Assembly: GCF_900109555.1 (NCBI RefSeq) | Contig: NZ_FNZV01000005.1 | Coordinates: 1 to 64,000 of the forward strand | Direction of reading: 5' to 3' | Source: Pacificibacter marinus | GTDB lineage: Bacteria > Pseudomonadota > Alphaproteobacteria > Rhodobacterales > Rhodobacteraceae | Length of the DNA: 64,000 bases | Shown here: positions 1-64,000 of the stretch, in pieces | Layout: each line of letters begins with the position of its first letter | Position numbering within the stretch: position 1 is the stretch's first letter | The notes under the pieces: generated by a model | What the model saw: only the letters and a program-made list of their open reading frames with translations | The model's database searches: none | What the model was told of the DNA's origin: nothing | Position numbers and translations under genes: made by a program

Positions 1-264
1 GAACGGCTTAACGTAAATCGCAGGGATGATCCGAGGCTCAAAACCCATCTTGCGCAAGGTGCGGCTGACAAAATGGGCGCTGAGGCAAGCCTCCATACCC
101 ACGATACAGCGCGGCAGCTGTTCAAAAGTCGCGACCAACGCTAGCCGCTTTATCTGCTTGCGCAGGACACGCTGTCCTGCCGGGTCGAAACCCACCAAAT
201 GAAATGTGTCTTTACCAATATCGATGCCAACAGACATCAGTTCATCAAATTCAATCTTCGCCAT
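1..264 (-). mobile_element. IS110-family transposase, N-terminal part, cut by window edge
   Basis: The 88 in-window codons encode the start of an IS110-type transposase/recombinase. The N-terminus reads MSVGIDIGKDTFHLVGF around residues 10-26, the RuvC-like beginning of the DEDD domain, with the first acidic residue at Asp15. A second motif, GMEACLSAHFVSR, lies near residues 65-77 and corresponds to the conserved Glu region. IS110 elements move by a RuvC-like transposase, in characterised members guided by a bridge RNA encoded in the element ends. The 3' part with the serine motif lies beyond position 1, so intactness cannot be judged. It sits 146 bp downstream of the RT gene, supporting a mobile-island setting. 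Confidence 0.85.
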
Positions 265-410
265 GCTACTTCTCCTATATGCAGGTGAAACTAAGCTCAG
301 TCTAACCTGCTGGGTGAAGCAGCCGGTACATCCCATTAGCCGACATTGGCCAGTGGTCCGGGATGCGGCAATGCAGCGCGTCAAACCGGACACTGCGGTC
401 CCCAAATTTC

Positions 411-1745
411 CTATTTTTCTGACTTCGCAATTCCTTGACGAAACATTTGTTCCGTTGATGGTAGTCCGCCGACACGTGCCTTTTGTTCATCTGACATTTT
501 GTCAGTGAGGCGCCTCACGGCGTTTCCAAATTCACTGGCCCGCTTTGAAATATAGGTATCCAAATCGGCGAACGGTTTTGCATCGGTGCAGAATGCATAT
601 GATTTTTGCCAGCCGTAAATCTTCCTCCCCAATCCGTCCAAAGTCGCGCTTGAAGCAAGCTTTGGGTCGAGATTCTTACCTTCTTGAGCGAAGGCTTTGA
701 TCGCGCGATGTGACATTGAAAGTGTTTCATTTACATCGTCTTTCAGCCGCTGAATTGATTGCGAACTCGGAACACATCTGTTGGGCTGCAGCGTGCAACC
801 CAAGAAACCGAATGACTGCGAACAATCTCCGGTTGCCGCTTTGTCAGAGCCTTTCGAGGGTTGGTAAAGCCTGAAGCCAAGCCGACCCAGATGGCTTTTC
901 GCCAAATCTATGGCTTTGCTAAGCTCAGAGGCGGTTTCAGACACGATAATAATGTCGTCGATGTAGCGAACAGCCGCCACATTTAGTTGATTGATTTCGT
1001 GGTCCATATCGAAGAGTAAAATATTTCCAGCAAATGCTGATAACGACGAACCCTGAGCGACCCCATGCCCGTTCGATGGAAACAAAGATGCGTAACCCTT
1101 GAGTTCCTCTGAGTTTGCCAAATGGACTTCTAGACCTTTCGCAAACAGGTCAGAAAGAGCATCGTCTTTCGTTTCGTCGCGAACGAATTTGATAACTGGG
1201 TCGACTGGAATGTCCGTAAAGAATGCTTTGATATCCGATCTATAATAGTGCTTGGCACCGTTATTCATCGCTCCCATTATCAGATCTATTGCCGGTCCGA
1301 CGCCGCCATATGGTTTGATTAGACCTCCAACTCCAAAAGCTGAGGTATTGACGTCATTGATTTTACCCAAGGCAGGGTCTCTTACCGTTTGGTGTCGCGT
1401 GTCTATATCACGGACATCACGGGCTGACCTTGGCTGAAGCACCTGTAGAATGGCTCGTTGTACAATTCTGTTTTTGAGCGTCGCAATGGCAATTGGGCGA
1501 GGGTCTTTCCCAACCTTCTCGCGGCTTTTTTGGTCAGCGAGAACGCCAAGAACTTCATCGAACTGGAATTTACCAGTGCGCAGCTGGTCAATACTGCGAC
1601 GAATATGCCGCTGGTGTTGATGTTCAAATTCCGCTGCTGCACCACGAATTTCTCCGTTAGCAGAATTCAATGCGCTGCGCTTTACATGTCGCCATGCGGC
1701 GAACATGTTACTTTCGGTTCGAACCCTGTCACACAGCTTGCCCAT
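411..1745 (-). CDS. Stand-alone reverse transcriptase (unclassified/DRT-like group)
   Basis: A 444-residue protein with a complete RT palm. The group II intron-like entry motif RPIAIATLKNRIVQ is at 83-96, motif A SDIKAFF at 170-176 (catalytic Asp171), motif B QGSSLS at 231-236, motif C YIDD at 261-264, and a thumb-side FLG at 314-316. There is no maturase zinc or endonuclease domain, so it is not a normal group II intron protein. It lacks the VTG signature of retron RTs, and motif B has QG rather than the SQ of diversity-generating RTs. This leaves the heterogeneous unknown-group/defence-associated RTs as the most likely home (inference). I chose the ATG at 1745 because GGAGAA lies 5 nt upstream; an ATG at 1799 has no such site. 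The upstream region holds a 132-bp perfect direct repeat. Neighbours are an IS110 and an integrase. Confidence 0.85.
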   Translation of the reverse strand: MGKLCDRVRTESNMFAAWRHVKRSALNSANGEIRGAAAEFEHQHQRHIRRSIDQLRTGKFQFDEVLGVLADQKSREKVGKDPRPIAIATLKNRIVQRAILQVLQPRSARDVRDIDTRHQTVRDPALGKINDVNTSAFGVGGLIKPYGGVGPAIDLIMGAMNNGAKHYYRSDIKAFFTDIPVDPVIKFVRDETKDDALSDLFAKGLEVHLANSEELKGYASLFPSNGHGVAQGSSLSAFAGNILLFDMDHEINQLNVAAVRYIDDIIIVSETASELSKAIDLAKSHLGRLGFRLYQPSKGSDKAATGDCSQSFGFLGCTLQPNRCVPSSQSIQRLKDDVNETLSMSHRAIKAFAQEGKNLDPKLASSATLDGLGRKIYGWQKSYAFCTDAKPFADLDTYISKRASEFGNAVRRLTDKMSDEQKARVGGLPSTEQMFRQGIAKSEK

Positions 1746-1799
1746 AGATATTCTCCGGTTCGGTCCCCCGTGCATGCACACCCGACCGTTGATAGGCAC

Positions 1800-1931
1800 T
1801 CATCCACTGCGCTCTGATATTCCGAGACTACAGACACCTTGGCAGCAAATGCCACTTCGGCGATGTCACCGTGACGCGCGATCCGCATGGACAGGGCCAG
1901 CTTCACGTCGGACGCCATCGAGACAATGGAC
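1800..1931. repeat. 132-bp perfect direct repeat, copy next to the RT gene
   Basis: This copy is identical base for base to 2152-2283, offset by 352. It ends 54 bp before the chosen RT start codon. On the minus strand it can be read as an open frame starting MASDVKLALSMRIARHG, continuous with an upstream hydrophobic start MCACVLAAASIV at 1957. Both copies lie in the same orientation upstream of the RT, separated by 220 bp of unique sequence. Function is unknown. Confidence 0.95.
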
Positions 1932-2151
1932 GCTGCGGCAAGTACGCAAGCGCACATGCCGGTTAGCCAGCTCCAAAGAGCCGGTTTTTCGGGGCAATTT
2001 CACACATTTCTCCGCCTTCCACCTTAAAGGTTTTTGGACGCTGTCAAGCGCTTTCCGCCCCGGCCCGGCCCGCCGCGTAGAATGCTTATCTGCTGCTTGG
2101 GGGCCAAAACTTAGGACACTCACAGCTTCAAGAGCAACGGTCAGGCTCAGG
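1932..2151. other. Unique spacer between the two 132-bp repeats
   Basis: This 220-bp stretch contains a GC-rich run near 2056-2080 and no convincing gene. A minus-strand frame of 134 codons crosses it from the distal repeat (2270-1866), but its C-terminal half has low-complexity basic composition. With the two repeats it forms the whole leader upstream of the RT and could encode a non-coding RNA partner (inference). Confidence 0.4.
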
Positions 2152-2283
2152 TCATCCACTGCGCTCTGATATTCCGAGACTACAGACACCTTGGCAGCAA
2201 ATGCCACTTCGGCGATGTCACCGTGACGCGCGATCCGCATGGACAGGGCCAGCTTCACGTCGGACGCCATCGAGACAATGGAC
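2152..2283. repeat. 132-bp perfect direct repeat, distal copy
   Basis: Identical to 1800-1931. On the minus strand the frame starting with ATG at 2270 is preceded by an in-frame TAG, so a protein here would begin inside the repeat. The two copies diverge abruptly at both ends, as expected for a duplication or for template and target copies of a retroelement. No adenine-specific differences are present. Confidence 0.95.
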
Positions 2284-2367
2284 TACCTTATACTATGGGT
2301 ATGCGACTCCACAATATCAAGATGGTGTTGGTGAATTTTTTGGAGCTCCCTCTTGGAGCCGGTTCAG

Positions 2368-2556
2368 TTAGGGTGCGTAAGGCGCACAAAGCGCCTTACG
2401 CCAATGGATCGAGGTGGAGAACGCCATCGCCGCTGCTACACTAACTCCTGCCGCCCAAACAGTATCAAAAAAATGGGTAACAATCGCAGTTGGTTTCGTC
2501 AGTAGTCGCTTTGTTTTGCAGAACTTCGTTTTTGAGTCTTCAGTCTTTTTGTCCAT
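2368..2556 (-). CDS. Small hypothetical protein with one membrane segment
   Basis: A 62-residue frame beginning MDKKTEDSKTKF, with AAGGAGA 5 nt upstream of the ATG at 2556, which is why this start is preferred over a longer frame from 2601. A charged N-terminal half is followed by a hydrophobic stretch VWAAGVSVAAAMAF around 34-47. I do not recognise the family. It lies upstream of the repeat and RT in the same orientation and could belong to that unit. Its 3' end covers an 11-bp perfect hairpin, which is odd for coding sequence, so the frame may end there by chance. Confidence 0.4.
   Translation of the reverse strand: MDKKTEDSKTKFCKTKRLLTKPTAIVTHFFDTVWAAGVSVAAAMAFSTSIHWRKALCAPYAP
2375..2401. 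other. Perfect 11-bp hairpin upstream of the RT leader
   Basis: Arms GCGTAAGGCGC (2375-2385) and GCGCCTTACGC (2391-2401) pair perfectly around the loop ACAAA. There is no adjacent T-run on either strand, so it is a poor intrinsic terminator. It lies 91 bp from the distal 132-bp repeat. It could be a structured RNA element, a cruciform or a protein-binding site. Confidence 0.7.
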
Positions 2557-2618
2557 GGCATTCTCCTTCAAATAGGTGTTTCCCAAATGAAAAACGGCCA
2601 AAAGAACGACAAGAACTA

Positions 2619-2643
2619 GCGCAACAGCAGGATTCGAACCTGC
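2619..2643 (-). other. tRNA T-arm-like fragment
   Basis: On the minus strand GCAGG-TTCGAAT-CCTGC (2643-2627) is a canonical T stem and 7-nt loop, followed by TGTTGCGC. No matching 5' acceptor strand, D arm or anticodon arm is visible upstream. It may be a decayed tRNA 3' end, such as an old attachment site, or a chance match. It does not match the tRNA-Cys at 4590-4663. Confidence 0.35.
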
Positions 2644-3043
2644 CCCGATCCCCGAAGGTCGAGTTAGTTCTGATATAGCTAGAGTAACTGATTATTTCAA
2701 GTGAACCTAAACAATGAAACTCCGTGTTCAGCGTGGCATCTAATGTCCGCTTCATAAAAATTAGCCCTAGACAAGCATGGCTGCAGCGTACTTCCGCTTT
2801 CCGCCCTTAGACTTCCGTGTTAGCATAAGGCGTCTAGACGCCCTTTTAAATTGCACCAGTGGGCTTCTCCCTTGACGTCCTAGCTGAGCTCGCCCTAGTG
2901 GGCGTCTGAAAGTTGCCAGTCCATTTTTCACGACACTTGACCACAAAGCGCCTCAACGCAAACCGCGCGCAACACAGCTCTGATCCTCCGTAGACCTCAA
3001 CTATCGGAGGAGGGTCGGGGCGTCCTATACACCCCCTTGTTCC

Positions 3044-3079
3044 TGTATACACTTACTGACACCCCAAAACTGAAACATT
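3044..3079 (+). repeat. Iteron-like 36-bp repeat, copy 1
   Basis: Begins TGTATAC and contains TGACACCCC, then TGAAACATT. It aligns with 3180-3215 at 28 of 36 positions without gaps. The spacing of 136 bp and the position upstream of the integrase suggest integrase arm sites or operator sites for the small gene at 3358. Confidence 0.6.
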
Positions 3080-3179
3080 TCAGCCATCAAATGCGAAGAT
3101 ATTGCGTCAAGTTATTTTTCCCATCGTTTCTTTTTTTTAAAAAAATACCCCGAAATGAGGAGAACAAAGCACGTTCCCT

Positions 3180-3215
3180 TGTATACGGTTAATGACACCC
3201 CCTGATTGAAATATT
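3180..3215 (+). repeat. Iteron-like 36-bp repeat, copy 2
   Basis: Begins TGTATAC, shares the block TGACACCCC with the first copy, and ends TGAAATATT. It lies 142 bp upstream of the small gene that overlaps the integrase. Confidence 0.6.
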
Positions 3216-3357
3216 AGCTAAATCTTAGCATTTAATTGTCAGGGAATCCGCCTCTGGCTATCTTTGTCCCAAGTTAGATTGCATGGGCGCTAGTGCACAT
3301 TCAGCCGAATGGATGCGCGAGCGAACTTGGACAAAGGAACCTGTAAGGTAAACCCAG

Positions 3358-3531
3358 ATGGCACAGACTACGATTGAACAAAAAGCACTACGCTTACTAA
3401 ACGCCTTTGAGCGCGCTGGAAAATCAGTTGGGCGTGTCACAGTTGACGGAAAAAAGATCGAATTGGTCTTGGTTGAACTTCCTACAGTCGATGAATTTGA
3501 GAGAGTAAATATGCGCCATGGCAAAACGTGA
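3358..3531 (+). CDS. 57-residue protein overlapping the integrase start
   Basis: ATG at 3358 with AAGG upstream opens a frame of 57 residues beginning MAQTTIEQKALRLLNAFERA, with an amphipathic N-terminal helix and then a short beta-like GRVTVDGKKIELVLVE. It ends at TGA 3529-3531, overlapping the integrase start at 3518 by 14 nt, which suggests translational coupling. I do not recognise the family. The size and position resemble small excisionase-like or regulatory proteins encoded just before tyrosine recombinases, but no helix-turn-helix is obvious. Confidence 0.6.
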   Translation: MAQTTIEQKALRLLNAFERAGKSVGRVTVDGKKIELVLVELPTVDEFERVNMRHGKT

Positions 3532-4528
3532 GCTTCCAAAACATGTATATCGGCAACGCAATGGCCTCTATTTCCAGAGGCGCGGCTGGCCTTCCTTAAA
3601 GTTCAAGCATGAGTTTGGCTCACCTGAATTCTGGCAGGAATACTCCGATATTCTTGCGGGAATGGTGAAGCCAAAAGTGGTAACGTCGCGGACCTTCAAA
3701 GCATTGGTTGCGAGCTACATTAAGTCTCCTCGCTATAAGAACCTCAAGCTGCGCACGGCATTGGATTACGACAAGTATCTAGAGTTCTTCATTTCGATCA
3801 TGGCAGATGCCAACCCTGCCAAAATGCAGCGTAAAGACGTTATTCGTTTACGCGATTCCAACGCAGAAAAAGCTTATTTCGCCAACTACTCCTTACGCGT
3901 CCTGCGTATATTAATGGAGCATTGCGTTGATTTAGGTTGGCGTGAAGCAAACCCTGCAAAAGGCGTGCCCGAAATTAAAACAAAGAAAACCGAGCGCAGC
4001 CCGTGGCCTCAAGAATTGCTAGAGGTCTACAGGGCGAGCTGTCCACTTGGTGGGCGTGAGCGTTTGGTCATGGAATTGTGCGTAGGGACAGGACAGCGCA
4101 TTGGCGATGTACTGGAGATGCGTTGGTCAGATATTCAAGATGGATCAGTTTTCGTTAAGCAAAATAAAACCAATAAAGAGCTTTGGGTTCCTATTCTGCC
4201 AGAGCTTCAAGTTGCACTGGATGCTGCAAGTCGCCATTCGGTATTTCTGCTCACTAATGAAAAGGGCACAAACCGCTGGTCCTATAGCGGCGCATCGCAA
4301 GCTGTTCGAAAAGTTAGAGAGGCGCTCAATGCGCTCGACTACGATATTCACAGCTGGCGCTATAACGCTGCCTGCGAATTGCTAGAGGCGGGATGTGATG
4401 ATGATCTCATTGCTGCCGTTACAGGGCAAAGTTCTGCGATGGTGAGTCACTACACCAAACAAGTTCGCCAGAAATATCGAGCACAACAGGCACAGCAAAA
4501 GAGAACGGAACAAAAACAGAATGTTTAG
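3518..4528 (+). CDS. Tyrosine recombinase (phage/island-type integrase)
   Basis: A 336-residue protein of tyrosine-recombinase architecture. An N-terminal basic region is followed by a core-binding helical domain (about 55-150) and the catalytic domain. Visible catalytic residues are Arg194 in TGQRIGDVLEMRW, His278 and Arg281 in HSWR, and Tyr312 in VSHYTK. The usual second His of the LGHSS motif is Gln304 (TGQSS), a variation seen in some integrases. It is read toward tRNA-Cys, whose 3' end begins 61 bp downstream, the classic arrangement for an element inserted at a tRNA 3' end. It overlaps the preceding 57-residue gene by 14 nt. It probably catalyses integration and excision of the island on the left. 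Confidence 0.92.
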   Translation: MAKRELPKHVYRQRNGLYFQRRGWPSLKFKHEFGSPEFWQEYSDILAGMVKPKVVTSRTFKALVASYIKSPRYKNLKLRTALDYDKYLEFFISIMADANPAKMQRKDVIRLRDSNAEKAYFANYSLRVLRILMEHCVDLGWREANPAKGVPEIKTKKTERSPWPQELLEVYRASCPLGGRERLVMELCVGTGQRIGDVLEMRWSDIQDGSVFVKQNKTNKELWVPILPELQVALDAASRHSVFLLTNEKGTNRWSYSGASQAVRKVREALNALDYDIHSWRYNAACELLEAGCDDDLIAAVTGQSSAMVSHYTKQVRQKYRAQQAQQKRTEQKQNV

Positions 4529-4589
4529 ACATTTGTTTAGACTTTAAATCATTGCTAGGCTCAAAGCCTTCTAAGTCATTGAAAGTAAA

Positions 4590-4663
4590 TGGAGGCGAGT
4601 ATGAGAATCGAACTCATGTACACGGATTTGCAATCCGCTGCGTAACCACTCCGCCAACTCGCC
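4590..4663 (-). tRNA. tRNA-Cys (GCA)
   Basis: The minus strand folds as a 74-nt cloverleaf: acceptor GGCGAGT/ACTCGCC, anticodon GCA at 4631-4629, T arm GAG-TTCGATT-CTC, discriminator U and an encoded CCA (4592-4590). Its 3' end faces the integrase gene, so it is the likely attachment site of the island. Confidence 0.95.
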
Positions 4664-4799
4664 TCGTTGTGGTTGAGCGGGGTTTATACCAAGGCTGTGG
4701 GGGGTGCAAGACGCCAAATGTATCTATTCGCATGTTGCCGAAAGCCGCGCGATATGGCACTAACGCAAAGATTCCTATGTGAACGAAAGAGTTCAGCTC

Positions 4800-5453
4800 A
4801 TGACAGATTTTGCAAAACTTCGCACCATGATGGTCGACACGCAGGTGCGCCCCTCTGATGTGACCAAATTCCCAATCATTGAAGCGATGCTGACAGTGGC
4901 GCGCGAAAACTTTGTGCCAGCAGCACAGCGCGAGGCGGCTTATGTTGGGGAACATGTTGTCCTTGGCGACCGCCGCGTTGTTTTGGATCCGCGTGTGCTT
5001 GCCAAAATGCTTGATATTCTCGACATCCAAAACGACGAATTGGTGCTCGATATCGGTGTTGGCCTTGGATATTCGTCTGCCGTGATTGCGCGCATGGCGC
5101 AAGCTGTGATTGCTGTTGAAAGCAACGAGGCTTGGGCGTCCGATGCCGCAGCTGCATTGTCTGATGCCGGTGCTGATAATGTTGTTGTCGAAGTGGCCGC
5201 TTTGGCTGCTGGCGCACCGCAGCACGGGCCGTATGATGCAATCGTTTTGCAAGGAGCAGTAGAAGACATTCCTGCTGCAATTTTAGACCAAGTTAAAGAT
5301 GGTGGACGCATTTGTGCAATTTTCCTTGATGGAAGTCTTGGAATTGTGCGTATGGGGTACAAGATAAAAGGGAAGTTCACGTGGCGCATGGCGTTCAACG
5401 CGACGGCGCCTGTGCTTCCTGGTTTTGAAGCGGAGCGTGCATTCGCGCTGTGA
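4800..5453 (+). CDS. pcm: Protein-L-isoaspartate O-methyltransferase family protein
   Basis: A 217-residue SAM-dependent methyltransferase of the PCMT family, which repairs isoaspartyl residues in aged proteins by methylating them. The SAM-binding motif I is LVLDIGVGLGYSSAVIARM near 80-98, preceded by the family hallmark of a target-binding N-terminal region (MMVDTQVRPSDV). The ATG at 4800 matches the usual start of alphaproteobacterial homologues; a GTG at 4779 would add seven residues. The strict PCMT substrate motif is weak, and members of this branch may have a different substrate. It is followed 60 bp later by tolC, a linkage common in roseobacters. Confidence 0.85.
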   Translation: MTDFAKLRTMMVDTQVRPSDVTKFPIIEAMLTVARENFVPAAQREAAYVGEHVVLGDRRVVLDPRVLAKMLDILDIQNDELVLDIGVGLGYSSAVIARMAQAVIAVESNEAWASDAAAALSDAGADNVVVEVAALAAGAPQHGPYDAIVLQGAVEDIPAAILDQVKDGGRICAIFLDGSLGIVRMGYKIKGKFTWRMAFNATAPVLPGFEAERAFAL

Positions 5454-5513
5454 CGTTGGGATAACGCTTGGGGTTAAAACTGCCACAGCGTTCAAATAAA
5501 TTAAGGCAGGCAA

Positions 5514-6881
5514 ATGCGAATAACCTTTGGCATAAAACGAACCATTACAGCGAGTCTTTTGGCTCTTGGAACAGCGATTACACCTTTGGCGCTTTCGGCC
5601 GAAACTTTGGGTGATGCACTGGCATCTGCGTATAAAAGTTCCGGCTTACTTGAACAAAACCGTGCCAACCTGCGCGCAACAGACGAAGGCGTGGCATCGG
5701 CTTTGGCTGGGATGCGACCATCGCTTGGGTACAGTGCCAGCAGTGGGTATTCGTCGACCACCGAAGAGTGGACGAACGCGTTGACGTTTTCTGCCAGCAT
5801 GACTGTGTTCACTTTTGGCCGTAACAAACTTAACGTGGATGCGGCAAAAGAAACCGTTTTGGCGACACGTGCCTCTTTGGTTTCTATTGAACAAGACGTG
5901 CTTGGAGATGCCGTATCTGCCTATATGGATGTGCGTTACAATGAAGCGCAGTCCAATTTGCGCCAAAACTCTGTGCGGTTGATGCAGCAAAACTTGCGCG
6001 CCGCCAAAGACCGCTTTGAAGTCGGTGAAATCACACGCACTGCGGTTAGCCAAGTTGAGGCCCAATTGGCCACAGCCCGCGCGCAGCTTGCCGCAGCGCA
6101 AGGTCAAGTGACCGCGTCACGTGAAAGCTATAAAGTGGCTATCGGCAATTACCCGTCAAAATTATCCAGCCCCCCCACCGTTAAAAACCCAGCACGCTCC
6201 GCAGACGAAGCTGTGCGCATTGCAACCAGTGGGCACCCAGCGATTAAAGCGCTGCAACACCGCATTGCGGCACTTGATCTCGCTGTCGAGATTGCAGAGC
6301 GCGGTCTTTTGCCAACTGTTTCCGCCAGTGCATCGCATAAGATCAGCGAAGGGGACGAGACGGATGCCTTTGGTTTGACTGCAAGTGGGACAATCTATGC
6401 GGGCGGACAGCTTTCTTCCTCTATTCGCACAGCAATGGCCAACCGCGATGCTGCACGGGCGAATTTGCACACAACTGCGCGCCAGATCGAGCAAGGCGTG
6501 CGCACCGCGTGGTCTATGTTGACTGTGACTCGTGCATCATCTGAAGCAACCGCCGCATCGGTGACCGCCCAGCGTGTGGCCTATCAAGGTGTGAAAGAAG
6601 AAGCCGAACTTGGTGCCTCCACAACGCTTGATGTTTTGGAAGCGGAGCAAGATTTGCTTGATGCACAAGTATCTGCCATTCAGGCGCGCATCGATAATGA
6701 AAGCGCCGTTTTCTCATTGCTCAGCGCGATGGGGCTTTTGACTGTAGATCACTTGAAACTCAATGTGCCTGTCTATGATCCTGCAGCCTATTACAACGCA
6801 GTGAAAACAGCGCCAACGCGCTTTGTTAGCCCTGAAGGCGATAAGCTTGATCGTGTCTTGCAGGCGCTTGGCCGCAACTAA
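5514..6881 (+). CDS. tolC: TolC-family outer-membrane efflux protein
   Basis: A 455-residue protein with a signal peptide (MRITFGIKRTITASLLALGT, cleavage likely after the Ala-rich LALSA near 29). Two structurally repeated outer-membrane efflux domains follow, rich in the long coiled-coil helices typical of TolC (for example RFEVGEITRTAVSQVEAQLATARAQL and EEAELGASTTLDVLEAEQDLLDA). It forms the trimeric outer-membrane exit duct used by type I secretion and RND/ABC efflux pumps. The start has AAGGCAGG upstream. It follows pcm and precedes a PopZ-like gene after a terminator at 6905-6935. No partner pump is adjacent. Confidence 0.92.
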   Translation: MRITFGIKRTITASLLALGTAITPLALSAETLGDALASAYKSSGLLEQNRANLRATDEGVASALAGMRPSLGYSASSGYSSTTEEWTNALTFSASMTVFTFGRNKLNVDAAKETVLATRASLVSIEQDVLGDAVSAYMDVRYNEAQSNLRQNSVRLMQQNLRAAKDRFEVGEITRTAVSQVEAQLATARAQLAAAQGQVTASRESYKVAIGNYPSKLSSPPTVKNPARSADEAVRIATSGHPAIKALQHRIAALDLAVEIAERGLLPTVSASASHKISEGDETDAFGLTASGTIYAGGQLSSSIRTAMANRDAARANLHTTARQIEQGVRTAWSMLTVTRASSEATAASVTAQRVAYQGVKEEAELGASTTLDVLEAEQDLLDAQVSAIQARIDNESAVFSLLSAMGLLTVDHLKLNVPVYDPAAYYNAVKTAPTRFVSPEGDKLDRVLQALGRN

Positions 6882-6904
6882 ATCGGTGTCACAATTTGGC
6901 ATTA

Positions 6905-6935
6905 AATCCGCTCAGAGGCTCTGGGCGGATTTTCT
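6905..6935 (+). terminator. Intrinsic terminator after tolC
   Basis: AATCCGCTCAGA pairs with TCTGGGCGGATT with one G-U pair around a GGC loop, followed by TTTCTATTTG. Confidence 0.75.
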
Positions 6936-6996
6936 ATTTGTTGTGTGTCGAGGCGAAGCTGTCTACCATTGACAGTAGAATTTTAAGGGAATCGGA

Positions 6997-8049
6997 ATGT
7001 CTGATCCAATGACAAATATGGGCGCGGATGACGTGCTTGCGTCAATCCGCAGGTTGGTGTCAGAAACGTATGATCCAAAGCTGCGTCAGAAAACACCCGA
7101 ACGCGTGCCTGATCGTTTGGTTTTGTCGCCAGATTTGCGTGTTGTCGAGGGCCGCAGCGATGCGTCTGTTTTCGTGGAACAAAGCGATCCCCAAGCAAAG
7201 CCAGCACCGACTGCGGCGCCGTTCATGCTGAAAACGCAAGTTGCAAAAGACGCTCCTGTTGGGGACACAGTGCAAAAACCGGTAAAAACGCAGTCTGATG
7301 GTGCTGGGACTGCTGATGCACTTTTTGAGACGATGAACGCCAAAATCGCAGCGTCGTCGGAGCAAGAGAACGATAGAGACGCGACCAAGGCGGCACCGTT
7401 TACGATAGATGCCAAACTGGATGTGCAGAGCCAAAAGTGGCCTTCGGAATTCGATGATATTCCAAATGCACAGGCTGCAGATCATGCGGCCAAACTGTCG
7501 CTTGAGCAGCGTATTGCAGAACTTGAAAGCGCAGTTGAATCGCAGGTTCAAGATTGGGATTCCGATGGATCTGACGATTTCGACGATGCTGCAGCGCATG
7601 GGGTTTCACAGGCTTTTGCCCAGTCTGGCGCGCGCGTTTTGAATTTTCGCAGTGCAGAGCTTGCTCCTCATATTCAGCCTGCGCCAGCAGGTAGTATAGG
7701 TCACACTGCAACGCCAACCACTGTGTTTGAGGATGCAGTAAAGGCCGAGACACACGTTTCAGATGATTTGCATCGTACGCTGGATCGCACGGTTCAGGCC
7801 GATCATAACACCAACATACCAGTGCCTGAAACGCAGGACGATGCCCTACAGGGGCCTGTTGACGATGACTTGCCGCTTGCAGGTTATTCAAGTGACGAGT
7901 TGCTTGATGAAGACACGTTGCGCGACATGGTGACCGATGTCATTCGTCAAGAATTGCAAGGCGCTTTGGGCGAACGCATCACGGCTAACGTGCGCCGTTT
8001 GGTGCGCCGCGAAGTGCGGCGTGCGATGACCTTGCGTGAATTCGACTGA
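6997..8049 (+). CDS. DUF2497/PopZ-like protein
   Basis: A 350-residue acidic, low-complexity protein with conserved ends. The N-terminus carries DDVLASIRRLVSE, the short helix typical of PopZ/DUF2497 proteins. The C-terminus has LDEDTLRDMVTDVIRQELQGALGERITANVRRLVRREVRRAM, resembling the oligomerisation helices. The middle is rich in Asp, Ala and Pro. In Caulobacter, PopZ is a polar scaffold that anchors ParB and chromosome origins. In roseobacters the equivalent protein is much diverged, and its role there is inferred only. AAGGGAA lies 6 nt before the ATG. It converges with cobQ with directly abutting stop codons. Confidence 0.8.
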   Translation: MSDPMTNMGADDVLASIRRLVSETYDPKLRQKTPERVPDRLVLSPDLRVVEGRSDASVFVEQSDPQAKPAPTAAPFMLKTQVAKDAPVGDTVQKPVKTQSDGAGTADALFETMNAKIAASSEQENDRDATKAAPFTIDAKLDVQSQKWPSEFDDIPNAQAADHAAKLSLEQRIAELESAVESQVQDWDSDGSDDFDDAAAHGVSQAFAQSGARVLNFRSAELAPHIQPAPAGSIGHTATPTTVFEDAVKAETHVSDDLHRTLDRTVQADHNTNIPVPETQDDALQGPVDDDLPLAGYSSDELLDEDTLRDMVTDVIRQELQGALGERITANVRRLVRREVRRAMTLREFD

Positions 8050-9501
8050 TTAAACGTCACCCGCCAATGCGATTAACTGATTGATATCGATATGCGATTC
8101 CATGTGCATCGCTAGTGCATCAAGTGTTTTGTCTATGTCGTATTCAAAGTCATCCAACCTGTCGGTTAACCCAAACTGCGCCAGATAGCCGTGACGGAAC
8201 GCATCCGAGGCAAACAGCCCGTGCAAATAGCATCCTTTGATGCGCTTAGATGCGGATTGTGCGCCCTCAAGACGTCCTTCGACCTCAAGCCAGGCCTGTT
8301 CACAATCTGGTCCGTTTGTTTGGCCAATATGAATTTCATAGGCGTTGAAGGTTGTGCCCGTCGCGGTATCTGTCGCGGTGATTTCGGCCAAGCGTTTGTC
8401 GTCGGTCATCTCGGTTGTCACGTCTAATAGACCAAGGCCCGCATGGCGCCCCGCGATGCCTTCCAGACCGTCTAGATCATCTATCCAAGTGCCAAGCATC
8501 TGATATCCTCCGCAAATCCCCAGAACATGCCCGCCACGACGCACATGAGACATGATGTCGATGTCCCATCCTTGGGCGCGCAGATAGGCTAGATCAGCGA
8601 TGGTGGATTTCGTGCCGGGCAGCAAGATAAGCGTGGCATCTGCGGGCAGGGGGTGGCCTGCTTCGACAATTTCAATTGTGACATTTGGCTCGCTGGCCAA
8701 AGGATCAAGGTCGTCGAAATTAGCAATACGCGACAGGCGCGGCACGGCGATTTTGATATGGCCTGTGCCGCTTGACGCGATGTCCATAATGTCTTCGGCA
8801 GGCAGTTTATGCGCCTCGGAAAACCACGGGATTGTGCCTAAATCAGTCCAACCCGTGTGATCCACAATGGCTTTGGCTCCATCGCTGAACAGGCTGACGT
8901 CGCCACGAAATTTATTCACGGCAAAGGCTTTGATCCGGTCACGATCCTGAGGTGGTAACACAGTGTGGGTGCCGACGATTTGCGCGATAACGCCGCCACG
9001 ATCTATATCACCAATCAAAATTACTGGCACATTTGCAGCCTCGGCAAAGCCCATGTTTGCGATGTCACCGTGGCGTAAGTTGATCTCAGCGGGGCTGCCA
9101 GCGCCCTCAATGATGATAAAGTCTACATTTGCGGCAAGTCTTTGAAAGCTTTGTAAGACGGCAGGCATAAGTGTTGATTTCATCTTGCCATAGTCGCGGG
9201 CTTTCATCGTCGCGACTCGTTTGCCATGCACAACGACCTGCGCGCCAACGTCGCTTTCAGGCTTGAGCAAAACGGGGTTCATATCGGTGTGGGGTTTCAG
9301 ACCACAGGCCCGCGCTTGTAACGCCTGCGCGCGGCCTATTTCGCCGCCGTCTGATGTGACGGCTGCATTGTTGGACATGTTCTGCGGTTTGAACGGCGCG
9401 ACTGTGTAGCCGCGTTGGGTCAGCGCACGTGCGATGCCTGCGACCAACATGGATTTACCGACATTGCTGCCGGCGCCTTGGATCATGATCGCTTTTGTCA
9501 T
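8050..9501 (-). CDS. cobQ: Cobyric acid synthase
   Basis: A 483-residue glutamine-dependent amidotransferase that amidates adenosylcobyrinic acid a,c-diamide at four side chains in cobalamin biosynthesis. The N-terminal P-loop reads IMIQGAGSNVGKSMLVAG (about 5-22). Family blocks FKPQNMSNNA and EGAGSPAEINL follow, and the C-terminal class I glutaminase-like domain has the nucleophile motif GICGGYQMLG and the partner His in CYLHGLF. Length is standard for CobQ. I take the ATG at 9501 as the start because the GSNVGKS fold begins there; the longer frame from 9609 is unlikely. No other cobalamin genes are adjacent, so it is isolated from the main cob cluster. Confidence 0.95.
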   Translation of the reverse strand: MTKAIMIQGAGSNVGKSMLVAGIARALTQRGYTVAPFKPQNMSNNAAVTSDGGEIGRAQALQARACGLKPHTDMNPVLLKPESDVGAQVVVHGKRVATMKARDYGKMKSTLMPAVLQSFQRLAANVDFIIIEGAGSPAEINLRHGDIANMGFAEAANVPVILIGDIDRGGVIAQIVGTHTVLPPQDRDRIKAFAVNKFRGDVSLFSDGAKAIVDHTGWTDLGTIPWFSEAHKLPAEDIMDIASSGTGHIKIAVPRLSRIANFDDLDPLASEPNVTIEIVEAGHPLPADATLILLPGTKSTIADLAYLRAQGWDIDIMSHVRRGGHVLGICGGYQMLGTWIDDLDGLEGIAGRHAGLGLLDVTTEMTDDKRLAEITATDTATGTTFNAYEIHIGQTNGPDCEQAWLEVEGRLEGAQSASKRIKGCYLHGLFASDAFRHGYLAQFGLTDRLDDFEYDIDKTLDALAMHMESHIDINQLIALAGDV

Positions 9502-9559
9502 AGCTGCCCTTATGCGTTTGATGTGTTCTACTGTGAATTGAGAGCGGCTGAAAGTGGGA

Positions 9560-10066
9560 TCAATCGTCGTTTGGCCCACGACGTTTGATGTCAGTATAGG
9601 GCGTGCCATCCAAATGTTTATAAAAGGATTGCGCCTCCATATCGGCTATTAAATCCAGACCGGGATAAAGGGCGCGTTCGCCTGTGACCCGTGATCCGAC
9701 TTCTAAGATCACAACATCTTTATCAGTCCGGTTCTGTAAACAATGCGCGATATCGACGCCAGCCTTGAAACCTGCGCAATCTCCGGGGGCGAGCGGTTCT
9801 TCGGAGTTGCCGTAAATGAGCGTTGGATGCCCCTCTATAATATAGACGAATTCATCTTCTTTCTCGTGCCAATGGGGCATGGCAGACCATGTGCCTGGTG
9901 CGAGCCGCGTGATATTGACGCCGAATTGATCAAGCCCCACAGCATCGCCCAAGGCACGTTTTTCACGCGCTTTGGTGTTTTTATGAAAAGGTGGGGGATA
10001 GAGCGTGCCGATTTTCGCAGGGATCGCTGAAATATCGATTTTACCGCCGCGTTTGGTGTCTGTCAT
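9560..10066 (-). CDS. Cupin-domain protein
   Basis: A 168-residue protein with a double-stranded beta-helix. The metal-binding cupin motif is HWHEKEDEFVYIIEGHPTLIYG, with the two His and Glu ligands, and the second motif PGDCAGFKAGVDIAHCLQN ends in the third His. GGAGG lies 7 nt upstream of the ATG at 10066, so the longer frame to 10270 is rejected. Such stand-alone cupins include sugar-binding and dioxygenase-like proteins, so the substrate cannot be told. It lies 58 bp upstream of cobQ in the same direction and may share its transcript. Confidence 0.85.
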   Translation of the reverse strand: MTDTKRGGKIDISAIPAKIGTLYPPPFHKNTKAREKRALGDAVGLDQFGVNITRLAPGTWSAMPHWHEKEDEFVYIIEGHPTLIYGNSEEPLAPGDCAGFKAGVDIAHCLQNRTDKDVVILEVGSRVTGERALYPGLDLIADMEAQSFYKHLDGTPYTDIKRRGPNDD

Positions 10067-10123
10067 GAAATGCCTCCAATCAGGTAAGGCGAGTATGACG
10101 CAACGCAGGCCTGCCGTAAAACG

Positions 10124-10156
10124 AAAGACGCGCCAGGTTTCCCATGGCGCGTCTTT
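10124..10156. terminator. Intrinsic terminator between a DUF gene and the cupin gene
   Basis: A 12-bp perfect stem, AAAGACGCGCCA with TGGCGCGTCTTT, with a 9-nt loop. The minus-strand read ends CGTCTTTCGTTTT, fitting termination of the gene ending at 10185. Confidence 0.75.
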
Positions 10157-10184
10157 AGTAAGAAATGGCAGTTTCTTTAAGGAG

Positions 10185-10502
10185 TTACGCAGCTTCAGCT
10201 TGTTGAGCGTTGCGGCGTTCACTTTCCTCGCGGGACAACGCAACAGATGTGCGGATACCCTTAGATACAAAGTCCATCAAGCCAGACACAACCCGCTCGT
10301 TGGGGTCGATGCCAGAGCATGACAAAACTTCGCGCCCGTCACGAGACCGTGCCCAACGGGCGATCTGTTCAGGGCCATTGCCGTATTTCTTGTTATCAGC
10401 AATCGCGTCATCCAACGCAGCAAGTACAACGGCAGCAAAAAGTTTGCGGGCACGTTGGCCTTGTTCGTAATTGAATGCGGAGCCATCAACGAAATCAGCC
10501 AT
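10185..10502 (-). CDS. Conserved roseobacter hypothetical protein (DUF6280-like)
   Basis: A 105-residue soluble protein beginning MADFVDGSAFNYEQGQRARKL, with a central run KKYGNGPEQIARWARSRDG and an Ala/Glu-rich tail. I recognise this as a short family conserved across Rhodobacterales; I believe it is DUF6280, but this is from memory. No function is known. It is transcribed divergently from efp with a 212-bp shared upstream region and has its own terminator. Confidence 0.75.
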   Translation of the reverse strand: MADFVDGSAFNYEQGQRARKLFAAVVLAALDDAIADNKKYGNGPEQIARWARSRDGREVLSCSGIDPNERVVSGLMDFVSKGIRTSVALSREESERRNAQQAEAA

Positions 10503-10714
10503 GGTTTGTCCTTGTTTTATTGGTCTTGTCTTTTCGGCGTAAGGTGCCTTATGACATGTTCGTTCTGATTCGGATACAGTCGTTTTGCATGTCTGTTATG
10601 CGCTTAGTGCATAGGTTGTGCATTGTTAGATCCCATATCCGCGCCTTGCGCCGTCAAGACTGTCCAGATATAGGGTGGCATAAGTAAAATTCAACCTTTA
10701 GCGCGGGTGTGCAC

Positions 10715-11278
10715 ATGCCAAAAATCAACGGTAACGAAATCCGTCCAGGAAACACTCTTGAACATGAGAATGGTTTGTGGGTCGCTGTCAAAGTCGATCA
10801 CGTCAAGCCAGGTAAAGGCGGCGCCTTTGCTCAAGTGGAAATGAAAAACTTGCGCGATGGTCGCAAGTTGAATGAACGGTTCCGCTCAGCCGATAAAGTA
10901 GAACGGGTGCGTCTTGAGCAAAAAGACCAGCAGTTTTTGTATGAAAATGATGGCATGTTGGTGTTCATGGACACTGAGACGTACGAACAGGTGGAATTGC
11001 CTGCGGATTTGCTGGGCGATCGTCGTCCGTTTTTGCAAGATGGCATGACCGTTGTGATTGAATATCACGATGTTGAAGCGCTCAACGTGACTGTGCCGCA
11101 AAAAGTGAAATGCAAAGTGGTTGAAACCGAGCCTGTGGTCAAAGGTCAGACAGCTGCGAATTCATTCAAGCCAGCGATTTTGGACAACGGCGTCAAAGTC
11201 ATGGTGCCACCTTTTGTGGGGCAAGACGAAGACATCATCGTCAACACAGAATCCATGGAATATTCAGAGCGCGCTTAA
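10715..11278 (+). CDS. efp: Elongation factor P
   Basis: A 187-residue EF-P, which enters the ribosomal E site and rescues stalling at polyproline stretches. The KOW-like N-terminal domain has Lys34 in the tip loop PGKGGAF, the residue lysylated by EpmA in many bacteria. Two OB-fold domains follow, with the C-terminal signature around [20 protein letters not shown]. The ATG at 10715 gives the family's usual [12 protein letters not shown] start; a GTG at 10709 is less likely. It is monocistronic, ending in the hairpin at 11301-11328. Confidence 0.97.
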
Positions 11279-11300
11279 ATTAAGCCGCTGATGGTTTTAA

Positions 11301-11328
11301 AGGTCGCCTTTGGGCGGCCTTTTTTGTT
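11301..11328 (+). terminator. Intrinsic terminator of efp
   Basis: AGGTCGCC and GGCGGCCT pair with one G-U pair and are followed by TTTTTTGTTT. Confidence 0.85.
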
Positions 11329-11356
11329 TAGTGGTCCAAAGATGACAGGAGACCCC

Positions 11357-11983
11357 ATGTCCCATTCCACACAAAGTTCCGATGGCACGATCCGCTGCAA
11401 CTGGGCGCATGGCGCGCCTGACTATCCATTTTATCAAGTCTATCACGATACGGAGTGGGGCTTTGTGCAAGGCAACGATCAACGCCTGTTTGAAAAGCTG
11501 TGTTTAGAGGGCTTTCAATCGGGTTTGAGTTGGCGGACGATATTGGCCAAACGCGAGAATTTTCGCGCCGCTTTCGATGATTTCGATTTCCATAAGATCG
11601 CCATGTATACCGAAGACGACGTTGAACGGCTGGTGCAAGATGCTGGTATCATTCGTCATCGCGGCAAAATCAATGCCACGATCAACAACGCGAAACGGGC
11701 GATTGAGATGCTTGAGACTGAGGGCACTTTGGCGGCGTATATCTGGGGGTTTGAGCCAAGTGTGCAAGAACTGTCCGAGCTTGAATATCCTGCTGCGACA
11801 TCGCCGTCGTCAGTTGCTTTGTCGAAAGATCTCAAAAAACGTGGCTGGAAATTCGTTGGCCCAACAACGATGTACGCGTTTATGCAGTCTATGGGATTGG
11901 TGAATGATCACACGCCTGACTGCCATTGTCATGCGGCGTGTGAAGCACAAAGAGCGGCGTTTATCCGGCCCACGTCACCTTAG
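11357..11983 (+). CDS. tag: DNA-3-methyladenine glycosylase I
   Basis: A 208-residue HhH-superfamily glycosylase that removes 3-methyladenine from alkylated DNA. Tag hallmarks are visible: CNWAHGAPDYPFYQVYHDTEWG at the N-terminus (zinc Cys and base-pocket region), FEKLCLEGFQSGLSW, and the C-terminal zinc ligands HTPDCHCHAAC. AGGAGA lies 6 nt upstream of the ATG at 11357, so the frame from 11291 is shortened. It converges on ygfZ and overlaps its last 23 bp. Confidence 0.95.
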   Translation: MSHSTQSSDGTIRCNWAHGAPDYPFYQVYHDTEWGFVQGNDQRLFEKLCLEGFQSGLSWRTILAKRENFRAAFDDFDFHKIAMYTEDDVERLVQDAGIIRHRGKINATINNAKRAIEMLETEGTLAAYIWGFEPSVQELSELEYPAATSPSSVALSKDLKKRGWKFVGPTTMYAFMQSMGLVNDHTPDCHCHAACEAQRAAFIRPTSP

Positions 11984-12707
11984 CGTCACCTGCTGTCATA
12001 AGGCCGCGCGCCCGATCAAAGCGCAGGTGCGCAATGGCGTGATTGCCGCTTTGGGTGAACAGCGTACCGGCCTCTTTGCCATCTTCAGTCAACAGCGGGG
12101 TGCCGACAGGGGCGTTGCCATCGATTTCAACGGTGGCAAGCCCTTTGCGCAGCTCTGTTTTGTGTTTCATCCGCGCGGTAATCTCTTGACCGACATAGCA
12201 ACCTTTGCGAAAATCAACGCCGTTTAGGCGCTCAAAACCAGCCTCAAGTAGATAGGTGTCAGGTGTCAGCTCGATCCCCGTTTCTGGGATGCAGTGCGCG
12301 ACACGAATCGCATCCCAATCGACATCCTCAGAGGGGCGTCCATCGTAGGCCCGCCAGCCCAAAGCCGCATGACGCGGATCGGCGTAGGCGCCAGTCGAAG
12401 CATCGCCGAGGCCACGCGACACGGTGCGATCCGTCATTTCAAGCGCAGCATTTGAACGCATTTTATACATGGTCAGACGTTTGAGCAGGGCTGGCGCTTC
12501 GTCCGCGCAGACATCAATCAAAATGGTATCGCCCTCAGGAATCACAAAGAAATCAACCATGAACTTGCCTTGTGGGGTCAAAAGCGCGGCATAGACGGCG
12601 TCTGTGTCCAGCTTACTCACATCATTGGACACCAAACCTTGCAAGAATTTAATACGGTCAGGGCCAGTGAGTGCAATGACACTGCGATGCGAAGCGGTTT
12701 GGGTCAT
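11961..12707 (-). CDS. ygfZ: Folate-binding Fe-S cluster protein YgfZ
   Basis: A 248-residue protein of the GcvT-like YgfZ family, which uses tetrahydrofolate in assembly or repair of iron-sulfur clusters. The hallmark KGCYVGQEITARMKHK near 165-180 contains the conserved Cys of the K-G-C-Y-x-G-Q-E motif. The N-terminal RSVIALTGPDRIKFLQGLVSNDV is the folate-fold start. AAAGGA upstream supports the ATG at 12707; the long frame to 13052 runs through the divergent glycosyltransferase and is rejected. Confidence 0.93.
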   Translation of the reverse strand: MTQTASHRSVIALTGPDRIKFLQGLVSNDVSKLDTDAVYAALLTPQGKFMVDFFVIPEGDTILIDVCADEAPALLKRLTMYKMRSNAALEMTDRTVSRGLGDASTGAYADPRHAALGWRAYDGRPSEDVDWDAIRVAHCIPETGIELTPDTYLLEAGFERLNGVDFRKGCYVGQEITARMKHKTELRKGLATVEIDGNAPVGTPLLTEDGKEAGTLFTQSGNHAIAHLRFDRARGLMTAGDAKVTWAG

Positions 12708-12786
12708 GATCATTCCTTTGTTATCGCCGATCATATAGGTGTTTTTGCGAAAGACACCAGTGGCGGTACAGCAAAGGGGCCTCACG

Positions 12787-13464
12787 ATGCGCGCACCGAT
12801 ATCAATCATTATCCCAACCTTGAACGCGGCACCGCAGTTGCCCGACACTTTGGCGCGGGTGATGGAAGGGTTGAACGCAGGGCTTGTCCGCGAATTGGTG
12901 ATTTCGGATGGCGGGTCAAACGATGATATTAAAACGCTGGCCGCCGAAGTCGGGGCTACATTTGTAACTGGTCCGGCGGGGCGCGGTGGGCAGTTGAGCC
13001 GTGGTGCGACAGTCGCCCAGGGCGACTTGCTGTTGTTTTTGCATGCTGACACGTGGTTGCCCGAAGGCTGGTCTGACGCAGCGCTGGCGCATCTGCAAAT
13101 AGAGCAAAACGCCTATGTGTTTTCGCTCGCATTTCGCGGCGGCGGCATCATGGCGCGGCTCACAGCGGGGTGGGCCAATCTGCGCACACGCTTGTTTGGT
13201 CTGCCATACGGGAACCAAGCGCTGTTGATTTCGCGCGCTTTGTTCGACGACATTGGCGGCTACCCAGATCAGCCCTTGATGGAAGATGTGGCCATAGCGC
13301 GCAAACTCAAAGGCCGTATCACGCTTAGTCCGCTTTGCGTCCAAACAGGCTCCGAACGTTACCAAAGAAACGGCTGGCTGCGCCAAGGGGCGTCGAATCT
13401 GTGGCGACTTGCGCGCTATCTGATGGGCGTGCATCCCGTGCAGCTACACCGTGACTATCGGTGA
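12787..13464 (+). CDS. Family 2 glycosyltransferase (TIGR04283-like)
   Basis: A 225-residue GT-A glycosyltransferase. The nucleotide-sugar binding start is ISIIIPTLNAAPQLPDTL, the ribose/diphosphate region ISDGGSNDD, and the DXD-like motif LLFLHADTWLP. The C-terminal GGYPDQPLMEDVAIARKLK resembles the acceptor helix of the TIGR04283 subfamily, some of whose members are linked to arsenosugar synthesis; the substrate here is unknown. The last 140 bp overlap the 3' end of the convergent ABC transporter gene, with both reading frames continuing with plausible family sequence. It is divergent from ygfZ. Confidence 0.88.
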   Translation: MRAPISIIIPTLNAAPQLPDTLARVMEGLNAGLVRELVISDGGSNDDIKTLAAEVGATFVTGPAGRGGQLSRGATVAQGDLLLFLHADTWLPEGWSDAALAHLQIEQNAYVFSLAFRGGGIMARLTAGWANLRTRLFGLPYGNQALLISRALFDDIGGYPDQPLMEDVAIARKLKGRITLSPLCVQTGSERYQRNGWLRQGASNLWRLARYLMGVHPVQLHRDYR

Positions 13465-15232
13465 TGGTTTTGCCGTCAGAATACTGCAAACGATACAGAT
13501 CTGCGTAAAGTCCGCCACGTTCCAAAAGCTCTTCATGCGTGCCCTGATCCACAACGCGACCTTTGTCCATCACAACGATTTTATGAGCGCTGCGAATGGT
13601 GGACAGGCGGTGGGCGATAACCAACGTGGTGCGGCCTTTGGACAGTTTTTCAAGCGCTTCTTGCACGATCTTTTCAGACTGTGCATCCAGCGCTGATGTG
13701 GCTTCATCCAACAACAAAATAGGACGGTCCCGCAACACAGCACGCGCAATGGCCACACGCTGGCGTTGGCCGCCAGACAAAGCAGAGCCGCGTGGCCCAG
13801 CTAACGTGTCTAATCCTTGGTCTAAAGAGTTCACAAAGTCACTGACATGGGCCGTATCCATCGCTGCCTTAAGGGCGGCGTCGCTGACCTTTTGGCCCAT
13901 GGTGATGTTGTCGCGAATGGTTTCATCAAACAACAAAGCATCTTGTGATACGACAGAATACAACCCGCGCAGATCGCTGAGGGCGAGATCGTGCAAAGCA
14001 ACACCACCAAGGGTCAAATCACCACTTTTCGCATCGGCCAAACGTGTCAAAAGACTGAAGACTGTGGATTTACCGGCACCAGAGGCCCCGACCAATGCCG
14101 TGGTTTCACCCGCTTTGGCGGTGAATGACGCGCCGCGCAAAACAGGGGCGTCGGTGTACGAAAAGACAACGTCATTGAGCGCTATGTCAGCTTGTGCTGC
14201 TTGGCAGGCTAGTTTCACAGGCTTTTTCGGATCTTTGATAGTTGGTTTTTGCATGAAAACTTCATGCAAGCGTTCAATCGGTGCCATGGCTTGTTGCCAC
14301 GTGCCTGCGGCCATTCCAAGACGTCTTGCAGGGTCAATCAGCATACCTATGGCAGTGAAAAACGACATAAATTCGCCAACGGATTTTTCGCCAGCAACAA
14401 TTTCGCTGCCGCCGTAATAAAGCACGCCACAAAACCCAAAACCCGCGACCAGATCTATCAAGGCAGGCATCGCAGCTTGGCCGCGCACGGCGCGCAATTC
14501 TGTGCGTACATAGTTATTGATCGTTGCGCCAAAGCGCTGCGTTTCACGTTCTTCTGTACCTGACAATTTGATTGATGTGCTGCCGTGGTACACTTCATCA
14601 AGCCGATTGGAGACCAAAGACGACGTTTCGCGCGCAGAATAAGATGTGCGGCGCACTAGTTTTTGTAATCGTGAAATGGGCCAGACTAACAGTGGCACGG
14701 CCGATAGCACGATGAGTGTCCACAGCCAATCGGTGTAAAACGCCACCGCAAGCAACGATAGCAAGCCGATGATATCACGGCCAAGAGAGGTGAAAAGTTG
14801 TCCCCAAAGGCTTGAGATTTGTTGGCTGTCCCCGCGCGTGCGCTCGATCAGAACCCCCGGGGGATATTTGTGAAAAAACGGTCCATCTAGGGTTAAAACG
14901 TGTTTGATAAGCGCAATTTGAACCCGTGCAGATGTGCGCTGTTGGGCCATAGACATTAACACTCGTTGTGCAAAAGACGACAGGGCGCGGACCACAAAGA
15001 CGCCAAAAATTGCAAAGGCCACCCAAACGGTTGAAGACGTGTTTTCCGTTGTCAGAATCGTATCGAACATAGGCTTGATCAGATAGCTGAGCGCCCCAAG
15101 CATCATGCCTTCTGCTGCCATAAAGCAAAACGCAGCCAGCAACGTGGGCATGGATTGACGCAAATATCCGCCCCAAAACCAGCTCATCAATGTTTTGGAG
15201 GACTTGGGTTGTCTTTGTATCTTGTCGCTCAT
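13325..15232 (-). CDS. MsbA-type ABC exporter (fused membrane and ATPase domains)
   Basis: A 635-residue half-transporter. The N-terminal six-helix exporter domain (about 20-320) starts YLRQSMPTLLAAFCFMAAEGMMLG. The nucleotide-binding domain has Walker A GASGAGKST, Q-loop SVVSQD, signature LSGGQRQRVAIARA, Walker B ILLLDEATSALD and the switch His in VIAHRLST. It would function as a homodimer exporting lipids or hydrophobic compounds. The last 45 residues are a variable Ser/Arg tail whose coding sequence overlaps the convergent glycosyltransferase gene by 140 bp. AGGATT lies before the ATG. Confidence 0.93.
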   Translation of the reverse strand: MSDKIQRQPKSSKTLMSWFWGGYLRQSMPTLLAAFCFMAAEGMMLGALSYLIKPMFDTILTTENTSSTVWVAFAIFGVFVVRALSSFAQRVLMSMAQQRTSARVQIALIKHVLTLDGPFFHKYPPGVLIERTRGDSQQISSLWGQLFTSLGRDIIGLLSLLAVAFYTDWLWTLIVLSAVPLLVWPISRLQKLVRRTSYSARETSSLVSNRLDEVYHGSTSIKLSGTEERETQRFGATINNYVRTELRAVRGQAAMPALIDLVAGFGFCGVLYYGGSEIVAGEKSVGEFMSFFTAIGMLIDPARRLGMAAGTWQQAMAPIERLHEVFMQKPTIKDPKKPVKLACQAAQADIALNDVVFSYTDAPVLRGASFTAKAGETTALVGASGAGKSTVFSLLTRLADAKSGDLTLGGVALHDLALSDLRGLYSVVSQDALLFDETIRDNITMGQKVSDAALKAAMDTAHVSDFVNSLDQGLDTLAGPRGSALSGGQRQRVAIARAVLRDRPILLLDEATSALDAQSEKIVQEALEKLSKGRTTLVIAHRLSTIRSAHKIVVMDKGRVVDQGTHEELLERGGLYADLYRLQYSDGKTITDSHGVAARDARPSDSAQVATDSTPLGAASRFFGNVRSLFGRKAD

Positions 15233-15316
15233 TGAGAATCCTATTTTGACGCTGCGCTAGCCCTGTATCAATCAGACCCAGTGTGACGGGCACCAATTCG
15301 AAAAACTCTTACACAG

Positions 15317-16012
15317 TCAAGAGTGTTTCCAAAGCGGATTAAAGCTTGCAGCTATCTTATCGCGGTCGTAATGCGTTTCAAACCAGTCACGAATTGCAAT
15401 TGGTCCGTGTGCTTTGATATCAGATTCGTAGCACGTCAGTAGGTGATCCAAAATTCCTGTTTTTGTGCACTTGAGATGCATGTAACGCAAACATAACTGC
15501 TTGCGCGCCTCATTCAAGCTCATACCTTTGACATGCAAAAGGTACAAGGCCGACACTAAACCTGCGCGGTCTGCCCCAGATTTACAGTGAAACAAAAAGG
15601 GCGGATTTAATGTGTCGAGCAGATCGAGAACTTTGAGATAGTTTTCTTTGGGGGCCACACTGCGTGCGTTCAAATTGGCAACGACCAATTCAATACCAAG
15701 TTCAGCGCAGCGTTGTTGTTCAAGTAGCATAAAACTCATCGGGTGCGCAGGGTGACCGCGCAAAGACAGGATCGTTTTGATGCCCATCCTTTTGTACCTT
15801 TTGATCCGGCGCGGTGAGGGTTGATTGGATCGCCATACCCCGGGGGCAATTTCCGATAGGTTTGTCCAGAGCCCACGCAAAAAGGCGTGATCGAACAGCT
15901 GAAAATGCACCAAAGCCAAACGGCGCGTGCGCAGTGTCGACACATCGTTTCCAAATGCGCCAACACGTCCGTAATTCAAATCTTTGAAATGCTGTTTTAG
16001 TGTCTTTGACAT
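15317..16012 (-). CDS. Dual-specificity/tyrosine phosphatase-like protein
   Basis: A 231-residue protein (from the ATG at 16012) with the Cys-based phosphatase signature HCKSGADRAG, where the CX5R loop holds the nucleophile Cys and phosphate-binding Arg. Upstream, GIKTILSLRGHPAHP matches the fused DSP-like domain found in bacterial inositol-phosphate and tyrosine phosphatases. The N-terminal 60 residues are Arg-rich. It follows the ABC exporter in the same direction but upstream of it, with an 84-bp gap, so it may be co-transcribed. The substrate is unknown. Confidence 0.85.
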   Translation of the reverse strand: MSKTLKQHFKDLNYGRVGAFGNDVSTLRTRRLALVHFQLFDHAFLRGLWTNLSEIAPGVWRSNQPSPRRIKRYKRMGIKTILSLRGHPAHPMSFMLLEQQRCAELGIELVVANLNARSVAPKENYLKVLDLLDTLNPPFLFHCKSGADRAGLVSALYLLHVKGMSLNEARKQLCLRYMHLKCTKTGILDHLLTCYESDIKAHGPIAIRDWFETHYDRDKIAASFNPLWKHS

Positions 16013-16150
16013 TGTGCCCCATTTGAGAAAATACAGCATGGGTTGATTAGCTATATTTGGGCCATGTACACGTTACAGCTTTGGCAATTATTTATGACAC
16101 ATATAATACTTTTGGGGGCTTTCCATCGCATCACTTTCGGTGAGGGAAAA

Positions 16151-16163
16151 GGTCAGATTGACC
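16151..16163. promoter_or_regulatory. Palindromic candidate operator GGTCA-GAT-TGACC
   Basis: Perfect 5-bp arms separated by 3 nt, 51 bp upstream of the class V aminotransferase start and within the divergent region shared with the phosphatase gene. No known regulator is nearby. Confidence 0.4.
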
Positions 16164-16213
16164 AATCGTTTTTCCAGCGCTACCCATAAGACTTGAATTT
16201 TTAGGATACGCTT

Positions 16214-17458
16214 ATGTCTTTTGCCAACGGTCGTCACTATCTCGCTATTCCCGGTCCTTCTGTTATCCCTGATCCAGTGCTTCAGGCCATGCAACGCCCC
16301 GCCCCGAATATTTACACGGGCGAACTGGTGGAATTGACGCATGGGCTGGTGCCCGACCTGAAAACCATTGCAGGCACGCAGCAACATGTGGGCATGTATA
16401 TCTCCAATGGGCATGGCCTTTGGGAAGCCGCTTTGACCAATATACTTTCGCGCGGGGATAAGATTCTTGTGTGTTTGACTGGCGAATTCGGTGTGGGTTG
16501 GGCGGATGTGGCCACGCAGCTGGGCGCACAAGTGCAAACACTTGATTTTGGTAAGAAATCACCCATTGATCCTGCTCAGGTCGAACAGGCGCTTCGGGCC
16601 GATACTGGCCACGATATCAAAGCTGTTCTCGTCACGCATGTCGATACAGCGACGTCTTTGCGCAATGATATTGATGGCGTGCGCAAGGCGATCGATGCCG
16701 CAGGCCACCCTGCGCTCTATGCGGTCGATTGTGTTGCCTCGATGGGGTGTGAACGCTTTGAAATGGATGCTTGGGGCGTGGATGTGGCCATCGCAGCCTC
16801 GCAAAAAGGTCTGATGACGCCTGCTGGAATGGGGTTCATTTGGGTGTCAGACAAGGCACTTGAGGTTGGACAATCCGCCAACATGCGCACGCCGTATTGG
16901 GATTGGAATTTGCGTACAAATCCTGTGCATTTGTATGAATTTTTCGGGGGCACGCCGCCAACACAACATCTGTATGGTTTGCGCAAAGCTGTAGATATGA
17001 TGCTTGAAGAAGGCTTGGACAATATTTTTGCCCGTCATGCAGCTTTGGCTGGCGCATATTGGGCGGCGGCTGATGTGTGGGCGCAAGGCGGCGATTTGGT
17101 GCTGAACGTTCCAGATGCGCAGCATCGCTCACATGCTGTTACAGCGCTCAAACTCAACGAGCCAGATGGCACCCGTTTGCGTGACTGGTTGACCGAACAT
17201 ATGGGCATCACTTTGGGTATTCCGTTGGGCATGGCCCCTTGGGACACCGACGAATGGCACGGATATTTCCGTATCGGCCACATGGGGTATTTCAACGCGC
17301 AAATGGTTTTGGGCGTGATCGGTGCGATTGAGACAGCTTTTATCGCGCTTGATATCCCTCATGGGGCAGGGGGGGCGCGCGCTGCTGCCAAATTCCTAGC
17401 AAGTAAATCTGGGCAAACGCTTGCGCCAACTGACGCAAGCGCTTGTTGTAGCGACTAA
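16214..17458 (+). CDS. Class V aminotransferase (serine/alanine-glyoxylate type)
   Basis: A 414-residue PLP enzyme of the alanine-glyoxylate/serine-glyoxylate aminotransferase branch. The start IPGPSVIPDPVLQAM is typical of this branch, Asp172 of YAVDCVASMG would contact the PLP ring nitrogen, and Lys198 in AASQKGLMTPAG is the Schiff-base lysine. Such enzymes convert glyoxylate and an amino donor to glycine, in photorespiratory-type or serine-cycle metabolism. AGGA lies 7 nt upstream of the ATG. No serine-cycle genes are adjacent. An 8-bp inverted repeat near the 3' end (17418-17425/17434-17441) may terminate transcription of this gene or of the convergent one 3 bp away. Confidence 0.9.
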   Translation: MSFANGRHYLAIPGPSVIPDPVLQAMQRPAPNIYTGELVELTHGLVPDLKTIAGTQQHVGMYISNGHGLWEAALTNILSRGDKILVCLTGEFGVGWADVATQLGAQVQTLDFGKKSPIDPAQVEQALRADTGHDIKAVLVTHVDTATSLRNDIDGVRKAIDAAGHPALYAVDCVASMGCERFEMDAWGVDVAIAASQKGLMTPAGMGFIWVSDKALEVGQSANMRTPYWDWNLRTNPVHLYEFFGGTPPTQHLYGLRKAVDMMLEEGLDNIFARHAALAGAYWAAADVWAQGGDLVLNVPDAQHRSHAVTALKLNEPDGTRLRDWLTEHMGITLGIPLGMAPWDTDEWHGYFRIGHMGYFNAQMVLGVIGAIETAFIALDIPHGAGGARAAAKFLASKSGQTLAPTDASACCSD

Positions 17459-17461
17459 GAT

Positions 17462-18565
17462 TTATGCAATATCGCCGAGTGCCAAAGGCAGGCGCTCGGC
17501 CAACACATCAAGTTCTTGCGGCAAGCCGACCGACACACGAATACAGCGATCCAACGGCGCTTTGCCCGGCATACGCACAAAAACGCCACGCGCGTTGAGC
17601 GCCGCCATAAGGGCGCGGGCATGGTCGCCATCCTGACCACAGTCTATCGTCACAAAATTCGCGGCAGAGGGCAGGGGTGTCAACCCGTTGTCTTGTGCGA
17701 TTTGTGCAATTCGAATGCGTCCTTGAGCAACTGTTTGCAGCGTTTCAGCCAAATAGGCAGCGTCGTGCAATGCAGCCAAAGCACCTGCTTGTGCCACGCG
17801 ATTGACGCCGAAATGGTTGCGAATTTTATCAAAGCCGCTGACGATATCAGGGTGCGAAATGCCGTAGCCTATTCGCGCCCCAGCAAGGCCATAAGCCTTT
17901 GAAAATGTATGAAACCGTATGACGCGTGTGTCGGATGTATCGATCTGCGGTTGCGTGCTTTTGGGAGCGAATTCTGTATAAGCTTCGTCCAACACCATTA
18001 AGCAGTCTTTGGGCACAGCATTGATCATCGCTTGCACTGTCTCTGCGCTATGAGCGCTGCCCATGGGATTGTTCGGATTGGACAAGTACACAAGTTTCGC
18101 ATTTACGTCATGCGCCTTGGCAATCAAAGCATCGGGGTCTTCAAAATCGCCCTTGTACGCCACTTTGTGCAGCACGCCGCCAACACCCGCGACGTGGTAA
18201 TTGAACGTTGGATATGACCCATCAGATGTCACCACTGCGTCGCCCGCGCCCACATACAACCGCACCAATATGCCCAAAAGCCCGTCGATGCCTTCGCCGA
18301 TGGTCAGGGCATCTGGCATCACGCCAAGATGTGTGGCCAATGCGCTGCGCAAAGGTTCATTTTCGGGCACGCCGTATTTCCAAATGCCGCTCAAAGCGTC
18401 TTGCATGGCGCGGATGGCGTTGGGCGAGGGGCCGAACGACAGCTCATTCGCACCAAGTCGTGCATCAAACGCCGCGCCGCGCAGGGCTTCCATGCTTTCT
18501 GGTGCGACAAAGGGAATGGTCGAAGGCAAGGATGCGGCAAGCGGGGTGAGGCGTGTATCTGTCAT
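17462..18565 (-). CDS. Histidinol-phosphate aminotransferase-like PLP enzyme
   Basis: A 367-residue fold-type I aminotransferase of the HisC-like family. Features are the N-terminal RLGANELSFGPSP, LSNPNNPMG (about 161-169), LDEAYTEF, and FHTFSKAYGLAGARIGYG with Lys223 as the Schiff-base residue. The C-terminal Arg for substrate carboxylate is in RCIRVSVG. HisC catalyses imidazole-acetol phosphate to histidinol phosphate, but many HisC-like proteins act on aromatic amino acids, and no his genes are adjacent, so I leave the substrate open. It converges with the class V aminotransferase at 3 bp spacing. Confidence 0.88.
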   Translation of the reverse strand: MTDTRLTPLAASLPSTIPFVAPESMEALRGAAFDARLGANELSFGPSPNAIRAMQDALSGIWKYGVPENEPLRSALATHLGVMPDALTIGEGIDGLLGILVRLYVGAGDAVVTSDGSYPTFNYHVAGVGGVLHKVAYKGDFEDPDALIAKAHDVNAKLVYLSNPNNPMGSAHSAETVQAMINAVPKDCLMVLDEAYTEFAPKSTQPQIDTSDTRVIRFHTFSKAYGLAGARIGYGISHPDIVSGFDKIRNHFGVNRVAQAGALAALHDAAYLAETLQTVAQGRIRIAQIAQDNGLTPLPSAANFVTIDCGQDGDHARALMAALNARGVFVRMPGKAPLDRCIRVSVGLPQELDVLAERLPLALGDIA

Positions 18566-18644
18566 TGCGAATTTCTGCCTGAATGCAAGTTGCCCCGCAA
18601 GCCTGTTGCGCGGGGCGGTTGTTTTTCTTGGTTCAAATACTTAA

Positions 18645-18677
18645 AAAACGGGCGCGGAATAACCCCGCGCCCGTTTT
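18645..18677 (-). terminator. Intrinsic terminator of valS
   Basis: A 13-bp perfect stem, AAAACGGGCGCGG with CCGCGCCCGTTTT, loop of 7 nt. The minus-strand read ends in TTTTTT after the stem. Confidence 0.88.
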
Positions 18678-18696
18678 GAAATCTTATGCCGCTAAA

Positions 18697-21600
18697 TTAG
18701 CCGATTTCAGCCAAACGGTTGAGCGCAGCTTTGAGTTTGCCCTCTTCCTCTTCGCGTGCGGCCAGATTGGCTTGGGCTTCCGCCACAACATCGGCAGGGG
18801 CAGAAGACGCGAATTTCGGGTTTTTCAACCGACCACGCAAGCCGCCCAGTTCTTTGGCCAGTTTTTGCATGGTTTTCTCAAGCCGCGCTTTTTCTTCGGC
18901 AATGTCGATCACGCCTGCGAGTGGCAGTGCGAAGGTGCCGCCCTCGACTGGAATGGTGATCGCGCCTTTGGGCATTGGACCGACAGACAGGCTGTCGATG
19001 CGCGCGAGTTTCATGATCAGGGCTTCGTTGTTGGCCCAAGCTGTTCTACCCGCCTCGTCCAAATCGACCTGAACCATCGGGATTTTCAGACCCGCAGGCA
19101 CATGCACTTCGGCGCGTGAGGACCGGATGCTTTCGATCAAATTGATCACCCAGTTCATTTCGCGGTCGGCGGCAGGATCAACCAGATCGGTGCCATATGT
19201 CGGCCAGTCGGTGACGGCCAAAAGTCCGCGATCTGTTTGGACTGTGCCCCACAATTCTTCGGTGATGAACGGCATGAACGGGTGCAACATGACCAGCGCT
19301 TGGTCCAGTGCCCAACCCATGGTTTGACGGGTTTCGGCCAAGACGGCTTCGTCTTCTGCGAACAACAATGGTTTCGCGAGTTCGACGTACCAGTCACAGA
19401 ATTTACCCCAGACAAAGCCGTAGAGCGCGTTTGCGGCATCATTGAAACGATACGCTTCAATCGCTGCATCGACTTCGGCGCGGGTTTTTGCAACCTCGCC
19501 AATGATCCATTTGTTCACCGTTGCTTTTGGCGTTGGCATCACGGACGGGTCATAAACCTCGAACACTTGGTTCATTTCAGCAAAGCGTGCAGCGTTCCAG
19601 ATTTTGGTACCAAAGTTGCGGTAGCCTTTGATACGGTCCTCAGACAGTTTCAAAACCCCACCGATGGCCGCCATGGACGCATTGGTGAACCGCAGCGCAT
19701 CAGCGCCGTATTCGTCAATGATTTCCAACGGATCGATGACATTGCCCGTGGTTTTGGACATCTTCTTGCCCTTCTCATCACGCACGAGCTGGTGCAGATA
19801 GATGGTGTGGAATGGAACTTCGTCAACCACAGCCAATTGCATCATCATCATGCGCGCGACCCAGAAGAACAGAATGTCTTGGCCAGTGACCAACACGTCT
19901 GTTGAGAAGTATTTCGAGGTGTCCTCGTTCCATTCAGGCCAGCCGAGCGTGCCGATAGGCCAAAGGCCGGATGAGAACCATGTGTCCAAAACGTCAGGGT
20001 CACGGAACATGGGCACTTCCATCGGGCCCTCGAACGAACGGATTTCGCCTTCGTTCTTGGTATCCATCAGCTTGACCTGTTCGGCCAGCACTTCGGCGGC
20101 TGCTTGCATGTCTGCGACGATGCGGAAATCAGTGCCGTCAACGGATTGAAGTTTGGCCTTTTCGATGGCTTCCGCTTCTGTAGGGGCACAAATGGGATAC
20201 CAGTCGTCTTGTCCCGGAATGTACCAAACCGGAATTTGGTGCCCCCACCACAATTGACGCGAGATACACCAAGGTTCGATATTCTCAAGCCAATGGTTGT
20301 ACACTTTACGCCCACTGTCGGGGATAATCTGGGTTTTGCCATCCCGCACAGCATCTAGCGCGGGTTCGACGATTTTCTCAGCGTCAACGAACCACTGGTC
20401 TGTCAGCATAGGCTCAATCACGACTTTGGAGCGATCGCCGAAAGGCTGCATCACAGGTTTGTTTTCAACGTAAGGCACGACTTCGGACACTTCTGTCTCG
20501 ACGCCTTCATCGTCTTTTACCGTTTTGGTGACAGTCGTCATAACCGCAAGGCCCGCAGCAGTGATGTCTTCAATCACGGCTTCACGCGCTTCAAAACGAT
20601 CCATGCCACGGTACTTTTCTGGCACGAGGTTCATTTCGTCGATTTCAATCTCAGTAGCCTTTGCACCCGTGGCAATCTCGCGGGCCCGCTCAACGCAAAC
20701 ATCATAAGCATCGCCGTCGTCGCGCATTGCGCCTTGGCGATCCATTAGGCGGTACATAGGCAATTTGCAGCGTTTCGCGACTTGGTAGTCGTTGAAATCA
20801 TGCGCGCCAGTGATTTTCACAGCACCGGAGCCGAAATCTTTGTCAGGGTATTCGTCGGTCACGATGGGGATCAAGCGATCACATAGCGGCAGATGCACCA
20901 TTTTGCCCACGATTGGCGCGTAGCGTTCATCACTTGGATGCACAGCAACAGCGCCATCGCCCAGCATGGTTTCAGGGCGCGTGGTGGCGATAGAAATGTA
21001 GTCGCGGGTCTCGCGCAGGGTCTCGTTGCCGTCTTCGTCTTTTTCGACGTACTCGTAAGTGTCGCCCCCCGCGAGCTTGTATTTGAAGTGCCACATGTGG
21101 CCCGCGACTTCGATATTCTCAACTTCCAAATCAGAGATCGCGGTCTCGAAATGTGGGTCCCAGTTTGTCAGGCGCTTGCCACGATAGATCAGACCTTTGG
21201 AATGCATTTCGACAAAGACTTTGATCACGGCGTCGTGGAAATTGCCTTCTTCACCAGCGGGCGCATTTGGCGCGCCTGACATGGTGAATGCGTTGCGCGA
21301 CCAATCGCAGGAATTGCCCAAGCGTTTCATCTGTTCGATGATGGTCGAGCCGTATTGGCTTTTCCAATCCCACACGCGCGATAAAAATTCTTCGCGGCCT
21401 AGATCAGAGCGCTTTTTGCCCTCATCGGCCATGAGTTTCTTTTCGACCTGTAATTGCGTGGCGATGCCAGCATGATCTTGGCCCGGCTGCCATAGGGTGT
21501 CAAAGCCGCGCATCCGGTGCCAACGCACCATGATGTCTTGCAAAGTGTGGTTGAACGCGTGGCCGACGTGCAAAGCACCCGTCACATTGGGGGGGGGCAG

Positions 21601-21723
21601 CATGATCGTAAAGGTTTCATCGCGGGATTTGTTTGCGCCTGCTTTAAAGGCACCTGCCTTTTCCCAGTCGCTGTAAATCCGCTTTTCTGCCGCTTTTGCG
21701 TCAAAGATTTTGTCCATGGTCAT
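18697..21723 (-). CDS. valS: Valyl-tRNA synthetase
   Basis: A 1008-residue class Ia aminoacyl-tRNA synthetase that charges tRNA-Val. The HIGH-type motif is [17 protein letters not shown] and the KMSKS motif is [10 protein letters not shown]. The CP1 editing domain lies between them. The C-terminal tRNA-binding arm ends in the valine-specific coiled coil ([24 protein letters not shown]). The length is near the family norm. The first ATG (21723) follows GGGCGG; a second ATG two codons on is possible. It ends in a strong terminator. Confidence 0.98.
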
Positions 21724-22058
21724 GCTAAACCGCCCAATACGTCATTCCTGTTCGTGCGATATGTACCCCGCAGTGCGCACAAGGGAAAGGGTGAAACCCG
21801 CTGATGTATATCTCCTAAATGGACAAATTGATGGTGCTTTGGCGCAATCGTGGCGTTTAGACGTTTTGGTCTTGGCGCTGGCGTGTGCGGGCATTGTCGA
21901 AAGTATGGCTGGGCAGGTTTGTTCGACGTGGTCATGCTGGTGTGTTTATTGGCCCGTTCGTTTGCCCGCATCTTTGACGCTGGGCAGTCGCAGGCTCGTA
22001 TTGACTTGGTTTTAAGTTTTCACGGTTAAGCGTGATGGTACTATTGGAGAATAACAAT
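21724..22058. other. Divergent intergenic region, no gene seen
   Basis: 335 bp between valS and the serine-hydrolase homologue, transcribed divergently. Plus-strand frames here lack a ribosome-binding site and protein-like composition. It presumably holds both promoters. Confidence 0.5.
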
Positions 22059-23207
22059 ATGGGTGATCGGACAACACGGGTAGATCGTGTGATCAAGCGC
22101 TTGGTGCAAAGCCCGCTTTACAGCGGCATCACCATTTCTGCCTATCGCCAATCTGACGCGACGCAGTTTCAATTCAGTGGTGGGACTTTGACCGACCGCA
22201 CGCCCTATTTTGCGACAGCTGCGGCAAAGCTTTATGTAACGACAATTTTGATGCAATTGCGGGATGAGGGCAAAGTTGCCTTTGAAGCGCCGTTTAAAAC
22301 CTATCTGCCTGGTTGCAAACTTTGTGTCGAAATTCATGTTAAGGATACGATTGATTATACGGGTCTTATCACCATTCGACATCTGATGTCGCAAACCTCA
22401 GGCTTGGGGGATTTCTTTATTTTCCGCAATCGGGCCAGAGATTTGCAAAACACAATTTCCAGTGGCATCGATGCCTCTTGGACATTTGATGACGTGATTT
22501 CACGCACCCGTTCGTATGGGGCAATCGCAAAACCTGGCGAGTCTCCTAAGGCTTTGTATGCAGATGTGAATTTTCATATTCTGGGCAAAGTGATCGAGGC
22601 GATTGAGCAAAAAAGTTTGTCGCAAGTGGTCAAGGATAGGATCACGACGCCGCTTGGACTCACGGGAACGTATATTTACAATGATCCAGCGGATTTACGA
22701 CCTGCGAATTTCATGTCGCGAGACCGCGAAGTCATTGTGCCGCGTGCGATGGCATCTTTTCAGGCGGATGGCGGATTGGTGACCACATCGCATGACTGTC
22801 TGATCTTTTTACGCAGCTTTTTTGAAGGCTACATGTTTGATCGCACGCGCGTGCGCGACTTGTATGATTGGAAGCCTATTTTCCCGCCGATTGACTACGG
22901 GCTTGGCGTGATGCGGATTGATGTTCCGCGGTATCTTGCCGTACGGTTCCGTCTGTCAGAGCCGTGGACATGGGGGCGCAAAGCGTCGGCGGTGTATGGC
23001 CATTATGGGTTGGGGGGCAGTTTCGCGTTCTTCGCACCCGCGTCCAAGGTCTATGTTGTGGGCACCACCAACCAACTTGCATATCCCAAAAGCTCTATCG
23101 CTTTGGCGATGCGTGTGCTTGAGGCGATCGAGCGGGATGAGGTCAGTCCCGTGAGTGGGCGTGCGCCAAAATACACAGTCAGGTCCATTGATCGCTCAGT
23201 CGCATGA
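22059..23207 (+). CDS. Beta-lactamase-fold serine-hydrolase homologue lacking the catalytic Ser
   Basis: A 382-residue protein of the class C beta-lactamase/penicillin-binding family, recognisable by DEGKVAFEAPFKTYLPG, IRHLMSQTSGLGDF, an HILGKVIE helix and a C-terminal GHYGLGGSFAFF that matches the H-x-G block. Where the family has the S-x-x-K nucleophile motif, this sequence reads AAAK (54-57), with Thr53 just before. The usual Y-x-N is Y167-A-D. It therefore looks catalytically inactive or mechanistically altered. There is no signal peptide, so it is probably cytoplasmic. GGAGAA lies 7 nt before the ATG at 22059. It is convergent with the Lrp gene. Confidence 0.85.
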   Translation: MGDRTTRVDRVIKRLVQSPLYSGITISAYRQSDATQFQFSGGTLTDRTPYFATAAAKLYVTTILMQLRDEGKVAFEAPFKTYLPGCKLCVEIHVKDTIDYTGLITIRHLMSQTSGLGDFFIFRNRARDLQNTISSGIDASWTFDDVISRTRSYGAIAKPGESPKALYADVNFHILGKVIEAIEQKSLSQVVKDRITTPLGLTGTYIYNDPADLRPANFMSRDREVIVPRAMASFQADGGLVTTSHDCLIFLRSFFEGYMFDRTRVRDLYDWKPIFPPIDYGLGVMRIDVPRYLAVRFRLSEPWTWGRKASAVYGHYGLGGSFAFFAPASKVYVVGTTNQLAYPKSSIALAMRVLEAIERDEVSPVSGRAPKYTVRSIDRSVA

Positions 23208-23221
23208 TACGCCCAGCAGAT

Positions 23222-23653
23222 CTAGATTGATCTGTCGAATTTCACGCTGAGATGCACAAGGCTTTCAATGTCCTGAACGCCATTGGTGGCAGTGATTTGA
23301 TCTAATGTTTGGTCAATCTCTTCGGTTGTCGCGCAGGCAATTTGTGCAATCAAATCGACGCGCCCTGTTGAGGTCGCGACCATTTCAATGTCGGGAATCG
23401 ATTTGAGCTTGCCGACAACACCGATTGTGGCGCGCGGTTCGCAGTAAATGAGAACCGTTGCTTTGATCCGCCGCGCCAAAGCGACATCTCCAAGCTTGAT
23501 GGTGTAGCCCGCGATGGTGCCATTGGTTTCCAACTTTTCCAAACGCGCCTGTACCGTTGAACGTGCCACTTTAAATCGGCGCGCCAAGCGGGACACCGAT
23601 GTGGATGAATCAGTTGCCATCGCCGCGAGAATTTTTTGATCAAGATCGTCCAT
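23222..23653 (-). CDS. Lrp/AsnC-family transcriptional regulator
   Basis: A 143-residue regulator. An N-terminal winged helix-turn-helix (LDQKILAAMATDSSTSVSRLARRFKVARSTVQARLEKLETNG, about 4-45) is followed by the RAM effector-binding domain (about 60-140). It forms octameric particles in this family and senses amino acids. It is divergent from the ornithine decarboxylase gene, which suggests that it regulates that gene in response to ornithine, arginine or polyamines (inference). Confidence 0.92.
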   Translation of the reverse strand: MDDLDQKILAAMATDSSTSVSRLARRFKVARSTVQARLEKLETNGTIAGYTIKLGDVALARRIKATVLIYCEPRATIGVVGKLKSIPDIEMVATSTGRVDLIAQIACATTEEIDQTLDQITATNGVQDIESLVHLSVKFDRSI

Positions 23654-23799
23654 ATTTGGCCTCTAAATATCGTGAAAGGTCGGTGCTGACCGTGGGTTAG
23701 GGCCTCTTATTGCACATTTTAACTTCAATACCATACAAATTAACGAGTCATATGTACATTTCAACTCTTTTTTTCGGTGAATTTACGCATCATACAGCA

Positions 23800-23930
23800 C
23801 TTACTTGTTTCAGGATCAAAGGGCAGCGGACACGCTTGTACCAGACCTGGTTTGGATTAACGCGCAAGCGCATTCCCAACCGGACACCCCGGGTAAGATA
23901 GTGGCTGCAACTGTTGGTGGAGATACGCTG
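23800..23930 (+). ncRNA. Possible speF-type leader RNA
   Basis: The 5' region of the ornithine decarboxylase gene contains a GC-rich block (23820-23905) with several short inverted segments, for example GGTTTGG against CCCAACC flanking ACGCGCAAGCGC. In alphaproteobacteria a conserved speF RNA motif is known upstream of ornithine decarboxylase genes. I cannot fold it or compare it with the model here, so the assignment rests on gene context and apparent structure. Confidence 0.35.
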
Positions 23931-25106
23931 ATGGGGCTTTCGAAAACATTGTGGGCATCCCCCGCAGACTACCTTCGTACACACTCGCCGGAGCATCCGG
24001 TTATGTTCTTTTCGCCTGAAACGCTTCAGGCGTGTGCTCATGAATTCTTGCAAGGATTTCCTGGGCTTGTGACCTATGCGGTCAAAGCAAACCCAGACGA
24101 AGAGGTGCTTGAAAATCTGATCGCTGCGGGCATCAGCGGCTTTGATGTGGCCTCTCCTGTTGAGATGGACACAATCGCACGTCTCGCACCTCATGCTGCG
24201 ATGCATTACAACAATCCTGTGCGCTCTCGGACCGAGATCAAACATGCCGTGGCGCTGGGCGTGAAATCATATTCTATCGACAGCCATTCCGAGCTGGTCA
24301 AGCTGGGTGAATTGGTGCCTGCGGATGGTGTGGAAATCGCTGTGCGGTTCAAATTGCCTGTTGCGGGCGCGGCCTACAACTTTGGTGCAAAATTTGGGGC
24401 GACTGTTGAAAAGGCAATCGAATTGGTCACTTTGGCCGATCAGCTTGGCTTTGATGTGTCGCTCAATTTCCATCCGGGCACACAGTGTACTGATCCAAAA
24501 GCATGGGAAACATACATCTTTACAGCGGCTGAAATTGCATCTGTGACTGGCGTGCGCATTCATCGTTTGAACGTTGGCGGTGGGTTCCCATCGCACCGTT
24601 TGAACGAGGTGGTGCCACAATTGTCAGCGACATTTGCATTGATTGACCGCGTCACAGATGACGCCTTTGGCGATGCGCGCCCTGCACTGATCTGTGAACC
24701 AGGTCGTGCGTTGGTTGCGGAAAGCTATTCGTTGGTCACACGCGTGAAAGCCATTCGCGATGACGCGCATGTGTTCTTGAACGATGGTGTCTACGGTGGT
24801 TTGTCTGAACTGCATCTTGTGGGTGTAATCGACCGCATCCAAGTGTTCGGGCCATACGGCAATCGCCGCCAAGGCGACCCAGTGGCACGCACTGTGTTTG
24901 GCCCGACATGTGACAGCACCGACAAATTGCCAACCGAATTGGGCTTTCCGTCCGATATGGAAGAAGAAGATCACGTAGTGTTTTACGGCTTGGGTGCATA
25001 CTCGCTTGCAACAGCCACGCGTTTCAACGGTTTTGGTGACATTACAGTTGAGACAGTCCAACGTTTGGTCAAACCTGAGGCCGCGCGTCAGGCAATCTAC
25101 GCGTAA
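23931..25106 (+). CDS. speC: Ornithine decarboxylase (type III, alanine racemase fold)
   Basis: A 391-residue PLP enzyme of the eukaryotic-like ornithine/diaminopimelate decarboxylase family. It makes putrescine from ornithine. The PLP lysine is in TYAVKANPDE near residue 49, the glycine-rich phosphate loop is LNVGGGFPSH, CEPGRALVAES follows, and the C-terminal GPTCDSTD carries the catalytic Cys at the dimer interface. GGAG lies upstream of the ATG at 23931; the frame from 23805 runs through the likely leader RNA. The length matches the family. The symbol follows function; speF is also used for homologues. It is divergent from an Lrp gene. Confidence 0.9.
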   Translation: MGLSKTLWASPADYLRTHSPEHPVMFFSPETLQACAHEFLQGFPGLVTYAVKANPDEEVLENLIAAGISGFDVASPVEMDTIARLAPHAAMHYNNPVRSRTEIKHAVALGVKSYSIDSHSELVKLGELVPADGVEIAVRFKLPVAGAAYNFGAKFGATVEKAIELVTLADQLGFDVSLNFHPGTQCTDPKAWETYIFTAAEIASVTGVRIHRLNVGGGFPSHRLNEVVPQLSATFALIDRVTDDAFGDARPALICEPGRALVAESYSLVTRVKAIRDDAHVFLNDGVYGGLSELHLVGVIDRIQVFGPYGNRRQGDPVARTVFGPTCDSTDKLPTELGFPSDMEEEDHVVFYGLGAYSLATATRFNGFGDITVETVQRLVKPEAARQAIYA

Positions 25107-25136
25107 GCTTTAAGCTTCACATTCTATTGCCTTTAC

Positions 25137-25178
25137 ACGGCCCCTTTGACCGCTAGTTTATGTGGGAATTGGGGCCGT
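25137..25178 (+). terminator. Possible terminator after ornithine decarboxylase
   Basis: Perfect 8-bp arms, ACGGCCCC and GGGGCCGT, with a long 26-nt loop and a short TTT after the stem. Confidence 0.45.
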
Positions 25179-25218
25179 TTGCACATCAAGCGTTCCACCG
25201 TAGTTAAGGAACCGATAC

Positions 25219-26262
25219 GTGCACCCGCGTCAAAGTATTTTCAGCCGTCTTAAGCATCTTCTGGATTTCAAAAAGCGGGTCACCACGTCTGTCGCGCCTG
25301 TTGGGCGTGGGCCCATCACCCATGTTGTTATCATGGATGGGACCCTTTCGTCGTTGGATGACGGGTTTGAAACCAACGCAGGGCTGACGTTTAAACTGTG
25401 CTGCGAGGCCGCCGATATTGGCAAAACAAGCACCAATATGTTGGTGCGGTATGAAGCTGGCATCCAGTGGCAGGGTTTTGGTGACACTATGAGTGTCATC
25501 GAGGGGCGCGGCATCAACGAACAAATCATGCGGGTTTATGGCGGGTTGGCATCGCGCTATCGCGATGGGGATAAAATTTTCTTGTTTGGGTATTCTCGCG
25601 GGGCCTATGCTGTACGTTCGCTTGCTGGATTTATCGACAAAATTGGTCTTTTGCGGGCCAAAGACACAACTGTGCGCAACATCACGGCTGCCTACAGACA
25701 CTACCAATCAGACCCAGATACGCCACTGGCACGCAGCTTTGCCGCTAAACATTGCCATAAAACTGTGGTGATAGACATGCTTGGCGTGTGGGACACCGTG
25801 GCAGCCGTCGGATTACATTTTCCGATCCTGTGGCGGTTTTCCAAGGTCTTTCACGAATTTCACGACTTGCAGCCACCGAAATGTGCGCTGCGGTCATATC
25901 ACGCTTTGGCCCATGACGAGCGCCGCCGCGCCTATGCGCCAGTGATGTTTGAAACCAATCCGCGCTCTGATCAAGTGCTGCAACAAATGTGGTTTCCCGG
26001 ATCGCACAGTGATGTGGGTGGGCAGTTGTCGGGGCACAATCCCGAACGCAAGCTGTCAAACGCGACGCTGGTGTGGATGTTAGACAAAGCCGAGCAAGCA
26101 GGCTTGGACCTGCCCAAGGGCTGGCGACGCCGGTTTTTATCCGACCCGCACGGGCGCTCTATCGGGATGAGCAAAGGTTGGGGTAAATTCTTTTGGCTAC
26201 GAAGAAAGCGCACTGTGGGTCATGATCCATCTGAGTTGGTTCACCCCGCGGTAAAACGCTAA
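25219..26262 (+). CDS. DUF2235-family alpha/beta hydrolase
   Basis: A 347-residue protein of the DUF2235 family, whose members include phospholipase-like T6SS effectors (Tle1 group). The nucleophile elbow is FGYSRGAYAVRSLAGF (G-x-S-x-G), the Asp is likely in GVWDTVAAVG, and the His is in FPGSHSDVGGQ. The N-terminal HVVIMDGTLSS matches the conserved family entry, usually containing DGT. The start is GTG with AAGGA 8 nt upstream. No T6SS genes, immunity gene or signal peptide are seen nearby, so a housekeeping cytoplasmic role is as likely as an effector role. Confidence 0.85.
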   Translation: MHPRQSIFSRLKHLLDFKKRVTTSVAPVGRGPITHVVIMDGTLSSLDDGFETNAGLTFKLCCEAADIGKTSTNMLVRYEAGIQWQGFGDTMSVIEGRGINEQIMRVYGGLASRYRDGDKIFLFGYSRGAYAVRSLAGFIDKIGLLRAKDTTVRNITAAYRHYQSDPDTPLARSFAAKHCHKTVVIDMLGVWDTVAAVGLHFPILWRFSKVFHEFHDLQPPKCALRSYHALAHDERRRAYAPVMFETNPRSDQVLQQMWFPGSHSDVGGQLSGHNPERKLSNATLVWMLDKAEQAGLDLPKGWRRRFLSDPHGRSIGMSKGWGKFFWLRRKRTVGHDPSELVHPAVKR

Positions 26263-26324
26263 ACGCGCCCAAATATGAGCGCGCTTGCCGTATTTTATAA
26301 CAAAGGTTTGGCGTTGCGTGCCAA

Positions 26325-27167
26325 CTACGCGCCAGTCACGCCCAAGTTTTCGCAGACCGCTTTGGACAGATGCGGTTTGTTGAGCGTGTAGAAATGCAAA
26401 TCTTCAACGCCCCCAGCAATTAGTTTTTCGCACATGTCAGTGGCCAGATTGATCGACAGTTGTTCGGCATCTGCGCCCGCTTTGGCATAAAGATCATCCA
26501 AATGGGTGGGCACGGGCGTGCCGCAACTTTGTGCGAATTTTTTCACACCATTCCAGCTGCCGATCGGCAGGATACCGGGTAAAATTTTGCCAGTGATGCC
26601 CGCAGCTTCAGCGCGGTCCCGAAAACGGAAAAATGTATCAGGGTCGAAAAAGAACTGCGTGATCGCACTGTCTGCACCCGCATCAAATTTCCGTTTGAGA
26701 AATTTTACGTCTGCATTTTCATCGGCGGCTTCTGGGTGTGGGTCAGGATAGGCGCCCACGCGCAGTTTGAATTTACCTGTCTCAGACAAGGCTTCGATCA
26801 ATTCAATTGAGTTGGCAAAGCCATCAGGGTGGGGGGTAAAGCCGCCCGCGCCTTTGGGGGGATCGCCGCGCAAGGCCACGATTTCGGATACGCCTGCCGC
26901 ATGGTATGCGTCTGCAATGGCCAGTGTTTCGGCTTTGGTCGCATCGACACAGGTGAGGTGCGCCGCCACATTTAGCCCGAATTTCTTGTGCAGCAACTCA
27001 ACCGCTTCGTGGGTCAGTGTGCGCGTTGTGCCGCCTGCGCCGTAGGTCACAGACACAAAGCCGGGTTTGAGATCATGCAGCGCATTGACCGTTTCAAACA
27101 GACCAAAGGTGGCCGCCATGTTCTTTGGTGGAAAGAACTCGAATGAGATATTTGGCGTTTTGGTCAT
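26325..27167 (-). CDS. metF: 5,10-methylenetetrahydrofolate reductase
   Basis: A 280-residue FAD-dependent TIM-barrel enzyme that makes 5-methyltetrahydrofolate for methionine synthesis. Family blocks are SFEFFPPKN at the N-terminus (catalytic Glu), SVTYGAGGTTR, VALRGDPP and QFFFDPD. AAGGA upstream supports the ATG at 27167; the frame beginning at 27242 crosses the shared promoter. It is divergent from a LysR gene that is probably its regulator. Confidence 0.95.
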   Translation of the reverse strand: MTKTPNISFEFFPPKNMAATFGLFETVNALHDLKPGFVSVTYGAGGTTRTLTHEAVELLHKKFGLNVAAHLTCVDATKAETLAIADAYHAAGVSEIVALRGDPPKGAGGFTPHPDGFANSIELIEALSETGKFKLRVGAYPDPHPEAADENADVKFLKRKFDAGADSAITQFFFDPDTFFRFRDRAEAAGITGKILPGILPIGSWNGVKKFAQSCGTPVPTHLDDLYAKAGADAEQLSINLATDMCEKLIAGGVEDLHFYTLNKPHLSKAVCENLGVTGA

Positions 27168-27216
27168 GTTGATCGTCCTTAGATGAGTTGGACATCTTGT
27201 GTCATGTTGCGCCATG

Positions 27217-27229
27217 TGAGACAAATTCA
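27217..27229. promoter_or_regulatory. Candidate MetR operator 1
   Basis: TGAGACAAATTCA matches the MetR consensus TGAA-N5-TTCA at all but one of the eight specified positions. It lies between metF and the LysR gene. Confidence 0.5.
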
Positions 27230-27247
27230 TAGTTCTCAACATTATTA

Positions 27248-27260
27248 TGAATGGCGCTCA
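27248..27260. promoter_or_regulatory. Candidate MetR operator 2
   Basis: TGAATGGCGCTCA matches TGAA-N5-TTCA with one difference and lies 31 bp from the first site, immediately before the LysR start codon, as expected for autorepression. Confidence 0.5.
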
Positions 27261-27263
27261 CAT

Positions 27264-28169
27264 ATGCATTTGGAATTCCGCCACCTGCGCACGATCAAAG
27301 CGATTTTTGAAGAGGGCGGCTTGGCCCGCGCGGCAGATCGTTTGAATATCACGCAGTCTGCGCTGTCGCATCAGGTCAAAGGGCTTGAGGATCAGGCTGG
27401 TGTGGAATTGTTCGTGCGTCGCTCAAAACCGTTAAAATTGTCGGCTGCGGGCATGAAATTGCTGCGCTTGGCGGAAGATGTGCTGCCACGGATTGAAGCG
27501 ATTGAAGCAGAGTTTCGCGGGATTGAAGACGGCACCAAAGGGCGGCTTCATATCGCGATTGAATGCCACGCCTGTTTCGATTGGTTGTTGCCCGTGCTTA
27601 ATCAGTTCCGCAAAGCTTGGCCTGATGTGGATGTGGATATCCGACTGCGGCTGGCCTTTGGCGCGATGGCGGCGCTGGAAAAGGAAGATGTCGATTTGGT
27701 GATCTCATCGGATCCTGATGTGCCCACAGGTGTCACTTATATTCCGCTGTTTGATTATTCGCCGATGTTTGTGTGTTCCAGCAAAAACCATTTGGCGACA
27801 CGTGAGTATGTTGAGGCCGAAGATTTTGTGGACCAGACATTGTTCACCTATCCCATGGACCGAGCCCGTTTGGATGTGTTCAAAGAACTGCTGACGCCCG
27901 CAGGTGTTTCGCCTGCTGCCGTGCGCCAAGTTGAATTGACCGATGTGATTATGATGCTTGTTGCGTCCAATCGCGGTGTAGCGGTGTTGCCCGATTGGGT
28001 GATGCGCGACATTCGTGACAGCGATGAATATGCCGTTTTGCCCCTGACAGCACGCGGGAAAACGCGCCGTTTGTACGCCGCAGTGCGTGATGATGATGTA
28101 TCGAAACCCTATATGGCGCATGTCATTCGCATCGCAAAAACCGAGGCCGTGAAACTTCAACGGGGTTAA
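27264..28169 (+). CDS. metR: LysR-family regulator, MetR-like
   Basis: A 301-residue LysR protein. The N-terminal winged helix-turn-helix reads RHLRTIKAIFEEGGLARAADRLNITQSALSHQVKGLE, and the remainder is the periplasmic-binding-like effector domain. The start and the phrase LEFRHLRTI are typical of MetR, which senses homocysteine and controls met genes. It is divergent from metF with two MetR-like sites between them. The ATG at 27264 has only a weak ribosome-binding site, but the frame from 27183 would cover the operators. Confidence 0.85.
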   Translation: MHLEFRHLRTIKAIFEEGGLARAADRLNITQSALSHQVKGLEDQAGVELFVRRSKPLKLSAAGMKLLRLAEDVLPRIEAIEAEFRGIEDGTKGRLHIAIECHACFDWLLPVLNQFRKAWPDVDVDIRLRLAFGAMAALEKEDVDLVISSDPDVPTGVTYIPLFDYSPMFVCSSKNHLATREYVEAEDFVDQTLFTYPMDRARLDVFKELLTPAGVSPAAVRQVELTDVIMMLVASNRGVAVLPDWVMRDIRDSDEYAVLPLTARGKTRRLYAAVRDDDVSKPYMAHVIRIAKTEAVKLQRG

Positions 28170-28277
28170 TGGCCCGATTTTGCCCTAAACTTCCTATAAA
28201 ACTACCCTTGCGCCCCTTGGCAGCGCGGGCCCTTGTGCGTATACGCAGCACTTGAACATCTTCGGAGCCGGATACCC

Positions 28278-29066
28278 ATGCTAGGCAGTGCAAACCAAAA
28301 CGTCATGATCAAGGCCACGCGCGCCGCTGGTCGCTCTCTTGTCAAAGACTTTCGTGAGGTCGAGAACCTCCAAGTGTCCTCAAAAGGGGCAGGGGACTTT
28401 GTTTCCAAAGCGATCATCAGCTCTGAGACCATCATGCGCGACATGCTGGTCGAAGCGCGTCCAACTTATGGCTGGCTTGGCAAAGACGGCAAAGAAGTTG
28501 AAGGCGCTGACCCGACCCGCCGCTGGATCGTTTCTGGCTTGGACGGAGTGACCAACTTTTTGCACGGTCTGCCGCATTGGGCAGTGTCCGTCGCTCTTGA
28601 ACACAAAGGTGAAATCGTATCTTGCGTTGTGTTTGATCCAGCCAAAGGCGAATTGTTCTGGGCTGAAAAAGGCGCGGGCGCTTGGATGAACGACACGCGT
28701 ATTCGCGTTTCTGGTCGCACCAAGCTTCATGAGGGATTGTTTGCGACAGGTTTGCCAAATGGTGGTCAATCTGATTTGCCTGACACCTTGCGTGATCTTG
28801 CTCGCATCTTGCCCGCTTGTGCCGGTGTACGTCGCTGGGGTGCTGCGTCACTTGATCTGGCATTTGTTGCAGCCGGTCGTTTCGATGGCTACTGGGAGCG
28901 TCGCATGAAACCTTGGGATATCGCGGCTGGTTTGCTTTTGGTCAAAGAAGCGGGCGGTTTCGTCGAGCCAATCGTGAAAACAAACAACATGGTCGATGAT
29001 GGCGAAGTGATCTGTGCCAATGAGGCGCTGTTTGATCGGTTTGCTACGATTATTCGCTCAGCTTAG
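28278..29066 (+). CDS. Inositol monophosphatase-family protein with degenerate active site
   Basis: A 262-residue protein with clear IMPase fold features: KGAGDFVSKA, RRWIVSGLDGVTNFLHGLPHWAVSVALEHKGE split across the core, GAWMNDTRIRVSG and MKPWDIAAG. Key metal and catalytic positions are replaced. The Glu-Glu after the LG loop is K69-D70, the DPLDGT motif is SGLDGV (first Asp is Ser86), and the Asp of the family's VT-x-A-D motif is Ile46. Asp89 and the PWD Asp remain. It is likely non-catalytic or has altered chemistry. GGAG precedes the ATG at 28278. A terminator follows. It contrasts with the intact IMPase at 44781. Confidence 0.88.
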   Translation: MLGSANQNVMIKATRAAGRSLVKDFREVENLQVSSKGAGDFVSKAIISSETIMRDMLVEARPTYGWLGKDGKEVEGADPTRRWIVSGLDGVTNFLHGLPHWAVSVALEHKGEIVSCVVFDPAKGELFWAEKGAGAWMNDTRIRVSGRTKLHEGLFATGLPNGGQSDLPDTLRDLARILPACAGVRRWGAASLDLAFVAAGRFDGYWERRMKPWDIAAGLLLVKEAGGFVEPIVKTNNMVDDGEVICANEALFDRFATIIRSA

Positions 29067-29094
29067 ACTTTAGCTCAATTTGGGCAACGATTTT

Positions 29095-29124
29095 AATGCG
29101 CACCTTTTACATAGGTGCGCATTT
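29095..29124. terminator. Bidirectional intrinsic terminator
   Basis: An 11-bp perfect stem, AATGCGCACCT with AGGTGCGCATT, 7-nt loop, T-runs on both strands. It separates the convergent IMPase-like and rhomboid genes. Confidence 0.85.
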
Positions 29125-29189
29125 TGCGTTTGTAGCTTGTCGATTTTGATTCAATTTTGAATAAACTCAGACGGGTCTATTCTTGTGGG

Positions 29190-29939
29190 TCAGCGTTTTC
29201 TACGTCGTTTGACAGCAGGGATAGATGTTTTGACAAACTCGTATCTGGCCACAGGATTATCTGGCAGACCAAATGTTCTGTCCCAATACTGTCGCCCACC
29301 AAGGGCCAGCCAGCGGGGGTAAATGATAATAAGCCCGGCTGCGAATCCCCCCAAATGCGCCAAATAGGCGACGCCGCCTTGTGCGGTTCCTGAAAATCCA
29401 CCTAGAATTTGTATGGTGAACCACAGCCCCAGCATGACCCAAGCCGGCACAGGGATAACTTTGAAAAATATAATGAAAATCAAAAGGACGTCGATCTTGG
29501 CCTTGGGGTATAAAAGTAAATACCCCCCCATGACGCCAGCAATCGCACCAGAGGCCCCAACCATAGGCACGCGCGCGCTGGTTCCGACCAAATACTGCGC
29601 AAGTCCGGCGATCACACCACAAAAAATGTAGAAGCCCAGATACTTTGCGTGTCCCATTTCATCTTCTAAATTGTCGCCAAATATCCATAAAAACAACATG
29701 TTGCCCGCTAAATGCATAAATCCAGCGTGCATGAACATCGATGTAAAAAATGTATAGGCCCCCTCGCCAGAGGACACCCGTGCAGGCACCAATGCCCAGC
29801 TGGCATAAATGTCAGATATGGTGGTCTCATTGCCAAATGCGGGCAGCATCGCCATGAACACTGCGATGTTTATCGTCATGATCGCATAGGTCACATAGGC
29901 GGGGCGGAGGGACGGGTTGTGGTCACGAATTGGAAACAT
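29190..29939 (-). CDS. Rhomboid-family intramembrane serine protease
   Basis: A 249-residue polytopic membrane protein with about six helices. The oxyanion/loop signature is HAGFMHLAGNMLFLWIFGDNLED, the catalytic Ser130 is in VGASGAIAGVMGGY, and the catalytic His195 is in YLAHLGGFAAG. It cleaves membrane proteins within the bilayer. The second ATG (29939) is preferred because AAGGGT sits about 6 nt upstream. The C-terminal tail is cytoplasmic and Arg/Lys-rich (AVKRRRKR). Its substrate is unknown. Confidence 0.93.
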   Translation of the reverse strand: MFPIRDHNPSLRPAYVTYAIMTINIAVFMAMLPAFGNETTISDIYASWALVPARVSSGEGAYTFFTSMFMHAGFMHLAGNMLFLWIFGDNLEDEMGHAKYLGFYIFCGVIAGLAQYLVGTSARVPMVGASGAIAGVMGGYLLLYPKAKIDVLLIFIIFFKVIPVPAWVMLGLWFTIQILGGFSGTAQGGVAYLAHLGGFAAGLIIIYPRWLALGGRQYWDRTFGLPDNPVARYEFVKTSIPAVKRRRKR

Positions 29940-30103
29940 AAGCATACCCTTGGCGCAGCATGGTTTGAGGTCAAGCCCAAAGCCGAAAACTTGCGCTTCT
30001 TCGTGTCGAAAACCTCTTGGCTCTTGTGGCCGAAGCGCTTAAACAACAAAGCGTTGCAAACTGGTTCGATAATACACCAATATCGACTGGAACGTAGCAG
30101 GTC

Positions 30104-30189
30104 GCGGGCGTGATGGAATGGTAGACATACCAGACTTAAAATCTGTTGGGCGTATGCCCGTGTGGGTTCGACTCCCACCGCCCGCACCA
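30104..30189 (+). tRNA. tRNA-Leu (TAA)
   Basis: An 86-nt class II tRNA: acceptor GCGGGCG/CGCCCGC, anticodon TAA at 30137-30139, long variable arm TGGGCGTATGCCCGT, T arm GTGGG-TTCGACT-CCCAC, discriminator A and encoded CCA. Prophage debris starts beyond its 3' end, so it may have been an attachment site. Confidence 0.95.
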
Positions 30190-30585
30190 TTTAAATAAAG
30201 TATCATATTGATTTTATATACTTTTTGTTTTGTGGGGCTTCTCCACCCCACTTTAATCCCCACTCTGAATTGAAAACACTAGGCTGATATCTTCGACTTT
30301 GAAGACAGGTCGTGCGCCCTCATACGATACGTACCTGGGAATCGGTTTGTTGTGGACCATTCCATAAAAGGTGTCGCTCGGGGTTTATTTGATGCAGATT
30401 ATTCGGCCCATGGGCATATCCTTTTGAACTTCGCTTTGTGTTCATCAAGGAATTGAATTTTACTTTCGCCGGTGTCGCGGTTTGTCGACACTTTGATGTC
30501 GCTTGCGGCCGCGCAAGGCTTGGGCCAAGACGCCGAAGACGATCTTTGGGATGGGATCATCGAGCGGATGTGATGACCGACCTTG
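30190..30585. other. Gene-poor region with phage fragments downstream of tRNA-Leu
   Basis: It contains a short hairpin (GTGGGG...CCCCAC, 30231-30251), a minus-strand fragment around 30280-30410 reading FYGMVHNKPIPRYVSYEG that weakly resembles an excisionase helix-turn-helix, and a plus-strand fragment at 30457-30573. No intact gene is seen. Confidence 0.5.
30457..30573 (+). pseudogene. C-terminal fragment of a probable phage tail-assembly gene
   Basis: An open stretch of 38 codons ends in TGA at 30571, bounded upstream by an in-frame TGA at 30454. It reads SLAAAQGLGQDAEDDLWDG near its end, an acidic tail like those of small phage tail proteins encoded before the tape-measure gene. The downstream tape-measure remnant supports this. 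It is probably a remnant. Confidence 0.35.
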
Positions 30586-30975
30586 TCAGTGATGCGTGGC
30601 TCTCAGTTTTGATTCTGCAACGGCAACCTCTTGCATCATCTTTTCTAGAACTTCGGGGCATTTGGAGAGATCACTGATGCTGTTCCCGGTCTCGAGCTCG
30701 CTTTGGTAAATCCCGTTATACTGCTGCAGCCCGGCGTCACTGTCTTGATGAAGTTCCCTGAGAGATGCAATTGCGATATCTCGATGCATGATCCAAAGGC
30801 CACCGAACCCCTGTTTCATGGTGCTTTCGCACTGTGCCAAGGCAGAAACATAGGTTGTTACGGCGGCGTCGGCGGTCCGTATCGCGGCGGCGCGCTTGTG
30901 TGAGTTCGCCTCCAGCGCCAGAGCCGGAAATGGAATGGCTGCCAGTGAAGCCGTTATAAATATTTTAAAATTCAT
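30586..30975 (-). CDS. Hypothetical exported protein
   Basis: A 129-residue protein with a signal peptide (MNFKIFITASLAAIPFPALALEA, cleavage near 21). The mature part is helical and has two cysteines (in AQCEST and SKCPEV) that could pair in the periplasm. I do not recognise the family. It lies antisense between two prophage fragments, so it may be cargo inserted in the prophage or a phage-borne extra gene. Confidence 0.6.
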   Translation of the reverse strand: MNFKIFITASLAAIPFPALALEANSHKRAAAIRTADAAVTTYVSALAQCESTMKQGFGGLWIMHRDIAIASLRELHQDSDAGLQQYNGIYQSELETGNSISDLSKCPEVLEKMMQEVAVAESKLRATHH

Positions 30976-30988
30976 GTGGGGTCCTTAA

Positions 30989-31640
30989 ATGGCGACAGAT
31001 TTTGATAAGCTAGTCGTGCAGCTGTCGGCTGACATCAAAGGCTAAGAGCGCAATATGCGCAAGGCCATGGGTGTGACCAGCAAGCAAGCTGGCGCAATTG
31101 TGAAGCGCTGGGATTCTACAAATAAGAAAATGGATCAGATCGGGCGCAACATGTCCCGTTCGATCATAGCACCTCTTTCTGGAATTTCTGTGGCCCTATC
31201 CATTCGTGAAGTGACGTAATACGCTGATGCCTGAAGGCGAGCTGACATCGGACAAGGTGTTCAAGGCCATTTTGGCCGCGCAGCCAAAAGTTGAAAAAGC
31301 CTTTGCCACAACCAACGCGACCATCGCGGACGGTGTGACCAGGGTCAACAATGCGTTCACGCAATACATCGGCCAGACGGATGCGGGGCTGAGTGCGACG
31401 CAGCGCCTTGTCGGTGGTTTGACGGCGTTGGCGGATGATTTGACACCATCGCGGATGCCGCACTCAAGGTCGCGTCTTTGATTGCGGGCGCATTAGTAGG
31501 CTGGTCGATTGTGGGCTTGATCGCCAAACTTGGCCTCGCCACATACTCTGCGCTTAAGTTTGCCTCGGTCATTCGCGCGGCTGCCAGTCTATCAGGGGGG
31601 GGGCGGCGCTTGAGCCATTCTATCGGATGCTGTGTGCGCA
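30989..31640 (+). pseudogene. Phage tail tape-measure protein, degraded
   Basis: ATG at 30989 opens MATDFDKLVVQLSADIKG and then hits TAA where homologous proteins have a Tyr codon. The same frame continues ERNMRKAMGVTSKQAGAIVKR to SGISVALSIREV and stops again at 31217. A second frame from 31227 (TSDKVFKAILAAQPKVEKAF...) and a third after 31440 (DTIADAALKVASLIAGALVG) carry later tape-measure pieces with a hydrophobic segment. Nonsense mutations, frameshifts and a probable large internal deletion show it is dead. Tape-measure proteins set tail length in siphophages. Confidence 0.8.
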
Positions 31641-31669
31641 TGAACGGCGGTTTTCCACACACGGGTCAA

Positions 31670-31693
31670 AGACCATCCCTGACAGGATGGTCT
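31670..31693. terminator. Intrinsic terminator between prophage remnant and oxygenase
   Basis: A 9-bp perfect stem, AGACCATCC with GGATGGTCT, 6-nt loop, followed on the plus strand by GGTTGCTTTT and on the minus strand by TTG. It could serve either side. Confidence 0.65.
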
Positions 31694-31713
31694 GGTTGCT
31701 TTTGATCGTTGGG

Positions 31714-32844
31714 TTAAGACGTTTTCGCTATTGAGATCTCTTTTTCTAGCAAACGTAGGCGTGAAAAGAATTCACCGCGATCCACGTAACATCCGTGCAG
31801 ATGGCGGAAACCTGTCGAGGGATCAAACGAGTCACGTCCATGAAGGACACGCCGATTGTCAAAAACCACCATTTCACCCGCTTTCAATCTAAAGTTAATG
31901 CGGTATTTTGGGTCCCGTGTCTTCGCCATATAGGCACGATAGGCGCGGTAGTAGGCTGGCATGATCTTGGCTGACATGTCGAAAATCCCTGCCAAATGCG
32001 CGTTATAACGGATTTCGATCACATGGCCGAATGCACCCAGTGTGATCACGGGCCGATGGACTTTTATATCTGCGTCATGGTCGGAGAAACGGAAAGGGAT
32101 GGGGGTTTCGCAGAGCAGGCGAAACGCTTCTGGATCTTCTGCGCGAAGATCTTCTGCCATGGCAAAACCATCAGCAAACAGCGACCCGCCGCCTTTTGCT
32201 TCATTGGCCAAACAATGCAGGAACTGGTAGCCGGGAGGCACCTCTTGATTGGGTAAGTCTGTGTGGAGCGGCAAGGCGACAGATGTGTAGGCAAGGTTGT
32301 TTGGGTCTGGCTTATTGATAACTTCGAATGTGGTGCCAAAATTCGTAGTCCGTAAAAATCCGATCCGCTCAGCCACATCAATGCCTGCGTCTATGCGGTC
32401 TTGCAGGTGTTCAACAATTGTCAGTCCAAAAGTGGCGGTATCTCGCATCCATGTGTTCAATGCCTGATCGTCGGTCATAATTGTTGCTGATATATGGCGC
32501 GGGATGCCTAAGATACCCAAATCTGCGCGCCAAAGTTGCGCTGAAACGTCCCCTGCGTCATCAGTGCGACGGCCTGGACGATGGGCGCTCATCAGAGCAA
32601 TTGGCATGTGGCTGACATGTGCGTCTTCGTATTCCAACACCGCGAAATCACCGTCGAGGGCGGCTGAGATCAGCACCGGAGTTTCATCGATAGCTAAGAG
32701 GTCTAGTAAGCGCTCATGTGTTTCGGGGTGCAGTCCAGATGGGCAGTTATCGCGCAACCAAATGGTTGGAAAATGCGTTATAGTGCCGTCTGTCCACGTC
32801 ACGACAAGCATGTCGGTTTGAACCGTAAAGTGCGGTGCAGTCAT
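31714..32844 (-). CDS. Gamma-butyrobetaine hydroxylase-like 2-oxoglutarate oxygenase
   Basis: A 376-residue Fe(II)/2-oxoglutarate dioxygenase. The N-terminal GBBH-like domain (DUF971 type) is seen as VTWTDGTITHFPTIWLRDNCP, and the TauD/TfdA catalytic domain follows. The iron facial triad is H-x-D in LPLHTDLPNQ and the distal His in NRRVLHGRDSF; the co-substrate Arg is near GFRHLHGCYVDR. In this family gamma-butyrobetaine is hydroxylated to carnitine, but trimethyllysine and other betaines are also substrates. The ATG at 32844 is chosen over 32865; neither has a strong ribosome-binding site. No carnitine catabolic genes are adjacent. Confidence 0.88.
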   Translation of the reverse strand: MTAPHFTVQTDMLVVTWTDGTITHFPTIWLRDNCPSGLHPETHERLLDLLAIDETPVLISAALDGDFAVLEYEDAHVSHMPIALMSAHRPGRRTDDAGDVSAQLWRADLGILGIPRHISATIMTDDQALNTWMRDTATFGLTIVEHLQDRIDAGIDVAERIGFLRTTNFGTTFEVINKPDPNNLAYTSVALPLHTDLPNQEVPPGYQFLHCLANEAKGGGSLFADGFAMAEDLRAEDPEAFRLLCETPIPFRFSDHDADIKVHRPVITLGAFGHVIEIRYNAHLAGIFDMSAKIMPAYYRAYRAYMAKTRDPKYRINFRLKAGEMVVFDNRRVLHGRDSFDPSTGFRHLHGCYVDRGEFFSRLRLLEKEISIAKTS

Positions 32845-32890
32845 TGGGTATCCAATTCGTTTCATAGTGAGAAATGTTTGTTGTCACAGC

Positions 32891-33040
32891 TCAGCTATGG
32901 GGCGGAGGCCACCATTCTAGCGTTTTCCCATAGGGCGTCCCCATGGCCCGCTGTCCCAACTCCACATATGAAACACCTGTCACCATGGTCTGACCCATAG
33001 GGTGGTAACCTTGTGTCGGCAAGCTCTGATACAGGGCCAT
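32891..33040 (-). CDS. Possible small ORF upstream of the oxygenase
   Basis: A 49-codon frame starting MALYQSLPTQGYHPMGQTMV and ending in the Pro-rich WWPPPHS, 46 bp before the oxygenase start and in the same direction. AAAGGG directly abuts the ATG, which is too close for normal spacing. It may be a decayed gene end or a leader peptide. I do not recognise it. Confidence 0.25.
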   Translation of the reverse strand: MALYQSLPTQGYHPMGQTMVTGVSYVELGQRAMGTPYGKTLEWWPPPHS

Positions 33041-33245
33041 CCCTTTGAGATAAACACGGCAAAGTGGTTTGTTATCGAAACAAAGGCATTACTAACCAAA
33101 GCGGACCTTTGACTAGAAAGGTTTAACCGCAGTTTTTCCTACCTAGCGGTCATCATTCGCATGCAAACGGCTATATGGCTGACAGCGTCGCATTGACCTG
33201 ACGTGTTTCTATCCATGCGCATCTGCATCTTTGGCATGTGGAGCG

Positions 33246-35795
33246 TTAATTTTTGGTATGTGTGGTCGCTTTTATGACTGCCGCGAGAAGTTGCGAGCGT
33301 TGGACCGGTTTCATTAGTCGAATATCTTCGGGCCTTAATCCGTTTCCGTGGACTGTTGCCTCGCTTGCATAACCAGACATGAACAGGACTGGTAGGTGTG
33401 GCCACCGTTCTCGTAACGCCTTGGCGAGATCCGTTCCCTGTAGAGTCCCGGGCATGACGATATCAGTCAGCAATAAATCAAAAGAGGGATTTGCCTCGAA
33501 AGCTGCAAAAGCTGCGTCACCAGATGACGTCGCCATAACATGATACTCTGCACGTTCAAGAATAGTGATCAGCGTGGCGCGTACGGCATCTTCGTCTTCC
33601 GCAATCAGTATTTTTTTGCCGCCCCCAAACGCTTTTGTGTCATCCATCAACGGCGTGGCGGACTGTTTCGGGTTTGTTTTTGAAATTGGAAAATACAGCT
33701 TGAATGTCGTCCCTTCGCCAATCTCGGTATAAACTTGAATAGTGCCAGACGATTGCCTCATGAATCCGATGGTCATGGACAATCCTAGGCCTGATCCCAA
33801 ACCTGGTGGCTTCGTCGTGAAAAAGGGATTGAAAATTTGGTCAATAACATCATTTGAGATACCCGAGCCATTATCGCTGACGGCTAGCATAACATAACGC
33901 CCTGGTGTCAACTCTTCGTGCCGCACGTCGATATAGGTCTCGTCGATCTGAATGTTCGCAGTCTCGATCGTTAGTTTTCCATGCCCATTCATTGCGTCGC
34001 GGGCATTCAAAGCCAAATTGAGCAAGGCGCTTTCTAGCGATGCACGGTCCACCTCGATTTGCCACAGCCCAGCAAGAAGCGACGTTTCAATTTCGACACT
34101 TGCTGGAATCGCGCGGGCCATCCAGTTTTTGGCTTCGCGTACGACGTTGTTGAGATCGAGAACCACAGGTTGGAGCGGAGCCTGACGCGCAAATGCCAAC
34201 ATATTTTTGGTTAGATCTGCCCCTCGTAAGGTAGCCGAAATCGCTGCATCTATCATTTTTTCTTGCGCGGGGGGATCTTGATTATCGCGAAGCAGTTCCA
34301 GATTACCAAGGATCACAGCCAGCAAATTGTTAAAGTCATGAGCAACGCCCCCCGTCAGTTGACCGATGCTTTCGTTCTTTTGCGCCCTGCGTGATATTTC
34401 CCGTTCCTCTTCAACGCGTTGTTGATACTGAACTTCGCGTGTCGCATCTAAAAGGATCGCTTTAACAAGTGTCTTGTCGTCTTCAATTGCGAAGTTCCCA
34501 TGAAAATCCAACCAACGAATTCCCCCGTCTCGTGACGTAATCTTGTAGCGGTATTGCAGCGGGGATTTTGTCTCTTTCGCTTTTTTGATGGTTTTAAGAA
34601 AATGCCCAAGATCCTTGGGGTCGTGCATTTGGACGAGCAAATTTTGGTCGGCAAGAAGCTCTTTATCGGTGTAGCCCCAAATGTCCACGCATTTTGGACT
34701 GATGTAGAGGAGATTGGGCTTGTCCCAGTGCGTCACATCCCAGTCAACAAATGCGCCGGGCAAATTTTCAGCAATCGATACGAGACGTTCTTGAGTATTC
34801 CGAACTTGATTTTCTGCGTTGCGGATGTCTGTCAGGTCAGAATTAATACCAGTCAAACGCTTGACGTTGCCAGCGTCATCTAACTCCACTGTCCATGTCG
34901 TGCGGATAAACTGATATGTTCCATCTTTCCGAATTGCGCGAACGTCTGACTTGCCGCGAAGCTGTCCTGCCGTCCATGCGTCTTGCATCTCTTTGCGGAC
35001 GCGCTTCAAATCATCCGGGTGGAACAATGGCTCTAAGTCCGAATACGGAATGATGCCGGGTTCTCGGTTTAGCCCCAGCATCGTCATCATTCCTGCATCA
35101 TAATAGGGGCCGGGGTCACCGGCTTCTTGAACGAACAAGCCGACACCGGACGCGCGTATTGCCAGATCCAGCCTGTTCGCAACTTCCGCAGTTTGATTGG
35201 TATGGTTTGCCGAGCGCACTGCGAATTTAATGATCTGCCAAGTGATGAGTATCGATAGGGACCCGCTGGCAATAAAGCCCAACGCGGTCGGGATGAGGGT
35301 TATATATGGATTGGGGGTTTCAATCACACTGGCAAGAAATAAGTAGGGGGGGATGTGTATCAGTGAAAACCCGATAACCAGATAGGCAATCGCTGACTTT
35401 TGTACATCGGGCCATTTTTGCAAGGGGCATAGATAGCTGGCAGCAAGCCCGACAGCAGGAATACCAAGGTTCATGAAGATACCTAAAATCGGGAGTGGCC
35501 CGCCATGCCAAGCCCTGAAAGCGGCCCCCATGAGCCCGGTTATTAAAGCGCCGATTGGACCACCAAGGTAGCCCGCAAAGATGAGTGGTCCAGATCTGGC
35601 ATCAATAGGTGTCGGGAATGGTGCCACCAATATGTTCGACATTCCGAGTGCTACAACCGAAATCCCGAAAAACACACCCAAAAATACCTGTTGTAAGCGG
35701 CGTCGGTTTTTCAGTCGGACACTGGTGAGTGCCACGTAAACGAGCACACCAGCCAGTAACAACGACGTAAAGCTTTGCAATAAGAACGTGAACAC
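33246..35795 (-). CDS. Hybrid sensor histidine kinase with 5TM receptor module
   Basis: An 849-residue membrane sensor. The N-terminus has a 5TM-5TMR_LYT-type receptor (about 1-200) with the signature IDARSGPLIFAGYLGGPIGA. Two PAS domains follow (about 205-325 and 335-450), then HisKA with the phospho-acceptor His in LTGGVAHDFNNLLAVI, a HATPase with N-box NLALNARDAMNG and G-boxes VSDNGSGI and GLGSGLGLSM, and a C-terminal receiver domain with the phospho-Asp in LLLTDIVMPG. The receiver is fused, so output probably passes to an unlinked phosphotransfer protein. The start appears to be GTG after AGAGAAG. A divergent membrane kinase lies upstream. Confidence 0.92.
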   Translation of the reverse strand: MFTFLLQSFTSLLLAGVLVYVALTSVRLKNRRRLQQVFLGVFFGISVVALGMSNILVAPFPTPIDARSGPLIFAGYLGGPIGALITGLMGAAFRAWHGGPLPILGIFMNLGIPAVGLAASYLCPLQKWPDVQKSAIAYLVIGFSLIHIPPYLFLASVIETPNPYITLIPTALGFIASGSLSILITWQIIKFAVRSANHTNQTAEVANRLDLAIRASGVGLFVQEAGDPGPYYDAGMMTMLGLNREPGIIPYSDLEPLFHPDDLKRVRKEMQDAWTAGQLRGKSDVRAIRKDGTYQFIRTTWTVELDDAGNVKRLTGINSDLTDIRNAENQVRNTQERLVSIAENLPGAFVDWDVTHWDKPNLLYISPKCVDIWGYTDKELLADQNLLVQMHDPKDLGHFLKTIKKAKETKSPLQYRYKITSRDGGIRWLDFHGNFAIEDDKTLVKAILLDATREVQYQQRVEEEREISRRAQKNESIGQLTGGVAHDFNNLLAVILGNLELLRDNQDPPAQEKMIDAAISATLRGADLTKNMLAFARQAPLQPVVLDLNNVVREAKNWMARAIPASVEIETSLLAGLWQIEVDRASLESALLNLALNARDAMNGHGKLTIETANIQIDETYIDVRHEELTPGRYVMLAVSDNGSGISNDVIDQIFNPFFTTKPPGLGSGLGLSMTIGFMRQSSGTIQVYTEIGEGTTFKLYFPISKTNPKQSATPLMDDTKAFGGGKKILIAEDEDAVRATLITILERAEYHVMATSSGDAAFAAFEANPSFDLLLTDIVMPGTLQGTDLAKALRERWPHLPVLFMSGYASEATVHGNGLRPEDIRLMKPVQRSQLLAAVIKATTHTKN

Positions 35796-36358
35796 GGCTT
35801 CTCTTTATTTATCGTGCCAAACCAAATTGGCTTTAACACTTATGAAGGCCCTACGGTTGTGAAGCACCAAAGCGCTGTAATTAAAGCCGACTTCAAATCA
35901 TTCGAAGATAGCACTTTTAATAGTTACAAAATAACAGGTTGCGTTCAACTTATATATTTTTATGGGTAATGCGAGAGCGCGTGAAATTTCGTTGAACGCC
36001 CGCGTTTGCTGCTAAATGGCCTGTGCGCAGGTGTCCCACTTGCAGTCCCTAGTGTTGCTATTCGCCACCTTCTTCATAGCGAGCATCGCTCGAAAAGGAT
36101 CGGACTTAAAGTGGGTCAAAACCACGTATGATATGAGATATTCCCTTCCGCAAGGTTAGCGTGAAAGGTGGCTATGAACATCGCAGGCAGTTCTATAACG
36201 TCATTTAGATGAAATATTTAGCATTTAGAGCACTTCATAATCCGCTCCAAGAGATATCCTAGTATAACACAAAGATACCGCACATAATAAAAGGTGATCC
36301 TAAAACAAATGGGCAGGGTACCTACAAAAGTTCTGAACGCGTTTTTGTTTTTTAGTAA
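35796..36358. other. Divergent AT-rich intergenic region between two kinase genes
   Basis: 563 bp with no convincing gene. It contains a short hairpin GCGAGCATCGCTCG near 36078 and AT-rich stretches around 35930-35970 and 36200-36300 that probably hold the divergent promoters. Confidence 0.5.
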
Positions 36359-38671
36359 ATGGTAAAGATCACAATGAATATCTGGAGCTTGCCCTCGCTG
36401 CCCTCAATGTCATTACGCGCCAAAGTGATTAGCTTGGTCTGTGTCACAGTTTTTATCTCGACAGCCAGCATCAGCACGTTTTTCTATCACCGGACGGTCA
36501 AGAATACATTAGATACTGCGGTTGAGAGTCTGACCGGAGAAACCCATTTGTTGGCTCTGCGGTTCAAAGATGCCTATGGCCAAATGGAAAGTGATCTTTT
36601 GCTGGCGTCCAGTTCTCCGTCGATTCAGGCTATTACAACCCAGCAGAACCTAGATCAAAGTTCGCCTGAAGGTCGCAGTCTCACGCAGAAACAAAAGGAC
36701 CGTCTTGCGGATTTGTTTACCTCGTTGATGGTGGTGCGCCCACAATACACTCAAATACGTTTCATTGGTTTGCCCGACAACGGACGAGAGTTGGTTCGCA
36801 CCAATAGAACGCCAATGGGGATTATTCAGGCCCCCGATCAAGGGTTGCAACAAAAAGGTGAGGAACCTTACTTTCAAATTATCGCTGCCCATATGATGCT
36901 GAGCCATCTCGATGAGACTAAATCGGGTCATGCGATCACATTTTCTGATGTCACTTATAATAGAGAAAACGGAAAAATCGTTATCCCGAAAGTGGCCACA
37001 ATTCGTGCAATCCTGCCTGTGTACACGAAAGGTCACAAACTTTTTGGCATGTTGGTTCTGAACGCGGATTACGAAAAACTTTTGTCCCAAGCCTTTGAAG
37101 ATATCATTCAGGACAACAGCGTTTATGTGATCAACAATGCTGGTGATTATTTGGAATATAAAGCGGGTGGGACAATTTCGAATTTGGAATTCCATGACCA
37201 CTACAGCGTTCCGCCGCCATTAGCGGTTGATCTGGTGCAGACAGAAAATGTGATCGAGAAATCCATCATCGGAGACGCTTTTATTTCCTATTTCGTGCGG
37301 GTGGGGGTGAGTGAAGAGAACTCAGACGCCGCGATCACTGTTATGGTGCAATCCCCCCGCGCTAAACTTTTAACGCGGGCAAACATTGTTCGCCGTGACA
37401 GCATCTATTTGATGGGCCTCTTTCTCGCGCTGTCGATCCTTTTGGCCTACATCGCATCGCGCATGATCACGGAACCTCTCAGAGAGCTAACAGAAAAAAT
37501 CATCTATTCCAAAGACGGTGCCGCGCCGCTCAATCTTCCGACGACAGCCAAAGGCGAGATCGGAAAGCTGGCGAAAGCGTTTCAGGAACTGACGGACAGT
37601 CATGTCGCAAGCGAAAACAAATTGCGGTCCATTATTTCGAATATCGGCGAAGGTATCATTATCATTGATGAAGTGGGGGAAATCGAAGGGTTCAACCCAG
37701 CCTGCACACGCATTTTCGGCTATAGCGAAGACGAAGCGCTGGGTCAAAATGTAATACTGCTTATGGAAAATAAAAACCCTGACGTTCATGCTGATTTTTT
37801 GAAACGCTACACGTCAAAAAGCGACCGAACAATCGATCGGGTTGGGCGTGAAGAGATCGGCAGACGCAAATCAGGCGAGACCTTTTCAATTGAGCTGACC
37901 GTGACAGAACTCTACATTGAGGATCGTCGGGTGTTCGTTGGCATCGTGCGCGACATCACAGAACGCCAGATCGCCGAAAAAGCCAAAACGGAATTTATTG
38001 CCGTTGTTAGTCACGAGTTGCGCACGCCACTTACCTCCATCAAAGGCGCCCTTAGCCTGATGGCCTCGGGTGCGATCGATCCCCTGTCCGAGGGTTTGCA
38101 AAAAACTGTAAACATCGCCTTGCGCAACAGTGATCGGCTGGCGCGATTGATCAACGATATTCTGGATATCGAAAAAATCACAAACGGAAGTATGAAAATA
38201 AATCATGTCCCCGTGGACTTGGCGCAGCTCGTACAGGAATCCATCGAAGCCAATAAAGCCTATGCTATGGACCGAGGCGTGCAGCTTAAGTGTCGGGGTG
38301 TCGACACGCCCGTTATGATGATGGGGGATGCAAACCGTTTGATGCAGGTTCTGACCAATCTTATTTCAAATGGCGCAAAGTTCTCACAAACGGGTGGGGT
38401 GGTCGTCGTCGATCTCAGCAAGCTTGAAGATGGTAAAGTCGCGCGGATTTCCGTGATAGATGATGGCATTGGCATCCCGGACCACGCATTGGCTACAATT
38501 TTCGATAAATTCACTCAGGTGGATCCCTCAAACGAACACAGCAAAGAAGGCTCCGGCTTGGGGTTAGGCATTGCTAAAAAGTTGGTTGAGCTTCATGGCG
38601 GAAAAATTGATATCAAGACGAAAGAAGGCATAGGAACAACGGTCTACGTCGATTTCAGCACGATAGATTAA
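36359..38671 (+). CDS. Membrane sensor histidine kinase (Cache-like, HAMP, PAS)
   Basis: A 770-residue kinase. TM1 is near 24-42 (VISLVCVTVFISTASIST). A large periplasmic sensor of about 300 residues follows, with a double-Cache-like feel, then TM2 near 350-370 and HAMP. The PAS domain (about 420-535) includes GFNPACTRIFGYSEDEALG. HisKA carries VVSHELRTPLTSIKG (phospho-His near 551), and the HATPase shows NLISNGAKF, VIDDGIGIP and GSGLGLGIAKKLVELHGG. No response regulator is encoded nearby. The start is uncertain: ATGs at 36359 and 36374 both have weak ribosome-binding sites. It probably senses a small extracellular ligand. Confidence 0.9.
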   Translation: MVKITMNIWSLPSLPSMSLRAKVISLVCVTVFISTASISTFFYHRTVKNTLDTAVESLTGETHLLALRFKDAYGQMESDLLLASSSPSIQAITTQQNLDQSSPEGRSLTQKQKDRLADLFTSLMVVRPQYTQIRFIGLPDNGRELVRTNRTPMGIIQAPDQGLQQKGEEPYFQIIAAHMMLSHLDETKSGHAITFSDVTYNRENGKIVIPKVATIRAILPVYTKGHKLFGMLVLNADYEKLLSQAFEDIIQDNSVYVINNAGDYLEYKAGGTISNLEFHDHYSVPPPLAVDLVQTENVIEKSIIGDAFISYFVRVGVSEENSDAAITVMVQSPRAKLLTRANIVRRDSIYLMGLFLALSILLAYIASRMITEPLRELTEKIIYSKDGAAPLNLPTTAKGEIGKLAKAFQELTDSHVASENKLRSIISNIGEGIIIIDEVGEIEGFNPACTRIFGYSEDEALGQNVILLMENKNPDVHADFLKRYTSKSDRTIDRVGREEIGRRKSGETFSIELTVTELYIEDRRVFVGIVRDITERQIAEKAKTEFIAVVSHELRTPLTSIKGALSLMASGAIDPLSEGLQKTVNIALRNSDRLARLINDILDIEKITNGSMKINHVPVDLAQLVQESIEANKAYAMDRGVQLKCRGVDTPVMMMGDANRLMQVLTNLISNGAKFSQTGGVVVVDLSKLEDGKVARISVIDDGIGIPDHALATIFDKFTQVDPSNEHSKEGSGLGLGIAKKLVELHGGKIDIKTKEGIGTTVYVDFSTID

Positions 38672-38743
38672 ACCATTTTTGGCGTCGTTTTATAGGTTCT
38701 ATCGCAGATACAGATGCGGTCACAAATGCCATAATAAAAACAG

Positions 38744-39859
38744 CTATGTTTCTTTGGCCAAAATTCTTTTGCGAAAGACCTGAATACCCGCACCAAGCAG
38801 CGCTGGGTCGCCTTTGACAAGGCTTGGAACAAGCAGTGGCGCGGGGGCTGTACGCCCAAATCTGTCGGGTCTGCGCGGGGCGCAACGTTCAAGCAACTTT
38901 TTTTGCAAAACACGGGGGGCCTCGCCACCGAAAACGATTTTTTCGGGGTCAAGAATAGCGGTCAAGGAACGCACAATCAGATCAAGTTGTGGCATGACCT
39001 CTTCCAACCATTCTGACAGTCCTGGCAAATTGCGGCGGACGGCGTCATCAAGTTGAGCAATCTCTTGAATGTCATTTCCATGAGTTTGCAGAGCACGAAT
39101 TAAACCTTCAAGACGTGGGCGGTTTAACTCAATTTCTGCTGAGTAAATCGTGCCGATCTCTCCCGCGTTGCCGTTGGCTCCAAAAATCGGGTTGCCTTCG
39201 TGCACAATACCTCCGCCGAAACCATGGTTGAATGACAAATATCCGAACGTCGCAGTGGTCACGCCATGCCCGACCCAAGACTCGGCTATGGCACCCAAGG
39301 TCGCATTGTTTTCAGCGAAAACATGCGGGCCGAAAATAGGTGTGAACAATGGCGTGACAGGTAAATCGACCCAGTTTGATAGCGGGGGCGGTGTCATGAA
39401 CGCACCGTCTCGACTAAGTCGAAATCCGTGCATCGACACGCCGACGCCGGCAAAACGATTTGCATCCAAATCAAGGGACGCCCCCTGTTTTAGCGCCTCA
39501 GCATGGCTGGCTTTTACGACCTCGTTCGGATCATCTGGGTCAACATCAAGCGTTGCACTTGCAAGAACCGCGCCACAAAAATCAATCGTCGCCACAATCA
39601 CACTGTCGGTGTTGATTGAAATACAGGTGGCATGTGCGCCGCGCCCGTTGAGCGAAACGCCAGGGCTTGGCTTGCCCCGTCCATCTGCGATTGGATCATG
39701 GGCGATCAACAGTTCTCGCGCGACAAGATCAGCTGTGATCCGGTGAATGCTTTGTTGGGACAAGACCGTGTGTTTGGCGATATCAGCGCGTGCCACTTGT
39801 GGATGCCGCCGAGCGATTTCAACGATTTCGGCTGCGCTGCGCGACAAAGGAAAAGACAT
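38744..39859 (-). CDS. ROK-family transcriptional regulator
   Basis: A 371-residue ROK repressor-like protein. The N-terminal winged helix-turn-helix is AAEIVEIARRHPQVARADIAKHTVLSQQSIHRITADL. The kinase-fold domain follows, with the acidic FAENNATLGAIAE and NAGEIGTIY. The usual zinc-binding cysteine cluster of ROK proteins is not visible, as in several ROK regulators. It is divergent from the ABC operon with a palindrome between, so it is probably its sugar- or polyol-responsive regulator (inference). The ATG at 39859 is preferred over the GTG at 39904. Confidence 0.88.
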   Translation of the reverse strand: MSFPLSRSAAEIVEIARRHPQVARADIAKHTVLSQQSIHRITADLVARELLIAHDPIADGRGKPSPGVSLNGRGAHATCISINTDSVIVATIDFCGAVLASATLDVDPDDPNEVVKASHAEALKQGASLDLDANRFAGVGVSMHGFRLSRDGAFMTPPPLSNWVDLPVTPLFTPIFGPHVFAENNATLGAIAESWVGHGVTTATFGYLSFNHGFGGGIVHEGNPIFGANGNAGEIGTIYSAEIELNRPRLEGLIRALQTHGNDIQEIAQLDDAVRRNLPGLSEWLEEVMPQLDLIVRSLTAILDPEKIVFGGEAPRVLQKKLLERCAPRRPDRFGRTAPAPLLVPSLVKGDPALLGAGIQVFRKRILAKET

Positions 39860-39957
39860 CGATATGGGTTTCCAGTCTTGGTGTTCGATACTGCCGTATA
39901 ACACGGTGATTTACAGGCTGAGGTAAAAATATGCACTAAATTTATATTGTCATGAAG

Positions 39958-39980
39958 TTATTACTTTTCGCGAGTAATAA
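39958..39980. promoter_or_regulatory. Palindromic candidate ROK operator
   Basis: TTATTACT-N7-AGTAATAA with perfect 8-bp arms, 27 bp upstream of the ABC ATPase start and 98 bp from the ROK start. Its position would block transcription of the transport operon when bound. Confidence 0.6.
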
Positions 39981-40007
39981 GCCCATAATGCTTATGGGGA
40001 TGACTTC

Positions 40008-41054
40008 ATGTCTAAAATTATCGTGCAAGACCTTACGATGCAATTCGATCAATTTGTTGCGGTCAATAAGGTCTCCTTTGAGGTGCAACAGGGTGAATTT
40101 GTTACTCTTTTGGGGCCATCAGGATGTGGCAAGACAACCCTTTTAAAAATGATCTCGGGGTTTTTGACGCCTACACAGGGGCGTATCCATATTGGCGGCA
40201 AGGATGTGACGCGCACCCCACCTGAAGATCGCGATACAGCGTTGTGTTTTCAATCTTATGCATTGTTTCCGCATATGACCGTGCGTGGCAATCTTGAGTT
40301 TGGCTTGCGTCAACAGCGTACTCCGGCGGGGGACCGTAAGGCACGGGTTTCCCAAATCGCAGTGCAGTTGTCGCTTGAGCAGCAGTTGGGAAAGTTGCCC
40401 AATGCTTTGTCGGGTGGCCAACAGCAACGTGTCGCATTGGGGCGCGCTTTGTCGATGCAGCCCGGTGTGATTTTGTTTGATGAACCTTTGTCGAATTTGG
40501 ATGCCAAGCTGCGTGATCAAGTTCGATTTGAAATCAAACGCATCCAGCATGAAAACGCGCTGACGGCCGTTTATGTCACCCATGATCAGTCTGAAGCCTT
40601 GGCATTATCAGACCGCGTCATTGTCATGCGTGATGGTCAGATTGAACAAATCGCAACGCCTGAAGACCTATATCACACGCCCGCCACAAGCTTTGTCGCC
40701 GACTTTATTGGCAACGCCAATGTGATGCCGGCTGAAGTGATTGGCGAGGCCGATGGGGGAGGCTGGATTTTGGACAGCAAAATTGGCCAACTGATCAGCC
40801 GCGATCCAAGAGACCCTCAAGCCAAGAAAATCAACATCGCGTGGCGGCCGGAATTGGCGCATGTCACGCCTGAGGGGCCGCTTTCTGGCACAGTTGTGTC
40901 GCGTGCATTTCAGGGAAATTTCACGGACCTACATGTTGTGACACAGGGCCAATCCTATCGCCTACAAGTTCCACACTCCGATGTATCGGTTGGCGACGAG
41001 GTGGCCTTTGGCCTTGATGCTAAAGACGTTCTGATGCTGGAGCCAAGCAGATGA
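40008..41054 (+). CDS. ABC importer ATPase (PotA/AfuC-like)
   Basis: A 348-residue ATPase of the polyamine/iron/sugar-phosphate importer class. Walker A is GPSGCGKTT, signature LSGGQQQRVALGRAL, Walker B ILFDEPLSNLD, switch His in VTHDQSEAL. A C-terminal TOBE regulatory domain spans about 250-345. Its last codons overlap the first permease start (ATGA), typical of a tightly coupled operon. Substrate inference rests on the downstream phosphodiesterase and phosphatase genes. Confidence 0.92.
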   Translation: MSKIIVQDLTMQFDQFVAVNKVSFEVQQGEFVTLLGPSGCGKTTLLKMISGFLTPTQGRIHIGGKDVTRTPPEDRDTALCFQSYALFPHMTVRGNLEFGLRQQRTPAGDRKARVSQIAVQLSLEQQLGKLPNALSGGQQQRVALGRALSMQPGVILFDEPLSNLDAKLRDQVRFEIKRIQHENALTAVYVTHDQSEALALSDRVIVMRDGQIEQIATPEDLYHTPATSFVADFIGNANVMPAEVIGEADGGGWILDSKIGQLISRDPRDPQAKKINIAWRPELAHVTPEGPLSGTVVSRAFQGNFTDLHVVTQGQSYRLQVPHSDVSVGDEVAFGLDAKDVLMLEPSR

Positions 41055-41905
41055 CTTGGCGTCGTTGCGCCACAGTTCTGCTGTTGTTGATGCCGGGATT
41101 GGGGTTGATCGTCTCGTTGATTGGCATGGTCGTCTATGTCGCGATCGCGCAGTCTTTCGGGTTGTATAATCTCAATGGCGACAGCGTGTTCACGGTGGCT
41201 CATTGGGCCGAGATGTTGGACCGCAAACTTTACACCCGCGCTGTGACATACTCGATTTATATCGGCGTTTGGTCGGCCATTCTTGCGGTTGCTTTTGCCT
41301 ATCCGCTGGCGATTTGGCTGCGTAAACCGTTTCGTGGGTCGATCATCATTGGCGCGATTTTAAAGGCTCCGTTACTTGTGCAGGGGCTCGTCGCGGCGTT
41401 TTTGTTCATCAACGTGATCTCATATCATGGCATCTTTAACCAATTGATGCAGGCCATTGGTCTGTGGGATGAACCTCGCCGGCTGCAAAATGATCGGGGC
41501 GCCATCGGGGTGCTGTTTTTGCAGACGTGGAAGAACATGCCCTTTGCATTGCTGTTGTTGACGGGCGCTGTTCAAGCCATTCCAGACGATGTGCTGGATG
41601 CCGCGCGCGATATGGGGGCAGGCACCTTTGCCCGTTTTCGCAAAATCATCGCACCGCTGAGCCTTTCTGCCATGCAAGCCGCATTGGTGATCATCTTTAT
41701 CGGGGCCGTTGCTGACTTTAGTTTTCAGGTCATCGCAGGGCCGACAAACCGTCAGTCGTTGGCTCAGCTGATGGTTTTTGTACGCCAAACCAGTTGGCAT
41801 GAGGCGGCGGTTGTCGGGGTGACTTTGATGGTCATCGCCCTTGCAGGATCGCTGCTTTTGGCGATCGCTGCACGATTGATCTTAAAGGGGCCATTCAGCC
41901 GATGA
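41051..41905 (+). CDS. ABC importer permease 1
   Basis: A 284-residue membrane protein with about six helices and the cytoplasmic EAA-type coupling motif DAARDMGAGTFARFRKIIAPLS. Its start overlaps the ATPase stop and its stop overlaps the second permease start by 4 nt each (ATGA). It belongs to the PotB/CysU-like permease class. Confidence 0.9.
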   Translation: MTWRRCATVLLLLMPGLGLIVSLIGMVVYVAIAQSFGLYNLNGDSVFTVAHWAEMLDRKLYTRAVTYSIYIGVWSAILAVAFAYPLAIWLRKPFRGSIIIGAILKAPLLVQGLVAAFLFINVISYHGIFNQLMQAIGLWDEPRRLQNDRGAIGVLFLQTWKNMPFALLLLTGAVQAIPDDVLDAARDMGAGTFARFRKIIAPLSLSAMQAALVIIFIGAVADFSFQVIAGPTNRQSLAQLMVFVRQTSWHEAAVVGVTLMVIALAGSLLLAIAARLILKGPFSR

Positions 41906-42729
41906 CACAAGCAAAAATAAACTCTTTTCTGATGGGTGTGCTGCTGGCGATTTGTACAATCTGGCTTTTGGTTCCCTTTACGATGGCCATCTTGTGGTCG
42001 CTGGTCGATCCTGCGCAACCTTGGACGCCGGACCATCTTTTGCCGCCACAGATGTCAACGTATCGCTGGACGAATATGTGGGAAAATTCCGCATTGAAAC
42101 CAGCGCTTTTGAACTCTTATACGTTGGCACCAATCACTGCGATTGTGACGTTATTATTGGCGATGCCGACGTCATATTGCCTTGCGCGGGTTCCCTTTCC
42201 GGGGCGTGAAGTGGCAAAGCTTTTGGTGTTGTTGCCATTGGTTGTGCCGGGGTTTGTTACGGCCATTTTCTTTACGGCGATCCTGTTTCAACTGGGACTG
42301 ACACAATCGCGGTTTCTCGCGATCCTGATCGCGCATTGTGTCTTGTTTTTGCCCTATGCAATTCGCACTCTGACTGTAGGTTTTGAACAAGTCCGCCAAG
42401 ATCATATCGATGCAGCGCGCGACCTTGGCGCATCGCCGATCGCACGCTTTCGGGCCGCGTATCTGCCAGCCTTGCGGCCCAGTATTTTCGCAAGCCTGCT
42501 CATCGTGTTCATCCAGTCCATCGAAGAGTTCGCGATCGCTTTTATCGTCGGGTCTCCTGACTTTACCACGGTCCCAACGTTGCTTTTTTCCCGCCTTGGT
42601 CAGGATTTCATCCGACCGGATGCGGCTGTGCTGTCTCTCATTCTGGTCGTCCCGAACGTCATCTTGATGCTGTTCCTTGAGGCGCTTTTGAAATCTGCCA
42701 ATCCCACTCTGTCATCGGGCAAAGGCTGA
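41902..42729 (+). CDS. ABC importer permease 2
   Basis: A 275-residue permease of the PotC-like class with about six helices and the EAA-type motif DAARDLGASPIARFRAAYLP. It would pair with the first permease to form the channel. It is followed 44 bp later by the binding-protein gene. Confidence 0.9.
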   Translation: MTQAKINSFLMGVLLAICTIWLLVPFTMAILWSLVDPAQPWTPDHLLPPQMSTYRWTNMWENSALKPALLNSYTLAPITAIVTLLLAMPTSYCLARVPFPGREVAKLLVLLPLVVPGFVTAIFFTAILFQLGLTQSRFLAILIAHCVLFLPYAIRTLTVGFEQVRQDHIDAARDLGASPIARFRAAYLPALRPSIFASLLIVFIQSIEEFAIAFIVGSPDFTTVPTLLFSRLGQDFIRPDAAVLSLILVVPNVILMLFLEALLKSANPTLSSGKG

Positions 42730-42773
42730 TCTGAATACTGAAATTTCTATCAACCCGTCAAAGGACTAAATCA

Positions 42774-43886
42774 ATGAAAACGCTGCTAACGTCTGTCACT
42801 GCTTTCGCTCTAAGCGCTGGTATAGCTTGGGCCGATAGCCCTGCTACCGACATGTCCAACATGAGCTGGGACGACATTGTCGCCCAAGCTCAAGATGAAG
42901 GTCAGGTCACTTGGTATGTTTGGTACTTCCAAGATCGGTTCCGCCCTGTTGTTGAGGCCTTTGAAGCTGAATACGGGATTGATGTGATCATTCCCGAAGG
43001 CACAGGCCAAGGGAACTCTGACAAAATGCTTGCCGAAAAAGGTCGCGAGACAGGTGATATTGATGTGCTTGCATGGGGTTTGAACGATTTTGACACCATC
43101 GACGTGACTGCATTGTTCCAACCTCTCAACATGTTGCCAGAAGATGATGGTCGCGTGGGTGAATTGCTTGGCGTTGACGGTAAAGGTCACGTGCTTGCGT
43201 ACTGGGGCAACCAAACAGGCATCGCCTATGATCCTGCACATGTGGCACAAGTGGATCTTCCCCAAACAGTCGAAGACATCGCTGCGTTTTGGGGTGAACA
43301 TCCTGGCAAGTTCGGGTTCAACTATGAAAAAGGTGGCTCTGGCCCATCCTTTTTTCAAAACATCATCCGCGCAAGCACAGGTATCGATCTCATGGATGGC
43401 GAAGTGTCTGACGAACGCCTTGCCGTCGCCGAGGCGGGCTTTGATGTCTTTACGGCACAAGCTGACGATTATGTCGTGACAGCCTCAAACGTGGACAGCA
43501 TCACACGCCTGTCAGACGGCGAATTGTGGATGGTCCCCGCATGGGAAGACCACCTTGCAGGCTTGCAAAACAGCGGCGAAGTGCGCGCTGACATCAAATT
43601 TTACATCCCAGAATTCGGCATGTATGGTGGGGCCAATGGGGTTGCTGTGCCTATGAATGCACCGCATCCAGCGGCTGCTGCCGTGTTCATCAACTGGCTG
43701 ACATCTGCTGACACTCAGACGTTGTTCAACCAAACATTCGGCACAGCACCGATGCATGCCAAAGCCGATGACAGTGCCGCTTTGGTTTCGAATGCGCAGC
43801 GCGCCAACCAAACTCCATGGGGAAATCAACCGTTCCGTGGTGCTTTGGAAAAAGCATTTATCGAACAGGTTATTCTCGAACGCTAA
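42774..43886 (+). CDS. Periplasmic solute-binding protein of the ABC importer
   Basis: A 370-residue cluster-D-type binding protein with a signal peptide (MKTLLTSVTAFALSAGIAWA, cleavage before DSPATD). It has the two-lobe fold of the PotD/AfuA/ferric-binding group. Binding-site sequences such as PEGTGQGNSDK and YWGNQTGIAYDP suggest recognition of an anionic or polar ligand. The AfuA branch binds sugar phosphates, which fits the downstream phosphodiesterase and phosphatase (inference). A hairpin after the gene probably limits downstream transcription. Confidence 0.9.
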   Translation: MKTLLTSVTAFALSAGIAWADSPATDMSNMSWDDIVAQAQDEGQVTWYVWYFQDRFRPVVEAFEAEYGIDVIIPEGTGQGNSDKMLAEKGRETGDIDVLAWGLNDFDTIDVTALFQPLNMLPEDDGRVGELLGVDGKGHVLAYWGNQTGIAYDPAHVAQVDLPQTVEDIAAFWGEHPGKFGFNYEKGGSGPSFFQNIIRASTGIDLMDGEVSDERLAVAEAGFDVFTAQADDYVVTASNVDSITRLSDGELWMVPAWEDHLAGLQNSGEVRADIKFYIPEFGMYGGANGVAVPMNAPHPAAAAVFINWLTSADTQTLFNQTFGTAPMHAKADDSAALVSNAQRANQTPWGNQPFRGALEKAFIEQVILER

Positions 43887-43902
43887 ACCCAACATTCAAA
43901 TG

Positions 43903-43928
43903 CGGGCCAGTGATGCATCATTGGCCCG
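43903..43928 (+). terminator. Intra-operon hairpin after the binding-protein gene
   Basis: CGGGCCAGTGATG pairs with CATCATTGGCCCG with one G-U pair, leaving a small loop, followed by TTTCATTCC. Such hairpins after binding-protein genes stabilise their mRNA and lower expression of the genes beyond. Confidence 0.6.
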
Positions 43929-43956
43929 TTTCATTCCTCAAATGAGATAGAAAATC

Positions 43957-44784
43957 ATGCTTCCACTTCGCGCCTTTTTAAAAGATCAATCTTGGCCTTG
44001 CGCCATTGTGGCCCATCGTGGGGCATGGCATCACGCGCCTGAAAATTCCGCTCTGGCGATTACACAGGCCGCTGAACGTGGGTATGAATTCGTTGAATTG
44101 GATGTGCAGCAAAGCTGGGATGGCACACTGTTTTGTCTGCACGATCGTACGCTAGACCGGATGACCAACACGTCTGGTGCTGCCGCGCCGCGCCTTTGGC
44201 ACGATCTTAAAGGCTTGCGATTGAAGCAGGGCATGGGGGCAGACGCAGCGTTGACAGATGAGCATATTGTCAGCTTTGCAGAGGCTTTGGCCGCTGCGAA
44301 AGACCGTGTTTATCTTGATCTTGATATGAAGTTTTCAGACCAAGTGGCCCCGATTGTGGCAGCCGTGAAAGCGGCAGGCATGGCGGAGCAAGTGAACCTA
44401 AAGCGCGAAGTGAATTGCCGCGCCGACTATGACAGTTTGCACGCGTTGGAGCAGTCCACGGGTTTGATCGTCAAACCGATTTTACATGTTGATCAATCGT
44501 CAGTTTCCCAGATTTGTGATCTTATTTCCCATGCACATTTCCCGATGATCGAAGTGCTGTACAGTGATTTTGAAACACTTTTAAAGGTGGCTGCTGTGTG
44601 TAAAGCGGTTGGGACAGAGGTGTTCGTCAACACGCTTGATCCCGTTCCGTTTTGCCCCAAAAAAGATACAAAAGCCTTAACTGACCCTGATGCAGTTTGG
44701 GGAGATTTGACACGGGCGCATATTCGTTTGATACAAACCGATGAACCCGCTGCCTTGTCCACATTTTTAAAGTCTGCATCATGA
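43957..44784 (+). CDS. ugpQ: Glycerophosphodiester phosphodiesterase
   Basis: A 275-residue GDPD-family TIM-barrel enzyme. The catalytic/metal motif is AHRGAWHHAPENS, followed by ELDVQQSWDG and LHDRTLDRMTN, with DLDMKF deeper in the barrel. There is no signal peptide, so it acts in the cytoplasm on imported glycerophosphodiesters, releasing an alcohol and glycerol phosphate (or the converse). It follows the importer genes and overlaps the next gene by 4 nt (ATGA). The symbol ugpQ is by function only; the transporter is not of the UgpABCE type. Confidence 0.85.
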   Translation: MLPLRAFLKDQSWPCAIVAHRGAWHHAPENSALAITQAAERGYEFVELDVQQSWDGTLFCLHDRTLDRMTNTSGAAAPRLWHDLKGLRLKQGMGADAALTDEHIVSFAEALAAAKDRVYLDLDMKFSDQVAPIVAAVKAAGMAEQVNLKREVNCRADYDSLHALEQSTGLIVKPILHVDQSSVSQICDLISHAHFPMIEVLYSDFETLLKVAAVCKAVGTEVFVNTLDPVPFCPKKDTKALTDPDAVWGDLTRAHIRLIQTDEPAALSTFLKSAS

Positions 44785-45587
44785 TCTCACTCACCAAGAC
44801 AGATATAAAAGCGATTGATACGCTCATGCGTGAGGTCTCTGAAACTGAAATCATGCCTTTTTTCGGTAAGCTCAGTGACGATATGATTTCGCAAAAATCG
44901 TCTGCGACGGATTTGGTCACTCTGGCGGATCAACAGGCCGAGCGGGCATTGATCAATGGGCTTCAACGTATCTTTCCACAGGCTGATGTCTTTGGCGAAG
45001 AAACTGTTGCAGCTGACCCCGTACGTTTGGATCACCTCGCGACAACCGATCTGTCGATTGTCATTGATCCGATTGATGGCACTTGGAATTATGCGCATGG
45101 GATTGCGGTTTTCGGCGTCATCATCGCGGTCATTAGCCATGGCAAAACCATCGCGGGGCTGATCCTCGATCCGATCAGTGGTGAAACCATCCATGCGATT
45201 GAAGGCGAGGGGGCGTTTGTGACCAATGCCGCTGGCAAAACCGCGCCATTGCGCCAGCCTGCACACCCCGCAGAAACCGATCTAAACCTGATCATCGCAA
45301 AAGAATTCATTGGCGCACATGACTTGCCCGCAATCATCGCACCCTTTTCACGGGTCACATCCCTTGGTTGTTCTGCCCATGAATACCGCTTGCTGTGCAA
45401 AGGCTTGTACCACGGCGCGATTTGTCATGGCTTGTTGCCTTGGGATCATGCGGCTGGAGAATTGATCTACCGTGAAACAGGCGGCCAAACGTGGGTGCGA
45501 GAGATCGGCACCTATACGCCCGATATGACCAAAGGCAAATTGCTACTGGCCGCAAATCCCGCAGTCATGACCTTGCTTAAACGCTAA
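44781..45587 (+). CDS. Inositol monophosphatase-family phosphatase, intact
   Basis: A 268-residue enzyme with a complete lithium-sensitive phosphatase site: TDLVTLADQQAE, FGEET (Glu-Glu), IDPIDGTWNYAHG (both Asp) and LPWDHAAGELIYRETGG. It dephosphorylates a polyol or nucleotide monophosphate. Coupled by ATGA overlap to the phosphodiesterase gene, it probably acts on that enzyme's product, such as inositol 1-phosphate from glycerophosphoinositol, though HisN-type or other substrates are possible. Confidence 0.88.
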   Translation: MISLTKTDIKAIDTLMREVSETEIMPFFGKLSDDMISQKSSATDLVTLADQQAERALINGLQRIFPQADVFGEETVAADPVRLDHLATTDLSIVIDPIDGTWNYAHGIAVFGVIIAVISHGKTIAGLILDPISGETIHAIEGEGAFVTNAAGKTAPLRQPAHPAETDLNLIIAKEFIGAHDLPAIIAPFSRVTSLGCSAHEYRLLCKGLYHGAICHGLLPWDHAAGELIYRETGGQTWVREIGTYTPDMTKGKLLLAANPAVMTLLKR

Positions 45588-45730
45588 CTCATTTTAACCG
45601 CGTTTCATTTTCCCTGTCGTTCCAATGTGTTCGAGAATAAACTCACACCAGCCTGACCAAACACTCGACGGTTGATTGTGCCACACATGCCGTTATGGTT
45701 CCTCATGTAACCAATGTGACGAGGTCCAAA

Positions 45731-46948
45731 GTGAGAACGTATCCCATTCCTTTCAATGAGGAAGCACGCCTGCGATCCGTGTTTGCAGTTCCCGGTTTGA
45801 GCGATGCGAACACTGGCGTCTTTGATGCGATCTGCGAAGCGACACGCAAAATCCTCGACTGCCCTATCGCCCATATCAGCGTCATTGAACAAGACACTCA
45901 GTGGTACAAATCGGTTGTCGGAATAGACCTTGACCGGATGCCGAAAGACAACAGCTTTTGCACCCATACGATCATGTCAGGCGCGCCTCTGGTGGTGCCT
46001 GATCTTAGCAAAGATCCCCGATTTGAAACCCATCCTATGGTCGCAAAAGGTGGCCCCGGTGCGCGGTTTTATGCAGGGGTTCCTCTGACTTTGTCATCTG
46101 GGCAGCGTTTTGGCAGCCTGTGTGTGCTTGATCTTGTGCCGCATGATGCGCCTTCCGATCACCAAATGGCCATTCTTTGCGATTTGGGAAAGGCCGTCGT
46201 TGCCGCATTGGAAGGCATCCCACCCAATCCTGTGGAACGCACAAACGACTATACCGTAAAGGCGACTTTCATCACGCTTATCGGGCATGAATTGCGCACA
46301 CCGCTCACCATTCTTTTTGGTAGTCTGCAACTGCTTGAAGCGACCGCCCAAGGCGGCCTCAACGCCTCATTGCTCAGCTCCGCGCGCAAATCCGCATCGC
46401 ATCTTACGGGGTTGGTCGAGACAATCATCGCCTTCAGTGACGCCTCGACAGGTGAATTGCGCCTGAACGAAAAGGTCTGCACCTTAGAAGACCTCCTAAA
46501 AGGCACCGCCGAACTGGTCCTTCCGGGGGCAGATGGCGAATTGCGGTCGATCGAGTTTACAGACGATGCGCAGATCACCCCCATCTATATCGACCCCGAT
46601 CAAATCATGCTTGCGCTGCAGGCTCTTGCTTTGAATGCCATCAATCATGGCGGGCACAAAATCACAGTGGCGCGCCGTATAGATGCGTCTGGAAACGTCG
46701 AGATTTCGGTCACCGACAATGGTGCGCTGGACGATAACGTGGAACTCGCGGCGCTTTATGAACCCTTTGTGGTCGGAGGGCGTCTCGACAATAGGGACAC
46801 ACGCGGCGGGCTGGGCCTTGGTCTGCCGTTGACGCGCAAATTAGTTGAACTTCATGGCGGGGAATTCGAAGTCCAAGCCACAAAAGATAGCACTTGTGCC
46901 ATCATCCGTCTGCCGGCTTGGCGTTTGAAAACGGTTCAACTGACCTGA
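45731..46948 (+). CDS. GAF-domain sensor histidine kinase
   Basis: A soluble kinase of 405 residues if the GTG at 45731 is used (GAGG 6 nt upstream); an ATG at 45695 would add 12 residues. The N-terminal GAF domain (about 15-165) carries CPIAHISVIEQDTQWYKS and FCTHTIMSG. HisKA has LIGHELRTPLTILFG, and the HATPase shows ALNAINHGG, VTDNGAL and RGGLGLGLPLTRKLVELHGG. No response regulator is adjacent. The GAF resembles those that bind redox or light cofactors, but no chromophore Cys can be assigned with confidence. Confidence 0.9.
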   Translation: MRTYPIPFNEEARLRSVFAVPGLSDANTGVFDAICEATRKILDCPIAHISVIEQDTQWYKSVVGIDLDRMPKDNSFCTHTIMSGAPLVVPDLSKDPRFETHPMVAKGGPGARFYAGVPLTLSSGQRFGSLCVLDLVPHDAPSDHQMAILCDLGKAVVAALEGIPPNPVERTNDYTVKATFITLIGHELRTPLTILFGSLQLLEATAQGGLNASLLSSARKSASHLTGLVETIIAFSDASTGELRLNEKVCTLEDLLKGTAELVLPGADGELRSIEFTDDAQITPIYIDPDQIMLALQALALNAINHGGHKITVARRIDASGNVEISVTDNGALDDNVELAALYEPFVVGGRLDNRDTRGGLGLGLPLTRKLVELHGGEFEVQATKDSTCAIIRLPAWRLKTVQLT

Positions 46949-47010
46949 TAAATCACGACCTTGACCCGATGACCATGTGTGGTCATGGTCGCAGCCATAT
47001 CGGAGGATTT

Positions 47011-47775
47011 ATGACACAACGTGCACTTGTAACAGGCGGCGATGCAGGCATCGGTCGAACCTTGGCTTTGGCTTTCGCGGACAATGGCTATGATGTTGGA
47101 TTTACCTATCTAACGCCGAGCACTCATGTGGACAGCCTTGTGGTCGACGTGGCAAAGCGTGGGCATAAAGCCTTTGGGTTTCAAAGTGATGCAGGCGATG
47201 CAGGTGCGGTCACACAACTCTATGTTGACGTGGAAAACGCCATGGGGGGGGCGCCTGATGTCTTGGTCAACAATGCGGGCATTCAAACTTGGTCGCCTTT
47301 GTTGGATTTGGATGTGGCCGATTTTGATCGGGTTATCCGCACCAATTTGCGTGGGTGTTTTTTAAACACGCAGATCGCCGCAAAGCACATGATCGCAGCT
47401 GGAAAACAGGGGGCGATCATCAACTTGGGATCAGGCTGCAACAAGCTTGGATTCCCAAACCTATCGGATTACACGGCCTCAAAGGGTGGCATTGAACAAT
47501 TCACCAAAGCGTCAGCAATGGAACTTGGCCCTTATGGCATCCGCGTCAATTGCGTGGCCCCCGGTGCCATCGCGACAGATCGCACCGCTGATGAAACCGA
47601 AGGCTACGCAGAAAAATGGTCCGCCCTCACACCACTGCGCCGCGTTGGCACCCCCCAAGATATGGCAGGCCCTGTTGTGTTCTTGGCCTCGGATGCCGCT
47701 GCGTTCGTCACAGGTCAAACGCTATACGTTGATGGCGGCGTGTTTTCATCGGCCCCTTGGCCACAAGAATATTGA
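47011..47775 (+). CDS. Short-chain dehydrogenase/reductase
   Basis: A 254-residue SDR: cofactor loop TGGDAGIGRTLA, NNAG at the structural turn, a catalytic Ser in LGSG, the active pair in YTASKGG, and a C-terminal GQTLYVDGG closure. These features fit 3-oxoacyl-ACP-reductase-like or sugar/polyol dehydrogenases; the substrate is unknown. GGAGG lies 5 nt upstream of the ATG at 47011. The frame from 46894 overlaps the kinase gene and is rejected. It may be co-transcribed with the kinase. Confidence 0.92.
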   Translation: MTQRALVTGGDAGIGRTLALAFADNGYDVGFTYLTPSTHVDSLVVDVAKRGHKAFGFQSDAGDAGAVTQLYVDVENAMGGAPDVLVNNAGIQTWSPLLDLDVADFDRVIRTNLRGCFLNTQIAAKHMIAAGKQGAIINLGSGCNKLGFPNLSDYTASKGGIEQFTKASAMELGPYGIRVNCVAPGAIATDRTADETEGYAEKWSALTPLRRVGTPQDMAGPVVFLASDAAAFVTGQTLYVDGGVFSSAPWPQEY

Positions 47776-47794
47776 TCATGAGCTTTAAGGCGCA

Positions 47795-48805
47795 TTATAG
47801 CAGTCGAAGGGGGGAGATGGGCTTTTTGATGTAAGGGTTATCTATACAAAACCGATAGAGCGCCATGCCTTCATCAGTTTGCAGCGCGCGTGCAAATGCG
47901 TTGCTATGTTGGACCCGGGCTTCTTGTGTCAACTCAGATAGTTTGCCGTTTGTTAGGTTGTCCAAGCGCAGCATTTCTTGATGAAGTCGCGGTGTGGTAC
48001 GGGAAATAGCCGTATCAACCGTTTGGTTTTTATTTCGCATTTTCCAATACTTATAGCCTATGTTGCGTGCCGCTTGGTGGGCACTTCCCTTCATGTTTTT
48101 AAGAACAAAACTCTGGGCATCTTTGATGATGTAGTGGTTGATCTGCGCGTATTGTCTTTGCTTGCTGTCGGTGCATTGAAAATTTCGAATGGTAAACTCA
48201 TCACGGGGCAGTGCAGAGCTGTTGGTAATTTTGATTGATGGGTCGGTGATGTCCAAAGTCGGGGGTTTGTGGATGCCCGGCCTGCCAAACATCTCGCGTT
48301 TATAAAAGGATTTGTAGGCTTGTGGAAAACGTTCGATCCAATGGTCATGTTCTGACAATTGAAAGCGCTGTGTGACCAAATTGTTTGATAAAGACGATGC
48401 GCCGCTGGACCCAAAAAGTTTCCAATTGACGAACACGCAATCGAAATCTGAATACACCTTCCAAAAATCATTGAGTGTTCCTGCGCCGTGTTTGATTGTC
48501 AAAAACTCATCAAGATCTAAGGCCATGACCCAATCGGCCTTTAAAAAACTCTGTTGGCGTGACGCACGTTTGTAGGCCCTAACTTGGTGTTTGCCCTTTG
48601 GCGCGTGGTTGTAGAGGTACTGAATTTCACCGTGGTCTTGTAGTAAATTTAAGATTTCTCCCGTGCCATCTGTTGAATCATTTTGAAACATGATGATTTC
48701 GTCAAAACCGATGGCTTTATGATGCGCCACCCATTCCCAAATATAAGGCCCCTCATCCTTCGCGATGGTGACAAGAGCGGTTTTGGGTGGGGGAGACTGA
48801 ACCAT
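47795..48805 (-). CDS. Family 2-type glycosyltransferase (Glyco_tranf_2_4-like)
   Basis: A 336-residue glycosyltransferase-like protein. The start ALVTIAKDEGPYIWEWVAHHKAIGFDEIIMFQNDSTDGT and the DXD-like ALDLDEFL are typical of this large roseobacter family, which is often tied to surface polysaccharide. The rest is basic and Asn-rich. The ATG at 48805 is chosen; a GTG at 48817 is also possible. It stands alone, convergent with the SDR gene. Confidence 0.88.
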   Translation of the reverse strand: MVQSPPPKTALVTIAKDEGPYIWEWVAHHKAIGFDEIIMFQNDSTDGTGEILNLLQDHGEIQYLYNHAPKGKHQVRAYKRASRQQSFLKADWVMALDLDEFLTIKHGAGTLNDFWKVYSDFDCVFVNWKLFGSSGASSLSNNLVTQRFQLSEHDHWIERFPQAYKSFYKREMFGRPGIHKPPTLDITDPSIKITNSSALPRDEFTIRNFQCTDSKQRQYAQINHYIIKDAQSFVLKNMKGSAHQAARNIGYKYWKMRNKNQTVDTAISRTTPRLHQEMLRLDNLTNGKLSELTQEARVQHSNAFARALQTDEGMALYRFCIDNPYIKKPISPLRLL

Positions 48806-49045
48806 TGGGGAAACCACTTGTAAAATAGGGGCTTAAAGCGTGAATTTGATTAAGCCATGAACAAATATCTTAATGAATGATTTTGCAAGAAATGAAAATT
48901 TAGTCAACCTTAGGTACGTGAATTTTGACATAACGCCCTATTGCTCACGCGTATGCCAAATAGGGACACAGAACTGCAACATAAACGCTACTGGTGAGGG
49001 GGCTCGATTTTATAGTTTTGAGTGATACTTTCTAGCGAACTTAAC
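48806..49045. other. Intergenic region, no gene seen
   Basis: About 240 bp, AT-rich, between the glycosyltransferase gene and the metG terminator. It probably holds the glycosyltransferase promoter. Confidence 0.4.
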
Positions 49046-49073
49046 CAAAAGACCCCCGCCATGGCGAGGGTCT
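49046..49073 (-). terminator. Intrinsic terminator of metG
   Basis: On the minus strand GACCCTCGCC-ATGG-CGGGGGTC forms a near-perfect stem followed by TTTTGG. Confidence 0.75.
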
Positions 49074-49105
49074 AGACTTGTCATAATCACACATATGCTG
49101 CGCGT

Positions 49106-50827
49106 TTAGTCTTCGCGTTTTCCTGCGAATTTTTCTTGCCATTCGACCCGCTGGTCATCATCGATTTTCACGAACAAATTGTCTGGAACCGTAAAGGCGT
49201 GCCCTTCTTTGAATTCCCCCAAAGTTGCCGCGATATCTGTTGGCCAGTCGAGGTTAGACATGTTCAGCGCCGCTTGGATTTTTTCAGCCGTGTCCGGAAT
49301 GAATGGCGCGGATAAGCGCGCATAAAGACCGATAAGATTCAGTCCCAAACGCACCTGCGCTGCCGCTTGCTCTGGATCGGTTTTAAACGTCGCCCAAGGG
49401 GCCGTGGTTTGCAGGTATTCGTTGCCCGCCACCCAAATGCCGCGCAGTTCCATTGCGGATTTACGCACGTCCATATTGGTCATGTGCGTCTCATAAGCCT
49501 TTAACTTATCAGATAAATCAGCAATTAAAGCTTCTTCAACCGGCCCGTAAGTGCCACCCGATGGTACGGATTCTGAGAATTTCGAACGACAGAATTTGGT
49601 GATACGTGAAACGAAGTTGCCCAATACATCAGACAGGTCTTTGTTCACAGATTGTTGGAAGTTTTCCCAAGTGAATTCTGAATCCGAGCTTTCAGGCGCA
49701 TGAGACAATAGCCACCAACGCCAGTAGTCGGCAGGCAGAATAGACAAGGCTTGATCCATGAACACACCGCGCCCGCGCGAAGTCGAGAATTGCCCGCCAT
49801 CGTAGTTCAGGTAGTTAAAGGATTTGATGTAATCAACCATCTTCCATGGCTCGTTTGATCCCAGCATTGTGACGGGGAAAGAGAGCGTGTGGAATGGAAC
49901 GTTGTCTTTGCCCATGAATTGCACATATCGAACATCATCCGCGCCTTTATCAGTGCGCCACCAGCGCTCCCAATCGGCATCCGTCAGGCCATTGGCTTCG
50001 GTCCATTCATTCGCGCAGGCAATATATTCAATAGGCGCATCAAACCAAACATAAAACACTTTGCCTTCCATACCTTCCCAAGGTGCGTCGCCTTTTTGAA
50101 CAGGTACGCCCCATTTGAGATCACGTGTGATGCCACGGTCTTGCAATCCGTCACCATCATTGAGCCATTTTTTGGCGATAGAGGTGGTCAGGATTGGCCA
50201 GTCTTTTTTCTCATCAATCCAATTGTTTAGCGCATCACGCATTTTGGACTGACGCAAATATAGATGCTTGGTTTCGCGTTCTTCCAAATCTGTCGCACCT
50301 GAAATGGTGGAATGCGGATTGATCAAATCAGTTGGGTCAAGCTGCTTGGTACAGTTGTCACATTGATCGCCCCGCGCAGAGTCGTAGCCGCAGTTGGGGC
50401 AGGTGCCTTCGATGTAGCGATCTGGTAAAAAGCGCCCATCTGTTTCTGAATAGACTTGGGTTTCGGACACTTCCTCAACCAGCCCTTCGTCAAACAAACG
50501 CTTGGCAAAATGTTGCGTCAATTTACGGTTTTGATCTGACGAGGACCGACCATAGTGATCAAACGACAGGCGAAACCCTTTTGCAATCTCGGCTTGGGCT
50601 TCATGCAATTGGGCGCAGAATTCAGCGACAGGTTTGCCTGCCTTTTGCGCCGCGATTTCCGCAGGCGTGCCATGCTCATCTGTGGCGCACAAAAACAACA
50701 CTTCATCCCCACGTGCACGACAATAGCGGGCATATAAATCAGCCGGCAACTGCGAGCCGACAAGGTTTCCAAGGTGCTTGATGCCATTGATATAAGGCAG
50801 GGCGGATGTGATGAGTGTACGTGCCAT
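49106..50827 (-). CDS. metG: Methionyl-tRNA synthetase
   Basis: A 573-residue class I synthetase charging tRNA-Met. The HIGH motif is HLGN in [16 protein letters not shown], the zinc knuckle is [17 protein letters not shown], and the KMSKS-type loop is QFSTSRGRG, the form with Phe and Ser seen in zinc-containing MetRS. The C-terminal anticodon-binding helical domain is present and there is no appended tRNA-binding domain. AAGGGATCC precedes the ATG at 50827, so the extra eight codons to 50851 are excluded. It ends in a terminator. Confidence 0.97.
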
Positions 50828-51057
50828 GAAGGATCCCTTGCGGTGCGTCATGTGGAATGGGTTTCCTTGTCCTAACGCCCCTTGTGCGAAAGGGCCAGAG
50901 GCTTGTCTGCAGCAAGGGCGTTTGTCGATGTTTGCGTGATTTTTTTACGCACATTTTTACGCACAAGGGGTCATGGGTAAAGGTGCTCTTGAGTTCCGCA
51001 AACTTCCCAATAGGATGGCGCTAACATTTAAGTAAAAGAACAATGAGGAGGCGTTTC

Positions 51058-52098
51058 ATGCGCTATCGCACACTCGGGCAAACCGACATCGAAGTTTCTG
51101 AAATCTGCTTGGGCACTATGACATGGGGCACGCAAAACACACTCGAAGAAGGCCACGCACAGATTGACCGTGCGGCAGAAGATGGCGTGACCTTTATGGA
51201 CACGGCTGAAATGTATCCCGTGAACCCTGTGCGCAAAGAAACCGCAGGCGACACAGAGGCCATTATTGGTGAATATTTCGCACGCACCGGAAAGCGTAAA
51301 GATTGGGTGCTGGCCACTAAAATTGCAGGCCCCGGTCCGCTCGGCGCTGAAGGCATCACACCAAAGACACTCGTGAGCCAACTCGAAGCCTCGCTCAAGC
51401 GTTTGAAAACCGATTACGTTGATCTGTACCAATTGCATTGGCCTAATCGCGGATCTTACCACTTTCGCCAACATTGGGGTTTCGATCCCTCGCAACAGCC
51501 GGCCAAAGAAGACGTTTTGGACAACATGCGTGCAGTGAACGAAAAGATGGCCGAGCTGCAAAAAACTGGCAAGGTGCGGGCCTTTGGCACATCCAATGAA
51601 TCCGCTTGGGGCATGGCACAATGGCTGCGCATCGCCGAAGAAACCGGCGGACCGCGCATGGAAACAATCCAAAATGAATATTCATTGCTGTGCCGTATGT
51701 ATGACACGGATTTGGCCGAAATGGCGGTGCATGAAAAGTTTACGCTTTTGGCCTATTCCTGTTTGGGCTGCGGTCTTTTGACTGGTAAATACCAAGGCGG
51801 CACGGTCGTGGAAGAGGGCTCGCGGATGGCGCTGAATGGTGATTTGGGCGGACGGGTCACGCCACAAGCATGGACAGCGACACAAGCCTATTTGGACATT
51901 GCGGCCAAGCATGATCTTGACCCGACTGCGATGGCCATTGCGTGGACTTTGACGCGTCCTTTTGATCTGATGCCGATCATTGGCGCGACGTCTGTGCCAC
52001 AGTTGGAAAAATCACTGGACGGTGAAACGTTGCAATTGTCCAAGGATGTGTTGAAAGACATCGATGCGGCTTATCGCGCGCATGCGTTACCGTTTTGA
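51058..52098 (+). CDS. Aldo/keto reductase
   Basis: A 346-residue NADPH-dependent TIM-barrel reductase of the Tas/YghZ-like branch. The signature MRYRTLGQTDIEVSEICLGTMTWG starts the barrel. The catalytic Tyr is in DTAEMYPVN and the Lys in LATKIAGPG, followed by YQLHWPNR (His) and the NADPH-binding GATSVPQLEKSL. GAGGAGG lies 7 nt before the ATG at 51058. Its stop overlaps a TTG start of the following lipoprotein gene, suggesting one transcript. Confidence 0.93.
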   Translation: MRYRTLGQTDIEVSEICLGTMTWGTQNTLEEGHAQIDRAAEDGVTFMDTAEMYPVNPVRKETAGDTEAIIGEYFARTGKRKDWVLATKIAGPGPLGAEGITPKTLVSQLEASLKRLKTDYVDLYQLHWPNRGSYHFRQHWGFDPSQQPAKEDVLDNMRAVNEKMAELQKTGKVRAFGTSNESAWGMAQWLRIAEETGGPRMETIQNEYSLLCRMYDTDLAEMAVHEKFTLLAYSCLGCGLLTGKYQGGTVVEEGSRMALNGDLGGRVTPQAWTATQAYLDIAAKHDLDPTAMAIAWTLTRPFDLMPIIGATSVPQLEKSLDGETLQLSKDVLKDIDAAYRAHALPF

Positions 52099-52493
52099 CG
52101 ACACTTGCATCCATTTGGCGCGCCAAACCAAGGCGCGCCATATCGGGTTTGATCTTTGCCATTTGTTGCGCATTGTCTCTTGCTGGCTGTGTCCCGCAAG
52201 ATGATGTCGCACCAACCCAAAGTTACGGGCTTGCAGGATTTGACCCTAGCGCGGGGGAGGCAGCCAAGCAAAGCTGTCTTGCCAAAGGCGGAGACTATAG
52301 GTCTGGCGGTATTGCGGGGCTTATGGTGTGTTTTGAAACACCCAAAGATGCGGGGAAATCATGTGCCAAAGCCACCGATTGCGAAAGTCAGTGTTTGGCG
52401 CGCACTAAATCTTGTGCGCCGATTAAACCACTGTTTGGGTGTCATGCCATATTGGACAGCTCTGGACGCGAGGTGACGATATGCGTGGATTGA
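52095..52493 (+). CDS. Small lipoprotein, function unknown
   Basis: A 132-residue protein with an Arg-rich N-terminus, a hydrophobic segment and a lipobox LAGC around residues 29-32, so it is probably exported and lipidated. The mature part is Cys-rich (about seven cysteines), suggesting disulfides in the periplasm. The start is taken as TTG overlapping the upstream stop codon; no ATG with a ribosome-binding site fits, so the exact start is uncertain. I do not recognise the family. It overlaps the lipocalin-like gene by 13 nt. Confidence 0.65.
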   Translation: MTTLASIWRAKPRRAISGLIFAICCALSLAGCVPQDDVAPTQSYGLAGFDPSAGEAAKQSCLAKGGDYRSGGIAGLMVCFETPKDAGKSCAKATDCESQCLARTKSCAPIKPLFGCHAILDSSGREVTICVD

Positions 52494-52999
52494 TGATCCG
52501 CTGTGCTTTGGGTTCTATATTGTGCATGGCTTTGGCTGGCTGTTTGTCCACGGCCAGCGGGCCTGTGGCGGGCACACGTGACCAAAGCGTGCCGATGTCA
52601 TCCTTGGCCAGTTTTGATCCCGCACAATTTTCGGGGCGCTGGTATGAAGTTGAAGCCTATGTGCCCGACGGCGCGTCTTGCGTGCTGGGGGCAGTGACCT
52701 TTAGTCGGCAAAAAAATGGCGATATGATCCTATCAGAGGGGCCATGCTCGGACGGAAATTTGCGGCGCGGTGTGGCCACGCGTATCGGCCCTGGCCGGTT
52801 CAATTTCGCAGGGGATGAGTTGTGGGTGTTGTGGGTGGATCAAAGTTATGATGTGGCTGTGATAGCCACGCCGACTGGAAAGGCGCATGTGCTGAGCAGG
52901 GCGCTTGAGATACCCCGTGACAAGCGCAAAGCAGCCCGTGATATTTTGACATGGAACGGGTTTGATGTATCTACATTGCGCCCCGCGCGGCGACGCTAA
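52481..52999 (+). CDS. Lipocalin-like lipoprotein
   Basis: A 172-residue lipoprotein: signal peptide with lipobox LAGC near 18-21, then the lipocalin entry FDPAQFSGRWYEVEAYVPDG (G-x-W motif) and a beta-rich remainder ending with the Arg of RDILTWNGFD. It resembles bacterial lipocalins of the Blc type, which bind lipids in the outer membrane. GAGG precedes the ATG at 52481. It is coupled with the preceding small lipoprotein and the aldo/keto reductase gene. Confidence 0.85.
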   Translation: MRGLMIRCALGSILCMALAGCLSTASGPVAGTRDQSVPMSSLASFDPAQFSGRWYEVEAYVPDGASCVLGAVTFSRQKNGDMILSEGPCSDGNLRRGVATRIGPGRFNFAGDELWVLWVDQSYDVAVIATPTGKAHVLSRALEIPRDKRKAARDILTWNGFDVSTLRPARRR

Positions 53000-53041
53000 C
53001 AGCGCAAGCATGACGATAGAATGAACATTTGGGAGGACAAG

Positions 53042-53926
53042 ATGCGGATACTTTTTACAGGTGGGTCAGGCAAAGCGGGTAAACATGTTGTGCCCTATCT
53101 TTTGGAGCGCGGTCACCGCGTGGTGAACGCCGATTTGGTGCCTTTGGATCATCCGGGTGTGGACAATCTTACAGTTGATATCACGGACAGCGGCCAGGTG
53201 TTCAACGCATTGACATCATACGCGAATTTTGACGAACTTGAGCCGGGCACAGGCGTGCCGAAATTTGATGCTATCGTGCATTTTGCGGCCATCCCGCGTA
53301 TTTTGCTTAAACCCGACAATGAAACATATCGGGTCAACACCATGAGCACCTATAATGTGCTTGAGGCGGCCGTGAAGCTTGGGATTAAAAAGGTGATTTT
53401 CGCCTCGTCCGAAACCACATACGGCGTCTGTTTCGCCGATGGGGAACGCAAACCTGAATATATTCCGTTGGACGAAGAGCACCCCGTGGTGCCCGAAGAC
53501 AGCTACGCTATGTCCAAGGTTGTGAATGAAGTTACGGCCAAGTCGTTTCATCAGCGATCTGGTATCGACATCTACGGTATTCGTATCAACAACGTGATCG
53601 AGCCGCATGAATATGCGCAAAATTTCCCCGATTACGTGGCCAACCCTGATCAGCGCCGCCGCAATTTCTTTGCCTATATCGATGCGCGCGATTTGGGTCA
53701 GATGGTGGATTTGATGCTGCACAAAGATGGTCTGGGGTTTCAGATTTTCAATGCCGCAAACGAAGGTCATTCTGTCGATCTGTCTACATCTGAGATCATC
53801 AGTCGCTATTACGCCGATGTCCCCCAAGCCAGCGATATGGGGCCGGATGAGACATTTTTCTCAATCAAAAAGGCGAAAGACCTGCTTGGATTTGCGCCTG
53901 TCTACACGTGGCGCGACAAAATTTAA
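53042..53926 (+). CDS. NAD-dependent epimerase/dehydratase-like protein
   Basis: A 294-residue extended SDR. The Rossmann start is MRILFTGGSGKAGKHVVPYLLERGH, VHFAAIPR follows, then a catalytic Ser/Thr region FASSETTYG and the pair YAMSK (Tyr and Lys). It resembles UDP-sugar epimerases and uronate dehydrogenases; the substrate is not certain. GGAGG lies 5 nt upstream of the ATG at 53042. It follows the lipocalin gene by 42 bp and may be in the same transcript. Confidence 0.9.
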   Translation: MRILFTGGSGKAGKHVVPYLLERGHRVVNADLVPLDHPGVDNLTVDITDSGQVFNALTSYANFDELEPGTGVPKFDAIVHFAAIPRILLKPDNETYRVNTMSTYNVLEAAVKLGIKKVIFASSETTYGVCFADGERKPEYIPLDEEHPVVPEDSYAMSKVVNEVTAKSFHQRSGIDIYGIRINNVIEPHEYAQNFPDYVANPDQRRRNFFAYIDARDLGQMVDLMLHKDGLGFQIFNAANEGHSVDLSTSEIISRYYADVPQASDMGPDETFFSIKKAKDLLGFAPVYTWRDKI

Positions 53927-54061
53927 CAGCTGCCATAGCAAGGGGCTTGCGCCGCGCGCGTCCCTTGCTTCACAAGTTGTGATGGGATGCATTGCATTTT
54001 TTGTGCATTCCATTGGTCTTTTTGACTCGGCGGTCAGAGATTTCCGTCCTATAGGCTCTCC

Positions 54062-55453
54062 ATGACACATAATGATTTGCCCAGTGGCACCCCAAACATC
54101 AAAACACGCTCTTTTTCAGAACATGCCCGCATGGTGCTGACGCTCGGATTGCCGCTGGCTGCCAGCCAATTGGCGCAGTTTGCGCTGCATATGACTGACG
54201 TGGTCATGATGGGGTGGTACGGGCTTGATGAATTGGCTGCATTGGTGCTTGCGACTGGATTCTGGTTCATCATCTTTATTTTTATCGCGGGCTTTGCATT
54301 TTCCGTGATGCCATTGGTGGCAAAAGCATCGGGTGAAGGCGACATTACCTTGGTCCGCCGTGCCACACGCATGGCAATGTGGTTGTCTATCCTTGCTGCC
54401 ATTTTGGTCTACCCGATCTTTTTGTTCTCGGCCGCGGCCTTTGAGGCCATGGGGCAAGATGCGCATATCGCCAAATTGGCACAGCCCTATTTGATCATCG
54501 CTGGCATTGAAATGGTGCCTGCCTTGATCGCTTTGGTGTTCCGGTCTTACTTTTCTGCGCTTGAACGTACGCGTGCCGTTTTGATCGCGGCTATTTTGGC
54601 CACTGTGGTGAACGCAGGGCTGAACTATGTGTTGATTTTTGGGAACTTTGGCGCCCCTGAACTGGGCATTGCCGGGGCGGCTGTCGCATCGTTGATCGTC
54701 AGCACATTGACGATGATCGGTTTGGCTGTTTACGCCCAAATCGTTACGCCAGAAAACGAATTGTTCCGCAATATTTTCAAACCCGATTGGGAGGTCTTTG
54801 GCCGTGTCTTGAAAATGGGCGTGCCGATTGGTCTGACATCTTTGGCCGAAGTGAGCCTGTTCAACGTGGCGTCTTTGATGATGGGCTGGATCAGCATCGA
54901 AGCACTGGCGGCGCATGGCATCGCGATGCAACTGTCCGCAGTGGCCTTTATGGTGCAAATTGGTCTTTCGCAGGCGGGCACCATCCGCGCGGGCAATGCG
55001 TTTGGTCGTAAAGACGAAGCTGATCTGCGGGCTGGGGCACGGGTTGTGACGTTGATGTCGATGGGCATGGCCGCGATTACTTGTATGATTTATTTCTCGA
55101 TCCCAGAGATTTTGATTGGCTTGTTTATTGCGCCTGATGAACCGCAACGCGATGCTGTTTTGGCCATTGGCGCGACCCTGTTGATCTTTTCAGCACTGTT
55201 TCAATTCGCCGATGGGGGTCAAGTGGTGGCGCTGTCGTTGTTGCGCGGCGTACAAGACACGGCGATCCCATTTTGGCTTGCAAGCATTTCTTACTGGGCG
55301 GTCGGATTGCCCGTGGCCTATATCTTTGCCTTTGTCGTGGGCTGGGGTGCGTCTGGGGTTTGGGTCGGATTGCTGGTTGGGTTGAGCGTCGCATGCGCGA
55401 TGATGACGTGGCGCTTTTGGGCGTACAAATCACGGATCACATCTGACGGCTGA
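54062..55453 (+). CDS. MATE-family multidrug efflux transporter
   Basis: A 463-residue polytopic protein with twelve predicted helices in two MatE repeats. The N-terminal GLPLAASQLAQFALHMTDVVMMG and the second-repeat GVPIGLTSLAEVSLFNVASLMMG are characteristic. It is an Na+- or H+-coupled exporter of cationic drugs in the NorM group. It is monocistronic; its ATG follows a weak ribosome-binding site. Confidence 0.94.
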   Translation: MTHNDLPSGTPNIKTRSFSEHARMVLTLGLPLAASQLAQFALHMTDVVMMGWYGLDELAALVLATGFWFIIFIFIAGFAFSVMPLVAKASGEGDITLVRRATRMAMWLSILAAILVYPIFLFSAAAFEAMGQDAHIAKLAQPYLIIAGIEMVPALIALVFRSYFSALERTRAVLIAAILATVVNAGLNYVLIFGNFGAPELGIAGAAVASLIVSTLTMIGLAVYAQIVTPENELFRNIFKPDWEVFGRVLKMGVPIGLTSLAEVSLFNVASLMMGWISIEALAAHGIAMQLSAVAFMVQIGLSQAGTIRAGNAFGRKDEADLRAGARVVTLMSMGMAAITCMIYFSIPEILIGLFIAPDEPQRDAVLAIGATLLIFSALFQFADGGQVVALSLLRGVQDTAIPFWLASISYWAVGLPVAYIFAFVVGWGASGVWVGLLVGLSVACAMMTWRFWAYKSRITSDG

Positions 55454-55486
55454 ACTGGATTGGGGGCGCCGCATTTAAGCGTGCCC

Positions 55487-55891
55487 CTATTTATCCTTAA
55501 GCAAACGGTCTGCTTTTTTACGGACCAAAACTGTGCGCAGATCATGCATCGCCATCAATAGGGGATCTGTCACATTTTCCAATTGATCTGGCGTGGCACG
55601 CGATTGGGCCCAGTGCGCTGTCAGATTGAGGTGATCAATTGCGCGGTGAATGTCGTCGATATCGCGCTGCGCCAACAAGGCCACGCGGTCCGCCATCCAG
55701 TCGTCGATCGCTTTCATATCACCATCAGATAAAGTGCGCCCGCCATGCGGCTTCACATCACCGTTTTTGACATTCACGACCGCAATTTGATCCATTTCAA
55801 TGCGTCTTTGGCGATTGGCGGTGTCCAAACGGTAGACAAAAGCGCCGTTTTCACGCACGCGAAAGTAGTAGTCGGGCAGGTCTGCGCTCAT
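55487..55891 (-). CDS. Conserved hypothetical protein
   Basis: A 134-residue soluble protein starting MSADLPDYYFRVRENGAFVYRLDTANRQRR, with a long helical C-terminal half (DDIHRAIDHLNLTAHWAQSRATPDQLE). The N-terminal beta part looks like a small domain conserved in roseobacters. I recognise no function. It is convergent with the MATE gene and upstream of the aminotransferase gene in the same orientation. Confidence 0.7.
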   Translation of the reverse strand: MSADLPDYYFRVRENGAFVYRLDTANRQRRIEMDQIAVVNVKNGDVKPHGGRTLSDGDMKAIDDWMADRVALLAQRDIDDIHRAIDHLNLTAHWAQSRATPDQLENVTDPLLMAMHDLRTVLVRKKADRLLKDK

Positions 55892-55993
55892 ACCAAATCT
55901 CTATCGTTTCTCGGGGTTACCGATTGTGGGTTTCGCGGTTTTACCGCTTTGAGGCTATGCTAACAGCCTCAAAGCGTTCATGCCAGTGGCCGC

Positions 55994-57607
<1,614 letters not shown>

Positions 57608-57798
57608 CAAGATATTACTATCGTAGGATAACGTGTAAACATGGTTAACTAAATGACTGATCTTGTTCATATATGTTTATTTTTCGTATCCTGATCAAGT
57701 TGAAATTGTTTTCTATAAAAAAAGCAACGACGTTTAACTGAATTTTTGGATATTTCCGTCAAAGTGGCCTTCTACATGCCCTAATGGCGGAGTACCCA

Positions 57799-58296
57799 AT
57801 GAGTATGCATTCTACGATTACCAAATCGAACGACACGACTTACATGGGGCAATATCTTGAAGCCCTATCTTTGGTGGAACGTCTTCACCGTCTTCTTCTT
57901 GATGTGATCAAGGACGAGTTTGAACGCGTCGGTGTTCTTGAAATAAATGCCGTACAGGCACTTCTTTTGTTCAATGTGGGCGGAAATGAAGTGACAGCAG
58001 GCGAGTTGAAATCCCGAGGATACTATCAGGGATCGAATGTGAGCTATAACCTGAAAAAACTGGTTGATATGGGCTATATGCACCATCAGCGCTGCGAAGT
58101 TGATCGGCGTTCTGTGCGGGTTAAACTGACTGAAAAGGGCCGCCATGTGTCCGATACAGTTTCCGAACTTTTTGAGCGTCACGCTGATGGTCTTGAAAAT
58201 AAAGCTGTTTTGACGCCAGCAGACATTGATGAGATCAACACATCTCTACGTCGAGTTGAACGGTATTGGACAGATCAGATCCGCTACATTTACTAA
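57799..58296 (+). CDS. MarR-family regulator, LdtR-like
   Basis: A 165-residue winged-helix regulator that closely resembles LdtR of Liberibacter and Sinorhizobium: YLEALSLVERLHRLLLDVIKDEFERVG, then INAVQALLLFNVGGNEVTAGELKSRGYYQGSNVSYNLKKLVDMGYMHHQRCEVDRRSVRVKLTEKGRH across about 40-115, quoted here only as its conserved core blocks. LdtR controls an L,D-transpeptidase and osmotic tolerance in those bacteria. The start at 57799 has GGAG 8 nt upstream. No ldtP gene is seen nearby, so its targets are elsewhere. Confidence 0.88.
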   Translation: MSMHSTITKSNDTTYMGQYLEALSLVERLHRLLLDVIKDEFERVGVLEINAVQALLLFNVGGNEVTAGELKSRGYYQGSNVSYNLKKLVDMGYMHHQRCEVDRRSVRVKLTEKGRHVSDTVSELFERHADGLENKAVLTPADIDEINTSLRRVERYWTDQIRYIY

Positions 58297-58436
58297 ACGA
58301 CGTGATTTTGGACAGAATGTCCATTCCGTCGCTTCCTCAAGCTTAAAGCAGTCTATGATGCAAAAGCGCCCCCGCCTATATATGCGAGAGCGCCATTTTT
58401 TTGCGTGCGTTATGCACGATTTAAATATTTGAAATC

Positions 58437-58859
58437 TTACCAGTGACCAGTGTTTTGCATTGACGCCCAAGGCTCTGCAGGCGCAAGGCTTTCGCCCTCT
58501 TGCAGTAACTCAATAGAAATATTGTCAGGTGAGCGCACGAACGCCATATGTCCATCACGGGGAGGGCGATTGATAATGACGCCATTGTCCATCAGCGTCT
58601 GGCACAGGTCATAAATATTTTCGACACTGTACGCCAAATGGCCAAAATGACGCCCATCGGTTGGCAGCGCGTCGTCCCCATCCCAATTATAAGTCAATTC
58701 AACTGGGCAGTCTTCATCGCCTGCTGCTGCCATGAAAATTAATGAAAAACGTGCATTTTCATTTTCGATACGTCGTGTTTCTTTCAGACCCAGCAGTTCA
58801 AAAAAGGCCATAGATTTCTCGAGATCTTTCACTCGAACCATAGTGTGTAGGTATTTCAT
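58437..58859 (-). CDS. gloA: Lactoylglutathione lyase (glyoxalase I)
   Basis: A 140-residue VOC-fold enzyme converting the methylglyoxal-glutathione hemithioacetal to lactoylglutathione. Metal ligands by family position are His5, Glu54, His74 and Glu117, all present. It begins YLHTMVRVKDLEKSMAFFE, a standard GloA start. It is convergent with the LdtR-like gene and divergent from thyA. Confidence 0.93.
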   Translation of the reverse strand: MKYLHTMVRVKDLEKSMAFFELLGLKETRRIENENARFSLIFMAAAGDEDCPVELTYNWDGDDALPTDGRHFGHLAYSVENIYDLCQTLMDNGVIINRPPRDGHMAFVRSPDNISIELLQEGESLAPAEPWASMQNTGHW

Positions 58860-58993
58860 GTGTTTCTCCCTTTGCGTCTTTGTTTAACAATAACGTAGAT
58901 GGTTGGAAATTCTAGGGACGAAGGCTCTCAGCCCCTTTGCACTTTGTGTAATTGACGCCTACAAATAATCCAAACGCGAACGGGGAGCGACAG

Positions 58994-59827
58994 GTGCAGC
59001 AGTATCACGACCAACTTAAGACCATTTTGGACAAGGGCGAGCACACGACAGATCGCACCGGAACTGGCACGATTTCTTATTTCGGCATGCAAACCCGCTA
59101 TTCCTTGGCAGATGGGTTTCCTTTGGTTACGACTAAAAAAGTGCATTTACGCTCAATCATTCATGAACTTTTGTGGTTTTTGGCGGGCGATACCAATATC
59201 AAATACCTCAAAGACAATGGTGTTTCGATCTGGGATGAATGGGCCGATGCAAATGGGGATCTTGGCCCCGTTTATGGACATCAATGGCGTCGTTTCCCTG
59301 CGCTAGAAAAAACCAACGAGACCCGCAACGGTGAACCGCTTTTCATTGCCAATTCAGTGGATCAGATTCAAAATCTGATTGATATGATTAAAACCTCACC
59401 GGACAGTCGTCGGTTGATGGTGTCTGCGTGGAACCCTGCGGATGTGCCCAACATGGCTTTGCCGCCCTGTCATACGCTGTGGCAGGTTAAAATCCTTGGT
59501 GGAAAATTGCATCTTCAGCTGTATCAACGCTCCGCTGATATGTTCCTTGGGGTGCCTTTCAACATTGCGTCTTATGCATTGTTGTTACAGATGTTGGCGC
59601 AGGTTACGGGCTATGAACCGGGCGATTTTGTACATTCCATCGGCGATGCTCATATTTATTCCAATCACCTTGAACAGGTCGAATTGCAACTGTCACGCAC
59701 ACCAAAAAAGCTGCCACAGATGCGATTGAACCCCAATGTGAAATCACTTTTCGATTTCAAATACGATGATTTCGAGGTGCTTAATTACAATCCAGATCCG
59801 ATGATCAAAGCGCCCGTGGCAGTCTAA
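58994..59827 (+). CDS. thyA: Thymidylate synthase
   Basis: A 277-residue enzyme making dTMP from dUMP with methylenetetrahydrofolate. Features are [10 protein letters not shown], the catalytic Cys159 in [29 protein letters not shown] and [10 protein letters not shown]. Compared with E. coli ThyA it carries a short insert near 103-118. The start is GTG at 58994 with GGGGAG 6 nt upstream; a TTG at 58952 is less likely. It is 11 bp upstream of folA, so the pair forms one operon for thymidylate and folate cycling. Confidence 0.95.
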
Positions 59828-59838
59828 AGGATTCGCAT

Positions 59839-60324
59839 ATGATTACGTTGATTGTTGCACGCGACCGCAATGGGGCCATTGGCAAAGACAATGAAATTCC
59901 ATGGTATGCCCCAGAAGATCTTGCGTTTTTTAAACGCGAAACTTTGGGGGGGGCCTGTATTATGGGGCGTAATACATGGGACAGCTTGCCATTTAAGCCA
60001 CTGAAAAACAGGTTGAACATCGTGGTCTCTTCGCAAGGTGTCGATCATGAGCACGTGTTTCCAACGCTAGAGGGCGCTATCAAGTTTGCCAAGGATCAGG
60101 CCTATGGCCGTGTGTACGGCATGGGCGGATTTGGTATTTACCAAGCGATGTTGCCACTGGCAGACCGGCTTTTGATCACCGAAGTCGATTTGGAAATCGA
60201 GCAGCCAGACACGTTTTTCCCTGAGTTTGACACAGCGGATTGGACCGAAACCACCCGCATGTGTTTGCGGTCTGATGGGCCGCGTTGTGATGTGGTTGAA
60301 CGGCTGCGCAAGGTAAAGCCATAA
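59839..60324 (+). CDS. folA: Dihydrofolate reductase
   Basis: A 161-residue enzyme that regenerates tetrahydrofolate after thymidylate synthesis. The catalytic Asp27 sits in IPWYAPEDLAFFK, the NADPH motif is IMGRNTWDSLPFKPL, and GMGGFGIYQAML follows. AAAGGA precedes the ATG. The usual Trp-Leu after Pro21 is Trp-Tyr here. Confidence 0.95.
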   Translation: MITLIVARDRNGAIGKDNEIPWYAPEDLAFFKRETLGGACIMGRNTWDSLPFKPLKNRLNIVVSSQGVDHEHVFPTLEGAIKFAKDQAYGRVYGMGGFGIYQAMLPLADRLLITEVDLEIEQPDTFFPEFDTADWTETTRMCLRSDGPRCDVVERLRKVKP

Positions 60325-60390
60325 AATATCATTGGCCGAACATGATCCAAAAGCTGGTCCGCTGCGTATCCCTTTTGAACAGGAGGCACC

Positions 60391-60789
60391 ATGCAGCTCA
60401 TACTTCTTTATATATCGACCGCCGTTGTTTTTCTTGGCTTGGATGCAGTTTTTCTAAAAAATATTATGAGACCGGTGTTCGAGACGCATCTCAGCGATTG
60501 GTTGCTTGATGAATTTAGAATCGGTCCCGCCGCCGTGTTCTATCTTGCATATATCGCAGGTGTGCTGTTTTTCGTGTCTTGGCCAGCGCTTGAAAGTGGG
60601 TCGATTTTTGGCACTTTCACGAAAGCGGCGCTGCTTGGATTGATGGCGTATGGGACCTACGAGTTCACAAATTACGCGACCCTTGATCGTTGGCACCCTA
60701 CGATGGTTGCCGTCGATTTCATTTGGGGTGGTGTTTTGACAGGGGTGTCTGCTGTGGCTGGGATGTTGATCACGCGGGCTTTGACCTAA
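60391..60789 (+). CDS. DUF2177-family membrane protein
   Basis: A 132-residue inner-membrane protein with four predicted helices: LILLYISTAVVFLGLDAVFLK, AVFYLAYIAGVLFFVSWPAL, AALLGLMAYGTYEFTNYATL and VAVDFIWGGVLTGVSAVAGML. The block GLMAYGTYEFTNYATL is characteristic of DUF2177. The function is unknown. AGGAGG lies before the ATG. Confidence 0.88.
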   Translation: MQLILLYISTAVVFLGLDAVFLKNIMRPVFETHLSDWLLDEFRIGPAAVFYLAYIAGVLFFVSWPALESGSIFGTFTKAALLGLMAYGTYEFTNYATLDRWHPTMVAVDFIWGGVLTGVSAVAGMLITRALT

Positions 60790-60812
60790 GTTATGGCTTG
60801 GCCCGCGCAGGT

Positions 60813-61451
60813 TTACTCAGGGCTTATTTCCGACAAAATAAATGCGTGAAGGGCGTTGCCAAGCGCGATGTGCGAAGCCTCGTTCATATGAATACCATCG
60901 ACTTGATCTGTTTCAATCACAGATGCCGCGTCAAAAAAGGTAACATCACGCGCATCTGCCAACTCTTTCAAGGCTTTCGAGACGGCTTTTGCTTTGGCAT
61001 CGGCGCCTCTAAATTCTTCGGCCAATGGTCCGCGTTCAACGGGATGCGGCGGGGCGATCAAGATGGGCTCGAACCCACCATGGCGCGCCTGCATTTCTTC
61101 AGACAGGCACACATCCAGATAAAAAGACGCCCCCGCAACGATGTCTTCGGGGGATGCATCGAAATGCGTTTTTTGGTCATTTGTCCCAAGCATGATGGTG
61201 ATCGCATCAATCGGACCGTGGCTTTCAAGCGCGATAAACAATCCGACACGGCCATCCATATGAGGCCCCATGGTGGGGCAAGGAAAGGCAAATGTGCGCC
61301 CCGGAAGACCCTCTTCGACAATGTCCCACTTTAGTTTTTCACCCAAGACCACAGGCCAACGTCGCGCTGCACGTTCGCGTGGCAGATCGCGATCTGAGAT
61401 TGGTAGCATGCCGTAGGTATTACTGTCGCCGAAACACAAAAGAGTTGGCAT
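60813..61451 (-). CDS. SGNH/GDSL-family esterase
   Basis: A 212-residue SGNH hydrolase. Block I is LLCFGDSNTYG with nucleophile Ser10, the oxyanion Gly is in EEGLPGRT, the Asn is in MLGTNDQK, and the Asp-His pair is in VDGIHMNE. There is no signal peptide. It resembles arylesterase-like and acyl-CoA thioesterase-like members; the substrate is unknown. It is convergent with DUF2177. Confidence 0.9.
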   Translation of the reverse strand: MPTLLCFGDSNTYGMLPISDRDLPRERAARRWPVVLGEKLKWDIVEEGLPGRTFAFPCPTMGPHMDGRVGLFIALESHGPIDAITIMLGTNDQKTHFDASPEDIVAGASFYLDVCLSEEMQARHGGFEPILIAPPHPVERGPLAEEFRGADAKAKAVSKALKELADARDVTFFDAASVIETDQVDGIHMNEASHIALGNALHAFILSEISPE

Positions 61452-61475
61452 AGGGTCCTCCCAGACACAAAATGA

Positions 61476-61504
61476 AGCGGTCCCTACATGCTATAGGGAC
61501 CGCT
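61476..61504 (-). terminator. Intrinsic terminator of cspA
   Basis: An 11-bp perfect stem, AGCGGTCCCTA with TAGGGACCGCT, 7-nt loop. The minus-strand read continues TCATTTTGTG. Confidence 0.75.
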
Positions 61505-61528
61505 GGAAATCAAGTGATTGTGTGTGGA

Positions 61529-61735
61529 TTACAGCGCTTGCAAGTCGCCGGCAGATTCGCGTCCATCACGGCCAGCTTGCAATTCGTATGACACCTTTTG
61601 GTTGTCCGCGAGGCCCGTCATGCCCGCGCGTTCTACAGCTGAAATGTGAACAAACACGTCTGGTCCGCCATCTTCGGGTGCAATAAATCCAAATCCTTTT
61701 GTCGTGTTAAACCATTTCACTGTGCCTTTGGGCAT
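61529..61735 (-). CDS. cspA: Cold-shock domain protein
   Basis: A 68-residue OB-fold protein with RNP1 KGFGFIAPED and RNP2 DVFVHISAV, binding single-stranded nucleic acid as an RNA chaperone. It starts MPKGTVKWFNTTKG, typical of alphaproteobacterial Csp proteins. AGAGGAAA precedes the ATG at 61735; the extension to 61867 is the 5' leader. The 270-bp region upstream (to 62005) may contain a long cold-shock leader. Confidence 0.95.
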   Translation of the reverse strand: MPKGTVKWFNTTKGFGFIAPEDGGPDVFVHISAVERAGMTGLADNQKVSYELQAGRDGRESAGDLQAL

Positions 61736-62005
61736 GGGCTGTTTCCTCTCAAAATAATTGCCGCATCGTGCGACAGTCGGTGCAGCTAAGTCTTCTAACG
61801 GCGATAGCTGCTCTAGTGAGGAGCGGTTCTTCCAGAAGGTAGCGGTCACGCATAAATTTTGCCGCATGCCTGTTAAAACTCAAGCCATAAGTTTGTAACG
61901 ATCGTATTTTTTAAGAAAAAAGTTATAATTTTTGGCTGCATATCGTGGGGGAACAGGGGTAAAGTGACGAAAACGTCCTGTTTGGGCGACCCTAAGGATT
62001 GAACG

Positions 62006-62320
62006 ATGACCAAAATTTACGGAATCAAAACCTGCGATACATGCCGAAAAGCGACTAAAATCTTAGGGCTTGAGTTGACGGACATTCGCACAAACCCTTT
62101 GTCTTTGGATGAATTGAAGCGGTTTCATGCGGCTTTTGGTGATGCGTTGCTCAACACCAGATCAACAACATGGCGCGGCCTGTCCCAAGATGAGCGTGCT
62201 CGCCCGCCGCTTGATCTTTTGTCGGATCACCCAACGTTGATGAAACGTCCGGTGATTGATGTTGAGGGCAAGCTGTATCTTGGCTGGGGCAAAGACGTGC
62301 AGGCAGCTTTAAACGTTTAA
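62006..62320 (+). CDS. ArsC/Spx-family protein
   Basis: A 104-residue thioredoxin-fold protein with an N-terminal C10-x-x-C13 (KTCDTCRKA) and family blocks DIRTNPLSLDEL and LMKRPVIDVEGKLYLGW. These match the YffB/Spx-like branch rather than true arsenate reductases. The redox role is unknown. It ends 4 bp inside the convergent doxX gene. Confidence 0.88.
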   Translation: MTKIYGIKTCDTCRKATKILGLELTDIRTNPLSLDELKRFHAAFGDALLNTRSTTWRGLSQDERARPPLDLLSDHPTLMKRPVIDVEGKLYLGWGKDVQAALNV

Positions 62321-62841
62321 AGTTTGCCAGACAGACGCTTTTTGACCAAGGCATCGATTGAAAACGGCCCTGCGCCAAGCCCGATTAAAGTGAACAAACC
62401 GAGCACCCAAAAGGCACGTTGGTCCAAAATCAGCGCATCTGAGGCACGATCAAACCACAGGCCAATGGTGGCCGCATCCGCGTGGTGCCCCACAATATCT
62501 GTAAGGCTTTGCACCACAATAAAGCCCGCCATTGCCAAAGCGGCAGGGCGGGTGGCGAACCCGATGATCAACAGCGCAGGCAATACAAACTCTGCATAGG
62601 TGCCGCCCATGATGACCAACCAGTGGAACGCCCCGAACCCTGAAATGTCATAACCTGCTGCCTCTAGTTGGCGCGGGAAAATCTGTGCATAGGCCCCAAG
62701 AGACGGAGTGAATACGCCGTCAAGCTTGGTCAAAGCCGAGGCCCAAAAGTAGCGCGCCAATACTGCAGCAAAGACAAAACGTGCCAACAGTGGCAGGTGT
62801 CGTGCTGTAAAACGATCTAGGCGATTCAAATTATTAAACAT
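62317..62841 (-). CDS. DoxX-family membrane protein (bufferin-operon type)
   Basis: A 174-residue membrane protein with four helices of the DoxX fold (LLARFVFAAVLARYFWAS, WLVIMGGTYAEFVLPALLIIGFATR, LAMAGFIVVQSLTDIVG and WVLGLFTLIGLGAG). GGAG precedes the ATG at 62841. Its start overlaps the DUF2063 stop by 8 nt. DoxX genes are the usual last member of bufferin (DUF2282) operons, probably a membrane accessory. Confidence 0.88.
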   Translation of the reverse strand: MFNNLNRLDRFTARHLPLLARFVFAAVLARYFWASALTKLDGVFTPSLGAYAQIFPRQLEAAGYDISGFGAFHWLVIMGGTYAEFVLPALLIIGFATRPAALAMAGFIVVQSLTDIVGHHADAATIGLWFDRASDALILDQRAFWVLGLFTLIGLGAGPFSIDALVKKRLSGKL

Positions 62842-63574
62842 TGTCGTACTCCAATTTCGTAATGGCACCACCGGATACCAGCGCGCCGATAAAAGCGGTT
62901 AGATCAAGCTCGTCTGGCGCGTGTTCGATGGCCTGTCCCAGCGGAATTCCCGCCTGCAGGGCAGTCGTGATGGCTATGGTTCCAGCAGGGAGTGCTGTGG
63001 CAATCGGGTCAAGGTCTGGGCGCGTGATCAAAACATCTTGCGCGCCAGATGTGGGTTTTGGGCCGCCAAGCGCCGCTGCGCGTATTTCGGCAACAGGGTG
63101 GGCAAAACTTAGCATGGTACAGGCGGGCGCGAGTGTGATCTGTGCGGAAAATATATGAGGGTTTTCCAGCGCACGAGCCGCAACAGGCAGTGCATCCGCA
63201 GCGTGGTAGGCACGACGCAATGCATATTCCAACTGCGCGACGCCACTTAAATAGGGCAAAGACGCAGCGGGTTCAAACGATGCGATGAAGTCAGCAAAAT
63301 CAGCACCATAAAGCGTCAAAATCGGCGAGTTTGGTGGGGTTTTCCGAATGAAAACATCGCTCATGGCCGCAAAAAAAGCGTCACCAACCAAAGATGCCAC
63401 GGCTGGAAATCCATCGGCCATAGCAGCTTTCAGACTGACAATGATGTTGTTGCGATAAACTGAAAACCGCTTGGGGGCGGGGGTTCCATCAGGGCCAACA
63501 ATGCCAAGCGGCGCGGCGCGTTCGGGGTTCATAGCAGCAGCAATAAAGTCCGTTTGGCTGACGCGATCTGTCAT
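62834..63574 (-). CDS. bufC: DUF2063-family MNIO partner protein (BufC/HvfC)
   Basis: A 246-residue protein of the DUF2063 (putative DNA-binding, HvfC/BufC) family: N-terminal [51 protein letters not shown] and [18 protein letters not shown] across about 20-130. In bufferin-type pathways it partners with the MNIO enzyme and helps recruit the precursor peptide. Its start overlaps the preceding DUF692 stop (ATGA), and its 3' end overlaps doxX, so the genes are translationally coupled. Confidence 0.88.
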
Positions 63575-64000
63575 GCGGGCACCGGAGTTAAAATATCTGC
63601 AGCGCGGTGGGCTTCGTCGGTCAAAACGGACCATGCGGGCACATCCGTATCCCATTCGATCAAGGTCGGTTTCGCGCCGCATGCCGCAATCGTATGGGCA
63701 TAAAGTGCCCAAACAGGGTCTGCGATCTCACGCCCGTGACTGTCAATCAACAACGGTGCGCCATGATCGTCGGTGTCCTCATCATGTCCACCCAGATGGA
63801 TTTCACCCACTTTATCCAGTGGAAAGGTATCGATATACGCGCGGGCATCCATCTGTAAATTGGTGGCAGAGACAAAGACGTTGTTCACATCCAGCAAAAG
63901 CCCGCAACCTGTGCGTTTGGTGACTTCGCGCAAGAAAGCGACTTCATCCAGAGTGCTCTCAGAAAACGCCAAATAACTGGATGGGTTTTCCAACAACATC
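63571..64000 (-). CDS. bufB: DUF692 multinuclear non-heme iron oxidase (MNIO), C-terminal part
   Basis: The C-terminal 142 residues of a DUF692/MNIO protein, cut by the window edge. Visible family blocks are [14 protein letters not shown] (Asp, Asn), IHLGGHDED (metal His and Asp), [18 protein letters not shown] (His) and [12 protein letters not shown] (Glu, Asp). MNIO enzymes modify cysteines in short precursor peptides using an iron cluster. Followed by DUF2063 and DoxX, this is the typical order of a bufferin copper-binding RiPP operon. The precursor (DUF2282) gene should lie beyond position 64000. Confidence 0.9.

What the first reader, a model, noticed from the sequence alone, without database searches (positions are those of the whole stretch)
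1746..2283. A 132-bp perfect direct repeat sits in the leader of an orphan reverse transcriptase
Copies at 1800-1931 and 2152-2283 are identical and both lie in the short region upstream of the RT start, separated by 220 bp. Two near copies beside an RT recall template/variable repeats of diversity-generating retroelements, but the RT has a QG rather than SQ motif and there is no adenine-specific divergence. Alternatives are a non-coding RNA template for a defence RT, with the second copy made by the RT, or a recent recombinational duplication. A perfect match over 132 bp implies recent origin, gene conversion or strong constraint.
Basis: partly seen in the sequence, partly recalled or inferred. 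Interest (0 to 1): 0.72.

Follow-up and report, generated by a model that had tools for sequence, protein, structure and literature searches.

The report
Conserved twin repeats before G2L4 RT
A bacterial reverse transcriptase known from studies of DNA repair is preceded, in the window and in nearly all of its relatives that could be read, by the same odd leader of two matching 130-letter repeats around the start of a small membrane-protein gene, which suggests that the enzyme copies its own leader RNA as defence reverse transcriptases do.

Summary
The 132-nt perfect repeat is real, and neither recent nor local. The RT is a G2L4 (group II intron-like 4) enzyme, a family with crystal structures and a reported role in DNA end joining. 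Of 16 distinct G2L4 loci with a readable leader, 14 have the same layout on the RT strand: A - B - A' - RT. A and A' (120-142 nt) are 95-100% identical within a locus but at most 87% between diverged loci; 2 loci keep one copy. In 8 of 8 pairs of loci compared, A and B are better conserved in nucleotides than the RT gene. B carries a promoter-like site and the start of a small one-helix membrane-protein frame that runs into A'; A shows codon-level selection. DGR is rejected. Most likely the leader is the RT's template RNA: the cDNA end realigns from A to A', as in DRT10 (2-4 nt there), giving tandem (A-B)n DNA that multiplies, perhaps completes, the small gene. Layout and conservation are shown; transcription, cDNA and defence are inferred. 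Rivals: a recombination switch, or a conserved leader that the RT does not copy. No report of this leader was found in the papers held; three look-ups for two key papers failed.

The parts
2152..2283 (-). Copy 1 of the repeat (A), first in RT sense
   Evidence: 100% identical to copy 2; pair recurs in 14 of 16 readable G2L4 loci
1932..2151 (-). Spacer B (220 nt): promoter-like site, start codon, AAAAAC motif, predicted hairpins
   Evidence: aligned with four relatives; identity to relatives above that of the RT gene
1800..1931 (-). Copy 2 of the repeat (A'), codes the part of the small protein after its membrane helix
   Evidence: identical to copy 1; codon-level selection in this frame
2292..2320 (-). 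Promoter-like site before copy 1 (TTGATA, 17 nt, CATAGT), predicted start within 2 nt of A
   Evidence: best site of a weight-matrix scan (no chance control run); predicted start within 3 nt of A in 7 of 14 loci, farther away in the other 7
2021..2047 (-). Promoter-like site in B (TTGACA, 15 nt, TAAGGT)
   Evidence: best site in B has a TTGAC-type -35 with 15-16 nt spacer in 11 of 14 loci (no chance control run)
2005..2007 (-). ATG of a short frame MCEIAPKN that ends at AAA AAC; the membrane frame is -1 to it
   Evidence: a start in this frame at -12 or -18 in 14 of 14 loci; 7 of 14 (not the window) also have an ATG at -4 in the membrane frame
1967..1989 (-). AAAAAC motif followed directly by a predicted hairpin: candidate -1 frameshift site
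   Evidence: motif and frames; hairpin, 2 of its 7 pairs with a two-sided change among five loci
1682..1957 (-). Small membrane-protein frame (ATG at 1957) with one predicted transmembrane helix, running through A'
   Evidence: hydropathy 1.83 in this frame against -0.41 and -0.13 in the other two; 14 of 14 loci above 1.6
1761..1788 (-). Hairpin-like sequence before the RT ribosome-binding site
   Evidence: conserved stretch in an alignment of nine leaders related to the window; pairing read by eye, not tested
411..1745 (-). G2L4 reverse transcriptase, 444 aa, YIDD and AQG motifs

Best explanation
The leader A-B-A' is the cognate template RNA of a G2L4 reverse transcriptase. Steps shown by sequence: a conserved block of two near-identical 120-142-nt repeats around a spacer, directly upstream of the RT on its strand, conserved as nucleotide sequence, with a promoter-like site and the start of a small one-helix membrane protein in B that runs into A'. 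Steps inferred: RNA starts at or near A; the RT binds this RNA, copies A', B and A, and the cDNA end (complement of A) realigns on A', so that copying repeats and yields tandem (A-B)n DNA. Each unit holds promoter, start and membrane-protein frame, so the product multiplies that gene. The membrane protein would be the effector, most likely in phage defence, by analogy with DRT2 and DRT10. The need for A to pair with A' explains why the copies stay identical.
For: Pair in 14 of 16 distinct G2L4 loci with a readable leader; 0 of 22 other RT loci scanned the same way (571-1500 nt upstream; four of them copies in one genome) have a direct repeat over 41 nt. Within-locus identity 95-100%, between diverged loci at most 87%, so the likeness is maintained, not recent. 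The leader outlasts the RT gene: L021 against L039, A 100%, B 97%, RT 78% (third positions 54%); A and B exceed the RT nucleotide identity in 8 of 8 pairs that I chose, and the 60 nt before A are less alike than A in 8 of 8. Consensus RNA folds of A and B are more stable than column-shuffled controls within each of two groups (z -6.4 to -9.3). One-helix frame in 14 of 14. A is under coding selection: synonymous share 0.53 and 0.52 in frame against 0.07-0.29 in the other frames. DRT10 needs A-A' homology for repeat addition (PMC12632851, section 8 read); DRT2 makes a gene from concatenated cDNA (PMC12039810, PMC11100668, passages). The G2L4 enzyme has strong strand-annealing activity (PMC12337344, passages and the first part of its Results). 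Of 4 RTs scanned one (L031) has a C-terminal RNase H. Of 9 neighbour proteins that I picked from 7 loci, 5 from 4 loci match restriction-modification or candidate-defence models.
Against: No RNA, cDNA or phenotype data. DRT10 repeat addition was undetectable when B was made 20 nt; here B is 218-262 nt (351 in L074). A of 130 nt is far longer than realignment needs. Two loci (L030, L073) keep an open RT frame with one A. Papers seen give G2L4 a role in end joining without such an RNA. Over all 14 loci together hardly any common fold is left (A -0.5, B -6.6 kcal/mol); the window's A alone folds no better than shuffles (20 of 200 as good) and A-B-A' only somewhat (2 of 100); column shuffles flatter similar sequences. 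4 of the 9 neighbour proteins had no defence match, no background rate was measured, and such neighbours may only mark mobile islands. The codon test of the helix part supports coding in the window's group (0.45 against 0.29 and 0.20) but not in the Pseudomonas group (0.24 against 0.28 and 0.31).
Confidence: 0.48

Rival explanations
1. A recombination switch: A and A' are kept alike because crossing over between them deletes or amplifies A-B, turning the membrane-protein gene off or up. The RT is a passenger or works on the recombining ends.
For: Two single-copy loci look like A x A' deletion products in their best comparisons: the 42 nt before the single A resemble the copy-1 side (L030 against window 22 of 42, reached by 0 of 5000 shuffles; L073 against L071 19 of 42, 13 of 5000) more than the end of B (14 of 42, 690 of 5000; 15 of 42, 150 of 5000). 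Close long direct repeats recombine readily (general knowledge). G2L4 is linked to end joining (PMC12337344).
Against: In 3 of the 5 comparisons (L030 against L036 and L035, L073 against L072) the copy-1 side gave no clear match. It does not explain why B and the stretch after A' are conserved as nucleotides, nor why, among the RT loci scanned, only G2L4 loci carry the pair.
Confidence: 0.2
2. A conventional operon with a conserved RNA leader: the small membrane protein and the RT are co-expressed, A is a regulatory and coding segment, and ordinary gene conversion keeps a duplicated segment alike. The RT does not copy the leader.
For: The membrane frame in B-A' has its own promoter-like site and start and is contiguous in the genome; in the P. 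aeruginosa record it is annotated as a hypothetical protein (4723-4917).
Against: A useless, unstable second copy should be lost quickly (general knowledge), yet 14 of 16 loci keep it; copy 1 lacks the helix start that lies in B.
Confidence: 0.2
3. A diversity-generating retroelement or another template-to-target copying system: copy 1 is the template, copy 2 the target at the end of the small gene.
For: Two repeats of DGR-like length (recalled) beside an RT, one within a reading frame.
Against: No adenine-specific differences: 2 of 13 replace an A of copy 1, 3 of 13 an A of copy 2. The RT is G2L4.
Confidence: 0.04

Closest known systems
G2L4 (group II intron-like 4) reverse transcriptase, PDB 9d5x and 9d4s
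   Same: Same protein family (E 2e-50 for the window protein, 1.7e-130 with a six-member profile), YIDD and AQG motifs; L073, a single-copy member, is close to the crystallised enzyme (E 5.6e-223), and L071 and L072, which have the pair, are 78-80% identical to L073
   Different: The passages seen treat it as a free-standing, domesticated DNA-repair enzyme and mention no repeats or leader RNA
DRT10 (UG17 RT, ncRNA, SLATT protein)
   Same: A-B-A' repeat pattern; UG17 is the best named UG profile in PADLOC for the window RT
   Different: A is 120-142 nt instead of 2-4; B 218-351 nt instead of a few; no SLATT protein found; the RT belongs to another family
DRT2 (neo)
   Same: Would make concatenated DNA that carries a small protein gene
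   Different: DRT2 units are divisible by 3 and stop-less, and the frame is antisense to the ncRNA; here 13 of 14 units leave remainder 1 and the frame is in RNA sense
Diversity-generating retroelements
   Same: Two repeats of about 130 nt beside an RT
   Different: No adenine-specific differences, other RT family

Membership tests
G2L4 reverse transcriptase | Sequence match to the solved G2L4 enzyme above other RTs | tested here: met
   E 2e-50 against 1.2e-6 for the next RT
G2L4 reverse transcriptase | YIDD at the active site | tested here: met
   window YIDD; 15 of 16 loci, L031 reads FIDD
G2L4 reverse transcriptase | AQG motif | tested here: met
   16 of 16 loci
G2L4 reverse transcriptase | 9-aa RT3a insertion with paired arginines | tested here: inconclusive
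   L021 has RR at that place; the window and its near kin align with a 2-residue gap and no arginine pair (by eye)
DRT10 / UG17 | UG17 reverse transcriptase | tested here: not met
   UG17 scores 120.9 bits with its best stretch at residues 158-412 only, G2L4 matches 175 bits alone and 439 with the profile; no threshold of PADLOC was applied
DRT10 / UG17 | A-B-A' pattern in the RNA template | tested here: met
   as a sequence pattern only, at a much larger scale
DRT10 / UG17 | Adjacent SLATT-domain gene | tested here: inconclusive
   no Pfam match for four small frames of the window and one of L021, PADLOC was not run on them; a short divergent protein could be missed
DRT2 | Unit divisible by three with a stop-less frame | tested here: not met
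   13 of 14 units leave remainder 1, one leaves 2
DGR | Adenine-specific differences between repeats | tested here: not met
Any antiphage RT system | Template RNA bound, cDNA made, defence against phage | not testable with these tools
   needs experiments

The most novel reading that the evidence does not exclude
The membrane-protein gene is complete only in the RT product: its helix start lies in B before A', its C-terminal part in B after copy 1, so only tandem (A-B)n DNA, made by the G2L4 RT through a 130-nt realignment, encodes the full protein, and a -1 ribosomal frameshift at AAAAAC gates its translation. A reverse transcriptase filed under DNA repair would be a gene-assembling defence enzyme. 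For it: unit length leaves remainder 1 in 13 of 14 loci (8 different lengths), the exception being explained by a 103-106-nt internal duplication; start and helix frames keep the same offset in 14 of 14; weak similarity of the L031 frame after copy 1 to the A-coded domain of the window's group (6.7 bits, 3 of 60 shuffled sets higher; E 9e-4 against 0.32 reversed). Against: the codon test of the first 100 nt after copy 1 is not significant, the second-best hit (L055, 5.6 bits) is within the shuffles, the window's and the Pseudomonas group's joined proteins do not match each other (E 0.41, reversed 0.21), the part after copy 1 alone did not align, and 7 of 14 loci have an ATG that could start the helix frame without a frameshift.
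Probability: 0.2. Interest if true: 0.93.

Novelty: new variant of a known kind. Interest (0 to 1): 0.78.

Why it matters
G2L4 is presented in the papers seen as a reverse transcriptase domesticated for host DNA repair. If its genes come with a conserved template-like leader and a small membrane protein, that role needs re-examination, and the A-B-A' principle described for DRT10, and compared there with telomerase, would extend to a group II intron-like RT with a repeat about thirty or more times longer. The loci listed make this directly testable.

Tried and rejected
Frame length as evidence: in 10 loci tested, 19, 276, 26, 430, 51, 263, 189, 277, 380 and 244 of 1000 shuffles reach the length of the tandem frame through A, and the antisense frame is longer in 4 of 10, so it is not used. 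Coding of the part of B after copy 1: codon test not significant in either group (0.32 against 0.28 and 0.21; 0.30 against 0.27 and 0.34); further along B the window's group gives 0.37 against 0.16 and 0.20, but this overlaps the promoter-like site; profile comparison of that part alone failed; kept only in the novel case. DGR: rejected. Known RNA family: only the tRNA in 1-8000. Repeat as a genome-wide element: two places only. Mobile LTR-like element: not supported, both repeats lie on the same side of the RT. Known protein family: no Pfam match for the small frames and no PHROGs match for the two repeat frames searched. More relatives in viral contigs: three single-sequence queries found none, three further scans re-found known records.

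Rows left out of the count of 16: L033, L034, L037 and L075 (contig ends in or before the leader), L077 (same leader as L038, contigs of equal length) and re-fetched copies of places already held (L001, L002, L004, L005, L022-L024, L040, L053, L054, L056-L070, L078). Repeat ends are those of my script; the repeat tool draws some a little longer with mismatches (L021 137 nt and L039 138 nt at 99%). One search printed only identities above 60%, so the lower end between loci is not known. The Pseudomonas-group test used 4 of 5 loci (L074 left out); one search used 5 and shows the same third-position excess in A. The window's group is 6 loci. The eight pairs and the nine neighbours were my choice. 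The labels alpha and gamma group in my notes rest on the title of L003, the record of L021 and kinship tags, not on named genomes. Simon and Zimmerly 2008 and Park 2022, which seemed most likely to mention such repeats, are not held; the novelty claim rests on searches and on passages of PMC12337344, PMC13015716, PMC4244168 and PMC8934634.

Full report
What was checked. The two copies are exactly as described: 1800-1931 and 2152-2283, 132 of 132 nt identical, 352 nt apart start to start, and matched nowhere else in the genome. The RT is on the minus strand (411-1745), so both copies lie in its leader; in RT sense 2152-2283 is first (A), then a 220-nt spacer (B), then 1800-1931 (A').

What the RT is. 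PADLOC's best named UG profile is UG17, which is the DRT10 group (PMC12632851, passages), but the solved-structure search settles it: group II intron-like 4 (G2L4) RT, E 2e-50 for the window protein against 1.2e-6 for the next RT, and 1.7e-130 for a six-member profile. YIDD and AQG, described for G2L4 in PMC4244168 and PMC12337344 (passages and the first part of the Results), are present.

Does the repeat recur? Relatives were found by protein search in genomes, plasmids and viral contigs. Sixteen distinct G2L4 loci have a readable leader. Fourteen have the pair, directly upstream of the RT on its strand: window, L003, L021, L031, L032, L035, L036, L038, L039, L055, L071, L072, L074, L076. Two have one copy (L030, L073). 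RT identity in this set goes down to 28%. As a control, none of 22 other RT loci scanned in the same way has a direct repeat over 41 nt (four of these are copies in one genome). Repeat length is 120-142 nt; spacing is 346-382 nt, and 485 in L074, where B holds an internal duplication of 103-106 nt.

Why it is not a recent duplication. Ten of 14 pairs are identical as trimmed by my script; the other four have 7, 4, 1 and 1 differences. Between diverged loci A is at most 87% identical; the close pairs are L021-L039 (100%), L071-L072 (99%) and L035-L076 (94%). The copies evolve together.

The leader is more constrained than the RT gene. For eight pairs of loci that I chose, A and B are each more alike than the RT coding sequence in every pair, for example L021-L039 with A 100%, B 97% and RT 78% (third codon positions 54%). 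The 60 nt before A are less alike than A in every pair, so conservation begins about where A begins. Consensus folds of A and B score below column-shuffled controls within the window's group and the Pseudomonas group (z -6.4 to -9.3), though such controls are generous, and over all 14 loci together almost no common fold remains. Alone, the window's A folds no better than shuffles and A-B-A' only somewhat better. In B of five loci, 12 of 57 predicted pairs have two-sided changes.

The small membrane protein. In the frame of A' the stretch from AAAAAC into A' has a 19-residue hydropathy maximum of 1.62-2.55 in 14 of 14 loci; no other frame exceeds 1.27. A is under coding selection in that frame: synonymous share of single changes 0.53 (six loci of the window's group) and 0.52 (four of the Pseudomonas group) against 0.07-0.29 in the other frames; for the helix part in B the test is positive in the first group (0.45 against 0.29 and 0.20) and not in the second (0.24 against 0.28 and 0.31). 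The best promoter-like site in B is of TTGAC type in 11 of 14 loci. A start codon in frame with AAA AAC stands 12 or 18 nt before it in 14 of 14, with a Shine-Dalgarno match of 4 or more nt in 12 of 14 (no chance control). The membrane frame is -1 to that start, at a site followed by a predicted hairpin: a candidate programmed frameshift. In 7 of 14 loci an ATG at -4 could start the membrane frame directly. In the P. aeruginosa record the frame is annotated as a hypothetical protein.

Frame relation between the copies. Unit length leaves remainder 1 on division by 3 in 13 of 14 loci; L074 (485) does so too once 106 nt of its duplication are subtracted. This would follow if the frame of copy 1 also mattered, so that only a tandem product holds the whole gene. 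But the codon test of the first 100 nt after copy 1 is not significant (0.32 against 0.28 and 0.21; 0.30 against 0.27 and 0.34), and similarity tests are mixed. This stays the novel case.

Mechanism. DRT10 repeats a template of form A-B-A' by realigning the cDNA end on A' (PMC12632851, section 8); DRT2 makes a gene from concatenated cDNA (PMC12039810 and PMC11100668, passages). The G2L4 enzyme has strong strand-annealing activity and extends short homologies (PMC12337344). A G2L4 leader of form A-B-A' that is conserved in nucleotides, absent from the other RT loci scanned, and carries a small membrane protein is best read as its template RNA. One relative, L031, has a C-terminal RNase H, useful for strand transfer. 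Of nine neighbour proteins picked from seven loci, five from four loci match type I restriction-modification or candidate-defence models (L071 two, L072, L073, L076) and four do not, among them a protein of L021 annotated as TIR. In their best comparisons the two single-copy loci look like deletions between A and A', which keeps a recombination switch as the main rival.

Limits. No RNA, cDNA or phenotype data exist here; only 16 loci; the two papers most likely to mention such repeats were not held.

Noticed in passing
window 3518-4528 (+) and 4590-4663 (-): Tyrosine integrase beside tRNA-Cys: the RT probably sits in an integrated island; attachment sites were not mapped.
   Followed up: no
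window 1-264 (-): Start of an IS110-family transposase beyond the RT's 3' end; Pfam match below the curated cut-off (24 against 29 bits).
   Followed up: no
window 2371-2556 (-): 62-aa frame with a hydrophobic stretch (by eye) upstream of copy 1; weak PHROGs match of unknown function, E 0.023.
   Followed up: partly
window 3044-3079 and 3180-3215: Imperfect 36-nt direct repeats (78%) before the integrase.
   Followed up: no
L028 3501-3624 and L029 3501-3580: Single partial matches to the repeat on two Rhizobium plasmids; no RT is listed in the 7 kb around (gene table of that collection is incomplete), so they look like remnants.
   Followed up: partly
L031 3966-5669: G2L4 RT fused to a C-terminal ribonuclease HI domain, FIDD instead of YIDD.
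   Followed up: partly
L074 spacer B: Internal duplication of 103-106 nt that repeats the AAAAAC start region.
   Followed up: partly
L006, L009, L011, L014: Perfect 37-41-nt direct repeats upstream of other RTs, spaced 71-272 nt, possibly CRISPR arrays.
   Followed up: no
L021 396-3918: A record called a plasmid carries dapA, bamC and purC upstream of the RT, genes one would expect on a chromosome.
   Followed up: no
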